Positions 1 to 64,000 of a stretch of 64,000 nucleotides of DNA are shown here, one piece after another. Under the pieces are notes generated by a model. The model did not search any database, was not told where the DNA came from, and was given only the letters and a program-made list of their open reading frames with translations. Positions within the stretch are counted from its first letter, which is position 1, and the number at the start of each line of letters is the position of its first letter. Origin of the DNA: an uncultured Pelagibacteraceae bacterium (GTDB lineage: Bacteria > Pseudomonadota > Alphaproteobacteria > Pelagibacterales > Pelagibacteraceae). Both the position numbers and the translations under genes were made by a program. Location: positions 1-64,000 of the forward strand of contig CACNWV010000005.1 of the NCBI GenBank assembly GCA_902624195.1, read 5' to 3'.

Positions 1-531
1 AGGAACCACCCTAAAGTTATCAAAAGCCTTCTGTCCCCATTTTAGAAATGAATATCTTTCACCATTTCTAGAAAATTCTTTTTCAACATTTAGAGCAAAA
101 GATTTTCCCGATGCGTACTCATCAACCATTACAGAATGGTCTATAACTAAATCTACAGTAGACAATGGATTAATTTTTTCTGGATTTTTATTTTTATTTT
201 TAACTGCATCTCTCATTGCAGCAAGATCAGCAACTGCAGGTATTCCAGTGTAATCCTGCATTAAAACTCTTGCTGGCCTATAGGCTATTTCAGTATTAGA
301 TTTTTTATTTTTTAACCAATCTTTTATTGCTAAAATTTGTTTTTTATCAACTGTCAGATCGTCTTCATGTCTTAAAAGATTTTCAAGAAGAACTTTTAAT
401 GAAATTGGAAGTTTTGAAATACCATCTAAACCGTTTTTCTCTGCCTTTTTTAAATTAAAAATTTTAAATTCTTTGCCGAAAGATTGAATACTATCCAATG
501 AATTAAAAGAATTTTTGCTATTAATTTTCAT
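1..531 (-). CDS. acnA: Aconitate hydratase, N-terminal part (cut by window edge)
   Basis: The 177 N-terminal codons of an AcnA-type aconitase, which interconverts citrate and isocitrate through cis-aconitate in the TCA cycle. Visible landmarks are the family's early stretch with YRPARVLMQD, the segment VDLVIDHSVMVD and the region ERYSFLKWG, all in the order seen in AcnA/IRP1 proteins. The Fe-S cysteines lie outside the window. The start is the ATG at 531, ahead of the LysE-type gene on the same strand with a 3-base gap. A second aconitase-family gene (AcnD type) lies about 18 kb away. This copy is likely the housekeeping one. Confidence 0.93.
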   Translation of the reverse strand, partial: MKINSKNSFNSLDSIQSFGKEFKIFNLKKAEKNGLDGISKLPISLKVLLENLLRHEDDLTVDKKQILAIKDWLKNKKSNTEIAYRPARVLMQDYTGIPAVADLAAMRDAVKNKNKNPEKINPLSTVDLVIDHSVMVDEYASGKSFALNVEKEFSRNGERYSFLKWGQKAFDNFRVVP

Positions 532-534
532 CAG

Positions 535-1122
535 CTATACATAAAACAAAATCACACAAACGATAAGTAAAAAAGACATCGTATAATTAAAATTCTTAAT
601 AAATTTATCGCTTGTGGCGAATTTTCTCATATATTTCCCCATTAAGCACCAAGTTGTTTGGCTTCCTACGGCCATAAAGAACCAAACTAAAGTTAAGATA
701 ATTGAGTCTCTTAAGTAATTATTTTGTGTATCAATAAACAATGAAATTGAAGTCAAACCAACTATAATACTTTTAGGATTTACAAATTGAAACCAAAAGG
801 TATTAAGAAAAGTTACTGGCTTAGGGTCTATTTTTTTATCTTTCGTTTGACCCGCAAAAGATAACTTATAAGCCATATACAATAAATAAATTGACCCTAA
901 TATTTTAATAGTTGTTTGAATAAATTCATATTTTTGAAAAACGGCAGCAGACGTTAGTTGCAACAAGATAATTAAAAGCGTCCATCCAATAATCACCCCT
1001 AGCATTGTTGGTATTGCTTTTCTAAAGCCAAAATTAAAAGCTGTATAAGATGTCATTATATTATTTGGACCGGGTGAAAATGCAGTCGCGATACCAAATA
1101 AAATTAAAGGTAATACTTGCAT
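535..1122 (-). CDS. LysE/RhtB family exporter
   Basis: A 195-residue integral membrane protein with about six hydrophobic segments. The N-terminal motif SPGPNN after the first segment is typical of LysE/RhtB amino-acid exporters, and the length fits the family. It probably exports an amino acid or related small molecule; the substrate cannot be read from sequence. It lies 5 bases downstream of the cytochrome c' gene on the same strand and 3 bases before acnA, so the three may be co-transcribed. A second LysE-type protein is encoded at 43655-44269. Confidence 0.88.
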   Translation of the reverse strand: MQVLPLILFGIATAFSPGPNNIMTSYTAFNFGFRKAIPTMLGVIIGWTLLIILLQLTSAAVFQKYEFIQTTIKILGSIYLLYMAYKLSFAGQTKDKKIDPKPVTFLNTFWFQFVNPKSIIVGLTSISLFIDTQNNYLRDSIILTLVWFFMAVGSQTTWCLMGKYMRKFATSDKFIKNFNYTMSFLLIVCVILFYV

Positions 1123-1127
1123 TTAGT

Positions 1128-1568
1128 TTAGTGTGGTGCCCTAAATCTATTATGACAAGCTGAACAATTGCTCCACATTAATTCTTTTTGCACTGCTCTA
1201 AGGTCTTCAGCTGTTTCAATAGCTTTAGCGAGTTTTAACATATCATCTGATGCTTTTTGCATTAATGCATTAAACTCATCTTTATTCTCCCAAATACTTG
1301 GTAATGCCTCTGTTTTGAAACCTTCTTTTGTATTTTCAGGAAAATAATCTAATAATTTTTTATAATTAGCTGACATTTTTTTCATAAGTGGTTTGGCTTC
1401 CTCAATTTTTTTTGACTTAAGTAATATTGATATTTTTTTTCCTGTTTGATAGTTTTCACTAAACATTGCTTTTCTACCCTTAATAATTTCCTCTACACTT
1501 TGAGCGTTTAGTAAATTGAAGTTTGCGAAAATAACGAAAGTAACAATTATTAATTTTAATTTAGTCAT
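1128..1568 (-). CDS. Cytochrome c' (class II c-type cytochrome)
   Basis: A 146-residue secreted protein: a cleavable signal peptide ends near residue 22 (LLNA/QS), followed by a helical domain and a C-terminal haem motif CSACH at residues 135-139. A CxxCH near the C-terminus of a four-helix protein of this size is the hallmark of cytochrome c'. Such proteins are periplasmic and bind NO or CO or carry electrons; the exact role here is unknown. The start lies 19 bases from the divergently transcribed cytochrome b561 gene, so the two haem proteins share a very short promoter region. Confidence 0.85.
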   Translation of the reverse strand: MTKLKLIIVTFVIFANFNLLNAQSVEEIIKGRKAMFSENYQTGKKISILLKSKKIEEAKPLMKKMSANYKKLLDYFPENTKEGFKTEALPSIWENKDEFNALMQKASDDMLKLAKAIETAEDLRAVQKELMWSNCSACHNRFRAPH

Positions 1569-1587
1569 AAATAGTTAATATAGTAGT

Positions 1588-2118
1588 ATGCAAGTTTTTA
1601 ACAATTATAGCAAATATGGACTATTAGCTAAATTGTTTCATTGGGCTACATTTATAGCGCTTTTAGTACAAGTTCCGTTTGGTTTTTATTTAGTAGGATT
1701 AGAATTTTCTGATCAAAGAATAGAATTAGAAAACGTTCATATTTTGGTAGGCATTACTATTTTCTATATAACTCTGACAAGACTTATTTGGAAATTCTTT
1801 AATCCAAGCCCCACTGAGAACAAAAGTTTTTTTAAAGGACAAGTATTAATTGGTAAAGCAAACCACATTTTACTCTACCTATGTATTTTTGCGATTACAA
1901 TTTCGGGAATACTAAAAAAACTTTATATGGGAGAAAATCTTAATTTTATTTTTTTTAAATACGGATTTGAAAAAGATAATTTTGTTTTAGCTGATGCTTA
2001 TTACGAAGTTCATATATACGCAAATTACTTATTGTTAGCGCTTGTGGCTCTGCATGTTTTCGCTGTAATTATTCATCATTTCATTTTTAAAGATAAAATA
2101 TTAAACAAAATCACTTAG
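1588..2118 (+). CDS. Cytochrome b561 family protein
   Basis: A 176-residue, four-helix membrane protein of the bacterial cytochrome b561 (CybB-like) family. Histidines suited to bind two b haems are at about residues 18, 51, 142 and 156, in the first, second and last hydrophobic segments; H93, H163 and H164 are also present. It would move electrons between the quinone pool and a periplasmic partner. The divergent cytochrome c' gene 19 bases upstream is a plausible partner. The 3' end overlaps the convergent DUF4396-like gene by four bases. Confidence 0.87.
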   Translation: MQVFNNYSKYGLLAKLFHWATFIALLVQVPFGFYLVGLEFSDQRIELENVHILVGITIFYITLTRLIWKFFNPSPTENKSFFKGQVLIGKANHILLYLCIFAITISGILKKLYMGENLNFIFFKYGFEKDNFVLADAYYEVHIYANYLLLALVALHVFAVIIHHFIFKDKILNKIT

Positions 2119-2552
2119 TGACAAGCCTCATTAAATTTTTTCAATCTCCAATAATTGTACGGCCAGGGAGTAACAAATCCTACGGCTAACATTATTGGTA
2201 TAACCCACCAAGTTAGTATAGCTCCTCCAGTAAGGAAATAGTCAGTAGCATTCATAGCAACTTCCATACTGACCATTGAGATTAAACTCATTCCAACAGC
2301 TGTTTTAAAAGCTAGTTTTAAAGAAAAATTTTGTCGTAATAAGATAATCGTTTCTAAAATTATGCTTGTAATAATCCCATTGATTATTGCTATAATCATA
2401 ATTGCAAAAACAGGAAAAGGAATTTTGGTTAATTGAAAAAAAAATATTGTTCCAAAATCGCCAATCGAACAGCCAAGTAAACACCAAAAGGTGTTTTTGG
2501 CACTTCTCGACCATGTATTTCTACAGTTCCAATGAAAAGTTTCTGCGCTCAT
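2115..2552 (-). CDS. DUF4396-like membrane protein
   Basis: A 145-residue protein with an N-terminal region rich in Cys and Trp (HWNCRNTW at residues 7-14) and then FWCLLGCSIGDFG, followed by about three hydrophobic helices. The cysteine/glycine pattern in the first membrane segment resembles DUF4396 proteins, whose function is not established. The start ATG overlaps the stop of the upstream small membrane protein gene (ATGA), so the two are probably translationally coupled. Cysteines and histidines near the membrane could bind a metal, but that is only inference. Confidence 0.6.
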   Translation of the reverse strand: MSAETFHWNCRNTWSRSAKNTFWCLLGCSIGDFGTIFFFQLTKIPFPVFAIMIIAIINGIITSIILETIILLRQNFSLKLAFKTAVGMSLISMVSMEVAMNATDYFLTGGAILTWWVIPIMLAVGFVTPWPYNYWRLKKFNEACH

Positions 2553-2896
2553 GCTAAAAAATTTACAATAAATTTATGGATAAAATAACCTAAAACTAGT
2601 AACAATATTCCAGATCCGTAAATTAACCAAAAATTGTTGCTTAGCTGTTTTGCGAAGAAAAAAGGTATAAAAAAAAGGTAACTCACAGGCACTGCAATCA
2701 AAATACTTTTAGCATATAAAATTGTGTTAGCGGCATTATCGTGCTCATAATATGTATAAGCTATAGCAATTAAAGATGCGATTGGTAAAGCAATTATGAA
2801 ACCTGCCATTTTTGGGTTTTGACCAGCGAGCCAAGAGGAGAAGGCAATAATTAATCCAGCTAAAAGAGTCTTAAATAAAAAAAACATTTTAAGCAA
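2549..2896 (-). CDS. Small four-helix membrane protein, possibly GlpM/DUF3147-like
   Basis: A 115-residue, very hydrophobic protein with about four transmembrane segments. The N-terminal pattern of a Leu-rich helix followed by AGFIIALPIASLIAI recalls GlpM/DUF3147 small membrane proteins, but the resemblance is weak and no catalytic residues stand out. It overlaps csaA upstream by eight bases and the DUF4396-like gene downstream by four, so it belongs to a csaA-led transcription unit. Function not recognised. Confidence 0.6.
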   Translation of the reverse strand: MLKMFFLFKTLLAGLIIAFSSWLAGQNPKMAGFIIALPIASLIAIAYTYYEHDNAANTILYAKSILIAVPVSYLFFIPFFFAKQLSNNFWLIYGSGILLLVLGYFIHKFIVNFLA

Positions 2897-3224
2897 TATC
2901 TAAACCGTTATCAGTTTTTTGAGATGGGTGCACTAGGACAACTTTTCCGTCTTTTTCAATAGCCCCAAGCACTAAAACTTCAGATGCTACACCGGCTATA
3001 TTCTTTGTTGGAAAATTACAAACCCCTATAACTTGTTTACCCACTAAAGTTTCAGCATTGTAATAATGAGTTATTTGAGCTGAAGATTGTTTAATTCCAA
3101 TCTCTTTTCCAAAATCAACCTTAATAACTAAAGAAGGTTTCCTAGCTTTTTCATTTTTTTTTACTTCTATAACAGTGCCAACTTTAATCTGCACTTTCTT
3201 AAAATCATCATAAGTTATTTCCAT
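2889..3224 (-). CDS. csaA: CsaA-like tRNA-binding domain protein
   Basis: A 111-residue protein made of one OB-fold tRNA-binding domain, as in CsaA and the C-terminus of methionyl-tRNA synthetase. The pattern IKVGTVIEV near residue 13, SSAQITHYY near residue 47 and VIGVCNFPTKNIAG near residue 65 are family hallmarks. CsaA is described as a chaperone-like, tRNA-binding protein. The gene sits just after the terminator that follows the upstream binding-protein gene and starts with a good ribosome site (GGAAAT before ATG). Confidence 0.92.
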   Translation of the reverse strand: MEITYDDFKKVQIKVGTVIEVKKNEKARKPSLVIKVDFGKEIGIKQSSAQITHYYNAETLVGKQVIGVCNFPTKNIAGVASEVLVLGAIEKDGKVVLVHPSQKTDNGLDIA

Positions 3225-3242
3225 AATTTCCTTTCTATAAAT

Positions 3243-3270
3243 AAAAAAGGGGGCCTAAGCCCCCTTTTAT
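3243..3270 (-). terminator. Rho-independent terminator after Liv binding-protein gene
   Basis: A perfect six-base GC stem (GGGGGC 3249-3254, GCCCCC 3259-3264) with a CTAA loop. On the minus strand it is followed by six T residues (3248-3243). It lies 19 bases after the binding-protein stop codon and ahead of csaA, so it should end the transporter transcript. Confidence 0.9.
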
Positions 3271-3288
3271 ATTAGTTAAGTAATTGGT

Positions 3289-4392
3289 TTACAGTTCTTT
3301 GTATTTACCTTTGCTCCACTCATAAAATACATAACCTGGTAAGCTTACGTCACCTTTTTTATCAAAGCTTAGTGAACCGATTACAGTATCAAACTTACCT
3401 TTTCTCATTACTTTAAGCACTTTAGCAGGATCATTTGTTCCAGCTTGCTTAGCAGCTTGTTCAAATACTTGTAACGCAGCGTATGAATAAAGAACATAAC
3501 CCTCTGGTTCAATACCAGCAGCTTTAAATTCTTTTACAACACTAGCAGCAGCAGGGTTATTTCTTGGATCTGGAGAGAAAGTCATTAAAGTACCTTCCCC
3601 TGCATTTCCTGTAATATCCCAATACTCAGCTGTAACTAATGCGTCACCACTGATTAATTTAGTTTTCATACCTTGATCTCTCATTTGTCTTACGATCAAA
3701 CCACCTTCTGTGTGGTAACCACCAAGATAAACTGCATCAATGTTATTTGATTTTAATTTTGAAACTAAAGCAGAGTAGTCTTTTTCACCTGCTGTATAAG
3801 CTTCGTACATAGCATCTTTAAGGCCAGCTTTCTTCATATTTTTTCTAGTCGCGTCTGCTAAACCTTTTCCGTAAGCAGTTTTATCATGAAGGATAGCTAC
3901 TTTTTTACCTTTGTAGTTTTTAGCTAAGAATTTTCCAGCAACTTCACCTTGCTGATCATCTCGACCACAAACTCTAAAAGTATATTTACCACCTTTATCC
4001 GTTAACGCTGGATTTGTTGAAGCTGGTGAAACTTGAATAATTCCCTCTTCATTGTAAACTGCAGAAGCTGGAATCGAAGAACCAGAGCAGAAGTGACCTG
4101 CAACATAAGCTACACCTTGACCAGCAAATTTGTTGGCTACAGCAACAGCTTGTTTAGGATCACAAGCATCATCTCCGATTTCTAATTTAACTTTCTCACC
4201 ATTAATTCCACCTTTTTTATTAACGTGCTTTAACCACATTTCAGCACCAGCTTTTAACTGAGCACCAAATGAAGCGTACTGACCAGACATAGGTCCAGCA
4301 GAAGCAACAACAACGTCAGCTTTAGCTGATACTGTTGCAAGCATTAATGTTCCGGCAATTAATGAAAGAAGTTTATTAAACGTTCTTAACAT
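3289..4392 (-). CDS. livJ: Branched-chain/amino-acid ABC transporter, periplasmic binding protein (system 1)
   Basis: A 367-residue periplasmic binding protein of the LivJ/LivK (peripla_BP_6) family. The signal peptide ends at about residue 25 (SAKA/DVVV), and the mature protein begins with the typical SAGPMSGQYASFGAQ segment followed by GGINGEKVKLEIGDD. Ligand specificity cannot be deduced; family members bind Leu/Ile/Val, other amino acids, amides or urea. It is the last gene of the livHMGF cluster but has its own promoter and leader (4393-4449) and its own terminator (3243-3270), so it is probably expressed more strongly than the membrane parts. Confidence 0.93.
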   Translation of the reverse strand: MLRTFNKLLSLIAGTLMLATVSAKADVVVASAGPMSGQYASFGAQLKAGAEMWLKHVNKKGGINGEKVKLEIGDDACDPKQAVAVANKFAGQGVAYVAGHFCSGSSIPASAVYNEEGIIQVSPASTNPALTDKGGKYTFRVCGRDDQQGEVAGKFLAKNYKGKKVAILHDKTAYGKGLADATRKNMKKAGLKDAMYEAYTAGEKDYSALVSKLKSNNIDAVYLGGYHTEGGLIVRQMRDQGMKTKLISGDALVTAEYWDITGNAGEGTLMTFSPDPRNNPAAASVVKEFKAAGIEPEGYVLYSYAALQVFEQAAKQAGTNDPAKVLKVMRKGKFDTVIGSLSFDKKGDVSLPGYVFYEWSKGKYKEL

Positions 4393-4449
4393 ATTATTTC
4401 CCTTTGTTGTTAATTAATTAATTATCGATATTGAACACCTTAATTCCAA
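4393..4449 (-). promoter_or_regulatory. Promoter and AT-repeat leader of livJ
   Basis: On the minus strand, TTGGAA (4449-4444) and GATAAT (4426-4421) are separated by 17 bases, a good sigma-70-type promoter. The leader then runs through repeated TTAA units (about 4424-4410) into an AAAGGG ribosome site and the start codon. Nearly the same leader precedes other binding-protein genes in this window (see 35868-35932 and 43578-43641). Confidence 0.65.
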
Positions 4450-4470
4450 TATTGTAAATATGAAAAAAAG

Positions 4471-5190
4471 TTAATTTTTTGCCCCACCCTCAAGATAAGC
4501 GGCTTGTATGTCTTTATTTTTGAGTAACTCTTGACCAGAACCCTTAATGGTCACTTTGCCATTAACTAAAACATATGCTCTATCTGCAAGCTCTAAAGCT
4601 TTTTTAGCATTTTGCTCAACTAAAAAAATAGTAACGTTTTTTTCTTTATTAATATTTTTTATTGAAACAAAAATTTGATTAACTAATTTAGGTGCTATCC
4701 CAAGTGAAGGCTCATCTAATAAAAGTACCTTTGGCTTACTCATTAAGGCTCTTCCAATGGCTAACATTTGTTGTTCTCCCCCTGAAAGTGTTCCACCTCT
4801 TTGAGTTTTTCTATCGCTTAAAACAGGAAATAAATCATAAACTTCCTTAATATCATTTTCAAAATACTTTCCTTTTTCGTTGGCATGAGCACCTAATCTT
4901 AAATTTTCTTCTACGGTTAATCTTGAAAAAATTCGTCTTCCCTCGGGTACTTGGCTAATACCCATATCAACAATTTTATGGGGCTGTTTGTTCTCAATAT
5001 TTTCACCGTTAAAAACTATATTTCCTCTTTTAGCTTTATTCACCCCACTAATAGTCATTAGCAAAGTTGATTTACCTGCTCCATTGGAACCAATTAAAGA
5101 GACGATTTCGCCATCATTTACATCAAGATCAACTCCTCTCAAAGCCTGTATCTTTCCATAAAATGTTTCAACATTAGAAATTTTAAGCAT
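4471..5190 (-). CDS. livF: Branched-chain amino-acid ABC transporter ATPase LivF (system 1)
   Basis: A 239-residue ABC ATPase. The Walker A GSNGAGKST is at residues 34-42, with signature LSGGEQQ and Walker B VLLLDEPS in order. The length and the ending AAYLEGG are typical of LivF, which drives import together with LivG. The start overlaps the stop of livG by one base. Membrane-associated, cytoplasmic side. Confidence 0.95.
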   Translation of the reverse strand: MLKISNVETFYGKIQALRGVDLDVNDGEIVSLIGSNGAGKSTLLMTISGVNKAKRGNIVFNGENIENKQPHKIVDMGISQVPEGRRIFSRLTVEENLRLGAHANEKGKYFENDIKEVYDLFPVLSDRKTQRGGTLSGGEQQMLAIGRALMSKPKVLLLDEPSLGIAPKLVNQIFVSIKNINKEKNVTIFLVEQNAKKALELADRAYVLVNGKVTIKGSGQELLKNKDIQAAYLEGGAKN

Positions 5191-5981
5191 TATTCATCTA
5201 CTCCTAGGTAAGCTTCGATAACCTCTTTACTATTTTTTGTTTGATCAGCTGTTCCTTCAAATATTTTTTTACCATAGTTCAAAACAACTACATGGTCAGA
5301 AATGCCCATTACAACACTCATATCATGTTCAATTAATAAAATTCCCGTTTGTTTTTCTGTTTTGATAAATTTTAATAGTTTATTTAATTCAGCTGACTCT
5401 TTTGGATTTAATCCTGCGGCTGGTTCATCTAAGCACAATAACCTTGGTTCAATACACATTGCACGAACAATTTCTAATTTTCTTTGATCACCATAAGGCA
5501 GGTCTCCAGCATTATCATCTGCTCTATGAGTTAAACCAATAATATCTAACCAGTATTTTGCTTTTTCAACTGCTAGCTGTTCTTTATCTCTATAGGTCTT
5601 TAGATTAAGTAAACCAAATAAAGAATAACCTGAGGCAACCATTAATTCATTGTGTTGAGCGACTAGCAAATTTTCAAGCACAGACATTGCTGGAAACAAT
5701 CTAATATTTTGAAAAGTTCTAGCTACTTTTGCAACATAAGCTATTTTAAAATCTGTATATTTCCTGAGTGAAATTTTACTATCCTCTTTGTGTAAGAACA
5801 TTTGACCATTAGTAGGTTTATAAAATCCTGTTAGACAATTGAACACAGTAGTTTTTCCTGCACCGTTAGGTCCAATGATAGAGGTAATTTGATTGTTTTT
5901 TGCATCAAAACTTAAATCATCAATTGCAGTCAAACCACCAAACTTCATTGTCAAATTTTCTACAGATAATAGATTGTTCAT
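5190..5981 (-). CDS. livG: Branched-chain amino-acid ABC transporter ATPase LivG (system 1)
   Basis: A 263-residue ABC ATPase with Walker A GPNGAGKTT near residue 37, the LivG-type RTFQNIRLFP segment and a Walker B ending CLDEPAAGLNP. The ending VIEAYLG is characteristic of LivG. It overlaps livM by four bases (ATGA-type) and livF by one, so the cluster is co-translated. The signature loop reads LPYGDQR where LSGGQ is common, a usual variation in LivG proteins. Confidence 0.95.
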   Translation of the reverse strand: MNNLLSVENLTMKFGGLTAIDDLSFDAKNNQITSIIGPNGAGKTTVFNCLTGFYKPTNGQMFLHKEDSKISLRKYTDFKIAYVAKVARTFQNIRLFPAMSVLENLLVAQHNELMVASGYSLFGLLNLKTYRDKEQLAVEKAKYWLDIIGLTHRADDNAGDLPYGDQRKLEIVRAMCIEPRLLCLDEPAAGLNPKESAELNKLLKFIKTEKQTGILLIEHDMSVVMGISDHVVVLNYGKKIFEGTADQTKNSKEVIEAYLGVDE

Positions 5982-7246
5982 TTCTTATCTCCATGCATAA
6001 GAATAGTTGGCTTCCTATTTGCTAATATTCCTTTTGGTTTAAACACCATAATTAAAACCATCGCTCCACCAAAAGCGATCATCCTATATTGTTCTAAGTC
6101 TCTAAACATCTCTGTAATTCCGATTAAGAAAATTGATGCGAGAACTACTCCGGTTTGAGAGCCCATACCACCTAATACAACAATAGCAACAATGATAGCG
6201 GACTCAATAAATGTAAAACTTTCTGGACTAATAAATGCTTGTCGAGTTGCAAAAAATGAACCAGCAAATCCGCCAAACATAGCTCCAATTGCGAAAGCAG
6301 TAAGTTTTGTATTTGTTGGATTAACGCCTAAAGATTTGCAAGCGATCTCATCTTCTCTCAAAGCCTCCCAGGCTCTACCAACAGGAAGTTTTCTTATCTT
6401 CAGTGTAAAGTAATTTGTGATTAAGGCTAAGATTAAAATTAAATAATATAGAAATATTATTCTGTGCATTGTTGAATATTCAAGGTTAAAAAACAAATGG
6501 AAACTTGTTTCTCCTTCATCTGGAGATCTTTTAAAAGGTAATCCAAAAAAAGATGGTCGTGGTATTCCAGTGATACCATCAGGCCCATTAGTTACTTCAT
6601 ACCAATTAATTAAAATTATTCTTATGATTTCTCCAAATCCTAAAGTAACAATCGCAAGATAATCTCCTCTTAATCTTAAAACAGGAAAGCCAAGTAAAAT
6701 TCCAAAAAAAGCTGCGAAGACACCAGCTAGAGGTAAACAAATCCAAAAAGACCAACCAAATGTAGTTGCTATCAATGCATATGAATATGCACCAACTGCA
6801 TAGAAGGCTACATAACCTAAGTCGAGAAGACCTGCTAAACCAACTACGATATTTAAACCCCAGCCAAGCATAATGTAGGTTAAAATCATTATAGCAACAT
6901 CCATAAAGTATCTGTCGGTAAAAGGTAGAAACGGAAACACAACAGCAAATAAAATTGCAGTAATAGCAAAGTGTTTTGCTTTATCTTCAGTTATCACTGA
7001 AAACTTAGATGTGAACTTTGAAAAAAAAGTAATCTCAGTTTTTCTAGCAGAATTTAAATTTATTAAAAATCGTCCTAAAATACAAAGTCCAACTAATAAA
7101 AAAACTAACCCCCATTGAGGAGTTATAAATAAACCTTCTCCTTTAGACTCAGTTCTAAGACCAACTATCGGACCGAACAAAGCTAAAGCAATTAAGCCTG
7201 TAAATAAACTATCTTTAAATGACTGAATGATATCTTTCTTTTCCAT
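5978..7246 (-). CDS. livM: Branched-chain amino-acid ABC transporter permease LivM (system 1)
   Basis: A 422-residue permease. The first 100 or so residues add extra hydrophobic segments, as in the longer proteobacterial LivM proteins; the core then carries GLNIVVGLAGLLDLGY and the cytoplasmic coupling segment ALREDEIACKSLGVN that contacts the ATPases. It overlaps livH by one base and livG by four. It forms the membrane channel with LivH. Confidence 0.94.
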   Translation of the reverse strand: MEKKDIIQSFKDSLFTGLIALALFGPIVGLRTESKGEGLFITPQWGLVFLLVGLCILGRFLINLNSARKTEITFFSKFTSKFSVITEDKAKHFAITAILFAVVFPFLPFTDRYFMDVAIMILTYIMLGWGLNIVVGLAGLLDLGYVAFYAVGAYSYALIATTFGWSFWICLPLAGVFAAFFGILLGFPVLRLRGDYLAIVTLGFGEIIRIILINWYEVTNGPDGITGIPRPSFFGLPFKRSPDEGETSFHLFFNLEYSTMHRIIFLYYLILILALITNYFTLKIRKLPVGRAWEALREDEIACKSLGVNPTNTKLTAFAIGAMFGGFAGSFFATRQAFISPESFTFIESAIIVAIVVLGGMGSQTGVVLASIFLIGITEMFRDLEQYRMIAFGGAMVLIMVFKPKGILANRKPTILMHGDKK

Positions 7247-8157
7247 TAAACTTTCTCGATATCAGGTTTTCCAAGAAACCCAGTTGGAAAGAAAATTAAA
7301 ACTACAATTAATACGCTAAAGGCCGCAACATCTTTATACTCAAGTGAAACATATCCAGCCCAAAAGGTTTCTATAAGTCCGATTAACAAGCCGCCTAACA
7401 TTGCTCCGGGCAACGATCCAATTCCTCCTAACACTGCTGCAGTAAAAGCTTTTATTCCAGCTAAAAACCCAATGTAAAAATCAATGACACCGTAATAAAG
7501 AACGAACATCATTCCAGCTACTGATGCTAATGAAGAACCAATTATAAAAGTAATTGAAATTGTTCTATCTACATTTATTCCTAGTAATGCTGTCATTGTT
7601 CTGTCTTGCTCACAGGCTCTTTGAGCTCTACCTAAATCTGTTTTTGTAATGAGATAGGTAAAAATACCCATTAAGATAATTGTTAAGATAACTATAAAAA
7701 TTTGAAGATAGCTTACTGTAACAATAAACTCAGAATTCTTGAAAAATTCTAAACCACCGCTAATCAAAGGCTGCATAGGCTTTACTCTAGCTCCTTGAGC
7801 AACTTGAACATAGTTTTGTAGCACAATTGACATACCTAAAGCAGAAATAAGTGGAGCTAATCTGAAAGATCCTCTTAACGGCTTGTAAGCAAGTTTTTCA
7901 ACTGTCCATCCATAACAAGCAGTAAAAAGCATTGCTATCAGTAAAACTAATAATAAGATTATTGGCAGTGCTACACCTGTTAAACCAAAAATTATAAATG
8001 ATATCAAAGCAACAAAAGCACCAATCATAAAAATATCACCGTGAGCAAAGTTTATCATTCCTATAATTCCATAAACCATTGTGTAACCTATAGCGATAAG
8101 TCCGTATATTGAACCTAAAGTGATCCCGTTAACTAGTTGTTGTATAAAATATTCCAT
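7246..8157 (-). CDS. livH: Branched-chain amino-acid ABC transporter permease LivH (system 1)
   Basis: A 303-residue permease with about eight membrane segments. The N-terminal GLIAIGYTMVYGIIGMINFAHGD and the coupling segment RACEQDRTMTALLGINVD are LivH hallmarks. It is the first gene of the livHMGF run and lies only 3 bases downstream of the ProC-like gene, so it may be transcribed from upstream. Confidence 0.94.
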   Translation of the reverse strand: MEYFIQQLVNGITLGSIYGLIAIGYTMVYGIIGMINFAHGDIFMIGAFVALISFIIFGLTGVALPIILLLVLLIAMLFTACYGWTVEKLAYKPLRGSFRLAPLISALGMSIVLQNYVQVAQGARVKPMQPLISGGLEFFKNSEFIVTVSYLQIFIVILTIILMGIFTYLITKTDLGRAQRACEQDRTMTALLGINVDRTISITFIIGSSLASVAGMMFVLYYGVIDFYIGFLAGIKAFTAAVLGGIGSLPGAMLGGLLIGLIETFWAGYVSLEYKDVAAFSVLIVVLIFFPTGFLGKPDIEKV

Positions 8158-8160
8158 TTA

Positions 8161-8925
8161 TTACTTACTTACTCTTTTGTTTACATTTTCAAGAGCTTTT
8201 GAGAACTTAGTAAAGAATTTTCCATTTTTCAATTCATTAAGAACCTGCATATTCAGGCCTTTTGGTGTTTGTGAGTCTGCAACTAACTTTTTAAAACCTT
8301 GAGAAGATTTATTTAAAGCGTCCTGGCTTAAAGCCAAAAATAATTCAGCAACATACGTCTCTGCAAATTTTTTGTTGATACCTTTTTTAATAAGCCACTT
8401 AGAGCTTGTGTTTAAAATTTCATAATAGGCAGCCATCAAAGATGCAGTTGACCAAAATTTATAACTTAATTTTTCACTATTTATTTCTAAAACTTTTCCC
8501 AAATGTTTAAAAATATTTTTTGCAAAATTGCTTGGTGGACAAATAATAATTGGCCCTTTTTTTATCTCTATCGGAGGTAAAGGTGTTGCTCTAACAATAT
8601 TTTTATTATTGGTAATTTTTTTTAATTGCTCTATTTTAAATGTAGAAATCAAACTTATAATTCTTTTATTTTTTGAGAAATGTAGCTTGTTTAAAATTTT
8701 ACTTCCGACAGTTGGGGTAATACCTAAAAAAATCACAGAGGATTTATCTATAATTTCCTGATTATTTTCTAAAACCTTTACAGACCCAAATTTTTTAGCC
8801 AATTTTTTTGCTATACTTGAATTTCTTGAGGATACATAAATCTTCTTAACTTTCAATTTAGATTTGAAAATACCATAAATTATAGAAGAAGTTATTTTTC
8901 CAGTTCCAATAAATCCTAAAATCAT
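8161..8925 (-). CDS. Pyrroline-5-carboxylate reductase family protein
   Basis: A 254-residue protein of the ProC fold: an N-terminal Rossmann motif GFIGTGKI (residues 4-11), then VIFLGITPTVG and the helical dimer domain with the DSQTPKGLN segment (family pattern TSPGGTT, here altered). ProC makes proline from pyrroline-5-carboxylate with NAD(P)H. The altered loop and the setting between a rhodanese protein and a Liv transporter make a different imino- or keto-acid substrate possible. It is shorter and more Lys/Ile-rich than typical ProC. Confidence 0.75.
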   Translation of the reverse strand: MILGFIGTGKITSSIIYGIFKSKLKVKKIYVSSRNSSIAKKLAKKFGSVKVLENNQEIIDKSSVIFLGITPTVGSKILNKLHFSKNKRIISLISTFKIEQLKKITNNKNIVRATPLPPIEIKKGPIIICPPSNFAKNIFKHLGKVLEINSEKLSYKFWSTASLMAAYYEILNTSSKWLIKKGINKKFAETYVAELFLALSQDALNKSSQGFKKLVADSQTPKGLNMQVLNELKNGKFFTKFSKALENVNKRVSK

Positions 8926-8970
8926 ATGTAATTAAGATATATAAGCTTATTGCAATAATAAAGGAGATTT

Positions 8971-10251
8971 TTAATTTATATTCTTATAAACTTTATAAAC
9001 TGTGTGTTCAACTTGACCGAGATCATTTTTTTTACTCGAGACCCATGGGTTATTACAGTTCCACTTTTGGATTTGAGGAATTAGTGAGTGCTCCCAATTC
9101 AAATAACCTTTTGAATGCATTTTATTTCCTTTATGTCTTAAAGGAAAAAAATATGACGGATCAGTTTTTGTTTTTTGAAAGTTTCTTTTAATCTTATTTG
9201 GTTTTTTTTCTTGCCATAAAGCATTATAGCCCATTCTCCTTAGCCAAATTACAGCAAATATTGATGAAGTGGGAATATCAGAATAAACATAAATTTTTGT
9301 ATTTGTTGAAGCAATATATTTATCTGTATTTTGAATTAAAGTCGTTGCATTTACATTTTTCCAACCTTTTATTTTTGAGAATCGCTTAATCTCAGAACTA
9401 ATTTGAAAATTGTAACTATTATTTCTAAATATTATTTTTTTGGATTTAGGTAAACTAAATTTGCTAGCTATTCGTCTTGCTAATTTTAAATCTTTTTTAA
9501 AATCAATTTTAGTAGAATTGATACTGGATTTATTATTAAATTTTCTCAAATAACCCTTTAATACCCAATTTTGTGTTCCTCCATTTAAAACAAATTTTTT
9601 ATTTTTAAAATTAAAATCATTTAGTGTTTGATAGGCTATTATTCCCCTTGTTCTCCCTGCACAGTGTAATATATAATTTTTTTTCAGATTGTTTTTGTTA
9701 TTTATATAAACAGGTAATTCTCCACCAGAACATTGCTTTGAATTTGGTATAGAAAATCTCTTAAATTCTGATTTGGGTCTAGTATCAATTTGTAAATAAT
9801 TTCCTCCTTTTTTATGAATGTGAGCAAGATCTTTTGGATAAATATTTTTAATTGATGAGGTAATTTCCGTCCATTCGCCAAAAGCTTTTGAAAAAGTATA
9901 TTCACCCGACCAAAAGGGTAACTTTTTTTTTAACCATGCTTTATAATCTTTATAAATTGTATAATAAAATTTATAGCCTAAATTAAAGAGGTGATTTAAA
10001 ATATAAATTCTATCCTTTTTATTTTTGAGTCCGATAAGTAGAATTATTGTTTTTTTGTCAGGGACTAAATCTAAGACTAAATTTTTAAAATTTGATTTTG
10101 GACAATTAATTGAGCCAAAAGCAAAACCTTGAACGTATTTTTTTCTTTCTCTTACATCCAAAAAAGCAATATTATAATTTTTGTTTTTTAAAAATTTTAT
10201 TGACTGATCAACTTTTATCTCTTTTTTTTCTAATAATTTTTTTTCAACCAT
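8971..10251 (-). CDS. Multi-domain rhodanese-like protein
   Basis: A 426-residue protein with at least two, probably three, rhodanese domains. Domain 1 (about 15-115) has the LDVRERKKYVQGF start but no active-site Cys in its loop (IGLKNKKDR). Domain 2 (about 135-235) has IDTRPKSEF and an intact C-x4-R type loop CAGRTRG with Cys197. A third region (about 255-350) contains VYSDIPTSS where the catalytic loop would be, also without Cys. Only one domain can therefore carry persulfide. It overlaps the alpha/beta hydrolase gene by 22 bases. Sulfur-transfer role inferred; substrate unknown. Confidence 0.75.
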   Translation of the reverse strand: MVEKKLLEKKEIKVDQSIKFLKNKNYNIAFLDVRERKKYVQGFAFGSINCPKSNFKNLVLDLVPDKKTIILLIGLKNKKDRIYILNHLFNLGYKFYYTIYKDYKAWLKKKLPFWSGEYTFSKAFGEWTEITSSIKNIYPKDLAHIHKKGGNYLQIDTRPKSEFKRFSIPNSKQCSGGELPVYINNKNNLKKNYILHCAGRTRGIIAYQTLNDFNFKNKKFVLNGGTQNWVLKGYLRKFNNKSSINSTKIDFKKDLKLARRIASKFSLPKSKKIIFRNNSYNFQISSEIKRFSKIKGWKNVNATTLIQNTDKYIASTNTKIYVYSDIPTSSIFAVIWLRRMGYNALWQEKKPNKIKRNFQKTKTDPSYFFPLRHKGNKMHSKGYLNWEHSLIPQIQKWNCNNPWVSSKKNDLGQVEHTVYKVYKNIN

Positions 10252-11357
10252 AAATCAATAAAACCAGCAATTTCTGAACTATTTTTTTCATGCATCATCA
10301 TATGCCCGTTTCCTTTAATGTTATGGTCCTCTAATCTTATAAAATCATGCTTTACTCCAGCTTGTTTTAAAAAATTACTAGTCCCATGATCATAAGGAGA
10401 ATGATAAGAAGCCTCTGCTGTTAAAATTAATATTTTAACTTTTGAAAGATTTGATAATTTTCTTACAGGTTTTTTTTGAAAAAAACATTGTACTAAGTTT
10501 TCTGCGGTTTTATTTTCATCAATTTCAGGTGTCAATTTTTCTTTATCTTTTAAAGGAGGATCATAAGTAAGAGGAGAGTAGGTAATTCCATTAGGTCTAT
10601 CTGGTTCTGAACTTGTTTGGTACCAGTCTTTATCAAAATTATTTTTTTTAAATGTTTGATTTTTCAAATGGCTATGATTTAAGCCACCATAAGAAACATT
10701 AAAAAAAGGGGGCCCGTTTGGTTCTACTGCTATGCAAGCTTTTACTTTATCAGGCCTAACATCAGCAGCTAGCCAACAAAATGGTCCTCCTTGGCTATGG
10801 CCCAACACTGCGGTTTCTCCAATCAAATCAATAAGCTCTGCCAGAGCTAATTTGGACATTTCCTCGATATATACTCGATCAGACATCGTATTAACCTGGG
10901 AGGCCATATATTCCTCAAATACTTTATCTCCTCTTAAACCACTGCCGGGCCATTGATTATGTAATTTAGCTTGTGGCCAATTACCTTTTTTAGACATGGC
11001 TGTAAATCTTCGTTCAGCATCATCTATATTTGTTTCTCTATCCATATATTCACCATACAAAGTATTAGAGTAGCCCGACCTTGCCCTGCCTGGTTGGTCG
11101 ACAATATATACTGAGTATCCATGAGATAAAAAATCATGTAACCAGCCCCCTCTTCCATCAGCAGTAGTTATAAAACCTGCTCCACTTTGACCACCTCCGT
11201 GAATTAAAATTATTTTTTTATTATTAGTTTTAGTCGGTATGAAAGACTCAACATACATTTTTCCTTTAACAATATTATTTTTACCTACTTTTTGATTTTT
11301 TCCTCCTACGAAAAAAATTTTATGATCTTTAAGATTTATTGGTGAATTATTAGACAT
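10230..11357 (-). CDS. Alpha/beta hydrolase (esterase-like)
   Basis: A 375-residue cytoplasmic alpha/beta hydrolase with no signal peptide. The oxyanion-hole motif HGGGQSG is at residues 53-59, the nucleophile elbow GHSQGG places Ser188, and a likely catalytic His is H352 (GNGHMM). It would hydrolyse an ester, lactone or amide; the substrate is not evident. It sits between the AbrB permease and the rhodanese protein, overlapping the latter by 22 bases, so it likely works in the same acid-catabolism unit. Confidence 0.82.
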   Translation of the reverse strand: MSNNSPINLKDHKIFFVGGKNQKVGKNNIVKGKMYVESFIPTKTNNKKIILIHGGGQSGAGFITTADGRGGWLHDFLSHGYSVYIVDQPGRARSGYSNTLYGEYMDRETNIDDAERRFTAMSKKGNWPQAKLHNQWPGSGLRGDKVFEEYMASQVNTMSDRVYIEEMSKLALAELIDLIGETAVLGHSQGGPFCWLAADVRPDKVKACIAVEPNGPPFFNVSYGGLNHSHLKNQTFKKNNFDKDWYQTSSEPDRPNGITYSPLTYDPPLKDKEKLTPEIDENKTAENLVQCFFQKKPVRKLSNLSKVKILILTAEASYHSPYDHGTSNFLKQAGVKHDFIRLEDHNIKGNGHMMMHEKNSSEIAGFIDLWLKKNY

Positions 11358-11399
11358 TTTTAATTTTCATTTTATATTTTGAATAAGTTTATGCAATTT

Positions 11400-12458
11400 T
11401 TATTTTCTATTCTTAAAAAATTTAAGAATAAAGGGTACTGAAAAAATTATAAAAAATACTCTTAGAAAATGATGATAAGTCACAAAGAGAGGGTCAATAT
11501 CGTAAGCTACACTTATTACTACGACCTCGTGAAGTCCGCCTGGTGCAAAACTCAAAAAAGCAGCCATAAAATCAAAACCGAGATATATCTTTAAAATATA
11601 GGCAAAAATTGCTGCAATACCAAGAAGTATCGCAGACATAATTGCACCATGAAATGAGAAGAATAAAATTTCTTTTGGAGCTAAACCACTAAGTCTACAT
11701 CCAATAGCAGAACCTAGAAAAACGAGAGCAACATTTATAAAAATGTCCGGAAAACGTGCAGTTGTGAGTTCTAGAGTATAGAAAAATCCAGCAACTATCA
11801 TTGCGGCAAGTATCGGCGCAGATGGAATCTTAAATTTTTCTAAAACTTTTGTTCCAATTAAAGAAACAATTATAAGGAAGATTATTTCCAAAAAATATCT
11901 GAGGTTATAAGTAGCTATATTTCCAAATGTATCAATTTCTTGATAACCTATTTGTGTTACAAATATAAAAGGTAGAAATAAAACAACAAATAAAACTCTT
12001 GTAGCTTGGGGAATGACTACTTGGCCTCTTTCTTTTTTATTATTTGTAATTTCATTAATAGCTGTAGCTATAACAACAAATGCGCCAGGTAAAGCTGCTA
12101 GAGTAGAGACTAGTTTTTTGAACTTGCAAATTTTAATGAAATAAAATGCAACAACCACTGTGCCTACTATTGTACATATTATCATGGCAACAGATGAGTA
12201 TATCCAAAGATGAATTTTATATAATAAAGAAATATTGAACGAACCAGCAAGAATAACCCCGATTATTAAAAGGACAGGAAGAAAAATCTTTTTATCAAAG
12301 GTGATTTTATAACTCGTAAAAGATACTACTAGGTTAAGTAATAAAGCCCCTAAAAGCCAAGGCAAGGGTAAATTTATTAATGTAGCAATATAACCTCCTA
12401 AAACACCAATAAGGATGCTTTTATAACTTTTTTTCATTGCTAAAAAATAATTTCGCAT
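11400..12458 (-). CDS. AbrB-family membrane permease
   Basis: A 352-residue membrane protein with about ten hydrophobic segments in two repeated halves. The LPWLLGALL segment near residue 31 and the second-half SFAPGGLHEVVV motif are typical of the AbrB/COG3180 family, annotated as putative transporters and unrelated to the AbrB regulator. It lies between the lyase and the hydrolase on the same strand with gaps of 10 and 42 bases, so a transport role for a metabolite of this cluster is plausible. Confidence 0.82.
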   Translation of the reverse strand: MRNYFLAMKKSYKSILIGVLGGYIATLINLPLPWLLGALLLNLVVSFTSYKITFDKKIFLPVLLIIGVILAGSFNISLLYKIHLWIYSSVAMIICTIVGTVVVAFYFIKICKFKKLVSTLAALPGAFVVIATAINEITNNKKERGQVVIPQATRVLFVVLFLPFIFVTQIGYQEIDTFGNIATYNLRYFLEIIFLIIVSLIGTKVLEKFKIPSAPILAAMIVAGFFYTLELTTARFPDIFINVALVFLGSAIGCRLSGLAPKEILFFSFHGAIMSAILLGIAAIFAYILKIYLGFDFMAAFLSFAPGGLHEVVVISVAYDIDPLFVTYHHFLRVFFIIFSVPFILKFFKNRK

Positions 12459-12468
12459 ATTTAATTTT

Positions 12469-13299
12469 TTATCTTAAGTACTTCTCAAATTCTAATAAAG
12501 ATAATGTATCGTCTGCTTTGTTTTTAAATTTAGGGTTTTTGTTCCTCTTAATTAAATTTAAAGTTTGATTTGTTGAGTCGATATAGCTATTTAAAACCTG
12601 CTGAGAGTATAAAACAAATTTAAATTTTCCTTTTTTAATTTCACTAACATTAAACTTTATATTTTGAGTAATATTTATTATTAGAGGAATATTTTTTATC
12701 TCTTTTGCGATCGAGTTTAATTGTTTGACGGTATTAATCCCCGTAATAAAAATAGCATCGGCTCCTACTTTCTTGAATAAGTTTGCCCTAAACACTGCCT
12801 CTTTAATTGAATTAGTTGTTAATGCATCGGTTCGAGCTATAATTAAAATATTTTTCAATTTTTTTGATGCTTTAACGGCTGTTTGAATTCTTTTTGTTGC
12901 ATTTTTTATGTCTAAAAGTTTCACCTTATGTGTTAAAGCGCATCTTTTTGGAAAAACTTGATCTTCTAGTATTATTGCTGATGCTCCTGCTTGTGCAAGA
13001 TCTTTAACGGTCTTATAAACATTTTTCAAATCTCCAAAACCTGTATCTGCATCAACGATAATTGGTATTTTTGATTGATTACAAATGAGTTTAGTTGAAT
13101 CGACAAGCTCTTTTCTAGAAATTACACTTGCGTCAGGGTAACCATAGCTTGCAGATGAGAGAGCAAATCCTCCAATAAAACCTATTTTAAAACCTCTTTT
13201 TTCAATTAACTTAATTGAAAGAGGATCGTGGCATGTAGGAATTTTATATGATTTTTTGTCTTTTAGATATTTTCTTAATCTTAAAGTTTTTTTAATCAT
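12469..13299 (-). CDS. Isocitrate lyase/PEP mutase family C-C lyase (PrpB-like, altered motif)
   Basis: A 276-residue TIM-barrel enzyme. The Mg-binding DADTGFG is at residues 83-89, EDQ at 112-114 and the catalytic Cys120 in KRCALTH. Known lyases such as PrpB read KRCGH there, so the GH pair is replaced. The downstream NITE carboxylate-binding motif reads NITQ. ARTDA is conserved. It should cleave a 2-hydroxy tri- or dicarboxylate (methylisocitrate- or dimethylmalate-like) into pyruvate or another keto acid plus a smaller acid. It overlaps the IclR regulator gene by eight bases. Confidence 0.82.
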   Translation of the reverse strand: MIKKTLRLRKYLKDKKSYKIPTCHDPLSIKLIEKRGFKIGFIGGFALSSASYGYPDASVISRKELVDSTKLICNQSKIPIIVDADTGFGDLKNVYKTVKDLAQAGASAIILEDQVFPKRCALTHKVKLLDIKNATKRIQTAVKASKKLKNILIIARTDALTTNSIKEAVFRANLFKKVGADAIFITGINTVKQLNSIAKEIKNIPLIINITQNIKFNVSEIKKGKFKFVLYSQQVLNSYIDSTNQTLNLIKRNKNPKFKNKADDTLSLLEFEKYLR

Positions 13300-13990
13300 T
13301 AGAAACTAATCTTTTCATTTGATTTTGATGTCCAGCTAAAATTTTGTAAAATTTTGATACTGATTTGTTTGTAAAAAATTGTCTCCAACCAGATATACTT
13401 AGTGTGCCAGTAAAATTTCCTCTATTATCAAATATAGGTACTGCAACACTAGCAATGTTATCGAGTCTTTCTCCTGCAGTATAAATATATCCTTTTTTAC
13501 TTATTAAATTTTTGAGTTCTTGATCATTTTGAGTAAATGCTTTTATAACTTTTCCTGTTGCAGATTTTAATTCAAATGTTGTGCCCTCAACAACATAATG
13601 ATTGAGTTCTGACTTTGAGTTTACTCTATATAGGCAAACTTTTTTACTACCTGCTTTAACCCAATAACCAGCCGATTGACCTGTTGTTTCAAGAATTCTA
13701 TTTAATATTAATCTTATCTCTTCTCCCGATTTAAAATTTGAATTATAAATAGATCCTAGTTTCCAGCTACCTGGGCCTAAACGATAACTACCATTAATTT
13801 CGTTTTTAATTAAAAAATTGTACTTAATCAGCGAGTTACAAATTCTCAATATAGTTGATTTATTTAATCTTGTAGTTGTAGAAAGTTCTTTCAAAGAGAC
13901 GCTTTTGTTAGCATCATCAAATGAATTTAAAATCTGAAAAGTTTTGTCTAGAACTTTAATGTTACTCATATGTTTTGCATTGTGAAACAT
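13292..13990 (-). CDS. IclR-family transcriptional regulator
   Basis: A 232-residue regulator with an N-terminal winged helix-turn-helix (about 12-75; SLKELSTTTRLNKSTILRI) and a C-terminal ligand domain of the IclR type. IclR proteins usually control catabolism of small organic acids. It is transcribed into the lyase gene (eight-base overlap) and divergently from an MmgE/PrpD gene, with only 72 bases between. An alternative start is the ATG at 13969 (MSNIKVL), which matches the usual IclR beginning better; no strong ribosome site distinguishes them. Confidence 0.88.
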   Translation of the reverse strand: MFHNAKHMSNIKVLDKTFQILNSFDDANKSVSLKELSTTTRLNKSTILRICNSLIKYNFLIKNEINGSYRLGPGSWKLGSIYNSNFKSGEEIRLILNRILETTGQSAGYWVKAGSKKVCLYRVNSKSELNHYVVEGTTFELKSATGKVIKAFTQNDQELKNLISKKGYIYTAGERLDNIASVAVPIFDNRGNFTGTLSISGWRQFFTNKSVSKFYKILAGHQNQMKRLVSND

Positions 13991-13991
13991 G

Positions 13992-14062
13992 AATTTTATA
14001 TTATAAAATTTGTTGACAATCTATAATTTTTTTGCTGAACTAACTATTACTACAAAACTGTC
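13992..14062. promoter_or_regulatory. Divergent promoter region with a 19-base palindrome
   Basis: A perfect palindrome, AATTTTATA-T-TATAAAATT, covers 13992-14010 directly upstream of the IclR start. A TTGACA at 14013-14018 and a TATAAT at 14022-14027 point toward the rightward gene but are not ideally spaced with each other. The palindrome is a candidate operator for the adjacent IclR protein; in so AT-rich a genome it could also be chance. Confidence 0.4.
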
Positions 14063-15487
14063 ATGGGAAAAGCATACACACCTAATATAAAATCAGATAA
14101 AGGAAAAAACCTTACAAAGCACGTTGCTGAATTCGTAAAAAAAAATAAATACAAATCTATCCCTAAAAATGTTGTCGAGCTAGCTAAGAAGCATATTTTA
14201 GATGGCTTTGGGTTAGCTTTATCAGGTTCAGTAGCAAGAACTGGAGATTATTTATTCAAACATATTAAAAATAATTCAGCAAAAGGAAGAGCAACTGTTA
14301 TCGGCTCAAAAATGAAAGTTACTTCAAGGTTTGCAGCACTAGCAAACGGAACAGGCATTCATTCTGATGATTATGATGATACTCAATTAGCTGTCCAAAA
14401 AGATAGAGTGTATGGTTTATTAACTCATCCGACTGCTCCTTGTTTACCAAGTGCTTTTGCTGAAGGGGAATTAAAAAAAATTAGCGGTAAAGATTTTTTG
14501 AATGCATATTTAATTGGGGTAGATGTTGAGTGTAAAGTTTCTGAAGCAATGTCCCCTAGACATTATCAACATGGATTTCATTCGACCGCCACATGTGGAA
14601 CTTTAGCCTCTGCTGCCGCAGCTTCTAAAATCAGAGGTTATAACGTTTCTCAAATACAACAATCTTTAGCTATAGCAGCTACAATGAGTGCTGGCTTAAG
14701 AGAAAATTTTGGCACAATGACAAAACCATTACATGCGGGAAGAGCTGCTGAAAGTGGCGTCGTTGCATGCGACTTAGTTGGTTTTGGATGGTCAGCAACT
14801 GATAAAATTTTGGAATCACCAAGAGGATTTTTCCAAGCTCATGGTGGAGGATACAATTTAAACTCTGTGAAAGGCCAGCTCGGAAGACCATGGACTTTTT
14901 CGAAACCTGGTGTTTCAATCAAACCTCACCCTTGTGGCTCATTAACACATCCGGGAATGACAAAAATGCTTGAGTTAATTTTAAAACATGACATTAAGCC
15001 TAATGAAGTTGTTAAGGTTGATGTAGGCACTAACCATAACATGCAAAACGCTTTAATACACCATAGACCAACAAATGAATTTCAAGCGAAGTTTAGTATG
15101 GAATATTCGATGGCTATCCTTTTAGTGCAAAGACGTGCTTATATTCCTGAGTATCAAGATAAGAGAATAAACAAACCAGATGTTCAGCAAATGCTGAGAA
15201 AAGTAAATTTTTACAAGAACAAAGTTGCAGAGGCAGCTGGATACGATAAAATGACCACAATAATTGATATCTATTTAAAAAACGGAAAAAAAATATCTGG
15301 TCGTGGAGATTTTGGTAAGGGAAGCCCTATGATTCCTATGTCCTACGATGAAGTTGCAGATAAATTTTTAGGTTGTTGTGAGTTCGCCAAGTGGCCATCA
15401 AAAAAATCAAAAGCCCTTATTGAATTGGTAAGAAATCTTGAAAAAATAAAAGATATCTCCAAATTGAGTAAGCTTTTATCTAAATAA
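14063..15487 (+). CDS. MmgE/PrpD family protein (paralog 1)
   Basis: A 474-residue MmgE/PrpD-fold enzyme. The family's active-site stretch is present: H100 followed by SDDYDDT, then HPTAP with H122, and the GRAAESG segment. Family members include 2-methylcitrate dehydratase, cis-aconitate decarboxylase and iminodisuccinate epimerase, so the chemistry is likely proton abstraction next to a carboxylate; the substrate is unknown. It is the first gene of the rightward arm and is transcribed away from the IclR regulator, which probably controls it. Confidence 0.85.
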   Translation: MGKAYTPNIKSDKGKNLTKHVAEFVKKNKYKSIPKNVVELAKKHILDGFGLALSGSVARTGDYLFKHIKNNSAKGRATVIGSKMKVTSRFAALANGTGIHSDDYDDTQLAVQKDRVYGLLTHPTAPCLPSAFAEGELKKISGKDFLNAYLIGVDVECKVSEAMSPRHYQHGFHSTATCGTLASAAAASKIRGYNVSQIQQSLAIAATMSAGLRENFGTMTKPLHAGRAAESGVVACDLVGFGWSATDKILESPRGFFQAHGGGYNLNSVKGQLGRPWTFSKPGVSIKPHPCGSLTHPGMTKMLELILKHDIKPNEVVKVDVGTNHNMQNALIHHRPTNEFQAKFSMEYSMAILLVQRRAYIPEYQDKRINKPDVQQMLRKVNFYKNKVAEAAGYDKMTTIIDIYLKNGKKISGRGDFGKGSPMIPMSYDEVADKFLGCCEFAKWPSKKSKALIELVRNLEKIKDISKLSKLLSK

Positions 15488-15590
15488 TTAAATTCAGATA
15501 CCTGATATCCGTTTCATAATGGATTTTTAGTTTTATATTGTAAAACAAAATTTATCTTTATCTTTTGAATAAATATAATAAAACAAAGTA

Positions 15591-17060
15591 ATGGATGCCT
15601 TTGATTTAGTTATTGTTGGAGCAGGAAATGCTGCTCTTTCTGCTGCAATATCAGCAAAAGAAAATGGTGCAAAAAACATTTTAGTTTTAGAGAAGGCTTC
15701 AAAAAAAGATCGCGGTGGTAATAGCAGATACACTAATGGTGCTTACAGATTTGCTTATAAAGGTTTTTCAGATTTAAAAAAAATAATTCCTAACTTAAAA
15801 CATACTAAAAAAATTGATTATGGAAAGTATACTTCCTCAAATTTCCTAAGAGATATGAATAAAGTTACTCAAGGAAAGACGGATAAATATTTGTCTAAAA
15901 CATTAACCTCAAAAAGCTTCGAGACAATACATTGGTTAAGTAAAAAAGGTTTAAAATTTAAACCAATAAAGGGAAGACAATCCTTTAAAGTAAATGGAAT
16001 AATGAAGTATTGGGGTGGCCTTACATTAGAAGTAAACGGACAAGGTGAAAAACTAGTCGACTCATTATTGAATATAGTAAAAAAAAATGGAATTAAGATT
16101 CAATACGATACAGCAGTAACTGAATTAATTTATAAAAAAAAAATTGTATGTGGTGTAAAAATATTACATAAAAAAAAGATTAAGAAAATCTTTTCAAAAT
16201 CTGTGATACTTGCTTGTGGTGGGTTCGAGTCTAGCTCAAAAATGAGAAAGAAGCATTTAGGTGTAGGCTGGGAAGCAGCTAAAGTGAGAGGAACAAGACA
16301 CAATACAGGTGATGGATTAAGTATGGCTTTGAAAATCGGAGCTATGCCATTTGGGAACTGGTCAGGATGTCACGCGGTTTTCCATGACATGAATGGTCCT
16401 GAGTTTAGTGACTTAAAAATTAGTAATAAGTATAGAAAAATTAGTTATCCTTGGGGAATAGTTTTAAATTTGAAAGGCGAAAGATTTGTTGATGAAGGAG
16501 AAGATTTTAGAAATTTTACTTATGCTAAGTTTGGACGTGAAGTAATAAACCAACCTAAACAAGTTGGTTGGCAAATTTTTGATAAAAAAGTACGCCATAT
16601 GTTATATCCAGAGTATGATGTAAAATCTGCAACAATGGTTAAAGCTAACTCTGTTAAAGATTTAATATACAAGATCAAAGGAATAAACAAATCAAAAGCT
16701 TTAAAAACAATCTTTTTATATAATAATGCTGTAACAAAAAATATTAAGTTTGACCCAACAATTAAAGACGGAAAAAAAACAATTGGATTAAAAATAAATA
16801 AAACTAATTGGGCAAATTTAATTAATAAGCCACCATTTTATGCTTACGGTGTTACATGTGGAATAACTTTTACCTTCGGAGGATTAAAGGTAAATAAAAA
16901 CTGCCAGGTTTTAAATAAATTTAAAAAGCCTATTAAAGGATTATTTGCAGCGGGCGAGATAATTGGTGGAATTTTTTATTTTAATTACCCCGGAGGTAGT
17001 GGGCTTACGTCTGGAGCAGTTTTTGGAAAAATTGCAGGAAAATCAGCAGCTAAATTTTAA
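15591..17060 (+). CDS. FAD-dependent dehydrogenase, TcuA-like (tricarballylate/fumarate reductase family)
   Basis: A 489-residue flavoprotein of the succinate dehydrogenase/fumarate reductase flavoprotein family. The dinucleotide motif VIVGAGNAALSAA is at residues 7-19, followed by DRGGNSRYTNGAYR, a pattern close to the tricarballylate dehydrogenase TcuA, and a C-terminal FAD segment GLFAAGEI...GGSGLTSGAVFG. TcuA oxidises tricarballylate to cis-aconitate. No signal peptide, so cytoplasmic. The aconitase-type and PrpF-type genes downstream fit a product of this kind. The 3' end overlaps the convergent Ldh_2 gene by 11 bases. Confidence 0.8.
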   Translation: MDAFDLVIVGAGNAALSAAISAKENGAKNILVLEKASKKDRGGNSRYTNGAYRFAYKGFSDLKKIIPNLKHTKKIDYGKYTSSNFLRDMNKVTQGKTDKYLSKTLTSKSFETIHWLSKKGLKFKPIKGRQSFKVNGIMKYWGGLTLEVNGQGEKLVDSLLNIVKKNGIKIQYDTAVTELIYKKKIVCGVKILHKKKIKKIFSKSVILACGGFESSSKMRKKHLGVGWEAAKVRGTRHNTGDGLSMALKIGAMPFGNWSGCHAVFHDMNGPEFSDLKISNKYRKISYPWGIVLNLKGERFVDEGEDFRNFTYAKFGREVINQPKQVGWQIFDKKVRHMLYPEYDVKSATMVKANSVKDLIYKIKGINKSKALKTIFLYNNAVTKNIKFDPTIKDGKKTIGLKINKTNWANLINKPPFYAYGVTCGITFTFGGLKVNKNCQVLNKFKKPIKGLFAAGEIIGGIFYFNYPGGSGLTSGAVFGKIAGKSAAKF

Positions 17061-18111
17061 AAGGAGTCTTTACTTTATATTTTTGTGCTAGTTTATTGAG
17101 CTCAATAATTATTCCCTTGGACAGACTAATACCTTTTTTTTTATTTGAAAGATAATTTAAATATTCTGGTTCTCCTGGATGCATAATTGTCTTAAAACCT
17201 TTTGCCTTTTTCAGTTTTTTTACTTTTTTAAAACCAAATTCAATTTTTTTTATAAAACTATTGTGTGACTGAAATAAATCTGTCCTCATACAAATCATTA
17301 AGTGTCCTACATTTGATGGGCCAGAAAAATCATTGATTGCATTTTTAACTTTTCCACTATGGTTTGCCCCAGTAAAAATACCTGCTACTATATCCATCAT
17401 CCAGGATATACCGGCACCTTTCATTCCTCCAAAAGGCAACATAATACCCTCAAAAGCCTTTGACCCATCATTGGTAGGTTTTCCAAATTTATCTAAAGCA
17501 TATCCGAAAGGTATTTTGATTTTTTTTTGAGCTGCAAATTTTAATTTACCTCTTGCTACGGAGGATGAAGCCATGTCTAAGATAAAGGGCTTATTTTTAT
17601 TTTTTGTAGGACATCCAAATGCAAAAGGGCTTGTGCCAAAAAATGGAGCCATAGCACCGTGAGGCGGTAATGCTTTTGAGGCATTGGTATATACCCATGC
17701 AATACATTTATTTTTTGATGCAAATTCTAAATAATTGGCGGCCATGCCGAAATGATTGCTTTTACTTATCGCAACTAGACCTATGCCTTTTTCTTTAGCT
17801 AAAGAAACGCATTTTTTTATACCTGCATTAGCAGCTAAATACCCAAGACCATTATCCCCGGATAAATGAAAAATATTATTTGAAATTTTTTTAAATTTAA
17901 AATTTGGATTCTTTTTAGCTGCTTTTTTTTCAATTCTATTTACATAGACCGGTAGTCTAACTATACCATGTGACCAAACTCCTCTTTCATCTGCTCTTAT
18001 AATTAAGTTTGAAATTATTTTAGAATTTGAATTATTTAAGCCTACTTTCTTCAAAATATTATATGTAAAATTAATTAATTCAGATTTTTTATATCTTTTA
18101 CTTGAATTCAT
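17050..18111 (-). CDS. Malate/L-lactate dehydrogenase family (Ldh_2) oxidoreductase
   Basis: A 353-residue NAD(P)-dependent dehydrogenase of the Ldh_2 family (malate, ureidoglycolate, sulfolactate and similar 2-hydroxyacids), unrelated to classical MDH. The catalytic-type residues are visible in RADERGVWSHG (H48) and SKSNHFG (H120), and the family's FGTSPFAFGCP and GGMKGAGIS segments are present. It would oxidise a 2-hydroxyacid or reduce a 2-ketoacid in this catabolic region. It is divergent from acnD (87 bases) and convergent with the TcuA-like gene. Confidence 0.85.
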   Translation of the reverse strand: MNSSKRYKKSELINFTYNILKKVGLNNSNSKIISNLIIRADERGVWSHGIVRLPVYVNRIEKKAAKKNPNFKFKKISNNIFHLSGDNGLGYLAANAGIKKCVSLAKEKGIGLVAISKSNHFGMAANYLEFASKNKCIAWVYTNASKALPPHGAMAPFFGTSPFAFGCPTKNKNKPFILDMASSSVARGKLKFAAQKKIKIPFGYALDKFGKPTNDGSKAFEGIMLPFGGMKGAGISWMMDIVAGIFTGANHSGKVKNAINDFSGPSNVGHLMICMRTDLFQSHNSFIKKIEFGFKKVKKLKKAKGFKTIMHPGEPEYLNYLSNKKKGISLSKGIIIELNKLAQKYKVKTPFKI

Positions 18112-18198
18112 AATTATTTGAGCTGTTATAGCCTATTATTTTTAAGTTTTTTAAGTATATTATATAATTCTTTTTATTAATAAGTTAAAAGAAATTCT
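18112..18198 (+). promoter_or_regulatory. Likely acnD promoter region
   Basis: The 87-base gap between the divergent Ldh_2 and acnD genes is extremely AT-rich. A consensus TATAAT lies at 18163-18168, which would start transcription about 24 bases before the acnD ATG. No good -35 hexamer is seen at 17 bases, and the ribosome site (AAAGAAATT) is weak. Confidence 0.35.
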
Positions 18199-20826
18199 AT
18201 GATACCTAAAGATTTTAAAAAAATTAGTATTAATAATAAAGAATATGATTTTGTAGATATAAGTAAAATAAAAGACATAGATAAAGTTCCCTATACTTAT
18301 AGAATATTGATAGAAAACATTATTAGGCAAAATTTGTTAGGTCTAAACAATAATGCCGAAGACCAAGTAAAATCAATTTTAGAGAAAAAATTAGGAAAGC
18401 CAATAAATTTTGCCCCAAATAGGATTTTAAGTCATGATATCTTAGGTAAAGTCATGTTAGTAGACTTTCTTGCTTATAGAGAAGCTTTACAAAAAAAAGG
18501 AATAAACTCAAAAGATATTCAACCAAATGTGCCTGTTGATCTAGTAATTGATCACTCTTTACAAGTAGATCATTTCGGAAGTGAGAAAGCTGAAATTGAA
18601 AATTTGAGAAAAGAATATGATAGAAATTCAGAACGTTTCTCTTTTTTAAGATGGTGCTCTAAATATTTGGATAAAGTAAATGTTATTCCACCTGGAGTAG
18701 GAATTTGCCATCAAGTAAATATTGAATATTTATCTAAAGTTGTTTGGAGAGAGCAAAAGAAAAATTTAAATTTAATTCACCCTGATACTTGCATTGGCAC
18801 TGACAGCCATACACCAATGGTTAATGCTATAGGAGTTTTAGGTTGGGGTGTTGGCGGAGTAGAGGCAGAAATTTCAATGTTAGGAAAAACAATACCAATG
18901 TCTGTGCCAGAAGTTGTAGGAGTAAATTTAACAAAAAAACTTAAAGAGGGAATTACATCAACTGACTTAGTCTTGTATATTACAAAATTATTAAGAGAAA
19001 GCAAAGTTGTGGGAAGTTTTATCGAATTTTGTGGTGAAGGAGTTGAAAGTTTAACTGTTGGGGATAGAGCAACTATTTCAAATATGGCGCCAGAATACGG
19101 AGCAACAGCAGTTCTATTTCCTGTAGATAAAGAAACTTTAAACTATCTAAGCATGACAGGTAGAACAGATGAGGAAATTAAAGTTGTCGAGGAATATTCA
19201 AAGTACCAAAATTTATGGCGAAAATCTAATACTGATCCTGATTACAATCGAGTTCTAAATTTAGACTTGTCCACGATAGAGCCTTGTGTATCAGGACCAA
19301 AAAATCCTGAAGATAAGATAGATTTGAATAAGTTCTCAAAAGAAATTAATAAACATTCTATAATGCTTTATAATAAAGATCTAAGGGATAACGAATTCGA
19401 AGTGCCTACTCAAGGTTATAAAATTAAAGATGCAGATATTATGATAGCTGCCATCACAAGCTGTACAAATACTGCAAATCCAAAAAATGTTATAGCAGCG
19501 GGTTTAATTGCAAAAAAATTAATCAATCTAGGTTTTAAGAAGAAAAATAAAATAAAAACATCATTTGCACCCGGTAGTAAAGTTACAGCTGAAATCTTAA
19601 AAAAATCTGGTTTACAAAAATATTTAGATCAACTTGGTTTTAATGTCGTTGGATTTGGATGCACTACTTGTAATGGAAGTTCAGGTCCATTAGATGAGAA
19701 CTTAGCAAACACAATTGAAAAAGAGAAAGTATTTTCTGTTGCAGTTTTATCAGGAAATAGAAATTTTCAAGGTAGGATACACCCAAATATAAGAGCATCT
19801 TACTTAGCGTCTCCAGCATTAGTAGTTTTATTTTCAATACTTGGCTCAGTAAAAAAAGATTTATCTAAAGATGCTTTAGGAAAAGATACTGAAGGAAATG
19901 ATATTTATTTTAAAAATGTTTGGCCATCAAATAATGAAGTGAATAAGATTATTGACCAATTTTATAAATCTGAAACTTTTAAAGAAAAGTACAAAGAAGT
20001 TAATGATGGCGGGGAATTATGGGAAAATTTAAACGTTTCAAATTCTAACAATTACGATTGGCCTGACAGCACTTACATTAAAAAACCACCGTACATGAAA
20101 AAGGCTGAAAATAATGAAATTAAAGATATCAAATTAGCGAGACCAATAGTGTTGTTAGGAGACTCAGTTACAACTGATCATATTTCACCTTCAAGTGTTA
20201 TCACTAAAGGTACTGCTGCATGGGATTATTTAACAGAGCTTGGGATTGATTCAAAAGATTTTAATAATTATTTAACAAGAAGAGCTAATCATGAGATTGT
20301 CGCAAGATCAACTTTTGCTAGTTTAAGGCTTCGAAATTTGATGACACCTAATCAAGAAGGAAGTTTAACTGTTAAATATCCAGAAAATAAAGTGAAGAGA
20401 CTTTATGAAGTAGCAATGGAGTATAAAAAAGAGAACAAAGAAATAATAGTTATAGCTGGAGAAAATTATGGTTGCGGCTCATCAAGAGATGTGGCTGCAA
20501 AAGGTCCTTTATTAATTGGAGTGAGAGCCATTGTAGCTAAAAGTTTTGAGAGGATTCACAGATCTAATTTAATAGGTATGGGATTATTACCATTAGAATT
20601 TGAAAAAGGGCAAGGAATTGAAGAAATAGGAATTCAGAGTAATGATCAATTTAGTATCTTAGGTCTCGATAAAATAAATGATAATCAAAAGAAAGTGCAA
20701 ATGAAAATTCATAAAGAAACAGGAGATGTAATTGATATAAAACTTAATGTTAGATTAGATGTTCCTGAAGAAGTTGTCTTTTGGAAGAATGGCGGTATCT
20801 TGCCAACTGCTTATAAGGAAGCTTAA
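18199..20826 (+). CDS. acnD: Fe-S aconitase-family hydratase, AcnD type
   Basis: An 875-residue aconitase-superfamily enzyme with the three cluster cysteines at C422 (ITSCTNT), C488 and C491 (GCTTCNGSSG). The CTTCNG form, the VLSGNRNFQGRIHP segment and the neighbouring prpF point to AcnD, which dehydrates 2-methylcitrate to a 2-methylaconitate isomer, rather than AcnA. The C-terminal swivel domain (YGCGSSRD, about residue 757) is complete. A separate AcnA is cut by the left window edge. prpF follows after five bases, so the two form a two-gene unit. Confidence 0.87.
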   Translation: MIPKDFKKISINNKEYDFVDISKIKDIDKVPYTYRILIENIIRQNLLGLNNNAEDQVKSILEKKLGKPINFAPNRILSHDILGKVMLVDFLAYREALQKKGINSKDIQPNVPVDLVIDHSLQVDHFGSEKAEIENLRKEYDRNSERFSFLRWCSKYLDKVNVIPPGVGICHQVNIEYLSKVVWREQKKNLNLIHPDTCIGTDSHTPMVNAIGVLGWGVGGVEAEISMLGKTIPMSVPEVVGVNLTKKLKEGITSTDLVLYITKLLRESKVVGSFIEFCGEGVESLTVGDRATISNMAPEYGATAVLFPVDKETLNYLSMTGRTDEEIKVVEEYSKYQNLWRKSNTDPDYNRVLNLDLSTIEPCVSGPKNPEDKIDLNKFSKEINKHSIMLYNKDLRDNEFEVPTQGYKIKDADIMIAAITSCTNTANPKNVIAAGLIAKKLINLGFKKKNKIKTSFAPGSKVTAEILKKSGLQKYLDQLGFNVVGFGCTTCNGSSGPLDENLANTIEKEKVFSVAVLSGNRNFQGRIHPNIRASYLASPALVVLFSILGSVKKDLSKDALGKDTEGNDIYFKNVWPSNNEVNKIIDQFYKSETFKEKYKEVNDGGELWENLNVSNSNNYDWPDSTYIKKPPYMKKAENNEIKDIKLARPIVLLGDSVTTDHISPSSVITKGTAAWDYLTELGIDSKDFNNYLTRRANHEIVARSTFASLRLRNLMTPNQEGSLTVKYPENKVKRLYEVAMEYKKENKEIIVIAGENYGCGSSRDVAAKGPLLIGVRAIVAKSFERIHRSNLIGMGLLPLEFEKGQGIEEIGIQSNDQFSILGLDKINDNQKKVQMKIHKETGDVIDIKLNVRLDVPEEVVFWKNGGILPTAYKEA

Positions 20827-20831
20827 ATATA

Positions 20832-21965
20832 ATGAGCCAAAAATGGATTAAAGCTACTTACTATAGAGGTGGAACTAGCAAAGGTGTTTTTTTTCAGAAA
20901 AAAGATTTGCCCACTTCCGATCAAAATAAATTAAATGAATTATTTTTAAAAGTTATTGGCAGTCCAGATACAAATCAAAGACAGCTTAACGGGATGGGAG
21001 GTGGAGTATCTTCAGTATCAAAATGTGTAATAATAAGTCCTTCTGAAAGAGATGATGCTGACATAGATTATAATTTTATTCAAATTGCTATAGATAAACC
21101 TATTGCAGAGTGGAACAACAATTGTGGTAATTTATCTGGCGCTGTTGGTCCATATGCAGTGCAGGAAGGTTTAGTAAAACCAAAAGAAGGGGAGAATTTG
21201 GTAAGAATTTACCAGGTAAATACTGATAAGATTATACATTCAACTTTTCAAGTTAAAGATGGGAAACCTTTAATAGAAGGAGATTACTCTATTGCTGGTG
21301 TTCATGGTACAGGGTCTAAAGTTAGATTAGACTATATTGAACCAGGAGGATCAGGAACAGGTAAACTTCTTCCAACTGGTAATGTAATAGATGAAATTGA
21401 AATAAAAGATTATGGGAAAATAAAAGTAAGCATTGTCGATGCCGCTACCCCATTAGTATATTTGCTCGCAGAGGATATAGGTCTTAAAGGAACAGAAACG
21501 CCAGATGAGCTTGACGCTAAAACTGACAAAATGAACTTAATTCAAAAAATTAGAAGAAAATCTGCACATATCATAGGCCTTTCAAATTCTGAAAATGAAG
21601 CTCCTATGAATACACCTCGAATAGGCATTGTAACTTCACCGAAAGATTATGTAAGTTTAGATAAAACAAAAATTAGTTCTAACGATCAAGATATAACAAC
21701 TAGAATGTTTTCAATGGAAAAAACTCATAAAGCTATAATGGGTACTGCAGGTGTAAATATTGGGGTTGCTGCAGCTATTGATGGAACTATTCCAAACAAA
21801 GTTAAAAGAAAAAATTCAGATCCTTTAGAGTTACGTGCAGGAAATCCATCAGGAATAATGACAGCAGGTGCAATAATCGAAAATAAAAATGGCAAGCCTT
21901 TTGCAAAATCTGCAATTTTTTTTAGAACTTTCAGACCTTTAATGAGAGGTGAAGTTTTAGTTTAA
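20832..21965 (+). CDS. prpF: PrpF-family aconitate isomerase
   Basis: A 377-residue PrpF-family isomerase. The typical start YYRGGTSKGVFF (residues 10-21), K64 in SSVSK and C98 in NNNCGN match the acid/base residues described for PrpF. PrpF converts the AcnD product into 2-methyl-cis-aconitate by moving a double bond or changing geometry; relatives act on 3-methylitaconate or oxalomesaconate. It directly follows acnD. The 3' end faces the TauE gene with one base between. Confidence 0.9.
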   Translation: MSQKWIKATYYRGGTSKGVFFQKKDLPTSDQNKLNELFLKVIGSPDTNQRQLNGMGGGVSSVSKCVIISPSERDDADIDYNFIQIAIDKPIAEWNNNCGNLSGAVGPYAVQEGLVKPKEGENLVRIYQVNTDKIIHSTFQVKDGKPLIEGDYSIAGVHGTGSKVRLDYIEPGGSGTGKLLPTGNVIDEIEIKDYGKIKVSIVDAATPLVYLLAEDIGLKGTETPDELDAKTDKMNLIQKIRRKSAHIIGLSNSENEAPMNTPRIGIVTSPKDYVSLDKTKISSNDQDITTRMFSMEKTHKAIMGTAGVNIGVAAAIDGTIPNKVKRKNSDPLELRAGNPSGIMTAGAIIENKNGKPFAKSAIFFRTFRPLMRGEVLV

Positions 21966-21966
21966 A

Positions 21967-22725
21967 CTATAATAAATTTAAATTTTGTAAACCTAAGTGA
22001 ATAATTCTTATTCCGCCTAATAGTAAAATGATTGTTAAAACTTTTTGAAAGTAGTGTTTACCTTTTGAAATTAATACTTTTTTTCCAAAATAAGTACCAA
22101 AAAAACCTACAAAAATCATTGTCCCTACGAGTAGAATATATTCTTGAAAAGCAAAACCAATAAAAAAGAAACCAATTGATTTAAATAGGTGTTGTGAAGT
22201 CATGAATGCTCCATGAATTGTCACATGCTTTGTTGGATTAAAACCCATGTTTCTTATCAGAGTAGATACTATTGGTCCTGATGCACCAAATAACATCGAC
22301 ATTATTGTAGTAGCGATACCCCCAACTAAAATATATTTTCTCCCTAGTGGCGGAAAAGTACCAAATAAAGAATATAATATAAATAAACCTACCCCAACTT
22401 GTCCTACTCCAGGAGATAGATAATCAACTATATTTGCTCCAAAAAGAGACCCCACTATTGTTCCAATGACAAAAGGCAAAATAATCTTTTTATCTAAATC
22501 TTTAATTGAAACAAAAATTCTTCCAAAATTAGAACCAAGCTGTATAAGCCCGTGTACCGGTATTAAAGCTGTTGTTGGTAAAATAAATGATAATCCCACA
22601 AGCATCAACATTCCTCCACCTAAACTAAGTGCAGTTGATATAAAACATGTTAAAAAATTAAAAAAAATTAAAAATATTGCACTGTTAATTGAAATCGTTT
22701 GAGGTAATAAAATAGAATATTCCAT
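21967..22725 (-). CDS. TauE/SafE family anion exporter (copy 1)
   Basis: A 252-residue membrane protein with about eight helices in two halves, each opening with the family's small-residue motif (ALSLGGGMLML and MLFGASGPIVS). TauE/SafE proteins export sulfite, sulfoacetate and other organic anions. The gene begins one base after the MmgE/PrpD paralog 2 stop, so the two are a tight pair; the same pairing recurs at 29460-31586. The exported product is unknown. Confidence 0.82.
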   Translation of the reverse strand: MEYSILLPQTISINSAIFLIFFNFLTCFISTALSLGGGMLMLVGLSFILPTTALIPVHGLIQLGSNFGRIFVSIKDLDKKIILPFVIGTIVGSLFGANIVDYLSPGVGQVGVGLFILYSLFGTFPPLGRKYILVGGIATTIMSMLFGASGPIVSTLIRNMGFNPTKHVTIHGAFMTSQHLFKSIGFFFIGFAFQEYILLVGTMIFVGFFGTYFGKKVLISKGKHYFQKVLTIILLLGGIRIIHLGLQNLNLL

Positions 22726-22726
22726 T

Positions 22727-24079
22727 CTACTTAGTTAAAATTTTTGAAAAATTTGGCTTCGTAAAAATATTTTTAATAAAATCTTTAACATTATTTTTTT
22801 CGCTTTCATTTATTTTAGAATAATCAAGATTTGCATTAAATTTTTTATCAATATCATTTTCTGTCAAGGGTTGTTTTCTACCTCCTCTAAAACAAGGTTG
22901 ATGTTCAGTGAATTCTCCCTCTTCGGTAATACAAGTCAAAGTTCCAGTATAATTTTTTGGATATTCATCATTTGGGTCAACTTCATACTCAACTTTATTA
23001 GCTAAATCTAAAATTTCTTTATCATTTATACTTTTGTCATCAAACTCTTTTAATCCTGCGTCTTTTCTTAAAAAACCTACTGCAACACAATACGGAACTG
23101 AAAATTTTGCAGAGTATGGTGTGGAAGGCTTCTTTTTTTCTTTAGAAGGTTCCCATAACCGATGCACTGTACCCTCTCCAACTTTTGCCTTTATAGATTT
23201 AATTTTTTTAAAGTCTTTTATTTTGTCTCTTAATTTAATTGCACAATCTACAAATGGCTGAGCCATTGTTCCACAAGCAAATGGTTTAAAAGCCAAATTT
23301 TCTATTTCCCACCTTGAACCTAGAGAGTCAGTTAATTTAGAATAATCTCTTTTTACTTCTTTAATTGCAAAAGCGCTAAAGAAACCGTGATCACCCTCGA
23401 AAACAGTCCTAGGTCCATAAAAATCTGTTTGAGCTATTAAAACAGAATTTATTCCTGAGTTGGCAGACCATCCAGGATGAATTCTTTTAGTCCAAGAACC
23501 CTCTGCAAGATATTCGATAATTCCTGAAGTAAAACTACCAGCTATTCCTAATGAAGACACCATCTGCTTTTCAGTTAAATTTAAAACAGATGAAAGGCCA
23601 GCTGCTACACCAAAAGTACCACAAACAGCAGTTGGGTGAAAACCTTGTTTATGCATGGCAGTTGGCGCAACCAAGGCTAATCTACACATTAACTCTGTAC
23701 CTACAGCTAAACTTTTTAAAATCTGATCACCATTTAAATTAAATCTTTGCGCTGCAGCTAATATAGCTGGAATCATACAAGCTCCAACATGCATAGGATT
23801 TCCCTCAAATGTATCGTCGAAGTCTTCACCATGTGCAGCAGTACCTGCTATTATAGCAGAGGAGGAAATATCAAAGTCACTCCCATGACCTAATGAAATA
23901 AATTTTCCTGATCCTTTATAAGCTTTTACAAGACTTTGAACATAATTTTCATTCCTTGCAGAAAGGATAATTCCACAGATATCTTTAATTAGATAATTTA
24001 AAGTCTTCTTTGACTTATCTGAAATATCTTTAGTCGATAAATTTTTTGCCCATTTAGAAAAATCTTCTGAAATTGTCAT
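22727..24079 (-). CDS. MmgE/PrpD family protein (paralog 2)
   Basis: A 450-residue MmgE/PrpD enzyme. H83 is followed by GEDFDDT, and the next conserved His is H97 (MHVG), as in the MmgE branch; QGFHPTAVCGTFG lies near residue 145. Its start overlaps the stop of the SDR-like gene by four bases and TauE follows by one, giving a unit tctCBA-SDR-MmgE-TauE. The reaction is probably a hydration, dehydration, epimerisation or decarboxylation of a polycarboxylate brought in by TctCBA. Confidence 0.85.
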   Translation of the reverse strand: MTISEDFSKWAKNLSTKDISDKSKKTLNYLIKDICGIILSARNENYVQSLVKAYKGSGKFISLGHGSDFDISSSAIIAGTAAHGEDFDDTFEGNPMHVGACMIPAILAAAQRFNLNGDQILKSLAVGTELMCRLALVAPTAMHKQGFHPTAVCGTFGVAAGLSSVLNLTEKQMVSSLGIAGSFTSGIIEYLAEGSWTKRIHPGWSANSGINSVLIAQTDFYGPRTVFEGDHGFFSAFAIKEVKRDYSKLTDSLGSRWEIENLAFKPFACGTMAQPFVDCAIKLRDKIKDFKKIKSIKAKVGEGTVHRLWEPSKEKKKPSTPYSAKFSVPYCVAVGFLRKDAGLKEFDDKSINDKEILDLANKVEYEVDPNDEYPKNYTGTLTCITEEGEFTEHQPCFRGGRKQPLTENDIDKKFNANLDYSKINESEKNNVKDFIKNIFTKPNFSKILTK

Positions 24080-24840
24080 GGAGTATAACTACCACCATTC
24101 ACATGAAGAGTCTGTCCATTTATATAATCAGCTTCTTTCTTGCAAAGATTCGCTATGACTTCCGCAACTTCGTCTGGATTTCCAAATCTATTTTGTACCA
24201 AACTAGGCGTTTGAGGGTGGCGCAACCAGTGACCACTTAGTTTAGTTTCTTTGCTATCAAAATCTTCAATAAATCCAGGAACAACACAATTACAAGTTAC
24301 ACCTCTCTCTATAAATTCCATACTAATAGCTTTTGTTAAACCAACTAAAGCCGCTTTTGAAGTTACAACGTGAGCTCTTTCTTTTGCCCCTATATGTGCT
24401 GATAAACCACCAATATTAATTACCCGCCCCCATTTTTGTTTTACCATATAAGTAATTAAAGCTTGGGCACATAAAAATGAAGCATCGACATTTACAGTCA
24501 TAACTTTTTTCCAATCTTTATAATTTATCTTTTCGAAATGCTCATGTATTCTCAACCCGGCATTATTTACAAGAACAGATGGCGTTCCTAGTTTTAAAGC
24601 TGCATCTTTAATGATGTTGATTGTTTCTAAATTTGCTAAGTCCCCTGTGACGTAGTTTGATTTAATTTTAAATTTTTCAAGTAAATTTATTGTATCTTTA
24701 GCTTCCTCAATACTTTTGCCACCAGTATGAATAAGTATATTAAAACCTTGCTCTGCTAATCTTATTGCTGTTGATCTTCCAATTTTCTTTGCTGCGCCAG
24801 TAAGAACGGCAACTTTGTTTTTATTGAAATCCCTACTCAA
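24076..24840 (-). CDS. Short-chain dehydrogenase/reductase-like protein lacking catalytic Tyr
   Basis: A 254-residue classical-length SDR. The cofactor motif TGAAKKIG (residues 15-22) and NNAG are intact and the C-terminal INGQTLHVNGG is typical. However, where the family has Y-x-x-x-K the sequence reads VVTSK, so the catalytic Tyr is Val; the usual catalytic Ser position, aligned by spacing, is Gly. Only the Lys remains. It may bind NAD(P) without classical ketoreductase activity or use other residues. It overlaps tctA by eight bases and MmgE paralog 2 by four. Confidence 0.85.
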   Translation of the reverse strand: MSRDFNKNKVAVLTGAAKKIGRSTAIRLAEQGFNILIHTGGKSIEEAKDTINLLEKFKIKSNYVTGDLANLETINIIKDAALKLGTPSVLVNNAGLRIHEHFEKINYKDWKKVMTVNVDASFLCAQALITYMVKQKWGRVINIGGLSAHIGAKERAHVVTSKAALVGLTKAISMEFIERGVTCNCVVPGFIEDFDSKETKLSGHWLRHPQTPSLVQNRFGNPDEVAEVIANLCKKEADYINGQTLHVNGGSYTP

Positions 24841-26323
24841 CTTTTTTTGCAGCTAATTTTTTGCGGATTGTGCCCCAGAAAGGTGTTGTAAGACTTATGC
24901 ACGTAAGAATTATAAAGAAGATAAATACTCCACTTTCAAAGAAATTGAAAAAATTACTCTCATAAATCACCATTGACTGAGTGAATGTTTCCTCTACCAT
25001 TTTTCCTAATATCAGTCCCATTACGAATGGAGCTGGAGAAAATCCGTTTCTCAATGCAAAGTAACCAATGATACCTGAGATTAGCATTACCCAAACATCA
25101 AATATTGCTGAACTGTAAGCATATGATCCGATTAAAGAGAAAATAAACACCGATGGCCACAAAAATCTTTTTGGAATAAACGTTACATATGAAAAGAACT
25201 TGGCTCCCACTAAGCCAATTCCTAAAAAGGCAAAATTAGCAAATAACATTGCACCAAATATCGCGTAAACTAAGTGTGGAGTTTCTGAAATCAAATAAGG
25301 TCCAGGTCGAAAACCATGCATTACTAATGCAGCCAAAATTAATGCTGTTGTTCCGCTACCAGGTATTCCCAAAGCTAAGGTAGGAACCATCGCTCCTCCA
25401 GCTGCAGCATTATTTGCAGCTTCTGGCCCAGCGATACCTTCGGCACATCCCGTACCAAATTTTTCTGGAGTTTTAGAAAATCTTTTCGCTTCATTGTAAC
25501 CCATCATTGCAGCTACAGTCGCTCCTTCAGCAGGTAAAATACCTATGAATGTCCCTAATCCGGATGATCTTAAAATTGTACCTTTTAATTCTTTAAGTTC
25601 TGCCATTGTTGGAAGTTTTAAAGCTTTCGCTGACATTCTCTCTACTGCTGCATTTAATGTTTTTGATTGATTGAGTAGTTCCGACATTGCAAAAAGTCCA
25701 ATTAGAACTGGGACAAACTTAATTCCCTCTGTTAATTCAGGAACGCCAAATTCATATCTTTCTACACCAGTTGCTAAGTGTACGCCTATTGTTGATACTA
25801 AAACTCCCATAGCTCCAGCTATTAAATTTCTTATAGATGATTTTCCACTCATTGCGGCTAACATAGATAAAGCGAATAATGTTAGTCCAAAATATTCAAC
25901 TGGTCCAAACTTAAGAGCAATCTCTGCAAGTAGTGGTGTAGCAAACAAAAATATAATAATTGCAAAAATTCCACCTAAGACACTACAGATTGCCGCTAAA
26001 CCAAGAGCTCTTCCTGGTTCACCATTTTTTGCCATCATATATCCATCCAAAGCAGTAGCTACCGCTGGTGGTGCTCCTGGTGCATTAATTAATATTGCTG
26101 TGATGGAACCACCAAAAGTTCCTGCGCAATATAGAGCAGCCATCATTGAAATTGATGCAACTGGATCTAGACTAATTGTAAATGGCATTAGTAAAGCTAT
26201 AGCCATTGGAGAACTCAGTCCTGGCAAAGCACCAACTAATACTCCAATTAAAACCCCGCCAAAAATTAAGGCTAGGTTCTGTACCTCCATTAATAATTGA
26301 AAACCTCTTATTACATCTTCCAT
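24833..26323 (-). CDS. tctA: Tripartite tricarboxylate transporter, large permease TctA (system 1)
   Basis: A 496-residue membrane protein with about 11-12 helices. The N-terminal GALPGLSSPMAIALLMP and the second PGSGTTALIL segment are TctA hallmarks. With TctB and the periplasmic TctC it takes up a carboxylate using an ion gradient. It follows tctB by four bases and overlaps the SDR-like gene by eight. The ligand is set by TctC and cannot be read here; a tricarboxylate fits the surrounding enzymes. Confidence 0.95.
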   Translation of the reverse strand: MEDVIRGFQLLMEVQNLALIFGGVLIGVLVGALPGLSSPMAIALLMPFTISLDPVASISMMAALYCAGTFGGSITAILINAPGAPPAVATALDGYMMAKNGEPGRALGLAAICSVLGGIFAIIIFLFATPLLAEIALKFGPVEYFGLTLFALSMLAAMSGKSSIRNLIAGAMGVLVSTIGVHLATGVERYEFGVPELTEGIKFVPVLIGLFAMSELLNQSKTLNAAVERMSAKALKLPTMAELKELKGTILRSSGLGTFIGILPAEGATVAAMMGYNEAKRFSKTPEKFGTGCAEGIAGPEAANNAAAGGAMVPTLALGIPGSGTTALILAALVMHGFRPGPYLISETPHLVYAIFGAMLFANFAFLGIGLVGAKFFSYVTFIPKRFLWPSVFIFSLIGSYAYSSAIFDVWVMLISGIIGYFALRNGFSPAPFVMGLILGKMVEETFTQSMVIYESNFFNFFESGVFIFFIILTCISLTTPFWGTIRKKLAAKKVE

Positions 26324-26327
26324 AATA

Positions 26328-26858
26328 CTATTTAAATGCCTCCAAAATACCTGGGTTAAAATATAAACCTAAGAGTTTGTTAAATAATAAGTAAACAAAT
26401 CCAGGGAATAAGATTGAATAAATAATTACTGCAATATAATTCCTTTCACCCCACAGTAGCGGTAGTGCCAAGCAAGTAATAACCATTGTTACTACAGCTC
26501 CTAAATATTCAGCAAAAGATACTATTGTTAATAATAGTAAAATCGTTAACCAAGTAATTGTTAAAGTTTTATCATCCCGATCTTTGTCAATCTTAGCTAC
26601 TTTTTCAGGGGTTAATTTGAATTCGAAAGGTATAATTGCAACCAACAAAAACATTATTGTAATCAGCATTTTTGGAAATACATCAGCGTTAAGTGTATCG
26701 CCTAATATTGCTGGTGCTTCAGGAAACTTACTAGCCTCATAATACATAAAGGCTCCAAACGCGACTAAAATTATCGCGAGTACTAAATCTCTTTTATGAA
26801 CAAATCCCGCGCCCAAAGTTCTGGGCGCGAAATCATGTATTTTTTTTTGGTCAGACAT
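26328..26858 (-). CDS. tctB: Tripartite tricarboxylate transporter, small permease TctB (system 1)
   Basis: A 176-residue membrane protein with four helices, the usual form of TctB. A strong GC-rich hairpin (26808-26829) lies within codons 10-17, just after the tctC/tctB junction. The gene starts three bases after tctC. Confidence 0.88.
   Translation of the reverse strand: MSDQKKIHDFAPRTLGAGFVHKRDLVLAIILVAFGAFMYYEASKFPEAPAILGDTLNADVFPKMLITIMFLLVAIIPFEFKLTPEKVAKIDKDRDDKTLTITWLTILLLLTIVSFAEYLGAVVTMVITCLALPLLWGERNYIAVIIYSILFPGFVYLLFNKLLGLYFNPGILEAFK
26808..26829 (-). other. GC-rich stem-loop inside the start of tctB
   Basis: Perfect eight-base arms CGCGCCCA (26808-26815) and TGGGCGCG (26822-26829) with a six-base loop. 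Such GC content is exceptional in this region. No T run follows on the minus strand, so it is not a classic terminator; it could slow ribosomes or RNase and protect the tctC message. Confidence 0.6.
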
Positions 26859-26861
26859 TAA

Positions 26862-27851
26862 CTAATTAGTTAAACCTAAACCTTTAAGAGCTTCTGCAGC
26901 TTTTTTGTAATTTTCTTTAAGTTGCTTATCCCAAACCTCTGTACCAGCTGGGCTAGTTTTAGGGTCTAGAGATGCACCTTTAAGATAATTTCCAAAAGTT
27001 TCATGTTGCATAGCTTTTACCATTCCTTTTGAAAGCGCATCAATTCTATCTTGAGGCGTTCCTTTAAGTACAGCGTAACCTCTTGTAGTTACAACTTTTA
27101 CTTCATGACCCATTGAGTATGAAGTTGGTACTTTTGGATAGTCAGCCATTTTTTTGTCATGTAACAATAAAATTGCTTTAATTTTTTTATCTTCGATTAA
27201 AGCTGCTGCTTCAGAAGGGTTAAGTAAAGAAGCCTCTACTTTACCAGAAGCTAATGCTTGTAAGCTTTGTGCTCCTGATCCAAATGATACCGCTTTGAAA
27301 GGTACATCTGCAGTTTTAGAATAGTTATACATTCCAATGTGCTCTGTTCCTCCAATAGATGCGATAGCAGTTACGATAGGTTTCTTTTTTGATCTTTTGA
27401 TAAACTTTTTAATTGTGCTTAACTCTTTATTTTTAGCGTTAACAACAATAAAAGTTGGTTCTTCCATAGCTCTAGCAACTCCAACAAGATCATCGATCTT
27501 CATGTCAGATTTTCCTCTAGCCATAGTATACAAGTGAGACTCAGTTAGAGCCATTATTGTACAACCATCTTTTGGTCTAGTTAAAGTGTAGTTTTGAGCT
27601 TTAGCACCTGATCCACCTCTTTTACCTACAATTTGCATATCAGCTTTTAGAGTTCTTCTTGATCTAATAGACATCATTCTTGCAGTCGTATCAGTTCCAC
27701 CTCCATAAGAAGCGTGAATTACTACTTGTATTGGATCACACGCTTTTGTAGCGAACGTTTCCGCTTTAGCAGACGTTGTTGCAATTGCAGCAAAAGTTAG
27801 GGCAGATAAGAATGTAGATAAAGCAAAAAACTTTTTCATTAATCTTATCAT
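26862..27851 (-). CDS. tctC: Tripartite tricarboxylate transporter binding protein TctC (system 1)
   Basis: A periplasmic binding protein of the TctC/Bug family, 329 residues from the chosen start. A GGGAGA ribosome site sits five bases before the ATG at 27851, whereas the longer start at 27863 would overlap that site. The signal peptide ends near TSAKA, and the mature part begins with PIQVVIHASYGGGTDTTAR, typical of this family. It is the first gene of tctCBA-SDR-MmgE-TauE and is divergent from paralog 3. Confidence 0.92.
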   Translation of the reverse strand: MIRLMKKFFALSTFLSALTFAAIATTSAKAETFATKACDPIQVVIHASYGGGTDTTARMMSIRSRRTLKADMQIVGKRGGSGAKAQNYTLTRPKDGCTIMALTESHLYTMARGKSDMKIDDLVGVARAMEEPTFIVVNAKNKELSTIKKFIKRSKKKPIVTAIASIGGTEHIGMYNYSKTADVPFKAVSFGSGAQSLQALASGKVEASLLNPSEAAALIEDKKIKAILLLHDKKMADYPKVPTSYSMGHEVKVVTTRGYAVLKGTPQDRIDALSKGMVKAMQHETFGNYLKGASLDPKTSPAGTEVWDKQLKENYKKAAEALKGLGLTN

Positions 27852-27888
27852 ATATTCTCCCATTTTGTTTGTTAGTTGTTATATATAA

Positions 27889-27916
27889 TTGACAAAAGTT
27901 AACACGATATTAGACT
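27889..27916 (+). promoter_or_regulatory. Promoter for MmgE/PrpD paralogs 3 and 4
   Basis: TTGACA (27889-27894) and TAGACT (27911-27916) are 16 bases apart, about 18 bases before the ATG at 27934. The TTG of this -35 box could be mistaken for a start codon, but it is better explained as promoter. On the other strand the same gap must serve tctC. Confidence 0.5.
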
Positions 27917-27933
27917 TAAGTTCAATATGTAAA

Positions 27934-29460
27934 ATGTCATTTCATATTATGAAATCATACACAATTAAACTTCAAAAACCTGGAACAAAATTAGAAAAAA
28001 AAAATCAACTAGCATGGCTTATTGCAAATATGGCTGCAGAGGATTGGAGCTTAACTAAAGAAATTTCAGATATGGTTGGCAATAGAATTATAGATAACGC
28101 AGGGGTTGCAATAGCTGCCTTGAATAATGAAGCTGTAAAAATTGCCAGAGCACAAGCAATGAAGTTTGAAAATAATTCTGGATCGACTCTTTTTGGTTTA
28201 GATCAAAATAAAAAATACGATTGTCAATGGGCAGCTTGGTCAAATGCTGTTGCAGTCAGAGAATTAGATTTTCACGATAATATTATGGCAAAAGAAACTT
28301 GCCATCCTGGTGATTGTATACCAACAATACTTGCTGTAGCTCAGCAAAAAAATTGTAATGGTGAGGATTTGATTAAAGCTATTGCGACAAGCTATGAAAC
28401 TCAATTAAGATTATCACTATCAATTGCTCTTAATCCCAATCGAATAGATCACGTTGGTCACTTAGGACCGGCAATAACAAGTGGCATTGGAAATTTACTT
28501 AAACTTGATGCAGAAACAATCTATCAAGCAATACAGTGGAGTGCTCACACATCAACTTTTACGAGACAAGGAAGGAAAGGCAAGTTATCAAGTTGGAAGG
28601 CATATGCTCCAGGATTAGTAGGTAAAAATTCAATTGATGCAATAGATAGAGCTATGAGAGGAGATACTTCTCCAAGTCCTGTTTGGGAAGGTGATTACGG
28701 AATTATTCAAATATTATTAAAAAATAATAGAGGAGAAATTAAAATAGAACTCCCAGAGTCTAACGAACCGAGACAAGGAATTTTAAATACATTTACGAAA
28801 GAACACTCTGCTGGATATCACGGGAATTCATTAATTGATTTAGCTTTTGAAATGAGAAAGAAGGTAACTGACACGAAGGAAATTAAGAAGATAAATATAT
28901 TTACTAAAGAGTATACTCATGTGGTTATGGGAAGTGGAAGCAACGATAAAGAAAAATATAGCTCAGAAGCATCAAGAGAAACACTTGATCACTCTGCTAT
29001 GTATATATTCGCTGTAGCTCTAGAAGATGGTAAATGGCATCATGAAGAAAGTTACGCAGAAAGTAGAAAAAAGCGTAAAGAAACTGTTGAGTTATGGAAT
29101 AAAATTGAAACTTTTGAAAGTAGTGAATGGAATAAAAAATACTATAATGAGGTTGATCCTTTAAAGAAAGCTCAAGGAGCAAAAGTTGAAATTATTTTTA
29201 ATAATGGAGATAAGATTGTTGATCAATTAGATTTTGCCAATGCTCATCCAAATGGTAAAACACCTTTTGTAAGGGAAAACTATCTAAATAAGATGAAAAA
29301 ATTATTTACAAATATTGTTGATGAAAAAGAGGAAAAAAGATTCATAAATTTAATTGATAATTTAGGTAATTTAACTCAGGATGAAGTAAAAAGATTAAAC
29401 ATTAATTGTAAAAATGGATATATAAATTTAGATAAAAATAAAATTAAGGGAATTTTTTAA
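27934..29460 (+). CDS. MmgE/PrpD family protein, 2-methylcitrate dehydratase-like (paralog 3)
   Basis: About 508 residues from the ATG at 27934; an ATG at 27949 is equally possible, as neither has a clear ribosome site. Among the four paralogs it is nearest to true PrpD: the active-site stretch reads RELDFHDN then CHPGDCIPTILA, the pattern of 2-methylcitrate dehydratase. It may dehydrate a 2-methylcitrate-like acid. The stop overlaps the ATG of paralog 4 by one base (TAATG), so two PrpD-type enzymes are co-translated. Confidence 0.86.
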   Translation: MSFHIMKSYTIKLQKPGTKLEKKNQLAWLIANMAAEDWSLTKEISDMVGNRIIDNAGVAIAALNNEAVKIARAQAMKFENNSGSTLFGLDQNKKYDCQWAAWSNAVAVRELDFHDNIMAKETCHPGDCIPTILAVAQQKNCNGEDLIKAIATSYETQLRLSLSIALNPNRIDHVGHLGPAITSGIGNLLKLDAETIYQAIQWSAHTSTFTRQGRKGKLSSWKAYAPGLVGKNSIDAIDRAMRGDTSPSPVWEGDYGIIQILLKNNRGEIKIELPESNEPRQGILNTFTKEHSAGYHGNSLIDLAFEMRKKVTDTKEIKKINIFTKEYTHVVMGSGSNDKEKYSSEASRETLDHSAMYIFAVALEDGKWHHEESYAESRKKRKETVELWNKIETFESSEWNKKYYNEVDPLKKAQGAKVEIIFNNGDKIVDQLDFANAHPNGKTPFVRENYLNKMKKLFTNIVDEKEEKRFINLIDNLGNLTQDEVKRLNINCKNGYINLDKNKIKGIF

Positions 29461-30812
29461 TGGATATACAGCAGGAGTTAACAAAATATATCTCTAAAGC
29501 ACTTACAAATGACTTACCAAAAAAAACAGAGCTTAAAACTCGATTTCATTTATTAGATACTATTGTTTCAATACTAACAGGAAGACTCCTGCCGCCGGGG
29601 AAAAAAGCTTTTCAATTTTCTGTAAATCAAGGTGGAATAAAAGAAGCTTCATTACTTGGAAATGATATTAAAGTTTCAGCAATTAATGCTGGCTTTTCCA
29701 ACGGGATGGCTGCACATGCTAACGAAACAGATGACTCGACAACAGAAGGTAGATTTCATCCAGGTTGTGCTATCGTTCCTGCTACTTTAGCAGTAGCTGA
29801 AAGAGAAAAATTAGGTAGTAGAGAAATTATTAAAGCAATCGCTTTGGGTTATGACATAGGTGTCAGAATCACAACAAGCTTAGGATACAAAACTCCTAAA
29901 ACTTCAATTTTTGCAACTCATAGTATTGGACCAATATTTGGGTGCGCTGCATCAGCTGGTGCATTATTAAAACTTACACATGAGCAATGTAATTATCTTT
30001 TATCATATACGATTCAACAAACTTCTGGCTTAGCTTGCTGGAATAGAGATCCAGATCATATTGAAAAAGCTTTTGTTTTTTCTGGTATGACTACTAGAAA
30101 TGCAATTTATTCTGCACTTCTTGCTAAAGAAAATTTTACATCAGTAACTGATCCGCTATTGGGTGAACGTGGATTTCATGAGGGATTTGCCCATAATCCA
30201 AATCCAAAACTGATAATTGAAAAACTTGGTGAAAATTTTAAGATTGATACTGCCTCTCTTAAAAAATGGTCTGTAGGATCTCCAATTCAGTCAATGATGG
30301 ATGCAATTGAATATCTTTTAAAAAATAATAAATTTGATCATAAAGACATAACGGAATTGGTTGTAGATATACCGTCAGATAGATATCACATTGTAAATGA
30401 TCGAAAAATTCTTTCAATTAGTGCTCAACATCTAATTGCCGTGCATTTGATAAAAAAGAAAATGGGGTATGTAGAAGCCCATGATGAAAAATTATTTAAC
30501 GATCCTGAGATTGTGAGTTTGAGAAAAAAAATTAAAGCAGTTTCAAGCGATGAATTAGCGATTGCAAGACCTGAAAGGCAATCAAAAATAAGAATAAAAT
30601 TTAGTAATAATAAAGAATTATTCTATCATGCTAAGTCAGTCAGAGGCACACCAGATAACCCAATGGACGAAAAGGATATAGTGGCTAAGTCAAAACGTTT
30701 ATTAGAAGTATTCAAGACAGGTCAAACTGATGATTTAATCGATCTAATACTGCATAAAAATTTTACTACAGACGAGCTGGTAAAACTCTGTAATTTAAAT
30801 TTGAAAGAGTAA
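29460..30812 (+). CDS. MmgE/PrpD family protein (paralog 4)
   Basis: A 450-residue MmgE/PrpD enzyme. The active-site stretch is H86 followed by ANETDD, with H100 (FHPG) after it, differing from the other three copies. It overlaps paralog 3 by one base and TauE copy 2 begins immediately after its stop. The tandem of different PrpD types suggests two consecutive steps or two substrates. Not fused and not truncated. Confidence 0.86.
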   Translation: MDIQQELTKYISKALTNDLPKKTELKTRFHLLDTIVSILTGRLLPPGKKAFQFSVNQGGIKEASLLGNDIKVSAINAGFSNGMAAHANETDDSTTEGRFHPGCAIVPATLAVAEREKLGSREIIKAIALGYDIGVRITTSLGYKTPKTSIFATHSIGPIFGCAASAGALLKLTHEQCNYLLSYTIQQTSGLACWNRDPDHIEKAFVFSGMTTRNAIYSALLAKENFTSVTDPLLGERGFHEGFAHNPNPKLIIEKLGENFKIDTASLKKWSVGSPIQSMMDAIEYLLKNNKFDHKDITELVVDIPSDRYHIVNDRKILSISAQHLIAVHLIKKKMGYVEAHDEKLFNDPEIVSLRKKIKAVSSDELAIARPERQSKIRIKFSNNKELFYHAKSVRGTPDNPMDEKDIVAKSKRLLEVFKTGQTDDLIDLILHKNFTTDELVKLCNLNLKE

Positions 30813-31586
30813 ATGGAGTCAAACTTTGACATAGCTGCACTATTTGCAAGCTTAGGTTTTTTAGAACTTTCGATTTTAATTTTAACCGCTTTCTTCGCTT
30901 CAGTTGTATCTGGTATCTCTGGCTATGGTGGTGGTATGACTTTGGGTTTGTTAGTATCTCCATTTGTGCCCATTAAACTTTTGGTTCCCCTAATGTCTGT
31001 TTTTGTCTTATTTTCAAATTTGTCCAGAATGTATTACTACAGAAAAAATATTTTTTGGAAAAAGGGGATTTATTTTGCAATTATTTCTACCCCTTTTTTA
31101 ATAGCTGGAACAAATTTTTACGCAGCTGTATCCGAAAAAACTTTATATTTTTGTTTAGGTTTTGGTTTGGCATTTATAGTAATTTTACGAAGAATTTTTA
31201 AAAAAATAAATCTCAATATTGGTTGGTTCGGTCTAGCAATTATGGCAATTTTTTATGGAACAATAAGTGGTGTAATATTGGGCCCAGGCTCTGTGTTATT
31301 AACTGCGCTGGCAGCAAATGGTTTAATTGGAGGCCAGATAATTGGTACTGATGCTTTTGTAACGTTAATTAATTGCATTATTCGTTTGATTTCTTTTTGG
31401 AACTTAGGATTACTTAATTTAGATGCTTTATATGTTGGTTCAATGATAGGTATTGTTTCCATTTTTGGATCATATACAGCTAAAAAAATTGCTGATAAAC
31501 TAGGGGTAAATATGCATACAATTATCATTGAAGTATGTGTTGTAATTGGTGGAGTAATAATGATTTATAGAGCATTAACTTTTTAG
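30813..31586 (+). CDS. TauE/SafE family anion exporter (copy 2)
   Basis: A 257-residue membrane protein with about eight helices and the TauE/SafE halves SGISGYGGGMTLGLL and SGVILGPGSVLLTALAA. It begins at the base after the paralog 4 stop. Together with 21967-22725 this is the second MmgE/PrpD-TauE gene pair in the window. It probably exports an organic or sulfur-containing anion connected to the preceding enzymes. Confidence 0.82.
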   Translation: MESNFDIAALFASLGFLELSILILTAFFASVVSGISGYGGGMTLGLLVSPFVPIKLLVPLMSVFVLFSNLSRMYYYRKNIFWKKGIYFAIISTPFLIAGTNFYAAVSEKTLYFCLGFGLAFIVILRRIFKKINLNIGWFGLAIMAIFYGTISGVILGPGSVLLTALAANGLIGGQIIGTDAFVTLINCIIRLISFWNLGLLNLDALYVGSMIGIVSIFGSYTAKKIADKLGVNMHTIIIEVCVVIGGVIMIYRALTF

Positions 31587-31617
31587 CATAAAAAACCTGT
31601 TTTAAACTATCAATTTT

Positions 31618-31646
31618 TTGACATTACAATTAAATCATCATAACTT
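31618..31646 (+). promoter_or_regulatory. Promoter of doxX-like gene, possibly leaderless
   Basis: TTGACA (31618-31623) and TAACTT (31641-31646) are 17 bases apart. The expected start of transcription falls at or next to the A of the ATG at 31652, which would give a leaderless message; there is no ribosome site before this ATG. Confidence 0.5.
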
Positions 31647-31651
31647 TTTGT

Positions 31652-32038
31652 ATGGCTAATATTTTTGATTTACTTGGAAGAATTTTTATATCGGCTTTGT
31701 TTTTAATCTCAGCTTACAATAAAATTTTTAGTATAGATGGAACAATAGGATGGATGGAAGGATTTGGTATACCAGGATTTTTACTCTACCCTGCCATATT
31801 AATTGAGATAATTTTACCCGTTTTTGTAATCGTTGGTTACAATGCAAGGTTCTCTGCAGGTCTTCTCTCAGCCTTTTGTATATTAACTGCATTTATATTT
31901 CATTTTGATTTTTCAGACCAAATGCAGACAGTATCTTTTTTGAAAAATATTGGACTAGCAGGTGGATTCTTATTTATTGTAGCTAACGGGACAAGAGATT
32001 GGTCTGTAGATAGAGAAAAAAAATACGTCAGGTTATAA
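31652..32038 (+). CDS. DoxX family membrane protein
   Basis: A 128-residue, four-helix DoxX family protein with the typical LLGRIFISALFLISAYNKI start and a GG-rich last helix. DoxX proteins are small membrane proteins tied to redox or thiol stress in some bacteria; the role here is unknown. It is convergent with the outer-membrane protein gene, with a shared bidirectional terminator. Confidence 0.82.
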   Translation: MANIFDLLGRIFISALFLISAYNKIFSIDGTIGWMEGFGIPGFLLYPAILIEIILPVFVIVGYNARFSAGLLSAFCILTAFIFHFDFSDQMQTVSFLKNIGLAGGFLFIVANGTRDWSVDREKKYVRL

Positions 32039-32072
32039 AAAAAAACCCGTAGAATGATCTACGGGTTTTTTT
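32036..32072. terminator. Bidirectional rho-independent terminator
   Basis: Perfect stem CCCGTAGA (32046-32053) and TCTACGGG (32058-32065) with an ATGA loop, an A run on the left and seven T residues on the right. It serves doxX rightward and the outer-membrane protein gene leftward. Confidence 0.93.
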
Positions 32073-32090
32073 AAAATTTATTATCTTAAA

Positions 32091-32744
32091 TTAAAATGCG
32101 TAAGAGTATCTTAATGCAAGGGTATCTAAATCTGCGCTGATTTTGTTATTTGTAGTTACGCCAGTTCTTGCAACTGAAGATGTTAAACTAAAATCGTCGT
32201 AATCAGTGAATACTAGTTCTAGTCTTGAGTTTCCATCAGTTCTTCCAATACCGTACAAAATAGCATCTATATCTACGTTTCCGTATTTAGAACCTGTGGC
32301 TAAACTTTCTTCAGTAGTTAAGCTTACTTGTGCCATTCCACCTTTTAAGTAGATTGAATCTGTCAACATCATAGTTGCGTAAAGCGTAATATGATCTGAT
32401 AATTCTGCCTGAGCACTTTGGTTTCTAGTCGTAGAAGTTGTTGTTGTTGTACCAGTTACAGATGTCTCTGTGTCAGTTCTTTTCTTAGTCTTGCTACTTA
32501 CATCCGCATCTAGAGGAATATAGTCCAAACCAAGTGAGAAACGCTCACCAGCAATTTCTAAAAATACTGAAGGTATAATTGTATCGTTGCTAGCGCTTCC
32601 ATTATTTTTTTCACCACCCTCAGTCTCAGAACCATCTGCTTCAATTTGAGTTAAAGCAGCTGAAACACCAAAACGCACGTCTGCGTTGGCTTTTCCAACT
32701 AAAAGCATAAGTGATATTGTTAATATTACCCAAAAATTTTTCAT
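32091..32744 (-). CDS. Outer-membrane beta-barrel protein
   Basis: A 217-residue secreted protein: signal peptide to about residue 21 (KANA/DVRF), alternating beta-strand pattern, a Ser/Thr-rich loop near residues 90-112, and a C-terminal Phe as used by the BAM machinery. Length suits an eight-to-ten-strand barrel. No specific family recognised; it may be a small porin-like or adhesive protein. Its leader contains the TTAATTAATTAA repeat also seen before the binding-protein genes. Confidence 0.72.
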   Translation of the reverse strand: MKNFWVILTISLMLLVGKANADVRFGVSAALTQIEADGSETEGGEKNNGSASNDTIIPSVFLEIAGERFSLGLDYIPLDADVSSKTKKRTDTETSVTGTTTTTSTTRNQSAQAELSDHITLYATMMLTDSIYLKGGMAQVSLTTEESLATGSKYGNVDIDAILYGIGRTDGNSRLELVFTDYDDFSLTSSVARTGVTTNNKISADLDTLALRYSYAF

Positions 32745-32886
32745 ATTTTTTCCTTAATTAATTATTAATAATGCATGAATACTAGCTGATTCTTCCTTAA
32801 TTTCTATCTTTAAAACAAATCAACTATTAATTAACACTACAAATTGACGAAAAATCCCTAATTTTTATGTGATAAAAATGCCACAG

Positions 32887-34389
32887 CTAGTCATTTTTTT
32901 TCCAAAAACTCTTATAAACTTGCCAACTTACTATAACAAAAATAGTCATCATAATAACCATTGTTAGAGGCCGATCCCATAAAAAACTCCAAGAGCCATC
33001 GCTGATTAAAAGTGATCTTCTTAAATTTTCCTCCATTAAACCACCTAATACAAATGCGAGAATTAATGGTGGCATAGGAAAATCATACAAACGTAAAACA
33101 GTGGCTACTACGGCTATACCTATCATCATATAAATATCAAAGTTATTGAATGACATTAAATAAATTCCTGTTACTGAAAAAAATAAAATTAGAGGAATTA
33201 AAAATGTCCTCGGAGTAGCCAAAACTCTTGCTATATAAGGAATTAATGGAAGATTAAGAATTAAAAGTATTACCATCCCTATATACATCGACATTATAAC
33301 TGACCAAAAAATTTCAGGATTTGTTTGATAAAGTCTTGGTCCAGGCTGAATACCAAAACCTAGTAATGCTCCAAGCATAACTGCAGTTGTTCCGCTGCCT
33401 GGTATACCTAAAGTAAGTAACGGTACAAAAGACCCTGAGCAAGCTGCGTTATTTGCTGTTTCTGGTGCAGCCAATCCATTTATACTCCCTTTTCCAAATT
33501 TTTGCTTCTCTTCATCATTTACGAAATTTCGTTCCATTCCGTAAGCTAAGAATGACGCAATTGTAGATCCAGCTCCTGGTAAAACTCCAATTATAAAACC
33601 TAATACAGAAGACCTTGGAATTGTAGAAACCATCTTTTTAGTTTCAGCTTTATCTAATTTTATCGATCCTAATTGTGACAATGAAATTTGTTTAGCTACT
33701 CTTGTTGGATCATTTGCTTTAAAAATTATTGTCAAAGCTTCACTCATGGCAAAAGTAGCCATGACTACTAAGACAAAACTTATACCGTCTGATAAATTCA
33801 TATTTTGAAACGTAAATCTTGGTATATCTGAAAGTGTATCTTGACCAACACTTGCTAACATTAAACCTAGAACAACCATCATCATAGCTTTTAGAAAATG
33901 CCCTTTGGCGGAAAAAGCTGACACAGCAGTTAAACCCAGAATCATTAATCCAAAATAATCTGGTGATCTAAAAGCTAAACTTACTTTGGATAAACTTGGA
34001 GCAGCTATCAATAAAAAAATTGCTGCTATAGTACCACCAGCAAAAGAACTGTAAGCAGCAATTGCTAACGCCTTACCAGCTTTACCTTGTTGAGCCATTG
34101 GATAACCATCAAACGAAGTTGCAACAGTTCCAGGTATTCCTGGAGCATTAATTAATATTGAGGATGTTGATCCACCAAAAACTGCTCCGTAATAAACTCC
34201 AGCCATTAAAATTAAACCAGTCGAAGGCTCAAAGCCATAAGTAATTGGTATCATTAATGCTATTGCAGTCATAGGTCCTAAACCTGGAAGCATTCCAATT
34301 ATAGTGCCGGCGAAACAACCAATCATAACCATCATTAAATTTTTTAATGAAAGTGCTGTTTCTAAACCTATGAGTATTCCTTCGATCAT
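32887..34389 (-). CDS. tctA: Tripartite tricarboxylate transporter, large permease TctA (system 2)
   Basis: A 500-residue TctA with the hallmark GMLPGLGPMTAIALMIP start and the IPGSGTTAVMLGALLGFG repeat. It overlaps tctB by four bases. Partner of TctB and TctC of system 2, downstream of csiD, so the imported acid may be glutarate or a close relative rather than a tricarboxylate. Confidence 0.95.
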   Translation of the reverse strand: MIEGILIGLETALSLKNLMMVMIGCFAGTIIGMLPGLGPMTAIALMIPITYGFEPSTGLILMAGVYYGAVFGGSTSSILINAPGIPGTVATSFDGYPMAQQGKAGKALAIAAYSSFAGGTIAAIFLLIAAPSLSKVSLAFRSPDYFGLMILGLTAVSAFSAKGHFLKAMMMVVLGLMLASVGQDTLSDIPRFTFQNMNLSDGISFVLVVMATFAMSEALTIIFKANDPTRVAKQISLSQLGSIKLDKAETKKMVSTIPRSSVLGFIIGVLPGAGSTIASFLAYGMERNFVNDEEKQKFGKGSINGLAAPETANNAACSGSFVPLLTLGIPGSGTTAVMLGALLGFGIQPGPRLYQTNPEIFWSVIMSMYIGMVILLILNLPLIPYIARVLATPRTFLIPLILFFSVTGIYLMSFNNFDIYMMIGIAVVATVLRLYDFPMPPLILAFVLGGLMEENLRRSLLISDGSWSFLWDRPLTMVIMMTIFVIVSWQVYKSFWKKND

Positions 34390-34856
34390 CCCATTATTCC
34401 AATTAATTGTAAAAATGGATCACGAAGATAAATATTTAATAAGCCATGTAATAAATACATAAATATTGCCACAAAAGGAAAAGAAAGGATGAAAACCCAA
34501 ATCCATTTTCTTTCTCCTAGTGCAATGTAAGATAAAATTAAAAAAATTGAAGTTGAAAGGAAGTAGCCTGCCCTAAATATTGTTAGACCATATAAAATCA
34601 TAAGAATTACTAATGTAATTGTTCTTTTATAATCTAAAACTTTTAAATCAACATTCGAAGGTTTAGTCTCAGGTAAAATAATATATAGAGCTGAAAACAT
34701 CAGCCCTGCGTAACCTAAATATATTGGAAAAGTTTTAGCATTGAAAGCTGCGTCCTCGTCAAATGTAAAAACTTGAATTTGATATGCTGTATAAAGGTAA
34801 AAAGCTGAAAAAATAAAAAAGAGCAGTGAAATAATCTTTGAAGGACTTATTTTCAC
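34386..34856 (-). CDS. tctB: Tripartite tricarboxylate transporter, small permease TctB (system 2)
   Basis: A 156-residue, four-helix TctB. It starts with GTG at 34856, preceded by AAGGGAAGAG. The start codon and part of the ribosome site lie inside a strong stem-loop (34821-34862) that is followed by T residues, so both translation and transcription of tctB and tctA should be reduced relative to tctC. Overlaps tctA by four bases. Confidence 0.86.
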   Translation of the reverse strand: MKISPSKIISLLFFIFSAFYLYTAYQIQVFTFDEDAAFNAKTFPIYLGYAGLMFSALYIILPETKPSNVDLKVLDYKRTITLVILMILYGLTIFRAGYFLSTSIFLILSYIALGERKWIWVFILSFPFVAIFMYLLHGLLNIYLRDPFLQLIGIMG

Positions 34857-34862
34857 TGCTCT
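34815..34862 (-). terminator. Attenuator-like terminator across the tctC/tctB junction
   Basis: Arms at 34848-34862 and 34821-34834 pair over about 14 positions with one bulge (GAGCAGTGAAA with TTTCACTGCTC at the base). On the minus strand six T residues follow at 34820-34815, interrupted by A and then more T. The hairpin contains the GTG start of tctB. Confidence 0.75.
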
Positions 34863-34874
34863 TCCCTTATTTAT

Positions 34875-35867
34875 TTATTTAATTACGCCTAAATTTTTTA
34901 ACAAACCAGTCATCTCAACTGTTTGTTTTTCCAAAAATTTAACGAATTTTTTATCTGGGTTATAAATATTTACCCAAGCATTTCTTTTTCTTACTGCTTC
35001 CCACTCTGGTGTTTTTTGAACATCGCCTAACATTTTAGCAATTTTCTTTCTTTCACCATCGCTCATACCCGGAGGGCCAAAGAAACCTCTCCAGTTTACG
35101 AAAATAGCGTTAGTACCTTGTTCTTTCAGAGTTGGAACATCTGGAGCATCTGCGACTCTTTTCGGGGCTGTTATACCAAGAATTTTTACTTGATCTCTTG
35201 CACCCATAACTTCTCCCAAGCCTGTTGAAAGAATTTGAGTTTCGCCTGATAAAAGTCCAGCTAAGGCTTTTCCACCTGCATCATAAGGAATATAAACAAC
35301 ATCATTTGGATTAGCGCCAGCTTCTTTGAAAGCTAGAGCACCAATCAAATGGTCCATACTTCCTCTTACAGAGCCACCAGCCATTTTAACTGACTTAGGA
35401 TTTGCTTTGTAAGCAGCAACTACATCTTTCCAAGAATTATAAGGTGAATTTTTTGCTGCAACGATTGCACCATAATCACCAATAACACCAGCTATAGGAA
35501 CAACATCTTTATAAGATGTCACCTTTGCTGCATTTTTCTTATCTACATAACCAGAGTGTCTAGTTATTGATCTAAGAACTAATGGAGTTGATTGAACTAA
35601 AATTGTATCTGAAGGTTTAGTATTTATCATAAAAGATAAAGCTTTTCCTCCACCACCACCTGACATATTTTCAAATGATGCACTTTTTAAAAAACCAGCT
35701 TTAGTTAAAGCTTCACCAGTTCCTCTAGCAGTTCCATCCCAACCACCGCCAGCTCCACCGCCAATCACGAAGTGTAATTTGTCAGTTGCAAAAGATGTTT
35801 GTGAAATTGAAGTTAGAAGAACAGTTGCGAAAACTAAGCTGATAAGTTTTTTGAGCTTATTTAACAT
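34875..35867 (-). CDS. tctC: Tripartite tricarboxylate transporter binding protein TctC (system 2)
   Basis: A 330-residue TctC/Bug family periplasmic binding protein. The signal peptide ends near residue 27 (SFA/TDKL), followed by LHFVIGGGAGGGWDGTARG, the family's carboxylate-binding loop; PYDAGGKALAGLLSGE is the other ligand loop. It lies 72 bases after csiD on the same strand and has its own promoter, so glutarate or a related diacid is a plausible ligand. Confidence 0.92.
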   Translation of the reverse strand: MLNKLKKLISLVFATVLLTSISQTSFATDKLHFVIGGGAGGGWDGTARGTGEALTKAGFLKSASFENMSGGGGGKALSFMINTKPSDTILVQSTPLVLRSITRHSGYVDKKNAAKVTSYKDVVPIAGVIGDYGAIVAAKNSPYNSWKDVVAAYKANPKSVKMAGGSVRGSMDHLIGALAFKEAGANPNDVVYIPYDAGGKALAGLLSGETQILSTGLGEVMGARDQVKILGITAPKRVADAPDVPTLKEQGTNAIFVNWRGFFGPPGMSDGERKKIAKMLGDVQKTPEWEAVRKRNAWVNIYNPDKKFVKFLEKQTVEMTGLLKNLGVIK

Positions 35868-35932
35868 TATTTCCCCCTGTTAATTAATTAACTAATAAGC
35901 TGTATTAAAATAAATAACTAATCGAGAGTCAA
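35868..35932 (-). promoter_or_regulatory. Promoter and leader of tctC (system 2)
   Basis: On the minus strand TTGACT (35932-35927) and TTTAAT (35909-35904) are 17 bases apart. The leader holds the TTAATTAATTAAC repeat and a GGGGGAAAT ribosome site, closely matching the leaders of livJ and of the system 2 Liv binding protein. Confidence 0.65.
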
Positions 35933-35939
35933 CTGAGTA

Positions 35940-36836
35940 TTAATTAAAAAAAGTTCCTCTTATTCGCAGTAATTCCCGAGATAACCCAGAATGCTCTTTG
36001 AAAGCTTTCCTTCCATGCAACCAAAAGTAATTATTTGAGAAAATTGTGGAACCCACTGGTAAGGGAAAGCTTATTTTATTTTTACTTTGCTCTAAAGAGT
36101 CCGATAATTTTTGTAAAAATAAACCTTGCTTCATATTTTTTGGTTCAGGAAATTGGTCAATATAGGAAATAATTGGTTTTCCATTTTTATCTTTAGAAAA
36201 CACAGGGTGTTCTACCTTATAATCTACATTCTTACTTTTGGGTGAACCCCACACAAAGTCTTGTTGACCAACAGGGTCATTACTTAAATCTTCTAAATGT
36301 TCCCAATCATCTAAATGCAAAATTACACTTTCACCTCCACTTACATTCTGCTCTTCCATTTTTGTCATTATTAACCAGTCAGTTTTCTCTTTAACGTATG
36401 TTCCATCTGTATGAAGATCCAAATTTGTATAAGCTTTTCTTAGATAAGAGTCGCTACTGTCTTGGTGTTTTACGTAAAATCTAGCGTAATATTTTCCTGT
36501 CATAGAGTCAAAATTAGGATTTCCTATTAAATGAGCGAGCCCCGTAGAAAGTTTAACTAAAAAATCTTTATCAAATTTTCCATTCTTGATGTCTGGTTCA
36601 ACAATCGCAGTACCAGTATTACGATCATTAAGAATTTCACTTAACTTTATACTTAATTTATTTTGAAATACTTCATCCAGACTTTTTGCCAAACTAAATC
36701 TAGAAAATGGTTTGTACTCCAAAGATAAGATTGAGTGTTTTTTAAAAGGAAAAATCAATTTATCTAAATCGGTTTCATTTAATTTTATTACTCGGACTCT
36801 TTTCGAATTAGTATGATCTATTACAGAAAAGCTCAT
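35940..36836 (-). CDS. csiD: Glutarate 2-hydroxylase, CsiD/GlaH family
   Basis: A 298-residue Fe(II)/2-oxoglutarate dioxygenase. The Fe ligands are H142 and D144 (LHTDGTYV) and H274 (WLHGRKAF), with the C-terminal Arg cluster RELLRIRG for 2-oxoglutarate. Segments such as AHLIGNPNFDSMTGKYYARF and LHLDDWEHL match my recollection of E. coli CsiD closely. CsiD converts glutarate to L-2-hydroxyglutarate in lysine breakdown. No L-2-hydroxyglutarate oxidase gene is in the window. It lies between azlD and tctC, with a tiny ORF before it. Confidence 0.9.
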   Translation of the reverse strand: MSFSVIDHTNSKRVRVIKLNETDLDKLIFPFKKHSILSLEYKPFSRFSLAKSLDEVFQNKLSIKLSEILNDRNTGTAIVEPDIKNGKFDKDFLVKLSTGLAHLIGNPNFDSMTGKYYARFYVKHQDSSDSYLRKAYTNLDLHTDGTYVKEKTDWLIMTKMEEQNVSGGESVILHLDDWEHLEDLSNDPVGQQDFVWGSPKSKNVDYKVEHPVFSKDKNGKPIISYIDQFPEPKNMKQGLFLQKLSDSLEQSKNKISFPLPVGSTIFSNNYFWLHGRKAFKEHSGLSRELLRIRGTFFN

Positions 36837-36841
36837 TTAAT

Positions 36842-36913
36842 TTAATCCGTTATTCCCATAATCCATAAAACTATGAAAATCATCAGTATTGGTTCCATTC
36901 TTAATGTTAACAT
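36842..36913 (-). CDS. Possible 23-residue membrane peptide
   Basis: A short ORF of 23 residues filling the gap between azlD (3 bases) and csiD (5 bases). The peptide is MLTLRMEPILMIFIVLWIMG then ITD: one hydrophobic helix with a positively charged residue near the start. No clear ribosome site precedes it, so translation would rely on coupling to azlD. It could be chance; the tight fit in an operon is the main support. Confidence 0.3.
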   Translation of the reverse strand: MLTLRMEPILMIFIVLWIMGITD

Positions 36914-36916
36914 AAA

Positions 36917-37258
36917 TTAAAAGTTAGTCAAAAAGCTTAATAAAATTGCAGAGGCAATCGTAGGTAAAACCAAATTTTTTTTTGATAAAATAAATATGGC
37001 TATACAAACGAAAAATACTATTAACCTAATAATTATTTCAGATTCAGCTAAAACTCCTGCAGGAAATATTATCATTCTTCCTAGTAAGGCTGCTAAAGTT
37101 GAATAAGCTACACAATTAAACCATTTAAAAATATTTGATTTAACGCTTACCTTTTCTGAGGTTAGCGCCCCCATAAATCTAGAAATAAATGTAGCAATAG
37201 AAGTTGCAATAATCGCTAAAATTATAATTTGACTACTTACCATTTTTTTCCCCCACAA
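36917..37258 (-). CDS. azlD: AzlD family branched-chain amino-acid exporter subunit
   Basis: A 113-residue, four-helix AzlD protein with the family's FISRFMGALT and CVAYSTLAALLGR segments. It works with AzlC to export branched-chain amino acids. It overlaps azlC by 26 bases. Start within azlC; a later start is possible but no better ribosome site is seen. Confidence 0.82.
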   Translation of the reverse strand: MWGKKMVSSQIIILAIIATSIATFISRFMGALTSEKVSVKSNIFKWFNCVAYSTLAALLGRMIIFPAGVLAESEIIIRLIVFFVCIAIFILSKKNLVLPTIASAILLSFLTNF

Positions 37259-37937
37259 AAAAAGCTATTGATCCAGCAATTAATCCCGCGAATAACAGTG
37301 ACCACTCTGCAGAAAATAAATAAATAACCGGACCTAATGTTGACCCTAGAACAACAGAAATTGATACAGCTAAATCTTTCATGGCTCCAATCATCATACA
37401 AAAAAAATATACTGGATTGACGATAGCTAGACCAATTAGCATATCTTTATTAAAAAAATCAGCAGACATGTATCCTACAACTGTCAGTATGACTGCTGTG
37501 GCTAATGTTCCAGTTCCAATACCGATCCAAAAATCAATTCTGTGTTTTTTTTCAATTTTTCTATAACCTTCTTTTGCAATCAGCCAAGATGAGACTGCTA
37601 GAAAGTGACATGATAAGTAGTATTTCCACTTCGGTTGTGATTTATGTTTGAGTAAAGGAAATAAAGAAACTGTCATAGGATAAAGTCTAAAATTTACTAA
37701 CCAAACAGCTAAAAAAATGTTTATTATTGATGTACCTAACACTATTGACTCTGCCATTACAAGTTGTCCAGGCAAAGCATAGGTGAACAAACTTGAAGCT
37801 ACACTTTGTTGAATATTAAATCCTGCGTCTTTAAATAGGGCCCCCAAGGCAATGAAACAAGCTGCCAAAGGTATAGCGGGACTTCTGGAGCCTTTTAAAG
37901 ATTTCAAACCTGTAAAGAAAGCTTGTGAATTAATCAT
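37233..37937 (-). CDS. azlC: AzlC family branched-chain amino-acid exporter subunit
   Basis: A 234-residue AzlC permease with the family pattern PLAACFIALGALFKDAG near residue 23 and LPGQLVMAE near residue 54. With AzlD it exports branched-chain or related amino acids. It overlaps livF of system 2 by four bases, so an exporter is co-translated with an importer, perhaps as a safety valve or for exchange of a product. Confidence 0.88.
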   Translation of the reverse strand: MINSQAFFTGLKSLKGSRSPAIPLAACFIALGALFKDAGFNIQQSVASSLFTYALPGQLVMAESIVLGTSIINIFLAVWLVNFRLYPMTVSLFPLLKHKSQPKWKYYLSCHFLAVSSWLIAKEGYRKIEKKHRIDFWIGIGTGTLATAVILTVVGYMSADFFNKDMLIGLAIVNPVYFFCMMIGAMKDLAVSISVVLGSTLGPVIYLFSAEWSLLFAGLIAGSIAFFVGEKNGK

Positions 37938-38719
37938 CCACCAAGGAATAATCTTCCTACATCTGGATTTTTTAAAAGATCATCACCTTTTCCTGCAATG
38001 GCAGTTTGCCCAGATACTAAAACGTAACCGATATCTGCAAACTCTAAACCTTTTTTTGCATTTTGTTCAACAAGAATAATTGTTTTCTTCTCAACTTTTT
38101 GAAGATCTTCTAAAATTTCAAAAACCATATTTATATATTTTGGTTCTAAACCAATTGATGGCTCGTCTACTAATAATACTGAAGGTTTCATTACTAATGC
38201 CCTAGAGATTTCTAATAATCTTCTTTCTCCACCAGATAAAACTTTTGCAGGTTGGTTTCTCCTATTTCTTAATCTTTCATATTTTTCAAATATTCTCTCA
38301 GCTTCCTCGTAAGCTTCGTCCTGTTTATCTTTAATATATCCACCCATTAAAAGATTTTCTTCAACAGTCATATCAGGGAACACTGAATTATCTTGTAAGA
38401 TGTAAGCTATTCCAACTTTACTTAGTTTTTGTGCAGGAGTTAATTTAGTTATTTCATTTCCTTCCAATTCAATTTTTCCATCAAAAATATTTGTAAAACC
38501 ATAAATCGAATGAAGTATCGTAGATTTTCCTGCACCATTGGGTCCTATTAAACATAAAGATTGTGCCTTACTAACTGTTAAGTCAAAATTATGAAGTATT
38601 TCCATTTTTCCATACCCAGCGTTTAAACCTCTGATGGTTAAATGAACATCATTTGGCGATAGCTTATTTAGGTCTTCTAAACCAGGTGCTTTACCTAAAA
38701 CATCATATTGATTTGCCAT
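37934..38719 (-). CDS. livF: Branched-chain amino-acid ABC transporter ATPase LivF (system 2)
   Basis: A 261-residue LivF-type ATPase: Walker A GPNGAGKST near residue 59, signature LSGGERR, Walker B VLLVDEPS. It has about 25 extra N-terminal residues compared with system 1. It overlaps livG by one base and azlC by four. Confidence 0.94.
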   Translation of the reverse strand: MANQYDVLGKAPGLEDLNKLSPNDVHLTIRGLNAGYGKMEILHNFDLTVSKAQSLCLIGPNGAGKSTILHSIYGFTNIFDGKIELEGNEITKLTPAQKLSKVGIAYILQDNSVFPDMTVEENLLMGGYIKDKQDEAYEEAERIFEKYERLRNRRNQPAKVLSGGERRLLEISRALVMKPSVLLVDEPSIGLEPKYINMVFEILEDLQKVEKKTIILVEQNAKKGLEFADIGYVLVSGQTAIAGKGDDLLKNPDVGRLFLGG

Positions 38720-39453
38720 TATTGAGCTCCTAAATAAGCATCAACAACTCGCTTATCATTTTTAATTTGATCTGGTGAACCCTCTGCTAACATTTTACCG
38801 TGCGCTAAACAGAAAATTCTTTGTGCTAAACTCATAATTACTTTCATATTGTGTTCTATGACTAATAAAGTAATTCCATAATCTTTATTTATCTTGATTA
38901 ATCTATCTATAATTCCATTTATTAAAGTTGGATTAATTCCAGCTGTAGGCTCATCAAGTAAAAGCATTTTTGGCTCATTCATTAAAGCCATTGCTAACTC
39001 TAATAATTTTTGCTGTCCGAATGAAAGATCCCCTGCCCTCAAATTTCTTTTTTGATAAAGACCAACAAAATTTAATAAATTTTCTGCTTTCTCAGTTAGT
39101 TCAGCAGGAACTTTTGCGAAAATAAAACCGGAGTCGCTTGCCTTATGGCTGATTAACATGTTTTCAACGCAGTTTAGTTTTGTATATATTTTTGTTTGCT
39201 GGAAAGTCCTTAATAAACCAAGTTTAGCCACTGCAGGAACAGGCATTTCGGAAACCTCTGTGTTATCAAAAACAATAGAACCTTGATCTATTGGATGAGT
39301 TCCTACAATGGAATTAAATAAAGTAGTTTTACCGGAACCGTTTGGCCCAATTAAACCAACAATTGATCCTTGCTCTACGGAAACAGAAATATCTACGTTA
39401 GCTTGAACGCCACCAAAAGATTTACTTACATTTTTAACTTGAAGAATACTCAT
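38719..39453 (-). CDS. livG: Branched-chain amino-acid ABC transporter ATPase LivG (system 2)
   Basis: A 244-residue LivG-type ATPase with Walker A GPNGSGKTT near residue 36, LSFGQQK signature, Walker B LLLDEPTAGINP and the C-terminal VVDAYLG. It overlaps livM by four bases. Shorter than the system 1 LivG by 19 residues but complete. Confidence 0.94.
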   Translation of the reverse strand: MSILQVKNVSKSFGGVQANVDISVSVEQGSIVGLIGPNGSGKTTLFNSIVGTHPIDQGSIVFDNTEVSEMPVPAVAKLGLLRTFQQTKIYTKLNCVENMLISHKASDSGFIFAKVPAELTEKAENLLNFVGLYQKRNLRAGDLSFGQQKLLELAMALMNEPKMLLLDEPTAGINPTLINGIIDRLIKINKDYGITLLVIEHNMKVIMSLAQRIFCLAHGKMLAEGSPDQIKNDKRVVDAYLGAQ

Positions 39454-40505
39454 TTTAATTCCACCTGCGCTTTACGATCTTTTTCATCTATAACTTCACC
39501 AAATCTTTCAGGATATTTTTCTCTCAACCAACCCATTAATCCCTCTGGGAAATAAACTACGATGACAACAATTAAAACTCCTAGCGCAACATATTGCCAA
39601 CCTAAAATTAAAGTCCAAAGACCTTCCTTAAAGAAATGGAATAGAGTCGCTCCAATTACTGGTCCCCATAAAGTTCCTTTTCCGCCAAGTATGGCCATAA
39701 GAACCATAAATACTCCCATCTCTCTTCCATCAAATGCAACGTCAGTAGAGTCTATATATCCAATTAGTCCACCCATAATTCCGCCAGCTAGACCACAGAA
39801 GAATGCTGAGCACATCCAACCTACAATTTTATATTTCATAGTTTGAATACCCATTGCCTCTGCTTTATCCTCATTATCTCTTATTGCATTTAAAATTAAT
39901 CTAAATCGAGATCCGTAAATATATTTAACAAAAACAAATGTTCCGACTAATAATGCAAAACTTAAAAAATAGAAAAATTTTCCTCTGGCTTCAGCGTCTA
40001 CTATTTCTGCAGGAAAAGGTGGTGTGGTAAAACCTTGACCAGCTCCAATAATTTCTATTCCTCCAGCAATTTCACCAGCTGCAATTCCAAGTCCTAAAGT
40101 ACAAATAGCAAAGTAGTGGCCTCTTAAACCTAAAATAGCGTAACCAATAGCGCCTGCTATAATTGCAGGTACAATAGCTGAAACTAATAATCCGACACCT
40201 ATTCCTTGAAAATATTGCGCTGTTGTATGAACAAATGTTTTTTCTCCACCACTTTCTGTCCATTCAGCTAATGGAAAAAACATTCCTACTTGAACTGAGG
40301 CAGTTAGGTACATTCCAAGACCGTAGAAAAGGATATTTCCAAAGGTGTTATAGCCCATTTCTCCACCTTGTAAATTCCATGTCATCGCTAGAACGATCAA
40401 TACACAAAGATATGTAAGCTGAACTTTAAAAGCAGAAAATAAATAAGGTGCCGCTAAACCTAAGATAATTAAACTAGAGTATAAAATTAAATCTTTTTGT
40501 TTCAT
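39450..40505 (-). CDS. livM: Branched-chain amino-acid ABC transporter permease LivM (system 2)
   Basis: A 351-residue LivM permease with the coupling segment AIRDNEDKAEAMGIQ and the GHYFAICTLGLGIA helix typical of the family. It lacks the long N-terminal extension of system 1. It starts two bases after the metalloprotease stop, and overlaps livG by four bases. Confidence 0.93.
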   Translation of the reverse strand: MKQKDLILYSSLIILGLAAPYLFSAFKVQLTYLCVLIVLAMTWNLQGGEMGYNTFGNILFYGLGMYLTASVQVGMFFPLAEWTESGGEKTFVHTTAQYFQGIGVGLLVSAIVPAIIAGAIGYAILGLRGHYFAICTLGLGIAAGEIAGGIEIIGAGQGFTTPPFPAEIVDAEARGKFFYFLSFALLVGTFVFVKYIYGSRFRLILNAIRDNEDKAEAMGIQTMKYKIVGWMCSAFFCGLAGGIMGGLIGYIDSTDVAFDGREMGVFMVLMAILGGKGTLWGPVIGATLFHFFKEGLWTLILGWQYVALGVLIVVIVVYFPEGLMGWLREKYPERFGEVIDEKDRKAQVELK

Positions 40506-40507
40506 TT

Positions 40508-41377
40508 TTAATGTTGACCCTCTTTAAAGTTTTCATAACGGTTATAAGTGCACCAAGTTCTTTTCTTGGATACTTTTTGTAATTTTTTATGAGAATATCT
40601 ATCTCTCCATTTATAATCAGGGTTAGGCGCGATACCTCTTCCAACTTCTGCGGCCATAGCACATTTTAATTCCACTGGATTGAAAGGTTTATCTGAGGTT
40701 GGTGTTAAAAAAACTAGGTCTTTCATATCTGGGCAGGCAGGATCTCCGTGATCATATATACTACCTAATCTGTATTTATCACCACTCTCGGGTCCTCCAA
40801 CGATTGTATTCCTAATATGACTGCCTCCATAATTTCCTTTGTTACACGTCCAGGCAAAACCAGCCACGTGAGCTAATTCATGCAGTGTCATAATACTTCT
40901 TTTTGCTTTATTACCAATGTATTTACTTTTTAAAAATATGTATCCATGATGAACGGATCCTTGACCGCCATCTCGATGACCAACATCAACCCATGAAAAA
41001 TAAAGTTTATTTGGATCATTAAATCCATTTTTTGTAAGAAAAGCATCTGGATAGTTCATTCCATAATTTCCTTTGTATTTTTTATCAAAACGAACAAACG
41101 AGATATCTAGTTTTCCATCTTTTCTCATATCATATCTAAATTTTTGTTTTCCCTTTGTCATTTCAAAAAATTTTTCATTTACTTCCATGAGTTCGGATTC
41201 CATTTTACCATTAATATCCCACTCCCTGTCTTTGCTATCTTTATTTAACAAGTATATGAAATGAACTTGTGGATCATTTGTTACATCTGGCTGATCTTTA
41301 AAAAATCTGCCTGGTTTTTCATCAGCAAACGCAGATGAAACCATCAACAAAGCTAAAAATAAAATAATTTTTCTCAT
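40508..41377 (-). CDS. Secreted zinc metalloprotease-like protein inside the liv operon
   Basis: A 289-residue protein with a signal peptide ending near residue 18 (SAFA/DEKP), so periplasmic or secreted. The zinc-binding HELAHVAGF has H166, E167 and H170. The metzincin third His position (176) is Trp, so the third ligand must be elsewhere, for example H187 or H210 (YDHGDPACPD). Four Cys (178, 215, 239, 276) could form two disulfides. It overlaps livH by four bases and ends two bases before livM, so it is a true operon member. Family not recognised; it may process peptides whose products the transporter takes up. Confidence 0.8.
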   Translation of the reverse strand: MRKIILFLALLMVSSAFADEKPGRFFKDQPDVTNDPQVHFIYLLNKDSKDREWDINGKMESELMEVNEKFFEMTKGKQKFRYDMRKDGKLDISFVRFDKKYKGNYGMNYPDAFLTKNGFNDPNKLYFSWVDVGHRDGGQGSVHHGYIFLKSKYIGNKAKRSIMTLHELAHVAGFAWTCNKGNYGGSHIRNTIVGGPESGDKYRLGSIYDHGDPACPDMKDLVFLTPTSDKPFNPVELKCAMAAEVGRGIAPNPDYKWRDRYSHKKLQKVSKKRTWCTYNRYENFKEGQH

Positions 41378-42267
41378 TTTAAATATTCCCTTTTTTTCGA
41401 AAGTTTAAATCTTCTGTAAACTAATATTAAGACTAGTAATAAAAATACTGCACCTATTCTAAATTCTGTTCCTAAAATATAATCAGCAAATTCCTCAAAA
41501 AGACCTAACCCCATCCCTGAAACCGCCACTGCTGGTAAATTACCTAGACCCGCTACTATCACTATCATGAAAGATCTAACTGTATAAGGAAGTCCTACAT
41601 AAGGGTGAAGAGTAAGAGTAATTGAAATTAATGCTCCTGCAATTCCACATAGCGCAGCGTTAATTCCAAAAGTTGCAGCATAAACTTTTTCTGTATCTAC
41701 ACCTAAAATTTTTGCAGCTCTAGCATTTTGTGCTGTAGCTCTTATAGCTCGTCCAAGTCTGGATTTTTTCATGTAAATAACCAAAGCTACTGCATACAGA
41801 ACACTTATAAAAGCTGAGAATATTTTTGAATTTGGTAGAGTAACTGAATTGTCAAATAACATTGTAGTTCCGTATTCAGATTGTGCAACAACTACATCTG
41901 CGCCAAAAATAAAATTCATTAATTGCTGGAATACAATGGCGATACCAAAAGTTGCTAAAATTGAAATAAATAAATCTCGATCCACAACTTTATTAATCAC
42001 AAGTTTGTAAAGTCCCCATCCAACAAAAAACATTATAATTGGAGAAATGATAACTCCCCATGCTGGATGAATTCCCCAAAGATAAATAGTGTATGCAATA
42101 TATCCTCCAAGAATAACTAGATCGCCCTGCGCAATATTGATTATATTCATCACTCCCCATTGAAGAGCCATTCCGTAAGCAATTAGTGCAAATAAAATAC
42201 CTAAAAGAATTCCGTCCAATGAAGCTTGGACCATTAACATTGGAGCTTTAAAAATAAGAAAGTCCAT
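41374..42267 (-). CDS. livH: Branched-chain amino-acid ABC transporter permease LivH (system 2)
   Basis: A 297-residue LivH permease with GMALQWGVMNIINIAQGD near residue 27 and the coupling segment RATAQNARAAKILGVD. It is 68 bases after the binding-protein gene, across a hairpin (42290-42317), and overlaps the metalloprotease gene by four bases. Confidence 0.93.
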   Translation of the reverse strand: MDFLIFKAPMLMVQASLDGILLGILFALIAYGMALQWGVMNIINIAQGDLVILGGYIAYTIYLWGIHPAWGVIISPIIMFFVGWGLYKLVINKVVDRDLFISILATFGIAIVFQQLMNFIFGADVVVAQSEYGTTMLFDNSVTLPNSKIFSAFISVLYAVALVIYMKKSRLGRAIRATAQNARAAKILGVDTEKVYAATFGINAALCGIAGALISITLTLHPYVGLPYTVRSFMIVIVAGLGNLPAVAVSGMGLGLFEEFADYILGTEFRIGAVFLLLVLILVYRRFKLSKKREYLK

Positions 42268-42281
42268 AAAATTTCAAAACT

Positions 42282-42317
42282 TATAAAAGAAAAGCCCCTA
42301 GAAAACTAGAGGCTTTT
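42282..42317 (-). terminator. Terminator-like hairpin between binding protein and livH (system 2)
   Basis: Arms AAAAGCCCCTAG (42290-42301) and CTAGAGGCTTTT (42306-42317) pair with one mismatch around an AAAA loop. On the minus strand the stem ends in TTTTCTTTTAT, a fair U tract. It probably stops part of the transcription after the binding-protein gene and leaves livH and the rest at lower level. Confidence 0.75.
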
Positions 42318-42335
42318 CAAATTATCTAGAAGCTA

Positions 42336-43577
42336 TTAACTTCTGTCAGACCATTTCGGGATTGGATGATAGAACTTATCAGAAGCCCATTTTGTAGGAG
42401 CTACTACTCTATTCTCACAATCATCGCCTTTACATCTTACTTGGAACAAGATCATTGGCTTAGCAACGTTTTGGCCACCAGGTCCAAATTTAATGTTTCC
42501 ATAGAAAGTTTGCATTTCTGTATCAACTAGCGCATCTCTAACTGCATCTCTGTCAAAAGAATTTGCTCTTTCGAACGCATCTTTAAATACTAATAATGCT
42601 GCAGAAGACTCTGCTGATTGATATGGCGGGTCATATCCAAATTCTTTTTGGAAGTCTTTAGCGTATTTCTTACCAGAGCCAAAGAATTTATCTTTGTAAG
42701 ACAAATTTTTGTGCCACTGAGAAGCACACAATGCGAATTCTGATTTCTTTCCGTGTTGTTTAGAAAGTTTTGCAGCATCACAGTGTGTCATCGCTAACAT
42801 AGGAACATCAACTTTCATTTCAGAAATTTGTCTGATCGCAGTTAATGCGCCTTTTGTGTGACCTGATACAACAAGTACATCTGGCTTAACAGCTTTTACT
42901 TTAGCCAATGTAGCTGCCATATCGTTAAGTTCTTTTGGTAGTTTGTCATCGATGATGATCTCAGATCCAGTTCTTTTTGCTGCATCTAAAATACCAAGTC
43001 TCACGTCTTGTGAGAAAGCATCTTGTTCAAATGCTTGAGCAATTTTTACTCCTTTACCACCGTTTTTTTCTACCGCTAAATCAATAGCTACTTCAAGGTA
43101 TTGGTTAGCTGGTGATAACACCGCGAACAAATATTTGTATCCTTTAGTAAATAAAGATCTAGATGCACCATTTGCTTCAACCATAGGAATTTTATATTTC
43201 TCGGTTACTGGTGCAATGGCTTTCGTTAAACCTGAACTGTATGGTCCAAGCATGTAATGAACGCCATCTTGTTTAATTAGTCTTTCAGCTAACTGAGCGG
43301 CTCTTTTTGGGTTTGACTCATCATCATAGTAAATGATCTCAAACTTATATTTCTTACCTTGAACTTCCACTCCACCCATTTTGTTAATTCTGTCAACGGC
43401 CATGTTATAACCATTTTGAGTATGAACTCCATTTGAAGAGTATTTTCCTGTAAGAGATATTGCAGAACCTAACACAATGTACTCCCCATCTACTTTTGCA
43501 AAAGAAGATGTAAAAGAAACAAGTGCTAAAGTTATAGCTGAAATAGATGTAATAATTAGTTTAACTAATTTATTCAT
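42336..43577 (-). CDS. Branched-chain/amino-acid ABC transporter, periplasmic binding protein (system 2)
   Basis: A 413-residue peripla_BP_6 binding protein. The signal peptide ends near residue 27 (SSFA/KVDG), then YIVLGSAISLTGKYSSNG and the typical RAAQLAERLIKQDGVHYMLGP. It is longer than LivJ (367 residues) and ends in a Cys-containing tail (RCKGDDCENR, a possible disulfide). Ligand unknown; amino acids, amides or short peptides are options. First gene of the system 2 operon with its own promoter. Confidence 0.92.
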   Translation of the reverse strand: MNKLVKLIITSISAITLALVSFTSSFAKVDGEYIVLGSAISLTGKYSSNGVHTQNGYNMAVDRINKMGGVEVQGKKYKFEIIYYDDESNPKRAAQLAERLIKQDGVHYMLGPYSSGLTKAIAPVTEKYKIPMVEANGASRSLFTKGYKYLFAVLSPANQYLEVAIDLAVEKNGGKGVKIAQAFEQDAFSQDVRLGILDAAKRTGSEIIIDDKLPKELNDMAATLAKVKAVKPDVLVVSGHTKGALTAIRQISEMKVDVPMLAMTHCDAAKLSKQHGKKSEFALCASQWHKNLSYKDKFFGSGKKYAKDFQKEFGYDPPYQSAESSAALLVFKDAFERANSFDRDAVRDALVDTEMQTFYGNIKFGPGGQNVAKPMILFQVRCKGDDCENRVVAPTKWASDKFYHPIPKWSDRS

Positions 43578-43641
43578 TATTTCCCCTTTGTTAATTAATT
43601 AATTAATAATTAATTTAAACAAGAAATAAACTTTTTGACAA
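43578..43641 (-). promoter_or_regulatory. Promoter and leader of Liv system 2 binding protein
   Basis: On the minus strand TTGTCA (43641-43636) and TTAAAT (43618-43613) are 17 bases apart. A TTAATTAATTAA repeat and AAAGGGGAAAT ribosome site lead to the ATG, almost identical to the leaders of livJ and of tctC system 2. Confidence 0.68.
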
Positions 43642-43654
43642 CAGTTAGAATGAC

Positions 43655-44269
43655 TTAAAAATTCTGTGTCGCAGCAATGTAAACTGCTAAAATTAGAAGA
43701 ACACACGCAGAAATTGTATTTAATAGCTTTGGTTTACTTTTTAACCATACTGAAATTTTTTCAGCTGCCAATCCATAAATCATTAACGTTAAAAAATCTA
43801 AAACTACGTAAGTAACTAATAATATTAAAAACTGTGAAATAATGTTTGATCCAAAATTAATAAAAGTAGGAAAAATTGTTCCAAAAAATAGAATTGCCTT
43901 TGGACTTAAACCTGCAACTAATAATCCATCTTTATAAAACGATAATGGTGATTTTAAATTTTGATTTTTTGAAGTAAAGCTTCTTATTTTTGAGGTAAAC
44001 GTATCATAAGCCAAATATACTATATAAAATATTCCGGCCCATTTTAAGTAATAAAGAATTTGCGGATTATCACTTAAAAAAGAACCAATTAAAAAAACTA
44101 CTAAAATAGCCTGAATGATATTTGCAGATATGTCTCCAAATGCTGTCCAAACAGATCTGTTTAAACCATAGTTGAGTGTGTGTGAAACTATTACAACTCT
44201 TGGCGGACCAGGAGAAATAAATAAAAATAAAATGATTTGTAAAAATATTATATAGTCTGTTGGAAACAT
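43655..44269 (-). CDS. LysE/RhtB family exporter
   Basis: A 204-residue, six-helix LysE/RhtB protein. The usual SPGP motif is present (ISPGPPRVVIV, residues 18-28). It probably exports an amino acid; the substrate is unknown. It stands alone, divergent from the DUF2805 gene with 25 bases between. Confidence 0.87.
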   Translation of the reverse strand: MFPTDYIIFLQIILFLFISPGPPRVVIVSHTLNYGLNRSVWTAFGDISANIIQAILVVFLIGSFLSDNPQILYYLKWAGIFYIVYLAYDTFTSKIRSFTSKNQNLKSPLSFYKDGLLVAGLSPKAILFFGTIFPTFINFGSNIISQFLILLVTYVVLDFLTLMIYGLAAEKISVWLKSKPKLLNTISACVLLILAVYIAATQNF

Positions 44270-44294
44270 TTAATAAGTCACTATATATAAAATT

Positions 44295-44591
44295 ATGAAG
44301 AAAAAAAGTTTTATCCCTCAAACAAAAGTAAAAAATCCTGAGCCGAAAGAAAAAGATGATAATTGGATTATCTGGGCTGCTTGGGCAGACAGGATAACAT
44401 TCGAAGAAATTAAAGAAAAAACCGGTAAAAATGAATCTCAAGTAATTAAAATAATGAGAAAAAATTTAAAACCAGGCTCATTTCGTTTATGGAGAAAAAG
44501 AGTGCACAATACAAGCATCAAACATAGAAAAAAATTTCAACTTGGGAGGAAAAAACTCAGAGAAAAGATAAAAATATCTGATATATATTAA
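44295..44591 (+). CDS. DUF2805 (TIGR03643-like) family protein
   Basis: A 98-residue basic protein. The core IIWAAWADRITFEEIKEKTG, then ESQVIKIMRKNLKPGSFRLW, matches the TIGR03643/DUF2805 family, small helix-turn-helix-like proteins of unknown function; a nucleic-acid-binding role is plausible from the charge. It ends three bases before the glutaredoxin gene, suggesting co-transcription. Confidence 0.83.
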   Translation: MKKKSFIPQTKVKNPEPKEKDDNWIIWAAWADRITFEEIKEKTGKNESQVIKIMRKNLKPGSFRLWRKRVHNTSIKHRKKFQLGRKKLREKIKISDIY

Positions 44592-44593
44592 AT

Positions 44594-44851
44594 ATGAAAA
44601 AAGTAACAATGTATTCTGGCGATCCTTGTCCTTACTGTAGAGCCGCAAAAGCATTATTAAAAAGTAAAAATGTTGAAATTGAAGAATTTGATATTTGGAA
44701 AGATCCAGCTAAGGCAAAAGAAATGTTGCAAAGGACAAACGGCGCGAGAACTATTCCGCAAATATTTGTGGGTGACCATTACGTGGGCGGAAACGAGCAG
44801 TTGCAAAATGCAAATAGGAGTGGAGAATTAGATAAATTGTTATCTAATTAA
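44594..44851 (+). CDS. grxC: Glutaredoxin 3 family
   Basis: An 85-residue glutaredoxin with the dithiol active site CPYC (C12, C15) and the glutathione-binding TIPQIFV and GG motifs. It reduces disulfides with glutathione, which fits gshA and gshB 5 kb away. The 3' end overlaps the convergent ribokinase gene by eight bases. Confidence 0.95.
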   Translation: MKKVTMYSGDPCPYCRAAKALLKSKNVEIEEFDIWKDPAKAKEMLQRTNGARTIPQIFVGDHYVGGNEQLQNANRSGELDKLLSN

Positions 44852-45746
44852 TGTCTTTTAAAAATGGCATTGCATCCCCTGCCCCAAGTTTTGTAGTAGA
44901 AACTCCTGCAACCTTATTAGCTAATTCCAAACATTCTGTAATCGTTTTTTCTTTTGATAATCCAAAAGCCAAACCACCATTGAAAGCATCTCCAGCACCC
45001 GTGGTATCAATTGCCTTTACAGCACTTGCTTTTAAGTAAATTTCTTCTTTTCCATCAGTGTAAAATAATCCTTTTTCTCCTAATGTAATTATTACTTTTT
45101 TAATGCCAAAATTAATAAGTTTGTCAGCTGCTTGCTTTGCATCTTTTTCACCTGTAATCTTGATCCCAGTATAAAATTCAGCCTCAGTTTCATTAGGTGT
45201 AAAAAAATCGATATTATTATAAAAATCTTTTGAAATCTCTGATGCAGGTGCAGGATTTAAAATGGTAATACATCCATTTTCTTTAGCAGTTTTCAAACAA
45301 TGTAATGTAACATCTTTTGGAACCTCTAATTGAGTTAAAAAAATTTTCGATCTTTTTATTAAATTAATTTGTTTTTCAATTTCATTTATCTTTAAAGAAC
45401 TTGGGGCACCTACAATTACATTTATTGCATTTTTTCCGGTATTTTGATCAACTAAAATTCCAGCTACACCAGTTTGTTGACTGTTATCTTGAATAATATT
45501 TTCTGTAGAAATTTTATTTTTTTCAAGAGTTTTAAGAGCTAACTCCCCGTACTCATCTTTGCCAATTTTACTTATAAAGTTTGTATTTCCACCTAGTCTT
45601 GCAATTGCTATGGCTTGATTGCACCCCTTTCCACCCGGACCGACATTATATTTTTTTCCTAAAATAGTTTCCCCTATTGATGGGATTTTAGGCCCAGAAA
45701 AACTTATATCTGCTACAAAAATTCCTAAAACTGTTATTTCACTCAT
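44844..45746 (-). CDS. rbsK: Ribokinase (PfkB family sugar kinase)
   Basis: A 300-residue PfkB-family kinase with GGKGCNQAIAIARLGG near residue 38 and the ATP/catalytic motif DTTGAGDAFNGG near residue 248 carrying the catalytic Asp. These residues and the length match ribokinase, which phosphorylates ribose at O5. No ribose transporter is nearby, so nucleoside salvage is a possible context. Its start abuts ccdA by a one-base overlap. Confidence 0.87.
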   Translation of the reverse strand: MSEITVLGIFVADISFSGPKIPSIGETILGKKYNVGPGGKGCNQAIAIARLGGNTNFISKIGKDEYGELALKTLEKNKISTENIIQDNSQQTGVAGILVDQNTGKNAINVIVGAPSSLKINEIEKQINLIKRSKIFLTQLEVPKDVTLHCLKTAKENGCITILNPAPASEISKDFYNNIDFFTPNETEAEFYTGIKITGEKDAKQAADKLINFGIKKVIITLGEKGLFYTDGKEEIYLKASAVKAIDTTGAGDAFNGGLAFGLSKEKTITECLELANKVAGVSTTKLGAGDAMPFLKDIN

Positions 45747-46462
45747 TAACCAAGCTTAGCGAGAATTGGGAAGGTCGTCAAAATATAATAACTTATAACT
45801 TGAATATAATTTGTGGTAATCAAGATACCAGTAATTAAAAGAATTGCTCCGCCGGATTTTGTAATAGTTCCATAATATTTTCCAAAACCTTTTTTAGTAT
45901 TCAAGAATCTACTCATATAATAACCTGACAATATAAATGGGATAGCTAATCCTAAAGAGTAAAATGATAATAATAAAATTCCTCTCATAATTGTGGCCTC
46001 AGTGGCAGATAAAGCAATTATCGAACCTAAAACTGGGCCAATACAAGGTGTCCAACCAAACGCGAAAGCTGCACCAACTATAAAAGGAAATGCATAATTA
46101 TCTTTATAACTTGAAGCAGTTTGAATTCTTTTTTCAGTATTCAAAAAAGAAAAATTTAAAAAACCTAACATTTGTAATGAAAAAATAATAATTATTAATC
46201 CTGCGATTATTCTTAATTCATTTGAGAAGAAGAGAAGTACGTTTCCAATTGCAGATGCTGCTGCTCCAAGTGTTATAAAAACAAATGAGAAGCCTAATGA
46301 AAAAAGAATAGTTTTAGTTAGCACTATTGATTTATCTTTATCTATTTCTCCTAAATCTTTTCCAGTAATATATGAAATATAACCTGGGATAATTGGAAGT
46401 ACGCAAGGCGTGAAGAAACTTATAAATCCAGCCCCGAAAGCAAACGCAAGTTTAATTATCAT
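45746..46462 (-). CDS. ccdA: Cytochrome c biogenesis protein CcdA
   Basis: A 238-residue, six-helix thiol-disulfide transporter. The two membrane cysteines lie in FFTPCVLPIIPG and GWTPCIGPVLG, the CcdA hallmark. It carries reducing power from cytoplasmic thioredoxin to the periplasm for cytochrome c maturation, consistent with c-type cytochromes such as 1128-1568. Confidence 0.94.
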   Translation of the reverse strand: MIIKLAFAFGAGFISFFTPCVLPIIPGYISYITGKDLGEIDKDKSIVLTKTILFSLGFSFVFITLGAAASAIGNVLLFFSNELRIIAGLIIIIFSLQMLGFLNFSFLNTEKRIQTASSYKDNYAFPFIVGAAFAFGWTPCIGPVLGSIIALSATEATIMRGILLLSFYSLGLAIPFILSGYYMSRFLNTKKGFGKYYGTITKSGGAILLITGILITTNYIQVISYYILTTFPILAKLG

Positions 46463-46512
46463 ATTAACTTTATATTTGCCTTTGAACTCTACCGCAATTA
46501 CAATATTGGCTC

Positions 46513-46857
46513 ATGATAATTAAATATATAGGTTTTTTATTCACCCTTTTGTGGTCTTATACTTTCATAAAATCCCAAAGTATTTTTAAAAAAGGGTCAG
46601 GTATTTTAATTACTTTATTTGTAACAAATATTTCCTGGTTCACATTTATTGCGGCTTGCTTTTATGGTCTTAAAAATTTTAGCTTTTACAATGCTTTACT
46701 AGGTATAGCTTTAAGTATCATTCTAGTTCAATTAGCATTTTCTCGATTATCTTTATTTATCAATAACAAATTTAAGAATAAAGACACTCTCTTAAAGATT
46801 AAAACATCAATAGAATACTTAATTTTAATAGCTGTTGTATATTTCATATTTTTTTAA
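46513..46857 (+). CDS. Unrecognised small membrane protein
   Basis: A 114-residue protein with about four hydrophobic segments and basic connecting loops. No family recognised. It is divergent from ccdA (50 bases) and its stop overlaps the end of the convergent histidine phosphatase gene by four bases. Codon use is like that of its neighbours. Confidence 0.6.
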   Translation: MIIKYIGFLFTLLWSYTFIKSQSIFKKGSGILITLFVTNISWFTFIAACFYGLKNFSFYNALLGIALSIILVQLAFSRLSLFINNKFKNKDTLLKIKTSIEYLILIAVVYFIFF

Positions 46858-47411
46858 AGTGTATTAATCGTAGATAGAATTTTAAAGTTTTTGTCAGTGA
46901 TAACTAGTTCACCAGATCTTGTTGTTTCTCCAGTTATTGCTAAGATAATAACATAATGCGTAACTAAAACTAAATTTCCTCCATTACCTTTCCAGCCACT
47001 TACATATTTTTTTAATTCCTTGATTTGCTTTTTTTCATTTTGGTCATATGGTGGAGTATAAGTAGAATTCAATGCAGAAAATTCTTTGAAATCTCCAAAA
47101 GCGTATTTTGCAGTATCTTTACATCTACACCACTGACTTGATAAAACTTTATCAATTTTAATCTTTTTTTCTCTAAAAAGTTTACCAATTTTTTTTGATT
47201 GATTAATTCCTATTATGTCGAGATTTCTTTGCGTTTTACAATCCTCAATATTAAATCCCTCCGGATCACCACCACCAGGCGCTTTGGCGTGTCTTATTAA
47301 AATAATTTTATCTCCATCTTTTGCAGGATTCCAATTTTGTTCTGATGAGTACGTGTGAAAAGAAATGAGTGAAAATACTATTATTAATAGGGAAATAATT
47401 TGCTTCTTCAT
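46854..47411 (-). CDS. Secreted histidine phosphatase family protein
   Basis: A 185-residue protein with a signal peptide (to about residue 22) and a histidine-phosphatase core: IILIRHAKAPGGG with the catalytic RHA near residue 39 and VLVTHYVII near residue 146 with the second His. Periplasmic members remove phosphate from small esters; the Gly-rich loop after RHA suits small substrates. Function beyond that unknown. Confidence 0.85.
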   Translation of the reverse strand: MKKQIISLLIIVFSLISFHTYSSEQNWNPAKDGDKIILIRHAKAPGGGDPEGFNIEDCKTQRNLDIIGINQSKKIGKLFREKKIKIDKVLSSQWCRCKDTAKYAFGDFKEFSALNSTYTPPYDQNEKKQIKELKKYVSGWKGNGGNLVLVTHYVIILAITGETTRSGELVITDKNFKILSTINTL

Positions 47412-47526
47412 GGTGGATGAAATGATAATCTAACAAACTTATGTTGCCTTGGTCTAGAGGACATGGCAAAATAAATTATAATTTTTTGAGAGGTTGTATT
47501 AAAACACTTATTTGGTTTGTGTATAA

Positions 47527-47904
47527 CTACTCGCTTTTTGGTTTAAATAATAGACAAATACCGTTGTTACAATATCGTTTTCCAGTAGGTTTTGGGCCAT
47601 CATCAAAAATATGGCCATGATGTCCGCCACATTTTTTACAGTGATACTCGGTTCTTGGGTATCCAATATGCATGTCAGTTTTTTCCTCAAAAACTCCAGG
47701 TAAAGAATCATAAAAAGATGGCCAACCAGATCCACTTTCGTATTTAGTTGAAGACTCAAATAACTTTGTTCCACACCCTACACAATGATAAGAACCTTCT
47801 CTTTTTTCTTGATTTAAAGGACTGCTCCCAGGAGACTCTGTGCCTTCCTGTTTTAGAACATAATTTTGTTCTGGAGTTAAATTTGGTTTCCAGTCTTTAA
47901 TCAT
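47527..47904 (-). CDS. msrB: Peptide methionine-R-sulfoxide reductase MsrB
   Basis: A 125-residue MsrB. Zn-binding CxxC pairs are at residues 41-44 (CVGC) and about 89-92 (CKKC); SGWPSF and the catalytic Cys in RYCNNG follow. No signal peptide, so cytoplasmic. It repairs methionine R-sulfoxide. It overlaps cysE by eight bases on the same strand. Confidence 0.95.
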
Positions 47905-48472
47905 CTTTTACTTTATCATCCACACCGTAAGGCCTAAAATTTCCTTTATTTTCTAATTTGACTGCTTTTGCGGGTATCCCAACCATTGTTGCATTCTCTG
48001 GAACATCTTTAACGACAACAGCATTTGCTGCTATCCTTGCGTTGTTTCCGACTTTAACGGGACCTATAATTTGAGCTCCAGATCCAATTACAACATCATC
48101 CCCTATTGTTGGATGTCTTTTTTCGTCACGTTGTTGCTCGCTATCAACACTTGGGGAACTGCCCCCTAATGTTACTGCATGATAAATAGTAACATTGTTT
48201 CCTATCTCAGAAGTTTCTCCAATCACAACACCCATACCATGATCAATAAATAAATTTTTTCCAATTTTTGCACCAGGGTGAATTTCTATGCCCGTGAAAA
48301 ACCTTACTGTTTGAGAAATAATTCGGGCGACTAGGTCGAATCCAGCTTTAAAAAAAAAGTGTGATATTTGGTGAAAGAAAACTGCTTTAACACCTGGATA
48401 GGTTAAAAGTATGCTGAGAATTGATTTTGCAGCAGGGTCTCTTTTTTTGATAGTCTCTAAAAAATCTTTCAT
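47897..48472 (-). CDS. cysE: Serine O-acetyltransferase
   Basis: A 191-residue hexapeptide-repeat acetyltransferase. The [28 protein letters not shown] and [14 protein letters not shown] segments are those of CysE, which makes O-acetylserine for cysteine synthesis. It lacks much of the N-terminal helical domain of the 273-residue E. coli enzyme, as in short CysE proteins. msrB follows with an eight-base overlap. Confidence 0.93.
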
Positions 48473-48530
48473 TATTGATATATAATGACTACTTGAAAAA
48501 TTTAAAGAAGAATATATAACGCCAGATTTT

Positions 48531-49454
48531 ATGAAAGCATATATTATTCACGAAAATGAAGCTTGGACTAAACCATTAGAATATCATTTGAAGGAATTAA
48601 AAGTAGATTTTGAAGATTGGCACGTAGAAAACGCTAAAATTGATTTGGGCAAAAATCCACCTGAAGGAATATTTTATAATAGAATGAGCGCTAGTTCTCA
48701 CGTTAGAGGACATAGATTTGCCCCAGAATATACATCGGTGATACTGAACTGGTTACAAAATCATAAAAAAAGAGTTATTAATGATAATAATGCATTAGCT
48801 CTAGAAGTAAGCAAATCTTTACAGTATTTGAAATTAAATGAGGCAGGCATTAAAACTCCAAATTCAATTTTTTGCTCTAGTAAATCGCAAATTATTCAAG
48901 CTGCAAAAAATTTTAGTAAACCTTTTATAACTAAACATAATAGAGCCGGTAGAGGTCTTGGTGTGCAACTTTTTAATAACAAAGAAGAGTTAGAGGTGTA
49001 TGTTAATGGATCTCTTTTTGAAAATTCAATAGATGGTATAACAATTTTACAAGATTATATTGATGCTGATCCAAAAGTAATTCATAGACTTGAATTTGTT
49101 AATTCTAAATTTTTATATGCAGTTCAGGTTGATGCTGGAAATTCTTTTGAATTATGTCCTTGTGATAGTAAAAATAACGTCTCTGAAAATATATCTAATA
49201 ATCCAGATGGTAATAAATTTATGATTCTAAAAAATTATACAAATCCAGATATTGAAAAATATGAGAATTTTTTGAAAAAAAATAATATTGAGATAGCTGG
49301 TATTGAGTACATCACAGATAAAAACGGCCAGAGATACACATATGATGTTAATACTAACACTAATTATAATACAGTTGCAGAAAAAAAAGTTAATAAAGAT
49401 GGAATGTTAGAGATAGCTAAATTCTTAAAAACAGAATTAAAAAACCTTGAATAA
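48531..49454 (+). CDS. RimK-like ATP-grasp ligase
   Basis: A 307-residue ATP-grasp enzyme. A pre-ATP-grasp domain (about 1-100), then [18 protein letters not shown] as the ATP-binding loop and DVNTNTNYN near the end for Mg. This architecture forms peptide-like bonds, such as alpha-glutamyl ligation by RimK. It is the first of three ATP-dependent ligase genes; gshA overlaps its end by eight bases. The substrate is unknown, but it could extend or modify glutathione or gamma-glutamylcysteine. Confidence 0.8.
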
Positions 49455-50790
49455 ATCTTTACACGAAGTAGTTCAAAATAAAGATCAATTAATTCAATAT
49501 TTCAAAGATGGGATTAAAAATAAAAATCAACTTAGAGTTGGTGTAGAACACGAGAAATTTCTTTTTAATAAAAATGATCTCAAGAGAATTGACTATTCCC
49601 AAATAAGGAAGTTATTTGAAATACTAACAGTAAGAGGGTGGGAGCTTCAATTTGAAAAAGATAAAGTAGTAGGACTAAAAAGAAATAATCAAAAAATTAC
49701 AACTGAACCAGGATTTCAATATGAACTGTCAGGAGCTCCATTTAAAAATATTCATCTAGTCTGCTCAGAAAATAGCTCGCACTTTAATGAGCTTAAAGAA
49801 ATTTTTGAAACAGCTAAAATTACAACTTCATCAATAGCATATGATCCTTTTAATAAATTACAGGAAATACCTAAGAGTCCAAAAGAGCGTTACAAAATTA
49901 TGACAAACGAAATGCCCAAGAAAGGTAAACTAAGCTTGGATATGATGTATAAAACTGCAGGCATTCAAATAAACTATGATTATACGTCTGAGGAAGATTT
50001 TGAAAAAAAATTTAAAATTGGAAATTATTTAACACCATTAACAATTGCTTTGTTTGCTAATTCACCCTTTAATGAAAATAAATTATCAGGTTTTTTATCT
50101 TACAGAGGTAAGGTTTGGCAAGAAACTAATAGAGGGGGAATTATGCCAATTACTTTTGAGAGAATAAATTTTGAAAAATATATTGATCATGTTCTTAACT
50201 ATCCAATATTATTTTTAAAAAGAAATGACAAATATTACTCTCCAAATGGTCAAACTTTTAATGACTACTTAACTGGAAATTTAAAGTATTTAAAAGGAGA
50301 GAGACCAACTGTTAAGGATTTTGAAAATCACTTAGGAACTATTTTTACTGAGGTTAGATTAAAACAAGTCCTAGAGCTTAGATCTTTAGATACATGTAAT
50401 TTTGGCTGCATCTGTAATGGACCATCTTTCTTCACAGGTTTAATTTATGGTTCTTTAGATGAAACTTATGAAATTATTAAAGATTGGAAAAAGGAAGAAG
50501 TATTAGATGCTTATTTTAATTCACCTAAATTAGGGCTTAATACTATGCTTGAAAAAAAAAAATTAATTGACTGGGCCAAAATATTTTTAGATCTTTCAAA
50601 AAAAGGTTTGGAAAGAAGAAATGAAATTAATAAAAGTGGAAAAAATGAAACTATTTACCTGAAACATATTGAGGAAATAATTAATAATAAGAAAACAAGA
50701 GCGGAAATGCTAATTGATCAATTTAATAAATCTAAAAACTTAAACTTTTTAATAAATCATGAAGAAAATTTTAGCTATTCAGGGTTCTGA
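49447..50790 (+). CDS. gshA: Glutamate-cysteine ligase (plant/alphaproteobacterial type)
   Basis: A 447-residue GCS2/plant-type ligase joining Glu and Cys, the first step of glutathione synthesis. LRVGVEHEKFLF near residue 30, GAPFKNIHLVC and the VRLKQVLELRSLD segment are typical. The start is TTG at 49447, with no ribosome site and an eight-base overlap with the ATP-grasp gene, so it depends on coupling; the next ATG would remove conserved residues. The end overlaps gshB by 32 bases. Confidence 0.88.
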   Translation: MNKSLHEVVQNKDQLIQYFKDGIKNKNQLRVGVEHEKFLFNKNDLKRIDYSQIRKLFEILTVRGWELQFEKDKVVGLKRNNQKITTEPGFQYELSGAPFKNIHLVCSENSSHFNELKEIFETAKITTSSIAYDPFNKLQEIPKSPKERYKIMTNEMPKKGKLSLDMMYKTAGIQINYDYTSEEDFEKKFKIGNYLTPLTIALFANSPFNENKLSGFLSYRGKVWQETNRGGIMPITFERINFEKYIDHVLNYPILFLKRNDKYYSPNGQTFNDYLTGNLKYLKGERPTVKDFENHLGTIFTEVRLKQVLELRSLDTCNFGCICNGPSFFTGLIYGSLDETYEIIKDWKKEEVLDAYFNSPKLGLNTMLEKKKLIDWAKIFLDLSKKGLERRNEINKSGKNETIYLKHIEEIINNKKTRAEMLIDQFNKSKNLNFLINHEENFSYSGF

Positions 50791-51676
50791 TCTTAAAAAA
50801 ATTAATATCAAAACTGATACAACTTTACTTTTGGCTAATGAAGCGCAGAAAAGAGGGTATAAAATTTATTATTATGAACCTCAAAATATTAGTTTTTTAA
50901 ATGGAAAAGTTATTGCTTTATGCAGACATATAAAAATCAATTATGGTAAAAAAAAGTTTTTTACATCACTAAAAACTATTAATTTCAATCTTGTAAATTC
51001 TAAAGTCATACTTATCAGAAATGATCCACCTTTTAACAATCGTTATTTATATACAACATTCTTGCTTAACCACATTTCTAAAAAAGTAAAAATAATTAAT
51101 CATCCATTTGCAGTAAGAAATATATCTGAAAAGCTATTTTCAATTAATTTTACAAAATATATGCCGCCAACTTTAATTAGTGAAAACCTTAAAGAGATTA
51201 AAATTTTTTTAAAAAAACATAATTCAGTAGTGGTGAAACCCATTAATGGTTTCAGTGGAAATAATGTTTTTCTGTTAAAGACTTTTGCAGCTGGAAAAAT
51301 TAAGAAACTTCTTAATACTCATAATCATCTATTTTTTCAGAAGTTTTTACCGGGGGTATATAAAGGGGATAAAAGAGTTTTCATAATAAAAGGTAAAATT
51401 GTTGGTGCAATATCTAGAGTTCCAAAAAAAGGAAGCATTCTTTCTAATATGAGTAAGGGGGCGGTCGCAAAGTTAACAAAACTTACAAAAAAAGAATTAA
51501 AAGCAAGTAAGGAAATTGGAAGATTATTAATTAAAAATAATATTTATTTTGCTGGCATTGATTTTGTTCAAGAAAAATTGATAGGTGATATTAATGTTAC
51601 AAGTCCTACGGGATTAGCTGCGTATAGAGATTTGTCTGGGAAAAACCTAGCGAAATTCTTTTGGAATAATATTTAA
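50759..51676 (+). CDS. gshB: Glutathione synthetase
   Basis: A 305-residue ATP-grasp glutathione synthetase. The NDPPFNNRYLYTTFLL segment, the VVKPINGFSGNNVFLL ATP-binding loop and the end NVTSPTGL (Mg and substrate binding) match GshB. It adds Gly to gamma-glutamylcysteine. The start lies inside gshA (32-base overlap). About 40 residues are Lys, typical of this AT-rich genome. Confidence 0.9.
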   Translation: MKKILAIQGSDLKKINIKTDTTLLLANEAQKRGYKIYYYEPQNISFLNGKVIALCRHIKINYGKKKFFTSLKTINFNLVNSKVILIRNDPPFNNRYLYTTFLLNHISKKVKIINHPFAVRNISEKLFSINFTKYMPPTLISENLKEIKIFLKKHNSVVVKPINGFSGNNVFLLKTFAAGKIKKLLNTHNHLFFQKFLPGVYKGDKRVFIIKGKIVGAISRVPKKGSILSNMSKGAVAKLTKLTKKELKASKEIGRLLIKNNIYFAGIDFVQEKLIGDINVTSPTGLAAYRDLSGKNLAKFFWNNI

Positions 51677-51683
51677 TTACCGA

Positions 51684-51713
51684 TTGACAAAGATATTAAA
51701 TTATTGTTATATT
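51684..51713 (+). promoter_or_regulatory. metY promoter
   Basis: TTGACA (51684-51689) with TATATT (51708-51713) 18 bases downstream, or TTATAT at 17. Transcription would begin around 51719-51721, directly at the first base of the SAM-II aptamer. Confidence 0.75.
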
Positions 51714-51718
51714 TTGAT

Positions 51719-51769
51719 TAGCGCTGAGTTAAAGCAACTTGCGGGCGCTATATAAATCCAGCTAAAGCG
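51719..51769 (+). promoter_or_regulatory. SAM-II riboswitch
   Basis: The compact SAM-II (metA motif) pseudoknot aptamer is recognisable: AGCGC (51720-51724) pairs with GCGCT (51745-51749), then ATAAAT and the conserved AGCTAAA (51760-51766). GCTAAAGC (51761-51768) is perfectly complementary to GCTTTAGC (51789-51796) in the following terminator, giving an antiterminator when SAM is absent. SAM binding should favour termination and lower metY. Confidence 0.9.
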
Positions 51770-51783
51770 CACAGTCACTTTGA

Positions 51784-51811
51784 CCACCGCTTTAGCCGGT
51801 GGTTTTTTTTT
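51784..51811 (+). terminator. SAM-II controlled terminator
   Basis: Stem CCACCG (51784-51789) with CGGTGG (51797-51802), a seven-base loop and nine T residues (51803-51811). The loop and left stem contain the sequence complementary to the SAM-II core. Confidence 0.93.
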
Positions 51812-51830
51812 GGAACAAACTAAAATTGAA

Positions 51831-51888
51831 CCGGGTATTTGAACCATATTGTACACCTGGCATATGCCGAAGTACTAAAAAGGAGAAG
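51831..51888 (+). promoter_or_regulatory. SAM-V-like riboswitch over a ribosome site
   Basis: Between the terminator and the first leader ORF lies ATTTGAACCATATTGTAC, then AAGTACTAAAAAGGAG, matching the SAM-V pattern (ATTG-C/T-AC and AAGT-x-CT-A/G-AAAAGG). GTAC (51851-51854) can pair with GTAC (51872-51875). The AAAAAGGAG end is the ribosome site of the leader ORF at 51889, so SAM binding should block its translation. A SAM-II then SAM-V order is known from Pelagibacter. Confidence 0.75.
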
Positions 51889-51944
51889 ATGAACAGAATT
51901 AAACCTCGTTCATTCTTCTCCAGAAAGACGGAGAAAAAATGAAC
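51882..51944 (+). promoter_or_regulatory. Competing ribosome-site hairpins in the metY leader
   Basis: GTTCATTCTTCTCC (51908-51921) can pair with GGAGAAGATGAAC (51882-51894), which holds the ribosome site and ATG of leader ORF 1, or with the related GGAGAAAAAATGAAC (51930-51944), which holds those of leader ORF 2. The two pairings exclude each other. Confidence 0.65.
51889..51942 (+). CDS. Leader ORF 1 (17 residues)
   Basis: ATG at 51889 four bases after AAAAAGGAG; peptide MNRIKPRSFFSRKTEKK, strongly basic. Its stop overlaps the start of leader ORF 2 (ATGA). The ribosome site and ATG pair with 51908-51921. It is probably a translational coupling device between the SAM-V-like element and metY rather than a functional peptide. 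Confidence 0.5.
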   Translation: MNRIKPRSFFSRKTEKK

Positions 51945-51986
51945 GAAACAATAAGAGAAACAGTAAGGAGGAAAATCAATGGCTGA
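51939..51986 (+). CDS. Leader ORF 2 (15 residues)
   Basis: ATG at 51939 after ACGGAGAAAA; peptide MNETIRETVRRKING. Its TGA stop (51984-51986) lies eight bases inside metY, so a ribosome ending here could restart at metY, which also has its own AGGAGG site. It completes a chain of overlapping starts and stops. Confidence 0.45.
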   Translation: MNETIRETVRRKING

Positions 51987-53271
51987 TTTTAAACATCCGG
52001 AAACTATAGGCTTACACGGTAGTGATTATAGAGCTGATCCTACAACTACAGCCGTAGCAGTTCCAATTTACCAAACAACTTCTTATCAATTTAAAAATGC
52101 AGAACATGCTGCAAATTTATTTGGTCTAAAAGAATTTGGTAATATTTACACACGTATAATGAACCCAACAGTTGATGTATTAGAAAAAAGAGTTGCAGCA
52201 CTAGAAGGTGGGGTAGCGGCATTAGCAGTTGGTTCAGGTCAAGCAGCATCAGCAATGTGTATTCAGAATTTAGCACAAGCTGGAGATAACGTTGTTGCTT
52301 CAACTGACTTATATGGAGGTACAGTAAACTTATTCAAAAATACTTTAAGGCAACAAGGTATTGAAGTTAGATTTGCAGATCCAGCAGATCCAAAGAACTT
52401 TGAAAAAGTAACTGATGATAAAACAAGAGCTTACTACGGCGAGTCTTGTCCAAATCCATACCTTCGTGTGTTTCCAATTAAAGAAGTTGCGGATATCGGT
52501 AGAAAAAAAGGTATACCTTTAATCATCGATAACACAGCTTCACCAGTAATTTGTAAACCCTTAGCTCATGGAGCTGCGATCGTGATGCACTCTTTAACTA
52601 AATATATTGGTGGTCACGGAACTTCAATAGGTGGAATAATTGTTGATGGTGGAAACTTTGACTGGATTAAAGACAGAAAAAGACAACCATTAATAAATGA
52701 GCCTGATCAAAGCTATGGTGGTGCAATATGGGCAGATGCAGTTCCACAACTAACAGGGGCAAACATTCCTTTTGTAATCAGAGCAAGAGTGGTTTTATTG
52801 AGAGACTTAGGTGCTCCATTAAGCCCATTTAATGCTTTCCAAATTATTCAAGGTCTGGAAACAGTTGCTCTCAGAATGAAACAACACTGCAGCAACGCAG
52901 AAAAAGTTGTCTCATTTTTAGAAACACAAAAGAAAGTGAAAAACGTAATCTACCCTACTAATCATCAAGGTGAAATTAAAGAGAGAGCCAAGAAATATAT
53001 GCAAGGTGGCTATGGTTCTTTAGTTGGAATGGATTTAGGTACTAGAGAAGCTGGTGCAAAGTTTATTGATAATTTAAAGATGTTATATCACGTTGCTAAT
53101 ATTGGTGACGCTAGAAGTCTAGCAATTCACCCAGCTACAACAACGCACAGTCAATTAGACGATGCAGCATTAGCAGCAGCAGGTGTAACGCCAGGTTATG
53201 TGAGATTATCGGTTGGTATTGAACATCCCGACGACATCATCGCAGACATTAAACAAGCTTTAGCAGCTTAA
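51979..53271 (+). CDS. metY: O-acetylhomoserine sulfhydrylase (MetY)
   Basis: A 430-residue PLP enzyme of the Cys/Met metabolism family. The PLP lysine is K208 in HSLTKYIGGHGT, and GSGQAASAM holds the cofactor phosphate. It makes homocysteine from O-acetylhomoserine and sulfide for methionine synthesis. A strong AGGAGG ribosome site lies eight bases before the ATG. SAM-II and SAM-V-like elements upstream lower its expression when SAM is plentiful. Confidence 0.95.
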   Translation: MADFKHPETIGLHGSDYRADPTTTAVAVPIYQTTSYQFKNAEHAANLFGLKEFGNIYTRIMNPTVDVLEKRVAALEGGVAALAVGSGQAASAMCIQNLAQAGDNVVASTDLYGGTVNLFKNTLRQQGIEVRFADPADPKNFEKVTDDKTRAYYGESCPNPYLRVFPIKEVADIGRKKGIPLIIDNTASPVICKPLAHGAAIVMHSLTKYIGGHGTSIGGIIVDGGNFDWIKDRKRQPLINEPDQSYGGAIWADAVPQLTGANIPFVIRARVVLLRDLGAPLSPFNAFQIIQGLETVALRMKQHCSNAEKVVSFLETQKKVKNVIYPTNHQGEIKERAKKYMQGGYGSLVGMDLGTREAGAKFIDNLKMLYHVANIGDARSLAIHPATTTHSQLDDAALAAAGVTPGYVRLSVGIEHPDDIIADIKQALAA

Positions 53272-53277
53272 TTTTTT

Positions 53278-53301
53278 TGCCCCATCATAATCGGTGGGGC
53301 A
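53278..53301. other. Stem-loop after metY
   Basis: Seven-base arms TGCCCCA (53278-53284) and TGGGGCA (53295-53301). A T run precedes rather than follows it on the plus strand, and on the minus strand A residues follow, so it is not a standard terminator; it may stabilise the metY message. Confidence 0.5.
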
Positions 53302-53306
53302 TAAAA

Positions 53307-53690
53307 TCATCTTCTTTTATGAATATCTGAATTTTTTGCTAAATCTTCTATTTTTGAAGATTTCACTATTTTATGTTTTAAAATCTTGTTTTTTGTTTGA
53401 GAAATATTTTTTTTTAAGATTTCACATAATTCGGACTCTGATGTTTCTAAAAAAGAAACACACTTAGATTTTTTATTTTCAGGATTGTGTTTATCGGCAT
53501 AAGCAATTACGTGTTGCATAGGACTTTTACCTGTCTTTTTTTTCACACTATAGCTCAATGCAGAACTAGATGCTGATTGAACAATATTTCCTCCAGTAAT
53601 AGATGTAGATGCTGGTCCTAATAATGCTACAGACTCTGCACAACCACTTAAAAATATTAGTATGCTCAATAAGCTGAATATTTTTTTCAT
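53307..53690 (-). CDS. Small lipoprotein of unknown function
   Basis: About 127 residues from the ATG at 53690, which follows a GAGGGAAAT ribosome site; the longer GTG start at 53702 would cover that site. The lipobox LSGC places the lipidated Cys near residue 17 of the shorter form. A Ser-rich segment and a Lys-rich tail follow, with two further Cys. No family recognised. Confidence 0.65.
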   Translation of the reverse strand: MKKIFSLLSILIFLSGCAESVALLGPASTSITGGNIVQSASSSALSYSVKKKTGKSPMQHVIAYADKHNPENKKSKCVSFLETSESELCEILKKNISQTKNKILKHKIVKSSKIEDLAKNSDIHKRR

Positions 53691-53787
53691 TATTTCCCTC
53701 ACTGGCCTTATATCGATATTCTGTTAAAAAAAAACAAATCATCAGGCCACTATGAGTTTATCAAGATTTAACCTAAAGTTGAATCCA

Positions 53788-54741
53788 TTATTTATTAATA
53801 AGTCTTATTGGCTTATTTTCTAAACATGAATCTAGATTCAATATCATTTGCGGATAAAACTTCGCGTAGTTTTCTGCTGTCACATATCCAATATGAGGCA
53901 AAAGCAGAGCGTTAGGCAGGAATCGTAATTTATGGTCTTGAGGCAGCGGTTCTTTTTCAAAAACATCTAAACCAACGCCAGCTATTCGCTCGTCTTTTAA
54001 CACTTGTATTAAATCATTCTCATTTATAATTGGACCTCTTGAAGTATTGATTAAAAAGGCAGTTTTTTTCATCATTTCGAATTCTTTTATTGTTATTAAA
54101 TTTCTGTACCTATTACCTAAAACTACGTGAATTGAGACAATATCTGAATTTTTAAGTAGATCTTCTTTTGACATAGGCAAAACGCCAAGTGCATTGGCCT
54201 CTGATAAATTTAGATTTTCACTCCAGGCACAAACTTCCATTTCAAAGGCTTTAGCAACTTTCGCTACTTGTCTACCTATTTTGCCTAAGCCTATTATACC
54301 AAGCATCTTACCTTTTAATTCATTTCCAATAGTCGTTTGCCAATATCCTTGAAACATATTATCAATTTCTTGTTTCATATTTCTCAGGAGTCCTAAAATT
54401 AGTGCCCATGTCAACTCTGCGGCTGGATTTGGGTTAATTTCTGTTCCGCATACTGTAATATTATTCTTTTTAGCAGCATCTAAATCAATTGATTTGTTTC
54501 TCATGCCAGATGTCATTATAAATTTTAATTTTGGAAGACTCTCAATTAAACTTTTTGTCATTGGAGTTCTCTCTCGCATAATAAAAAGAACCTCAAAGTC
54601 CTCTAATGCATTAATAGCTTCACTTTCATTATTAAAATTTTCATTAAAGATTTTAAAATCATATTTGTCTTTATATTTTTTAATATCAATTATTTGTCTG
54701 AAAGCATCCTGATAGTCGTCTAAAATTGCTACTTTAATCAT
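53788..54741 (-). CDS. D-2-hydroxyacid dehydrogenase
   Basis: A 317-residue NAD-dependent 2-hydroxyacid dehydrogenase. The Rossmann motif GIIGLGKIGRQVA is near residue 148, NTSRGP near residue 232 and the catalytic His in LLPHIGY near residue 282. It interconverts 2-keto acids and D-2-hydroxyacids. It overlaps the EamA gene by four bases, so with the DadA-like gene it forms a three-gene unit. Confidence 0.9.
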   Translation of the reverse strand: MIKVAILDDYQDAFRQIIDIKKYKDKYDFKIFNENFNNESEAINALEDFEVLFIMRERTPMTKSLIESLPKLKFIMTSGMRNKSIDLDAAKKNNITVCGTEINPNPAAELTWALILGLLRNMKQEIDNMFQGYWQTTIGNELKGKMLGIIGLGKIGRQVAKVAKAFEMEVCAWSENLNLSEANALGVLPMSKEDLLKNSDIVSIHVVLGNRYRNLITIKEFEMMKKTAFLINTSRGPIINENDLIQVLKDERIAGVGLDVFEKEPLPQDHKLRFLPNALLLPHIGYVTAENYAKFYPQMILNLDSCLENKPIRLINK

Positions 54742-55628
54742 TGAGTTTTACTGTTTGATAAATAAATCCCTGATACTATAAATGTTGCCCCAATGAAATG
54801 GAAAAATTGAAATTTTTCTTTAAAAATAATAATTGCCAGAAGTGCGCTAAATAATGGCATTAACTGAATAAACATTGCTGATCTATTAGGTCCTATAAGT
54901 TCAATAGCTTTCTGCCAGCAGTAATAAGCAGCAATTGCTGGAAAGATAACAACATAAATTAAAATAAAGATAAAAGCTTTATTAATTTTTACATCTAATC
55001 CGATTGATTGCTCGTATAGAAATTGAGGAATTAAAAAAATTAGTCCTATAGTAACCATTATTTGGATTAGAGAAAATTGAGATAATTCAAATTTATTTTT
55101 TTTAAGTAAAGTTGAATATAATGACCAACTAAAAACACAAACTAACATCCATATGTCACCCTTGTTAAAACTTAAGGAAATTATCTTCTGAATATCTGCA
55201 TTGGAAATAATTGTTGCAACTCCAATTATTGATAAGATTAATCCAGAGAGCTGAAATAAATTTGTTTTTTCAATTTTCAGAATTGATGAAAAAATTATTA
55301 TCATTGGAGGAATAGCGGCTAACATTAAAACTGCATTGATAACCTGAGTAAAATTTAAAGCAAAGTAAACTACTGAATTAAAGGTGCTAATAGATAATAT
55401 CCCCATAAAACTAATTACAAAAAAGTTTTCTTTAATATAATTTTTCTTTGCTAAAATCTCTTTTATAGTGAAAGGTATCAATAGAAGCCACACCATAACC
55501 CATCTTAAAAAATTTAAAGAAAGTGGTGGAACTTCAAATAGTGTGGCGAACTTACCAACAATAAAATTTCCAGACCAAAAGAGAGTAGCGAGTATTAAGA
55601 AAATGTAAGCTAAATAATTTTTTTGCAA
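54738..55628 (-). CDS. EamA/DMT family permease
   Basis: A 296-residue membrane protein with ten helices in two EamA repeats, starting FLILATLFWSGNFIVGKFA and with a second half beginning DIWMLVCVFSWSLYSTL. DMT proteins carry amino acids or metabolites, often as exporters. It lies between DadA-like (7 bases) and the D-hydroxyacid dehydrogenase (four-base overlap). Confidence 0.9.
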   Translation of the reverse strand: MQKNYLAYIFLILATLFWSGNFIVGKFATLFEVPPLSLNFLRWVMVWLLLIPFTIKEILAKKNYIKENFFVISFMGILSISTFNSVVYFALNFTQVINAVLMLAAIPPMIIIFSSILKIEKTNLFQLSGLILSIIGVATIISNADIQKIISLSFNKGDIWMLVCVFSWSLYSTLLKKNKFELSQFSLIQIMVTIGLIFLIPQFLYEQSIGLDVKINKAFIFILIYVVIFPAIAAYYCWQKAIELIGPNRSAMFIQLMPLFSALLAIIIFKEKFQFFHFIGATFIVSGIYLSNSKTQ

Positions 55629-55635
55629 TTACTTC

Positions 55636-56895
55636 CTAATTAAATCTTTTTGAGCTATATGGCGCCAAGTCCAAATTAGTTTTTTCTCCTGCAACAATGC
55701 CAGATACAATTTTTCCTGTTATAGCACCTAACGTCCAACCCAGGTGTTGATGACCGAAAGCATAAATTATATTTTTATTTTTTGAGGAAGGTCCCAATAT
55801 GGGTAAAAAATCTGGTAAAGTTGGCCTAAAACCCAACCATTCATCATCATGCTTATCAAGTTGTGGTAAAAGTTCTTTTGCACAATTAATGATGTATTGA
55901 ATTCTTTTTTTTGAAAGAGGATTGTTAAGACCTCCCAACTCTACTGTTCCCACTGCTCTTAAACCTTGATTCATTGGTGTCATACCGAAACCACGATCTA
56001 AAAATATTACTGGCCTAGAGATTAAGTTATCTTTGTTTTTGAAATGTACATGATAACCCCTTTCTGTATCTAGAGGTATTTTCTCTCCCAATTGATCAGT
56101 AAATTTTTTTGAGAACGCCCCAGTTGCAATAACAGTTTTTTCAAATTTAAAATCTTCTGTTTCTGATTTTACAATTGTTTCAGACTCATTTACTTGTTTT
56201 AGGCTTTTGATATCAGTTTGTATAAATTTTCCACCTTTTTTAAGAAATAACTTAAAAATTTCTTTTAAAATACCATGAGGATCTCTTGCATGCATTGCAT
56301 CTTCAAAAATAACTCCTGCATCAAATACAGGATTTAAATTTGGTTCATATTCAAGCACTTGTTTTTGATTTAAAATTTTTTGTTTTATTCCAAGATCGTT
56401 ACGAATTTTGATTTCTAAATTTCTACTTTTTAGATTTTTATTTGTCCAAACGTAAATTATACCTTTTTTTTCTACTAATCTACTTGTGTCTATCTCTTGA
56501 AAAATTTCTTCGTAAGCATTCTTTGATAAATTTAATATCTGGTGCATATACTTTGCAGTATGCAGCATTGATTTTTTGTTACAATTTTTTAAATAATGAA
56601 AAATCCAATTCAACATTTTTGGAATATAGTTCCATTTTAAAGCTAGTGGACCGTAAGAACTTAATAACATTTTTGGTACATCATTTAAAACGTCAGGACG
56701 ATTTAATTGTAGAACAGCATAAGGAGAGAAATGACCGGCATTCCCATACGATGCAGGCTTATAGTTATTTGATAGAGGATCATTTTTATCAAAGAGCGTG
56801 ACATTAACCCCTTTTTTAATTAATTGGTAACCAATACAAACTCCTTGGATTCCTGAACCAATTATGCCAACCGATCTACATTTATAATTTTCCAT
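55636..56895 (-). CDS. FAD-dependent oxidoreductase, D-amino-acid dehydrogenase (DadA)-like
   Basis: About 419 residues from the ATG at 56895; a TTG at 56913 would add six residues but has no better ribosome site. The FAD motif VGIIGSGIQGVCIGYQL and the ASYGNAGHFSP segment are typical of DadA-type oxidases, as is the C-terminal GHQHLGWTLGA. It would oxidise a D-amino acid or imino acid to a keto acid, which the downstream D-hydroxyacid dehydrogenase could reduce. Exact substrate unknown. Confidence 0.83.
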   Translation of the reverse strand: MENYKCRSVGIIGSGIQGVCIGYQLIKKGVNVTLFDKNDPLSNNYKPASYGNAGHFSPYAVLQLNRPDVLNDVPKMLLSSYGPLALKWNYIPKMLNWIFHYLKNCNKKSMLHTAKYMHQILNLSKNAYEEIFQEIDTSRLVEKKGIIYVWTNKNLKSRNLEIKIRNDLGIKQKILNQKQVLEYEPNLNPVFDAGVIFEDAMHARDPHGILKEIFKLFLKKGGKFIQTDIKSLKQVNESETIVKSETEDFKFEKTVIATGAFSKKFTDQLGEKIPLDTERGYHVHFKNKDNLISRPVIFLDRGFGMTPMNQGLRAVGTVELGGLNNPLSKKRIQYIINCAKELLPQLDKHDDEWLGFRPTLPDFLPILGPSSKNKNIIYAFGHQHLGWTLGAITGKIVSGIVAGEKTNLDLAPYSSKRFN

Positions 56896-56940
56896 AAGAA
56901 AATTATATTTCAATGTTTACAAAAATAGTAGTGCGGTAGA

Positions 56941-57405
56941 TTAGGCTAAAGCCTCTTTATTTACAACTTCTGGTCTTTCCTCGGCATCTGAGGACTCTTT
57001 TTTATCTTTTTTCTTAAATAAGAAATCACCAGTTAAAGTTGATTTAGATTTATTTGTTTTTTTAATGTAACCGTCAATATCTGCCCCATTTTCAGTTTTA
57101 AGGTTGTTACCAAATTCGATATCACCTTTGACTGTACCTGTTGAACCTATAACTACATCTTGCCCTGCAACTTTTCCGTCTAAGTGGCCATGAATTTCGA
57201 TGTGATCTCCTTCGATTGAACCTGTGATTGAGCCTGTTTCTCTTATTATAATCTCTTTAGAATAAACTGGACCTTTTACTAAACCAGCAACATCAATTGC
57301 ACCGGAGCTATTAATAGTGCCCTCAATGCTCACTGTTTCACTAATTAAAGATCTTTCTGAGTCTGTTAATTTTTTTTTCTTATCGCCAAACATTTTATTT
57401 TTCAT
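56941..57405 (-). CDS. Bactofilin (polymer-forming cytoskeletal protein)
   Basis: A 154-residue bactofilin. A central beta-helix (about 25-115) is built from short repeats such as IEGTINSSGAIDVAGLVKG and VVIGSTGTVKGDIE, with charged ends. Bactofilins form filaments and guide cell-wall synthesis in shape control. It lies 73 bases after rodA on the same strand, downstream of the mre-mrd group, which fits that role. Confidence 0.88.
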   Translation of the reverse strand: MKNKMFGDKKKKLTDSERSLISETVSIEGTINSSGAIDVAGLVKGPVYSKEIIIRETGSITGSIEGDHIEIHGHLDGKVAGQDVVIGSTGTVKGDIEFGNNLKTENGADIDGYIKKTNKSKSTLTGDFLFKKKDKKESSDAEERPEVVNKEALA

Positions 57406-57478
57406 AAACTAACCACCCTTTTCCATATTATACAAGTAGATAATAAAATCAAATTTGTTCAAAATAGGTTTTAATTTC

Positions 57479-58603
57479 CTAATTAACAGGGGTGTCTTTA
57501 TAAACTTTGCATGACATAACAATGCCTAACCCAAGCATTATTGCCATCATTGAAGATCCACCGTATGACATAATTGGTAAAGGTGATCCTACAATAGGTA
57601 AAAGACCTAGCACCATCATCATATTAACTACCACATAAATAAAAAATGCAGTTGCAAAACTATAACAATATAGTTTCCCAAAATTACTTCTTGTGATATT
57701 TCCAATTTTTACAATTCTCCAAACTATAATTGCGTATAGTATTAAAATAAATAATGAGCCGAAAAACCCAAATTCTTCTGAAAAAAGGGTAAAAATAAAA
57801 TCTGTGTGTTTCTCGGGTAAATAATCAAGGTAACTTTGAGAACCTTGTAAAAAACCTTTGCCAAATAAACCGCCTGAACCAATAGCTATTTTTGATTGGA
57901 TAATTTGATAGCCAGCACCTAGTGGATCTCTCTCTGGATTGAGAAAGGTGAGAATTCTTGATTTTTGGTATGGTTTTAGAAAAGAGACTGCAATTGGTAA
58001 AATCGCTAAAAAAGCTAAACCGGAAATAGTAAAAAATTTTATACGCACGCCTGCAAGCCATGCAACTGTTAAACCTCCAGCGGCAATTAATAAGGCAGTA
58101 CCTAAGTCTGGTTGAGTCGCAACTAAAATTATAGGTGCAATGAGAGCCACAATGGGAAGAAATAAATATCTCAACTGATTAATATTTTCTATTGAAATTC
58201 GATGGTAATATTTAGATAAAAATAAAATTAAACCTATTTTCATTAATTCTGAAGGCTGTAAGTTCATGAAGTACAAATCTAACCAACGTTTTGAACCGGA
58301 TGACGTTAGACCAAAATACTTAACTCCAAGTAATAAAATAAAAAACAAAATATAAATTAAATAACTCTGGCTGTGCCAAAATCTTATTTGAATGAAAGAA
58401 AATACCATGAACATCACAAAGAATACAAAAAAACGAAGTACATGACTGTTTGTATGATATTTAAATTCACCTCCATCAGTCGAATACATTGCTAAAATGC
58501 TTACTAAGCCAAGAATAAAAATTGAAAAAACTAAAATATAATCAATTGAAAAAATTTTATCCTTTAAACTTAATGCAGATTGAATAGATCTTGCTCGATA
58601 CAT
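57479..58603 (-). CDS. rodA: Rod-shape peptidoglycan polymerase RodA
   Basis: A 374-residue SEDS protein with ten helices. QPDLGTALLIAAGG (near residue 164), LPEKHTDFIF and GLLPIVGSPLPIMSYGGSSM are hallmark segments; the catalytic Asp in the LPEKHTD loop is present. It polymerises glycan strands together with PBP2 (mrdA), whose gene overlaps it by one base. Confidence 0.95.
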   Translation of the reverse strand: MYRARSIQSALSLKDKIFSIDYILVFSIFILGLVSILAMYSTDGGEFKYHTNSHVLRFFVFFVMFMVFSFIQIRFWHSQSYLIYILFFILLLGVKYFGLTSSGSKRWLDLYFMNLQPSELMKIGLILFLSKYYHRISIENINQLRYLFLPIVALIAPIILVATQPDLGTALLIAAGGLTVAWLAGVRIKFFTISGLAFLAILPIAVSFLKPYQKSRILTFLNPERDPLGAGYQIIQSKIAIGSGGLFGKGFLQGSQSYLDYLPEKHTDFIFTLFSEEFGFFGSLFILILYAIIVWRIVKIGNITRSNFGKLYCYSFATAFFIYVVVNMMMVLGLLPIVGSPLPIMSYGGSSMMAIMLGLGIVMSCKVYKDTPVN

Positions 58604-60537
58604 TATACTTCTTCTCCTAGCAGATTGTTAACTCGTTGTCTTAATTCGTGTCTTTCAAGAACCCGCTTGATAATTTTTTTTGCTATTGGGGCTGCTGTTT
58701 TTCCTCCTGAACCGCCGTGTTCAACCAGAACACTTATTGCATATTTAGGATCGTTATAAGGGGCATAAGCAACAAACAAAGCATGGTCTCTATCTTTATA
58801 AGGTAGACTTTCTTGTTTAACTTCAGCCTCTCGTTGTGCCTCAGTAAATCTTTTTATTTGTGAAGAACCAGTTTTTCCTGCAAAAGTAAATTTCTTGTTT
58901 TCCCACCTATGTCTATACGAAGTGCCTCCTGGCTCGTTAGATGATGAAAACATCGCGTCTTTAATTAAATTTATATGCTCTTGATTTTTAAAAAGAGGAT
59001 TTAAATCAAAATTAGAAACTAACAAGTCAGTTGGAAGAGGATCATTAGGATTTTCATTTTTGTGCTTGATATAATCTCTTAATTTATTATTTTTCTGGTT
59101 AAATATAATCCTTGGCTTTATTTCAAAACCGCCATTTGCAATTTGTGCTGTCATTAAACATAATTGTAATGGTGTGCTTTGAAAATATCCTTGACCTATA
59201 CCAGAGTGTAATGTTTCTCCTAAATACCAATTCTGACCAATAAATTTTTTTTTCCACTTTGTATTCGGTACTACACCTGCTCTTTCCTCCACAAATCCAC
59301 TTAATACTTTCTTTCCTAAGCCAAATTTTTTTGCAGTAACTGATAATCTATCCACACCTAATTTTCTAGCAACTTCATAAAAATATACATCACACGATCT
59401 CTGTATGCCTTTCCTTAAATTAACAATTCCATGTCCATCTTTTTCCCAACAGTGAAATTTCTCTCCATACAATTCTATTTTTCCGTTACATCTAAAAGTA
59501 TCAAGTGGTTTAATTACTCCATTTTCTAAAGCGCTAAGCGCTACTAGTGTTTTAATTGTAGATCCGGGAGGGTACAAACCTGATATGGCTTTATTAGTTA
59601 AAGGTCTCTTTTCATCTTTTAATAAACTGTTCCAGTATTTTTTTTCTAATCCATGAACAAATTCGTTTGGTTCAAAAGTTGGAGAAGATACTAGAGATAC
59701 TATATCTCCATTATATATATCCATTACACATACTGCAGCGGCTTTATCTTTTAAAAGTTCTTTAGTAAATTTTTGAACCTCAAAATCTAATGTAGTTTTA
59801 AAACTTTTACCTGCTTGACCTTCATTAATCTGAATTTGTTTAACTCTTTTTCCATAAGCATTTACCTCATATCTTTGAAATCCAATTTTACCAATAATTT
59901 CTTCATCCAGTTTTCTTTCGAGCCCAGTTTTTCCTATACTCATCCCTGGAACATGTAAGTCTTTTAAATATTTTTTATTTTGTAGGTCTTTAGTGCTCAC
60001 TTGAGAGACGTATCCAAGAATGTGAGCTGATGAATTATCTGGATACGTTCTTGCTACAGATACAACCGGTTTGACGCCCTCTAATTCGTGTAAAAATAAG
60101 TTTAGTCTAGAAAATTCTGACCAAGTAATGTTATCGGAAACAATAATAGGTTCCCAGGGTTTTTGTTTTGAGATTACTCTTCTTAAAAAGAAAATTTTTT
60201 TATCAGAAATATTTAAAATTGTTTTCAATCTAACAAAAAGTTTTTCAGTATCTTTAGAATTTTCAGGGATTAAGTGAACCTGATAAACTTGTTCGTTTGA
60301 TGCAATTTCTTTATCAAAAAAATCTTTAATAACCCCTCTCTCAGGTGCTAATTTCCACTCTCTAAATCTATTTTTGTCTGATAAAGTTTTGTATTTTGTT
60401 CTTTCATTGATTTGTAATGATACAAGTCTTCCAATTATTCCAACCATCACTACTGCTTTAGCGGCTGTAAGCAGAAACATTCTTCTACTTATTAACTTAG
60501 ATTTAATTACTGTATTACCTGAACTTGGGCTAAGCAT
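58603..60537 (-). CDS. mrdA: Penicillin-binding protein 2
   Basis: A 644-residue class B PBP: one N-terminal membrane helix (about 21-40), a dimerisation domain, and a transpeptidase domain with SxxK as S326-TIK, SCD near residue 381 (the SxN position) and KTGSS near residue 574. It cross-links peptidoglycan in elongation with RodA and the Mre complex. It overlaps mreD by eight bases and rodA by one. Confidence 0.95.
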   Translation of the reverse strand: MLSPSSGNTVIKSKLISRRMFLLTAAKAVVMVGIIGRLVSLQINERTKYKTLSDKNRFREWKLAPERGVIKDFFDKEIASNEQVYQVHLIPENSKDTEKLFVRLKTILNISDKKIFFLRRVISKQKPWEPIIVSDNITWSEFSRLNLFLHELEGVKPVVSVARTYPDNSSAHILGYVSQVSTKDLQNKKYLKDLHVPGMSIGKTGLERKLDEEIIGKIGFQRYEVNAYGKRVKQIQINEGQAGKSFKTTLDFEVQKFTKELLKDKAAAVCVMDIYNGDIVSLVSSPTFEPNEFVHGLEKKYWNSLLKDEKRPLTNKAISGLYPPGSTIKTLVALSALENGVIKPLDTFRCNGKIELYGEKFHCWEKDGHGIVNLRKGIQRSCDVYFYEVARKLGVDRLSVTAKKFGLGKKVLSGFVEERAGVVPNTKWKKKFIGQNWYLGETLHSGIGQGYFQSTPLQLCLMTAQIANGGFEIKPRIIFNQKNNKLRDYIKHKNENPNDPLPTDLLVSNFDLNPLFKNQEHINLIKDAMFSSSNEPGGTSYRHRWENKKFTFAGKTGSSQIKRFTEAQREAEVKQESLPYKDRDHALFVAYAPYNDPKYAISVLVEHGGSGGKTAAPIAKKIIKRVLERHELRQRVNNLLGEEV

Positions 60538-61042
60538 CTCGATTTGTCATAAATGTTACTTGATAGATATTAAATAATAACCAGAAAACTGGAAACATAA
60601 ATAAAGTAAAAAACATATTGTATCCAATTTTTGTGAGGCTAAATGCTAAATCTGAAAAATTATTTAGTAAAGAAAAGAATAATAAATTGGAAAAAATCAT
60701 TGCCATAAAGAAGGTAAACCAATCTGAGGCAATTGTAGTATTAACGCTTTTATTTCTAACATAAGTACCAACAAATATTATTATTAAATAAGATAAAGAA
60801 CTTAAACCTAATGGAAATCCCATTACAACATCATTAATAAGTCCAGCAAGAAAAATATGTCCATTAGCCATAATATCTGGTCGTTTAATTACCCAAAAGT
60901 AAATTAAGATTATTTGAAAGTTCAATGTAAAAATTTCAAATAGCTCTTCTAAATTGGTATCAACTTCGCTTATGCAGAGGTAGTACAAAAGTAATAACGG
61001 TCCTCCGTTAGATAGTTTGCTTATAATTGAATATTTAGCCAT
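60530..61042 (-). CDS. mreD: Rod-shape determining protein MreD
   Basis: A 170-residue membrane protein with five helices and low sequence identity, recognised from size, the GLINDVVMGFPLGLSSLSYLI segment and position between mreC and mrdA. It is part of the elongasome. It overlaps mreC by one base. Confidence 0.87.
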   Translation of the reverse strand: MAKYSIISKLSNGGPLLLLYYLCISEVDTNLEELFEIFTLNFQIILIYFWVIKRPDIMANGHIFLAGLINDVVMGFPLGLSSLSYLIIIFVGTYVRNKSVNTTIASDWFTFFMAMIFSNLLFFSLLNNFSDLAFSLTKIGYNMFFTLFMFPVFWLLFNIYQVTFMTNRDA

Positions 61043-61887
61043 TAAAAATTACCTCTGCTTTGAACATTTAAGTTGACTGTAACAAAAGATAATTGATTGG
61101 GATCAACAAATAAATCTACTGTCCCACTACTATTTGTTTTCCCAATAGGAGTACCTGCAGTAAATATTCCGTCTTTACCTGATGCAAATATATTTAAACT
61201 ATCTACAACGTCATAATCCTCTGGTAAGTACTCTAATAATGGATTTTTGGACCCGCTACCAGACAATATGGCTTGAGCGCCTTGATCTAACGTAACAGGA
61301 ATTCTACTATTCAAGTCATTTAGTAACAATACTCTTGACGATAGATAATTTGTTTCAACTACTCTCCCTACTAGGTAATTATCCTTTGTTACCGGCATAC
61401 CTTTAAGAACGCCATTTTTAGTTCCCTTATTTATTATAATTGATTTTAAAAAAGGACTATCTTTATCCACTAAGACTTTTGCAAGAACAATATTTGTTAA
61501 GTTTTTGTTAAAATATTCCGTTTCTAAAATTTTTTGCAAATTTTTATTTTCGTCAGATAAGAACTCTACGTTCAGCTCTAATGATTTATATTTTTCTATT
61601 TCGGCTTTTAATTTTTTATTTTCCTCTCTTACATTCATAAAGCTAGAAATATTTTCACCAGCCTTAGGAAAAATTCTAGTTGGTGCTGAAGCTAAATAAG
61701 TTACTCGATAAACAACATCGTTAATGACTCCCTTGAAAGGTTGAGTGAATTTTGACCCATAAATATCTAAAAAAAATATTACCAAGGCCAAAAAAATAAG
61801 TGAAAGTACTGAAAATTTTTGTGCTCCTCCTCTTTGAAGAAGAGCAGATCGGAAAGCTATGCTAAAATCATCTCTACTAACTGACAT
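61042..61887 (-). CDS. mreC: Rod-shape determining protein MreC
   Basis: A 281-residue protein: an N-terminal membrane helix (about 25-45), a coiled coil (about 85-120, EENKKLKAEIEKYKSLE) and the beta-domain with INKGTKNGVLKGMPV and GRVVETNYLSSRVLLLNDLNSRIPV. It links MreB to the periplasmic synthases. It lies 17 bases after mreB. Confidence 0.92.
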   Translation of the reverse strand: MSVSRDDFSIAFRSALLQRGGAQKFSVLSLIFLALVIFFLDIYGSKFTQPFKGVINDVVYRVTYLASAPTRIFPKAGENISSFMNVREENKKLKAEIEKYKSLELNVEFLSDENKNLQKILETEYFNKNLTNIVLAKVLVDKDSPFLKSIIINKGTKNGVLKGMPVTKDNYLVGRVVETNYLSSRVLLLNDLNSRIPVTLDQGAQAILSGSGSKNPLLEYLPEDYDVVDSLNIFASGKDGIFTAGTPIGKTNSSGTVDLFVDPNQLSFVTVNLNVQSRGNF

Positions 61888-61904
61888 TTATTCATCAAGA
61901 TAAA

Positions 61905-64000
<2,096 letters not shown>

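Follow-up and report, generated by a model that had tools for sequence, protein, structure and literature searches.

RBS-sequestering hairpins are usually located in 5′ leaders and have a switching partner. Another kind of element is known at the internal boundaries of transporter operons: in cellulolytic Clostridia, internal intrinsic terminators follow the solute-binding protein (SBP) genes of ABC importers, where partial termination of 21-96% was measured, and partial termination after binding-protein genes is also proposed for E. coli (PMC9045158). Because post-SBP termination has been measured in Clostridia, the kind as such is already known. For the SAR11 bacterium 'Ca. Pelagibacter ubique', structured RNAs have been surveyed in intergenic regions only (PMC2704228), so that a hairpin in the coding sequence of tctB was outside the scope of that survey and was missed. 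Here we describe such a hairpin in the window, a 64,000-nucleotide stretch of DNA from an uncultured Pelagibacteraceae bacterium; our literature searches found no description of this tctB element.

The genes concerned are on the minus strand in the order tctC, tctB and tctA, a tripartite tricarboxylate transporter (TTT) operon in which all three were assigned by Pfam. The stop codon of tctC (34875-35867, Pfam TctC), encoding the solute-binding protein, is 18 nt upstream of the GTG of tctB (34386-34856, Pfam TctB; small membrane subunit), and the ATG of tctA (32887-34389; large membrane subunit) overlaps the tctB stop codon by 4 nt, on which ground tctA is probably coupled translationally to tctB. 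The hairpin (34820-34862, minus strand) occupies the SBP-permease boundary of this operon, with tctC upstream and tctB and tctA downstream on the same strand, and it is not intergenic. Its left arm (34862-34847, positions -6 to +10) contains the GTG (34854-34856), the loop corresponds to 34846-34835, and the right arm (34834-34820) consists of tctB codons 8-13 (I I S L L F). The T tract TTTTTTATTTTTT (34808-34820) forms codons 13-17 (F F I F), so the right arm and the tract together make up codons 8-17. A Shine-Dalgarno-like AAGGGA (34863-34868) pairs in part with the T tract. The gene next upstream of tctCBA is csiD (35940-36836, minus strand; glutarate 2-hydroxylase family), an arrangement found in 51 of 80 relatives. 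This adjacency suggests glutarate, or a dicarboxylate related to it, as a possible import substrate of the transporter. csiD is not adjacent to tctC in the VNINTTK clade, and the retention of the hairpin where csiD does not adjoin tctC ties it to the tctC-tctB boundary and not to the wider operon.

The stem is formed by GAGCAGTGAAAATAAG...GATTATTTCACTGCTC and is followed by TTTTTTATTTTTT (minus strand, 34862-34815). The RNA of 48 bases, AGAGCAGUGAAAAUAAGUCCUUCAAAGAUUAUUUCACUGCUCU, after which UUUUUUAUUUUUU comes next, folds at -18.0 kcal/mol (z = -5.7), and none of 200 shuffled sequences was equally stable. The core comprises 11 pairs, from position -6 to +4 relative to the GTG; beyond a bulge there are approximately 5-6 further inner pairs, and some pairs outside the core are A-U or G-U. 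Just a handful of stems this large occur within the 64 kb, and the hairpin is absent from a terminator scan because the loop limit of that scan is 8. The original prediction had placed a stem with a T tract on the first codons of tctB, hiding the GTG, and had given no strand. Stem and position were confirmed on the minus strand, the plus-strand reading being without a good T tract. The occlusion was confirmed as well: the GTG is wholly paired (pairing probability 1.00), and opening positions -10 to +6 costs 23.1 kcal/mol, compared with a mean of 4.4 (SD 3.2) over the 68 ORF starts in the window, among which tctB is the most occluded and the second-highest value is 9.7 kcal/mol. Over 112 junctions, the opening energy ranged from 11.5 to 24.3 kcal/mol. 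No alternative stem was found at the tctB junction, and no switching partner was seen.

We collected 145 tctC-tctB junctions (131 distinct), of which 105 came from the genus and 40 were drawn from eight Pelagibacteraceae genera. The stem was present in all 145, and the start codon was GTG in all of them, always inside the stem. The codons of the right arm were strongly biased: Leu codon 11 was CTG in 94 of 95 and Leu codon 12 was CTC in 89 of 95, compared with 1.1% and 3.8% of Leu codons, respectively, elsewhere in tctB. On a tree made from the rest of the gene, these two codons changed once and 4 times, whereas other invariant Leu columns changed 14-36 times, and all four changes at codon 12 were CTC to CTT and were paired with a G-to-A change upstream of the start. 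Among 22 parsimony changes in the 11-pair core, pairing was kept in 19, of which 4 were compensatory double changes and 15 kept a wobble pair, and 3 broke a pair. Changes that are mostly compensatory or wobble-preserving indicate an RNA structure. In addition, codon 2 was compatible with the silent third base of Ile codon 9 in 127 of 131 junctions (87 when shuffled), and RNAalifold recovered the stem unguided at -17.15, compared with -0.1 ± 0.4 in column-permuted alignments, although its covariation term alone gives no positive support because most pairs are invariant. Judged from this pattern of substitution, the hairpin is under strong selection, which has preserved the stem across the family Pelagibacteraceae even though this entails rare codons. 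Chance structure or protein constraint alone was ruled out by the rare Leu codons and the compensatory changes.

The usage at Ser codon 10 (TCA 114, TCG 17 and TCT 1, against a background of TCT 354, TCA 340 and TCG 33) accepts a wobble partner but not a mismatch, a choice that agrees with U-G wobble pairing in RNA but not with a palindromic DNA site. This bears on whether the inverted repeat might be an operator bound by a regulator at the DNA level, as the near-perfect palindromic arms and their constant spacing would allow. We disfavour that reading as very improbable, since G-U-type changes and TCG in preference to TCT are tolerated, breaking the DNA symmetry but not the RNA pairing, and since the motif occurs only at tctB and without promoter context. 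A repeat or mobile element was ruled out, both arms being found together only at tctB in 61 genomes, and no viral relatives were found. The Rfam search gave no family at gathering score at the hairpin site, where the matches were sub-threshold and at chance level, ruling out a known RNA family. Elsewhere in the window, a SAM-V riboswitch (51824-51888, plus strand) exceeds the Rfam gathering score.

The original prediction treated the hairpin as a single site; the site stands, but its family-wide and recurrent nature, evident in the 145 junctions and in seven tctB lineages, had been missed. A hairpin at, within or just before the tctB start was found in 16 of 16 tctC-tctB regions from seven SAR11 tctB lineages, with fold z of -2.4 to -6.3, in a modest lineage sampling where start codons of the other lineages were assigned mechanically and the tctC of lineage F was assigned by a weak Pfam hit. 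By contrast, no hairpin was present in any of the four sampled regions in which the gene before tctB is tctA or an unrelated one (z of -0.9 to +1.4; the upstream tctA of one, L235, was assigned by similarity of a fragment). The hairpin sequences are unrelated between lineages. In lineages B and C the hairpin is in codons past the start and not on it, lineages D, E and E2 have an intergenic hairpin, and that of lineage F is wrapped around the start. Lineage C (L230, L234, L237-L248; L182, L184-L196) carries a textbook terminator, GGGCAAAC AAAA GTTTGCCC TTTTTTTTT (T8-9), in tctB codons 7-18, which encode ...RANKSLPFFF..., and in other genera the arms and the peptide change together. In many members of this lineage, the start codon is also enclosed by another, small hairpin, GTACATT..AATGTAC. 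The other tctB in the window (system 1, 26328-26858) has its own unrelated hairpin without a T tract, GATTTCGCGCCCAGAACTTTGGGCGCGGGATT (26803-26834, minus strand), at codons 9-18 and hence in the first 20 codons, and its homologs in other genera have different arms in the same place. As far as these sequences can tell, the design is family-wide and recurrent, having appeared repeatedly and independently in one transporter type.

Other transport systems of the same genome have comparable boundaries. A hairpin with a T-rich tail (42289-42318, minus strand) separates a Peripla_BP_6 binding-protein gene (42336-43577) from a permease gene (41374-42267) of a branched-chain system, and further SBP/permease hairpins were found in DctP-DctQ, an SBP_bac_3 system and a sugar system. 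Between two permease genes of the branched-chain amino acid transporter operon there is also a gene (40508-41377, minus strand) for a 289-aa protein with a HELAH metalloprotease-like motif, for which no Pfam match was found.

Most of the other SAR11 tctC-tctB hairpins (lineages B, D, E and E2) lack a T tract, and outside SAR11, in other Alphaproteobacteria, hairpins after tctC are common and again mostly without one. Since most of them are without the tract, they must share some function other than termination. Among non-SAR11 Alphaproteobacteria, some tctB genes (L273 (G380), L252, L277 and L278) have long stems in their first codons, such as AACCAAGGCAACGG..CCGTTGCCTTGGTT in L273. The hairpins without T tracts at the same boundary would suit a stabiliser of the 3′ end, which, after cleavage in tctB, stops 3′-to-5′ exonucleases so that tctC mRNA outlives tctBA mRNA, a role that stable intercistronic hairpins are documented to have (PMC9045158, discussion). 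Taken by itself, this explanation leaves both the T tract and the invariant overlap with the GTG unexplained, and we regard it as rather unlikely in that form; stabilisation may nevertheless operate alongside the main explanation.

Concerning termination, the T tract does follow the stem as had been claimed, and it is of terminator grade. On a TransTerm-style scale in our own implementation, its tail score in the clade studied was -5.95, comparable to that of the convergent-gene terminator at 32039 (-5.5), and only 0.75% of the 15-mers in the window reach -5. The site thus has the features of an intrinsic terminator, namely a stable, G+C-bearing hairpin and a T tract directly after the stem. 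Tails were terminator-grade in most clades, with 7 T in the first 8 tail bases in nearly all of them. In the VKISPSKLI clade, the tract is interrupted (tail -3.95) and the full stem is retained, which makes the stem the more conserved part. Because the tract encodes Phe-Phe-Ile/Val-Phe, its T content is no higher than codon usage predicts. These comparisons show a sequence that would allow termination in almost all cases and that requires the stem in every case. Of the original proposal that the element both terminates transcription after tctC and limits tctB translation, the boundary position, the conserved RNA stem, the hidden start and the T tract held, but the tract is also expected from AT-rich Phe-Phe-Ile-Phe coding. 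Since it is so expected and is interrupted in one clade, the element could mainly serve to occlude the start or to protect the 3′ end of tctC mRNA.

Each half of the proposal was also weighed alone. The element might be a terminator and nothing else, with start occlusion as a side effect of fitting it into coding sequence. The strong tails, the terminator inside tctB of lineage C (GGGCAAAC AAAA GTTTGCCC T9) and the further internal terminators that the same genome has behind binding-protein genes agree with this, but the weak tail beside a full stem in the VKISPSKLI clade and the location of the GTG within the stem at every one of the 145 junctions do not, and we consider it doubtful. Conversely, the stem might serve only as a gate on translation, hiding the start until some factor, or a ribosome completing tctC, opens the stem, with the T tract as a by-product of Phe-rich transmembrane coding in an AT-rich genome. 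Consistent with a gate, the stem is better conserved than the tract, TTT is no commoner than background at codons 13 and 16, the GTG is invariant and one large clade has no Shine-Dalgarno-like sequence. Such a gate does not, however, account for the 7 T kept among the first 8 tail bases in nearly all clades, nor for the hairpins past the start in lineages B and C, the latter a textbook terminator; and the tctC stop precedes the GTG by 17-35 nt, in most cases too great a distance for a terminating ribosome to melt the stem. This explanation also seems unlikely to us.

How tctB is translated at all must be considered, because a stem this stable would almost fully shut off tctB, and something must therefore open it. 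No ATG, GTG or TTG follows the GTG within the first 22 codons of tctB in the window, and a stop upstream closes the frame, ruling out an alternative start. Melting by the terminating ribosome looks unlikely as a general rule, the gap from the tctC stop to the GTG varying from 17 to 35 nt across junctions. In the VNINTTK clade (L147, L140-L146 and others), tctB has no Shine-Dalgarno-like sequence, starts with GTG and has its start region buried. Co-transcriptional entry of the ribosome is one candidate for translation past the stem. An extension of this, which we hold only tentatively and find improbable, is that the tctB start region is an attenuator read by the ribosome: a ribosome finishing tctC would restart at the GTG of tctB ahead of transcription of the right arm, so that the terminator fails to fold, and without such a restart transcription would stop. 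If true, the ratio of permease to binding protein would track translation capacity with neither a leader peptide nor a ligand involved, and RNA would dictate the N-terminal residues of TctB.

Our preferred reading, to which we assign a probability of about 60%, is that the hairpin is a cis-acting element, recoded into the permease gene, that would set the ratio of binding protein to permease by partial termination combined with start occlusion. As RNA, the tctC message end together with tctB codons 1-14 can fold into a stable stem burying the GTG, and the stem with its T tract would stop part of the RNA polymerases just past tctC, leaving a short tctC message that ends in a protective 3′ hairpin. 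On read-through transcripts, the refolded stem would bar ribosomes from tctB and, via the start/stop overlap, from tctA. Both effects would reduce the amount of TctB relative to TctC and probably, because of the 4-nt overlap, that of TctA as well, and the predicted outcome is abundant TctC and scarce TctBA. In streamlined genomes, the element would sit in the permease coding sequence in place of an intergenic spacer. High-affinity binding proteins dominate transport in SAR11, and there is almost no intergenic space in which to favour the binding protein over the permease within one operon; the control element appears to have been moved into the permease gene, constraining codons and, in some lineages, amino acids. 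Surveys of intergenic regions alone miss such elements. The reading gives a concrete and cheaply testable prediction for abundant ocean bacteria.

We finally compared the element with the known systems. The rhtB element and other structured RNAs known from 'Ca. Pelagibacter ubique' (PMC2704228) are likewise SAR11 hairpins near transporter genes, some of them with a poly-U run. The tctB element resembles RBS-sequestering hairpins in that the start codon and the Shine-Dalgarno-like sequence are buried in a stem, and differs in its location at an internal operon boundary, its terminator-like tail and the lack of a visible partner. As in the bmrB-bmrCD attenuator of Bacillus subtilis, a terminator-type hairpin is located inside a coding region upstream of transporter genes; that system, however, uses a leader peptide gene and alternative stems and responds to ribosome-targeting antibiotics, whereas the SAR11 element is in the gene of a transporter subunit itself (PMC4191407). 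The closest likeness is with the post-SBP terminators of Clostridia (PMC9045158), which likewise come directly behind the binding-protein gene, ahead of the permease gene, and share varied T-tract strength, long stems and a T tract partly paired with upstream A's. Those elements are intergenic, while the SAR11 element is within the downstream coding sequence and holds its start codon; it serves a TTT transporter and not an ABC importer, and, unlike them, it is kept across the family by codon choice. Relative to this known kind, what is new is the overlap with coding sequence, the hidden start, the family-wide conservation via codon choice and the repeated independent appearance.

Follow-up and report, generated by a model that had tools for sequence, protein, structure and literature searches.

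A RimK-like ATP-grasp ligase family, independent of gshA and gshB and in some lineages found beside sulfur amino-acid genes

The gene directly preceding gshA and gshB in a SAR11 bacterium encodes an ATP-grasp ligase (here called LIG) that is independent of the glutathione genes and, in several families, lies beside genes of sulfur amino-acid metabolism. The gene is conserved and under selection, its ATP-grasp residues are intact, and its sulfur-gene neighbourhood is repeated in other families. We tentatively propose, with slightly less than even confidence, that LIG is a carboxylate-amine ligase with a role in the metabolism of sulfur amino acids or thiols, separate from glutathione, and that one of its substrates is a sulfur amino acid. 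The window, i.e., the whole 64 kb stretch of DNA that was analyzed, belongs to a genome of 0.965 Mb; the named relatives closest to it are uncultured Pelagibacteraceae of the SAR11 group. The following features are located in and around the ligase chain:

47527 to 47904, minus strand: msrB, methionine-R-sulfoxide reductase (Pfam, NCBIfam)
47897 to 48472, minus strand: cysE, serine O-acetyltransferase, divergent from LIG (NCBIfam)
48473 to 48530, no strand: intergenic gap of 58 bases between the divergent genes cysE and LIG
48531 to 49454, plus strand: LIG, uncharacterised ATP-grasp ligase, 307 aa, ATG start (Pfam, NCBIfam, alignment, dN/dS)
49146 to 49172, plus strand: residues 206-214 of LIG, family signature loop (coordinates computed from the frame)
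49447 to 50790, plus strand: gshA, glutamate-cysteine ligase of the GCS2/plant-proteobacterial type, 447 aa, TTG start (Pfam, NCBIfam)
50759 to 51676, plus strand: gshB, glutathione synthase, 305 aa, ATG start (Pfam, NCBIfam)
51824 to 51888, plus strand: SAM-V riboswitch in front of metY (71.1 bits, gathering threshold 41)
51979 to 53271, plus strand: metY-type O-acetylhomoserine (thiol)-lyase, PF01053 (Pfam, NCBIfam)

The three overlapping ligase genes at 48531-51676 reported in the preliminary description were recovered, all on the plus strand and with overlaps of 8 bases (LIG/gshA) and 32 bases (gshA/gshB). The window gshA and gshB are ordinary glutathione genes: gshA matches Pfam GCS2 with 173 bits, its best NCBIfam model being glu_cys_lig_pln (403 bits, below the cut-off of 463), while gshB matches Pfam GSH-S_N (103 bits) and GSH-S_ATP (144 bits) and passes NCBIfam NF003573 (279 bits, cut-off 272). 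cysE passes both NF041874 (230 bits, cut-off 150) and TIGR01172 (223 bits, cut-off 211). Because LIG holds the first place of the operon, opposite cysE, and overlaps gshA, it would be expressed together with gshA and gshB in the window lineage, and the promoters of cysE and LIG presumably both lie in the 58-base gap. The overlapping chain is found in six genomes of this lineage (the window, L012, and L013-L016); in L017 the sequence stops inside LIG. Since the SAM-V riboswitch stands before metY, this gene is separate from the LIG-gshA-gshB chain. In Ca. Pelagibacter ubique, metY is preceded by SAM-V riboswitches and, unlike cysE, goes up under sulfur limitation (PMC5069961).

To classify LIG, we compared it with curated families. 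It matches the RimK-like ATP-grasp domain of Pfam with 27.4 bits (cut-off 21), while it remains below every curated NCBIfam cut-off, the top models being rimK_fam (TIGR00768, 44 bits, cut-off 143.4) and LysX (TIGR02144, 35.4 bits, cut-off 275.6). We defined the family by an alignment of 34 relatives (A2) that share F-x-L-C-P and a second nearby cysteine. K95, K135, E259, D272, and N274, which we take to be the nucleotide and metal residues, are invariant in 34/34 relatives, and the alignment to RimK places them on the corresponding RimK positions. With the domain above the Pfam cut-off and the lysine, acidic, and asparagine positions conserved, LIG falls into the ATP-grasp superfamily. The A2 profile matches LysX (PDB 3vpb, E 1.4e-11) and RimK (PDB 5zct, E 4e-11) among solved structures. 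Homologs of the same length are present in other genomes, and dN/dS was 0.04-0.05 in all five comparisons within the window lineage. Therefore, with same-length homologs, low dN/dS, and invariant ATP-grasp positions, LIG is a real gene, and with dN/dS at about 0.04 the purifying selection on it is strong. The AlphaFold model of LIG, built from an alignment of six near-identical rows, reached a pLDDT of 37, too low to be of use.

Judged by its profile scores, LIG represents a new, mainly alphaproteobacterial and widespread family that passes no curated NCBIfam cut-off. With the window genome counted in, it was detected in 7/61 relatives, 9/247 Pelagibacterales, 29/385 Alphaproteobacteria, and 4/398 Pseudomonadota; the sole match among 369 Gammaproteobacteria was the already known G685. 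Six of 72,556 plasmid records carry a homolog, five of them from Pediococcus acidilactici and one from Spirosoma, and no match was obtained in 50,697 phage records or in viral contigs. In the LIG tree, the ten SAR11 rows group together in a single clade (100/100). The Pediococcus protein pairs with the gammaproteobacterium G685 (98/96, with long branches flagged in the tree), which suggests gene transfer. A deeper sister group, 26-28% identical and supported with 100/100, comprises the proteins of G642 (L076) and Spirosoma (L048), in which the LCP loop is kept. A literature search returned nothing on the family, most subscription journals being outside its reach.

The signature loop has the consensus F-x-L-C-P-A-D/E-x-C in most LIG relatives. 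F206-x-L208-C209-P210 is invariant in the alignment, C209 being present in 34/34 rows, while a cysteine at position 214 is found in 32/34, all but the window and G012. The second loop cysteine of G012 and of the window lineage is located at position 211 instead of 214. This stretch of LIG falls outside the alignments to RimK and LysX. The two putative functions of the loop cysteines are metal binding or redox sensing, either of which they might serve.

Beyond the overlap itself, the preliminary description had suggested that LIG could make a modified thiol tripeptide or a related gamma-glutamyl compound. While the RimK-like ligase and its overlap with gshA-gshB stood, a dedicated role in glutathione or in its modification was not supported. 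Among 44 LIG carriers, gshB exceeded the cut-off in 36 and GCS2 in 37, and both a GCS2-type gshA and gshB were absent at these cut-offs from six (completeness in brackets): G012 (66%), G015 (81%), G935 (92%), G980 (88%), G986 (88%), and G1002 (87%). In the Pelagibacterales, LIG occurs without gshA and gshB in 6/14 of the carriers analyzed, including one with a completeness of 66%. Incompleteness could account for some of these absences, and hardly for those of all three members of genus g460. Within the Pelagibacterales, LIG was detected in 5/209 GshA-positive and 4/38 GshA-negative genomes (Fisher P 0.034), a result that is not relied on because three of the four GshA-negative carriers belong to one genus.

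The gene order led to the same picture. gshA-gshB directly follow LIG only in the window, L012, and L013-L016. In G012 and G024, LIG occupies the same cysE/metY site with gshAB not adjoining, and in G026 metY directly follows a cut-off LIG at this site; gshAB of G024 and G026 are located on other contigs. Outside SAR11, no gshA or gshB homolog was found beside LIG in any of the 22 loci read. Thus, LIG is neither confined to genomes with gshA and gshB nor embedded with them in a neighbourhood conserved across lineages. In sister genomes without LIG, a glyoxalase/VOC-like gene sits exactly in the LIG slot before gshA in 7/7 genomes read (GshA 81-84% identical to that of the window; an eighth, G006, left out), the assignment being based on a Pfam match for one of the seven. 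In these SAR11 sisters (L094-L100, e.g., L094:5598-5993), the VOC-like gene encodes 130-132 aa and shares 8 or 11 bases with gshA; its product may be a thiol-dependent enzyme. In G024, a VOC-like gene is located directly before LIG; apparently, different lineages have each lost one of the two genes from this slot. The position of LIG beside gshAB is accidental and local to a few ocean bacteria. Given this local and lineage-limited adjacency, the LIG product is probably another cysteine-type compound and not a modified glutathione; a product containing cysteine or glutamate is plausible.

Outside SAR11, the genes flanking LIG were analyzed in 22 loci, comprising 20 of the 28 non-window alphaproteobacterial carriers together with G685 and G642; the remaining eight alphaproteobacterial carriers were read for gene order only. 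In SAR11 genus g1, LIG is accompanied by a divergent cysE and a downstream metY. All three genomes of family f89 carry, in order, LIG, an assimilatory sulfite reductase, a 1-Cys peroxiredoxin, and an O-succinylhomoserine sulfhydrylase, with a CysG-type methyltransferase before the latter in G352. In all three genomes of family f136, an O-succinylhomoserine sulfhydrylase, OsmC, and LIG adjoin or overlap, and in G685 (family f191) lipoyl synthase, LIG, and cystathionine gamma-lyase follow each other, the last two overlapping. A PF01053 gene was located within 1 kb of LIG in at least 3/22 GTDB families vs 0.12 expected (P about 0.0002) and within 5 kb in at least 4/22 vs 0.34 expected (P about 0.0004), both post hoc figures from a rough model based on copy number and genome size, in which a family scores positive if any one genome has the gene near LIG, copy numbers were taken from a single representative of each family (f1 and f89 excepted), weaker copies elsewhere may be missing, and two of the four positive families were already known when PF01053 was picked.

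In 18/22 families, no PF01053 gene was found within 5 kb of LIG among the matches listed, and in many families the adjoining genes are unrelated to sulfur (squalene/phytoene synthase, queuosine synthesis, abhydrolases, DctP, Cpn60, GcrA). A conserved SDR-LIG-PadR order was observed in all three genomes of family f69. SAR11 carriers outside the cysE/metY site of g1 showed no clear sulfur neighbours. Replication of the sulfur neighbourhood yielded no new lineage, neither in the Gammaproteobacteria (LIG in 1/369) nor in the order of G116, where LIG was present in 5/7 genomes, all of one family.

Other neighbours were observed as well. A Glu/Asp-type SDF symporter is located directly upstream of LIG in G274 and on the Pediococcus plasmids; the NCBIfam models nearest to these symporters are of the Dct/GltP type, below all cut-offs. 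On the P. acidilactici plasmid (L047:4083-6921; NZ_CP035153.1), the LIG homolog is preceded by genes for a Dct/Glt-type symporter and for a protein with a thioredoxin fold, while in Spirosoma amino-acid permeases are found downstream of the homolog. In G015 and genus g460 (L088, L089, L090 4296-6909, and L069), LIG comes right after two ORFs that resemble UmuD and UmuC by eye, perhaps marking a gene-turnover site. In G368 (L060:5962-8835), the gene directly upstream of LIG encodes a 957-aa protein for which neither Pfam nor NCBIfam gave a match at the chosen thresholds.

How LIG may act can be sketched from its family and neighbours. With good support from its domain, LIG is predicted to form an amide bond using ATP; a carboxylate would most likely be converted to its acyl phosphate before it is joined to an amine. 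A role in sulfur amino-acid or thiol metabolism is moderately supported. We infer that LIG joins cysteine or homocysteine to a second amino acid, perhaps an acidic one. The product would be a small cysteine-type peptide or amide, which might serve as a thiol or keep cysteine in a safe stored form, and LIG would act independently of glutathione. A more far-reaching version, which we regard as unlikely, is that the LCP-motif family makes an undescribed low-molecular-weight thiol (a cysteine dipeptide or amide, possibly a glutamyl-cysteine formed without GshA) that replaces glutathione in SAR11 without gshAB and provides the missing step before GshB in G274.

The genome of G274, a 1.3 Mb alphaproteobacterium with an estimated completeness of 100%, contains gshB and LIG (L121:7342-8283; L123:17805-18767). 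No GCS2 match was obtained, and tblastn and phmmer with the GshA of E. coli MG1655 and of the window gave no credible hit in stretches that overlap in part and total 1.38 Mb. The Dct/Glt-type symporter upstream overlaps LIG in this genome. If PF08886, which we take to be a third GshA class, is also absent from G274, LIG might be the glutamate-cysteine ligase that this genome otherwise lacks.

Several other functions were weighed against a sulfur-related ligase. LIG may instead join non-sulfur amino acids (e.g., glutamate or aspartate and another amino acid) into a compound used as osmolyte, store, or signal, in which case the sulfur neighbours would be incidental. The absence of a sulfur neighbour in most families is consistent with this, as are the Glu/Asp-type symporters upstream of LIG in G274 and Pediococcus and the permeases downstream in Spirosoma; however, sulfur operons occur in three families other than that of the window, two of which keep the arrangement across the genus while the third has overlapping genes, and PF01053 proximity exceeds expectation, so that we consider incidental neighbours rather unlikely. 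A tailoring of glutathione or gamma-glutamylcysteine by LIG, or the formation of a modified thiol tripeptide in the gshA-gshB pathway, would agree with the two overlaps, the same chain in six genomes, and the frequency of gshB and GCS2 among carriers. A high gshB frequency is usual among Alphaproteobacteria, though. The six carriers with neither gene over the cut-off, the location of gshAB elsewhere in G024 and G026, and the glyoxalase-like gene filling the same slot in sister genomes render tailoring quite improbable.

The modification of a protein or carrier, like that of the S6 tail by RimK or of the LysW carrier by LysX/ArgX, is suggested by LysX and RimK being the nearest solved relatives. 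We judge it highly improbable, as LIG scores far under both cut-offs (44 of 143 bits for RimK and 35 of 276 for LysX), a LysW-like C-terminus was seen in none of the short ORFs of the window and 120 neighbourhood loci, and the RimK/LysX alignments do not cover the LCP-loop stretch. Just as improbable is a glutamate-cysteine-type ligase, either replacing the enzyme that starts glutathione synthesis or making a terminal dipeptide thiol in carriers without gshAB. The presence of LIG and gshB in G274, which lacks a GCS2 or E. coli-type GshA match, the symporter overlapping LIG there, and the existence of carriers without gshA and gshB argue for it, whereas 37/44 carriers already possess a GCS2 gene and the searches in G274 covered two classes of GshA. 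To our knowledge, no ATP-grasp glutamate-cysteine ligase has been described.

SAR11 bacteria, which rank among the ocean's most abundant cells, lack assimilatory sulfate reduction and depend on reduced sulfur (PMC5069961). The sulfur-related ligase proposed here appears to follow sulfur amino-acid genes and not glutathione, and it persists without gshA and gshB; it may thus offer a concrete gene for a second thiol or cysteine-storage compound. The case also sets right an annotation that the operon position would invite.

Compared with known systems, LIG shares with GshB, the third gene of the chain, the ATP-grasp type and the overlapping arrangement; GshB nevertheless belongs to a different family, and its profile match to LIG is not significant (hhalign probability 1.2%). 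The 'alpha-L-glutamate ligase' WP_065124334.1 of the P. acidilactici plasmid, named by annotation, has no gsh gene among those listed in its 12.8 kb plasmid stretch; it is 44% identical to LIG and has the same loop. LysX/ArgX (PDB 3vpb, 1uc8) are similar to LIG in length and give the best profile match among solved structures, whereas no LysW-like partner was seen near LIG and no lysine/arginine cluster was found in the annotated LIG loci. RimK and RimK-like proteins (TIGR00768, PF08443; PDB 5zct, 4iwx) have the ATP-grasp domain and the lysine, acidic, and asparagine positions in common with LIG. In contrast to these proteins, LIG stays well below the RimK family cut-off, and the F-x-L-C-P-A-[D/E]-x-C loop is its own.
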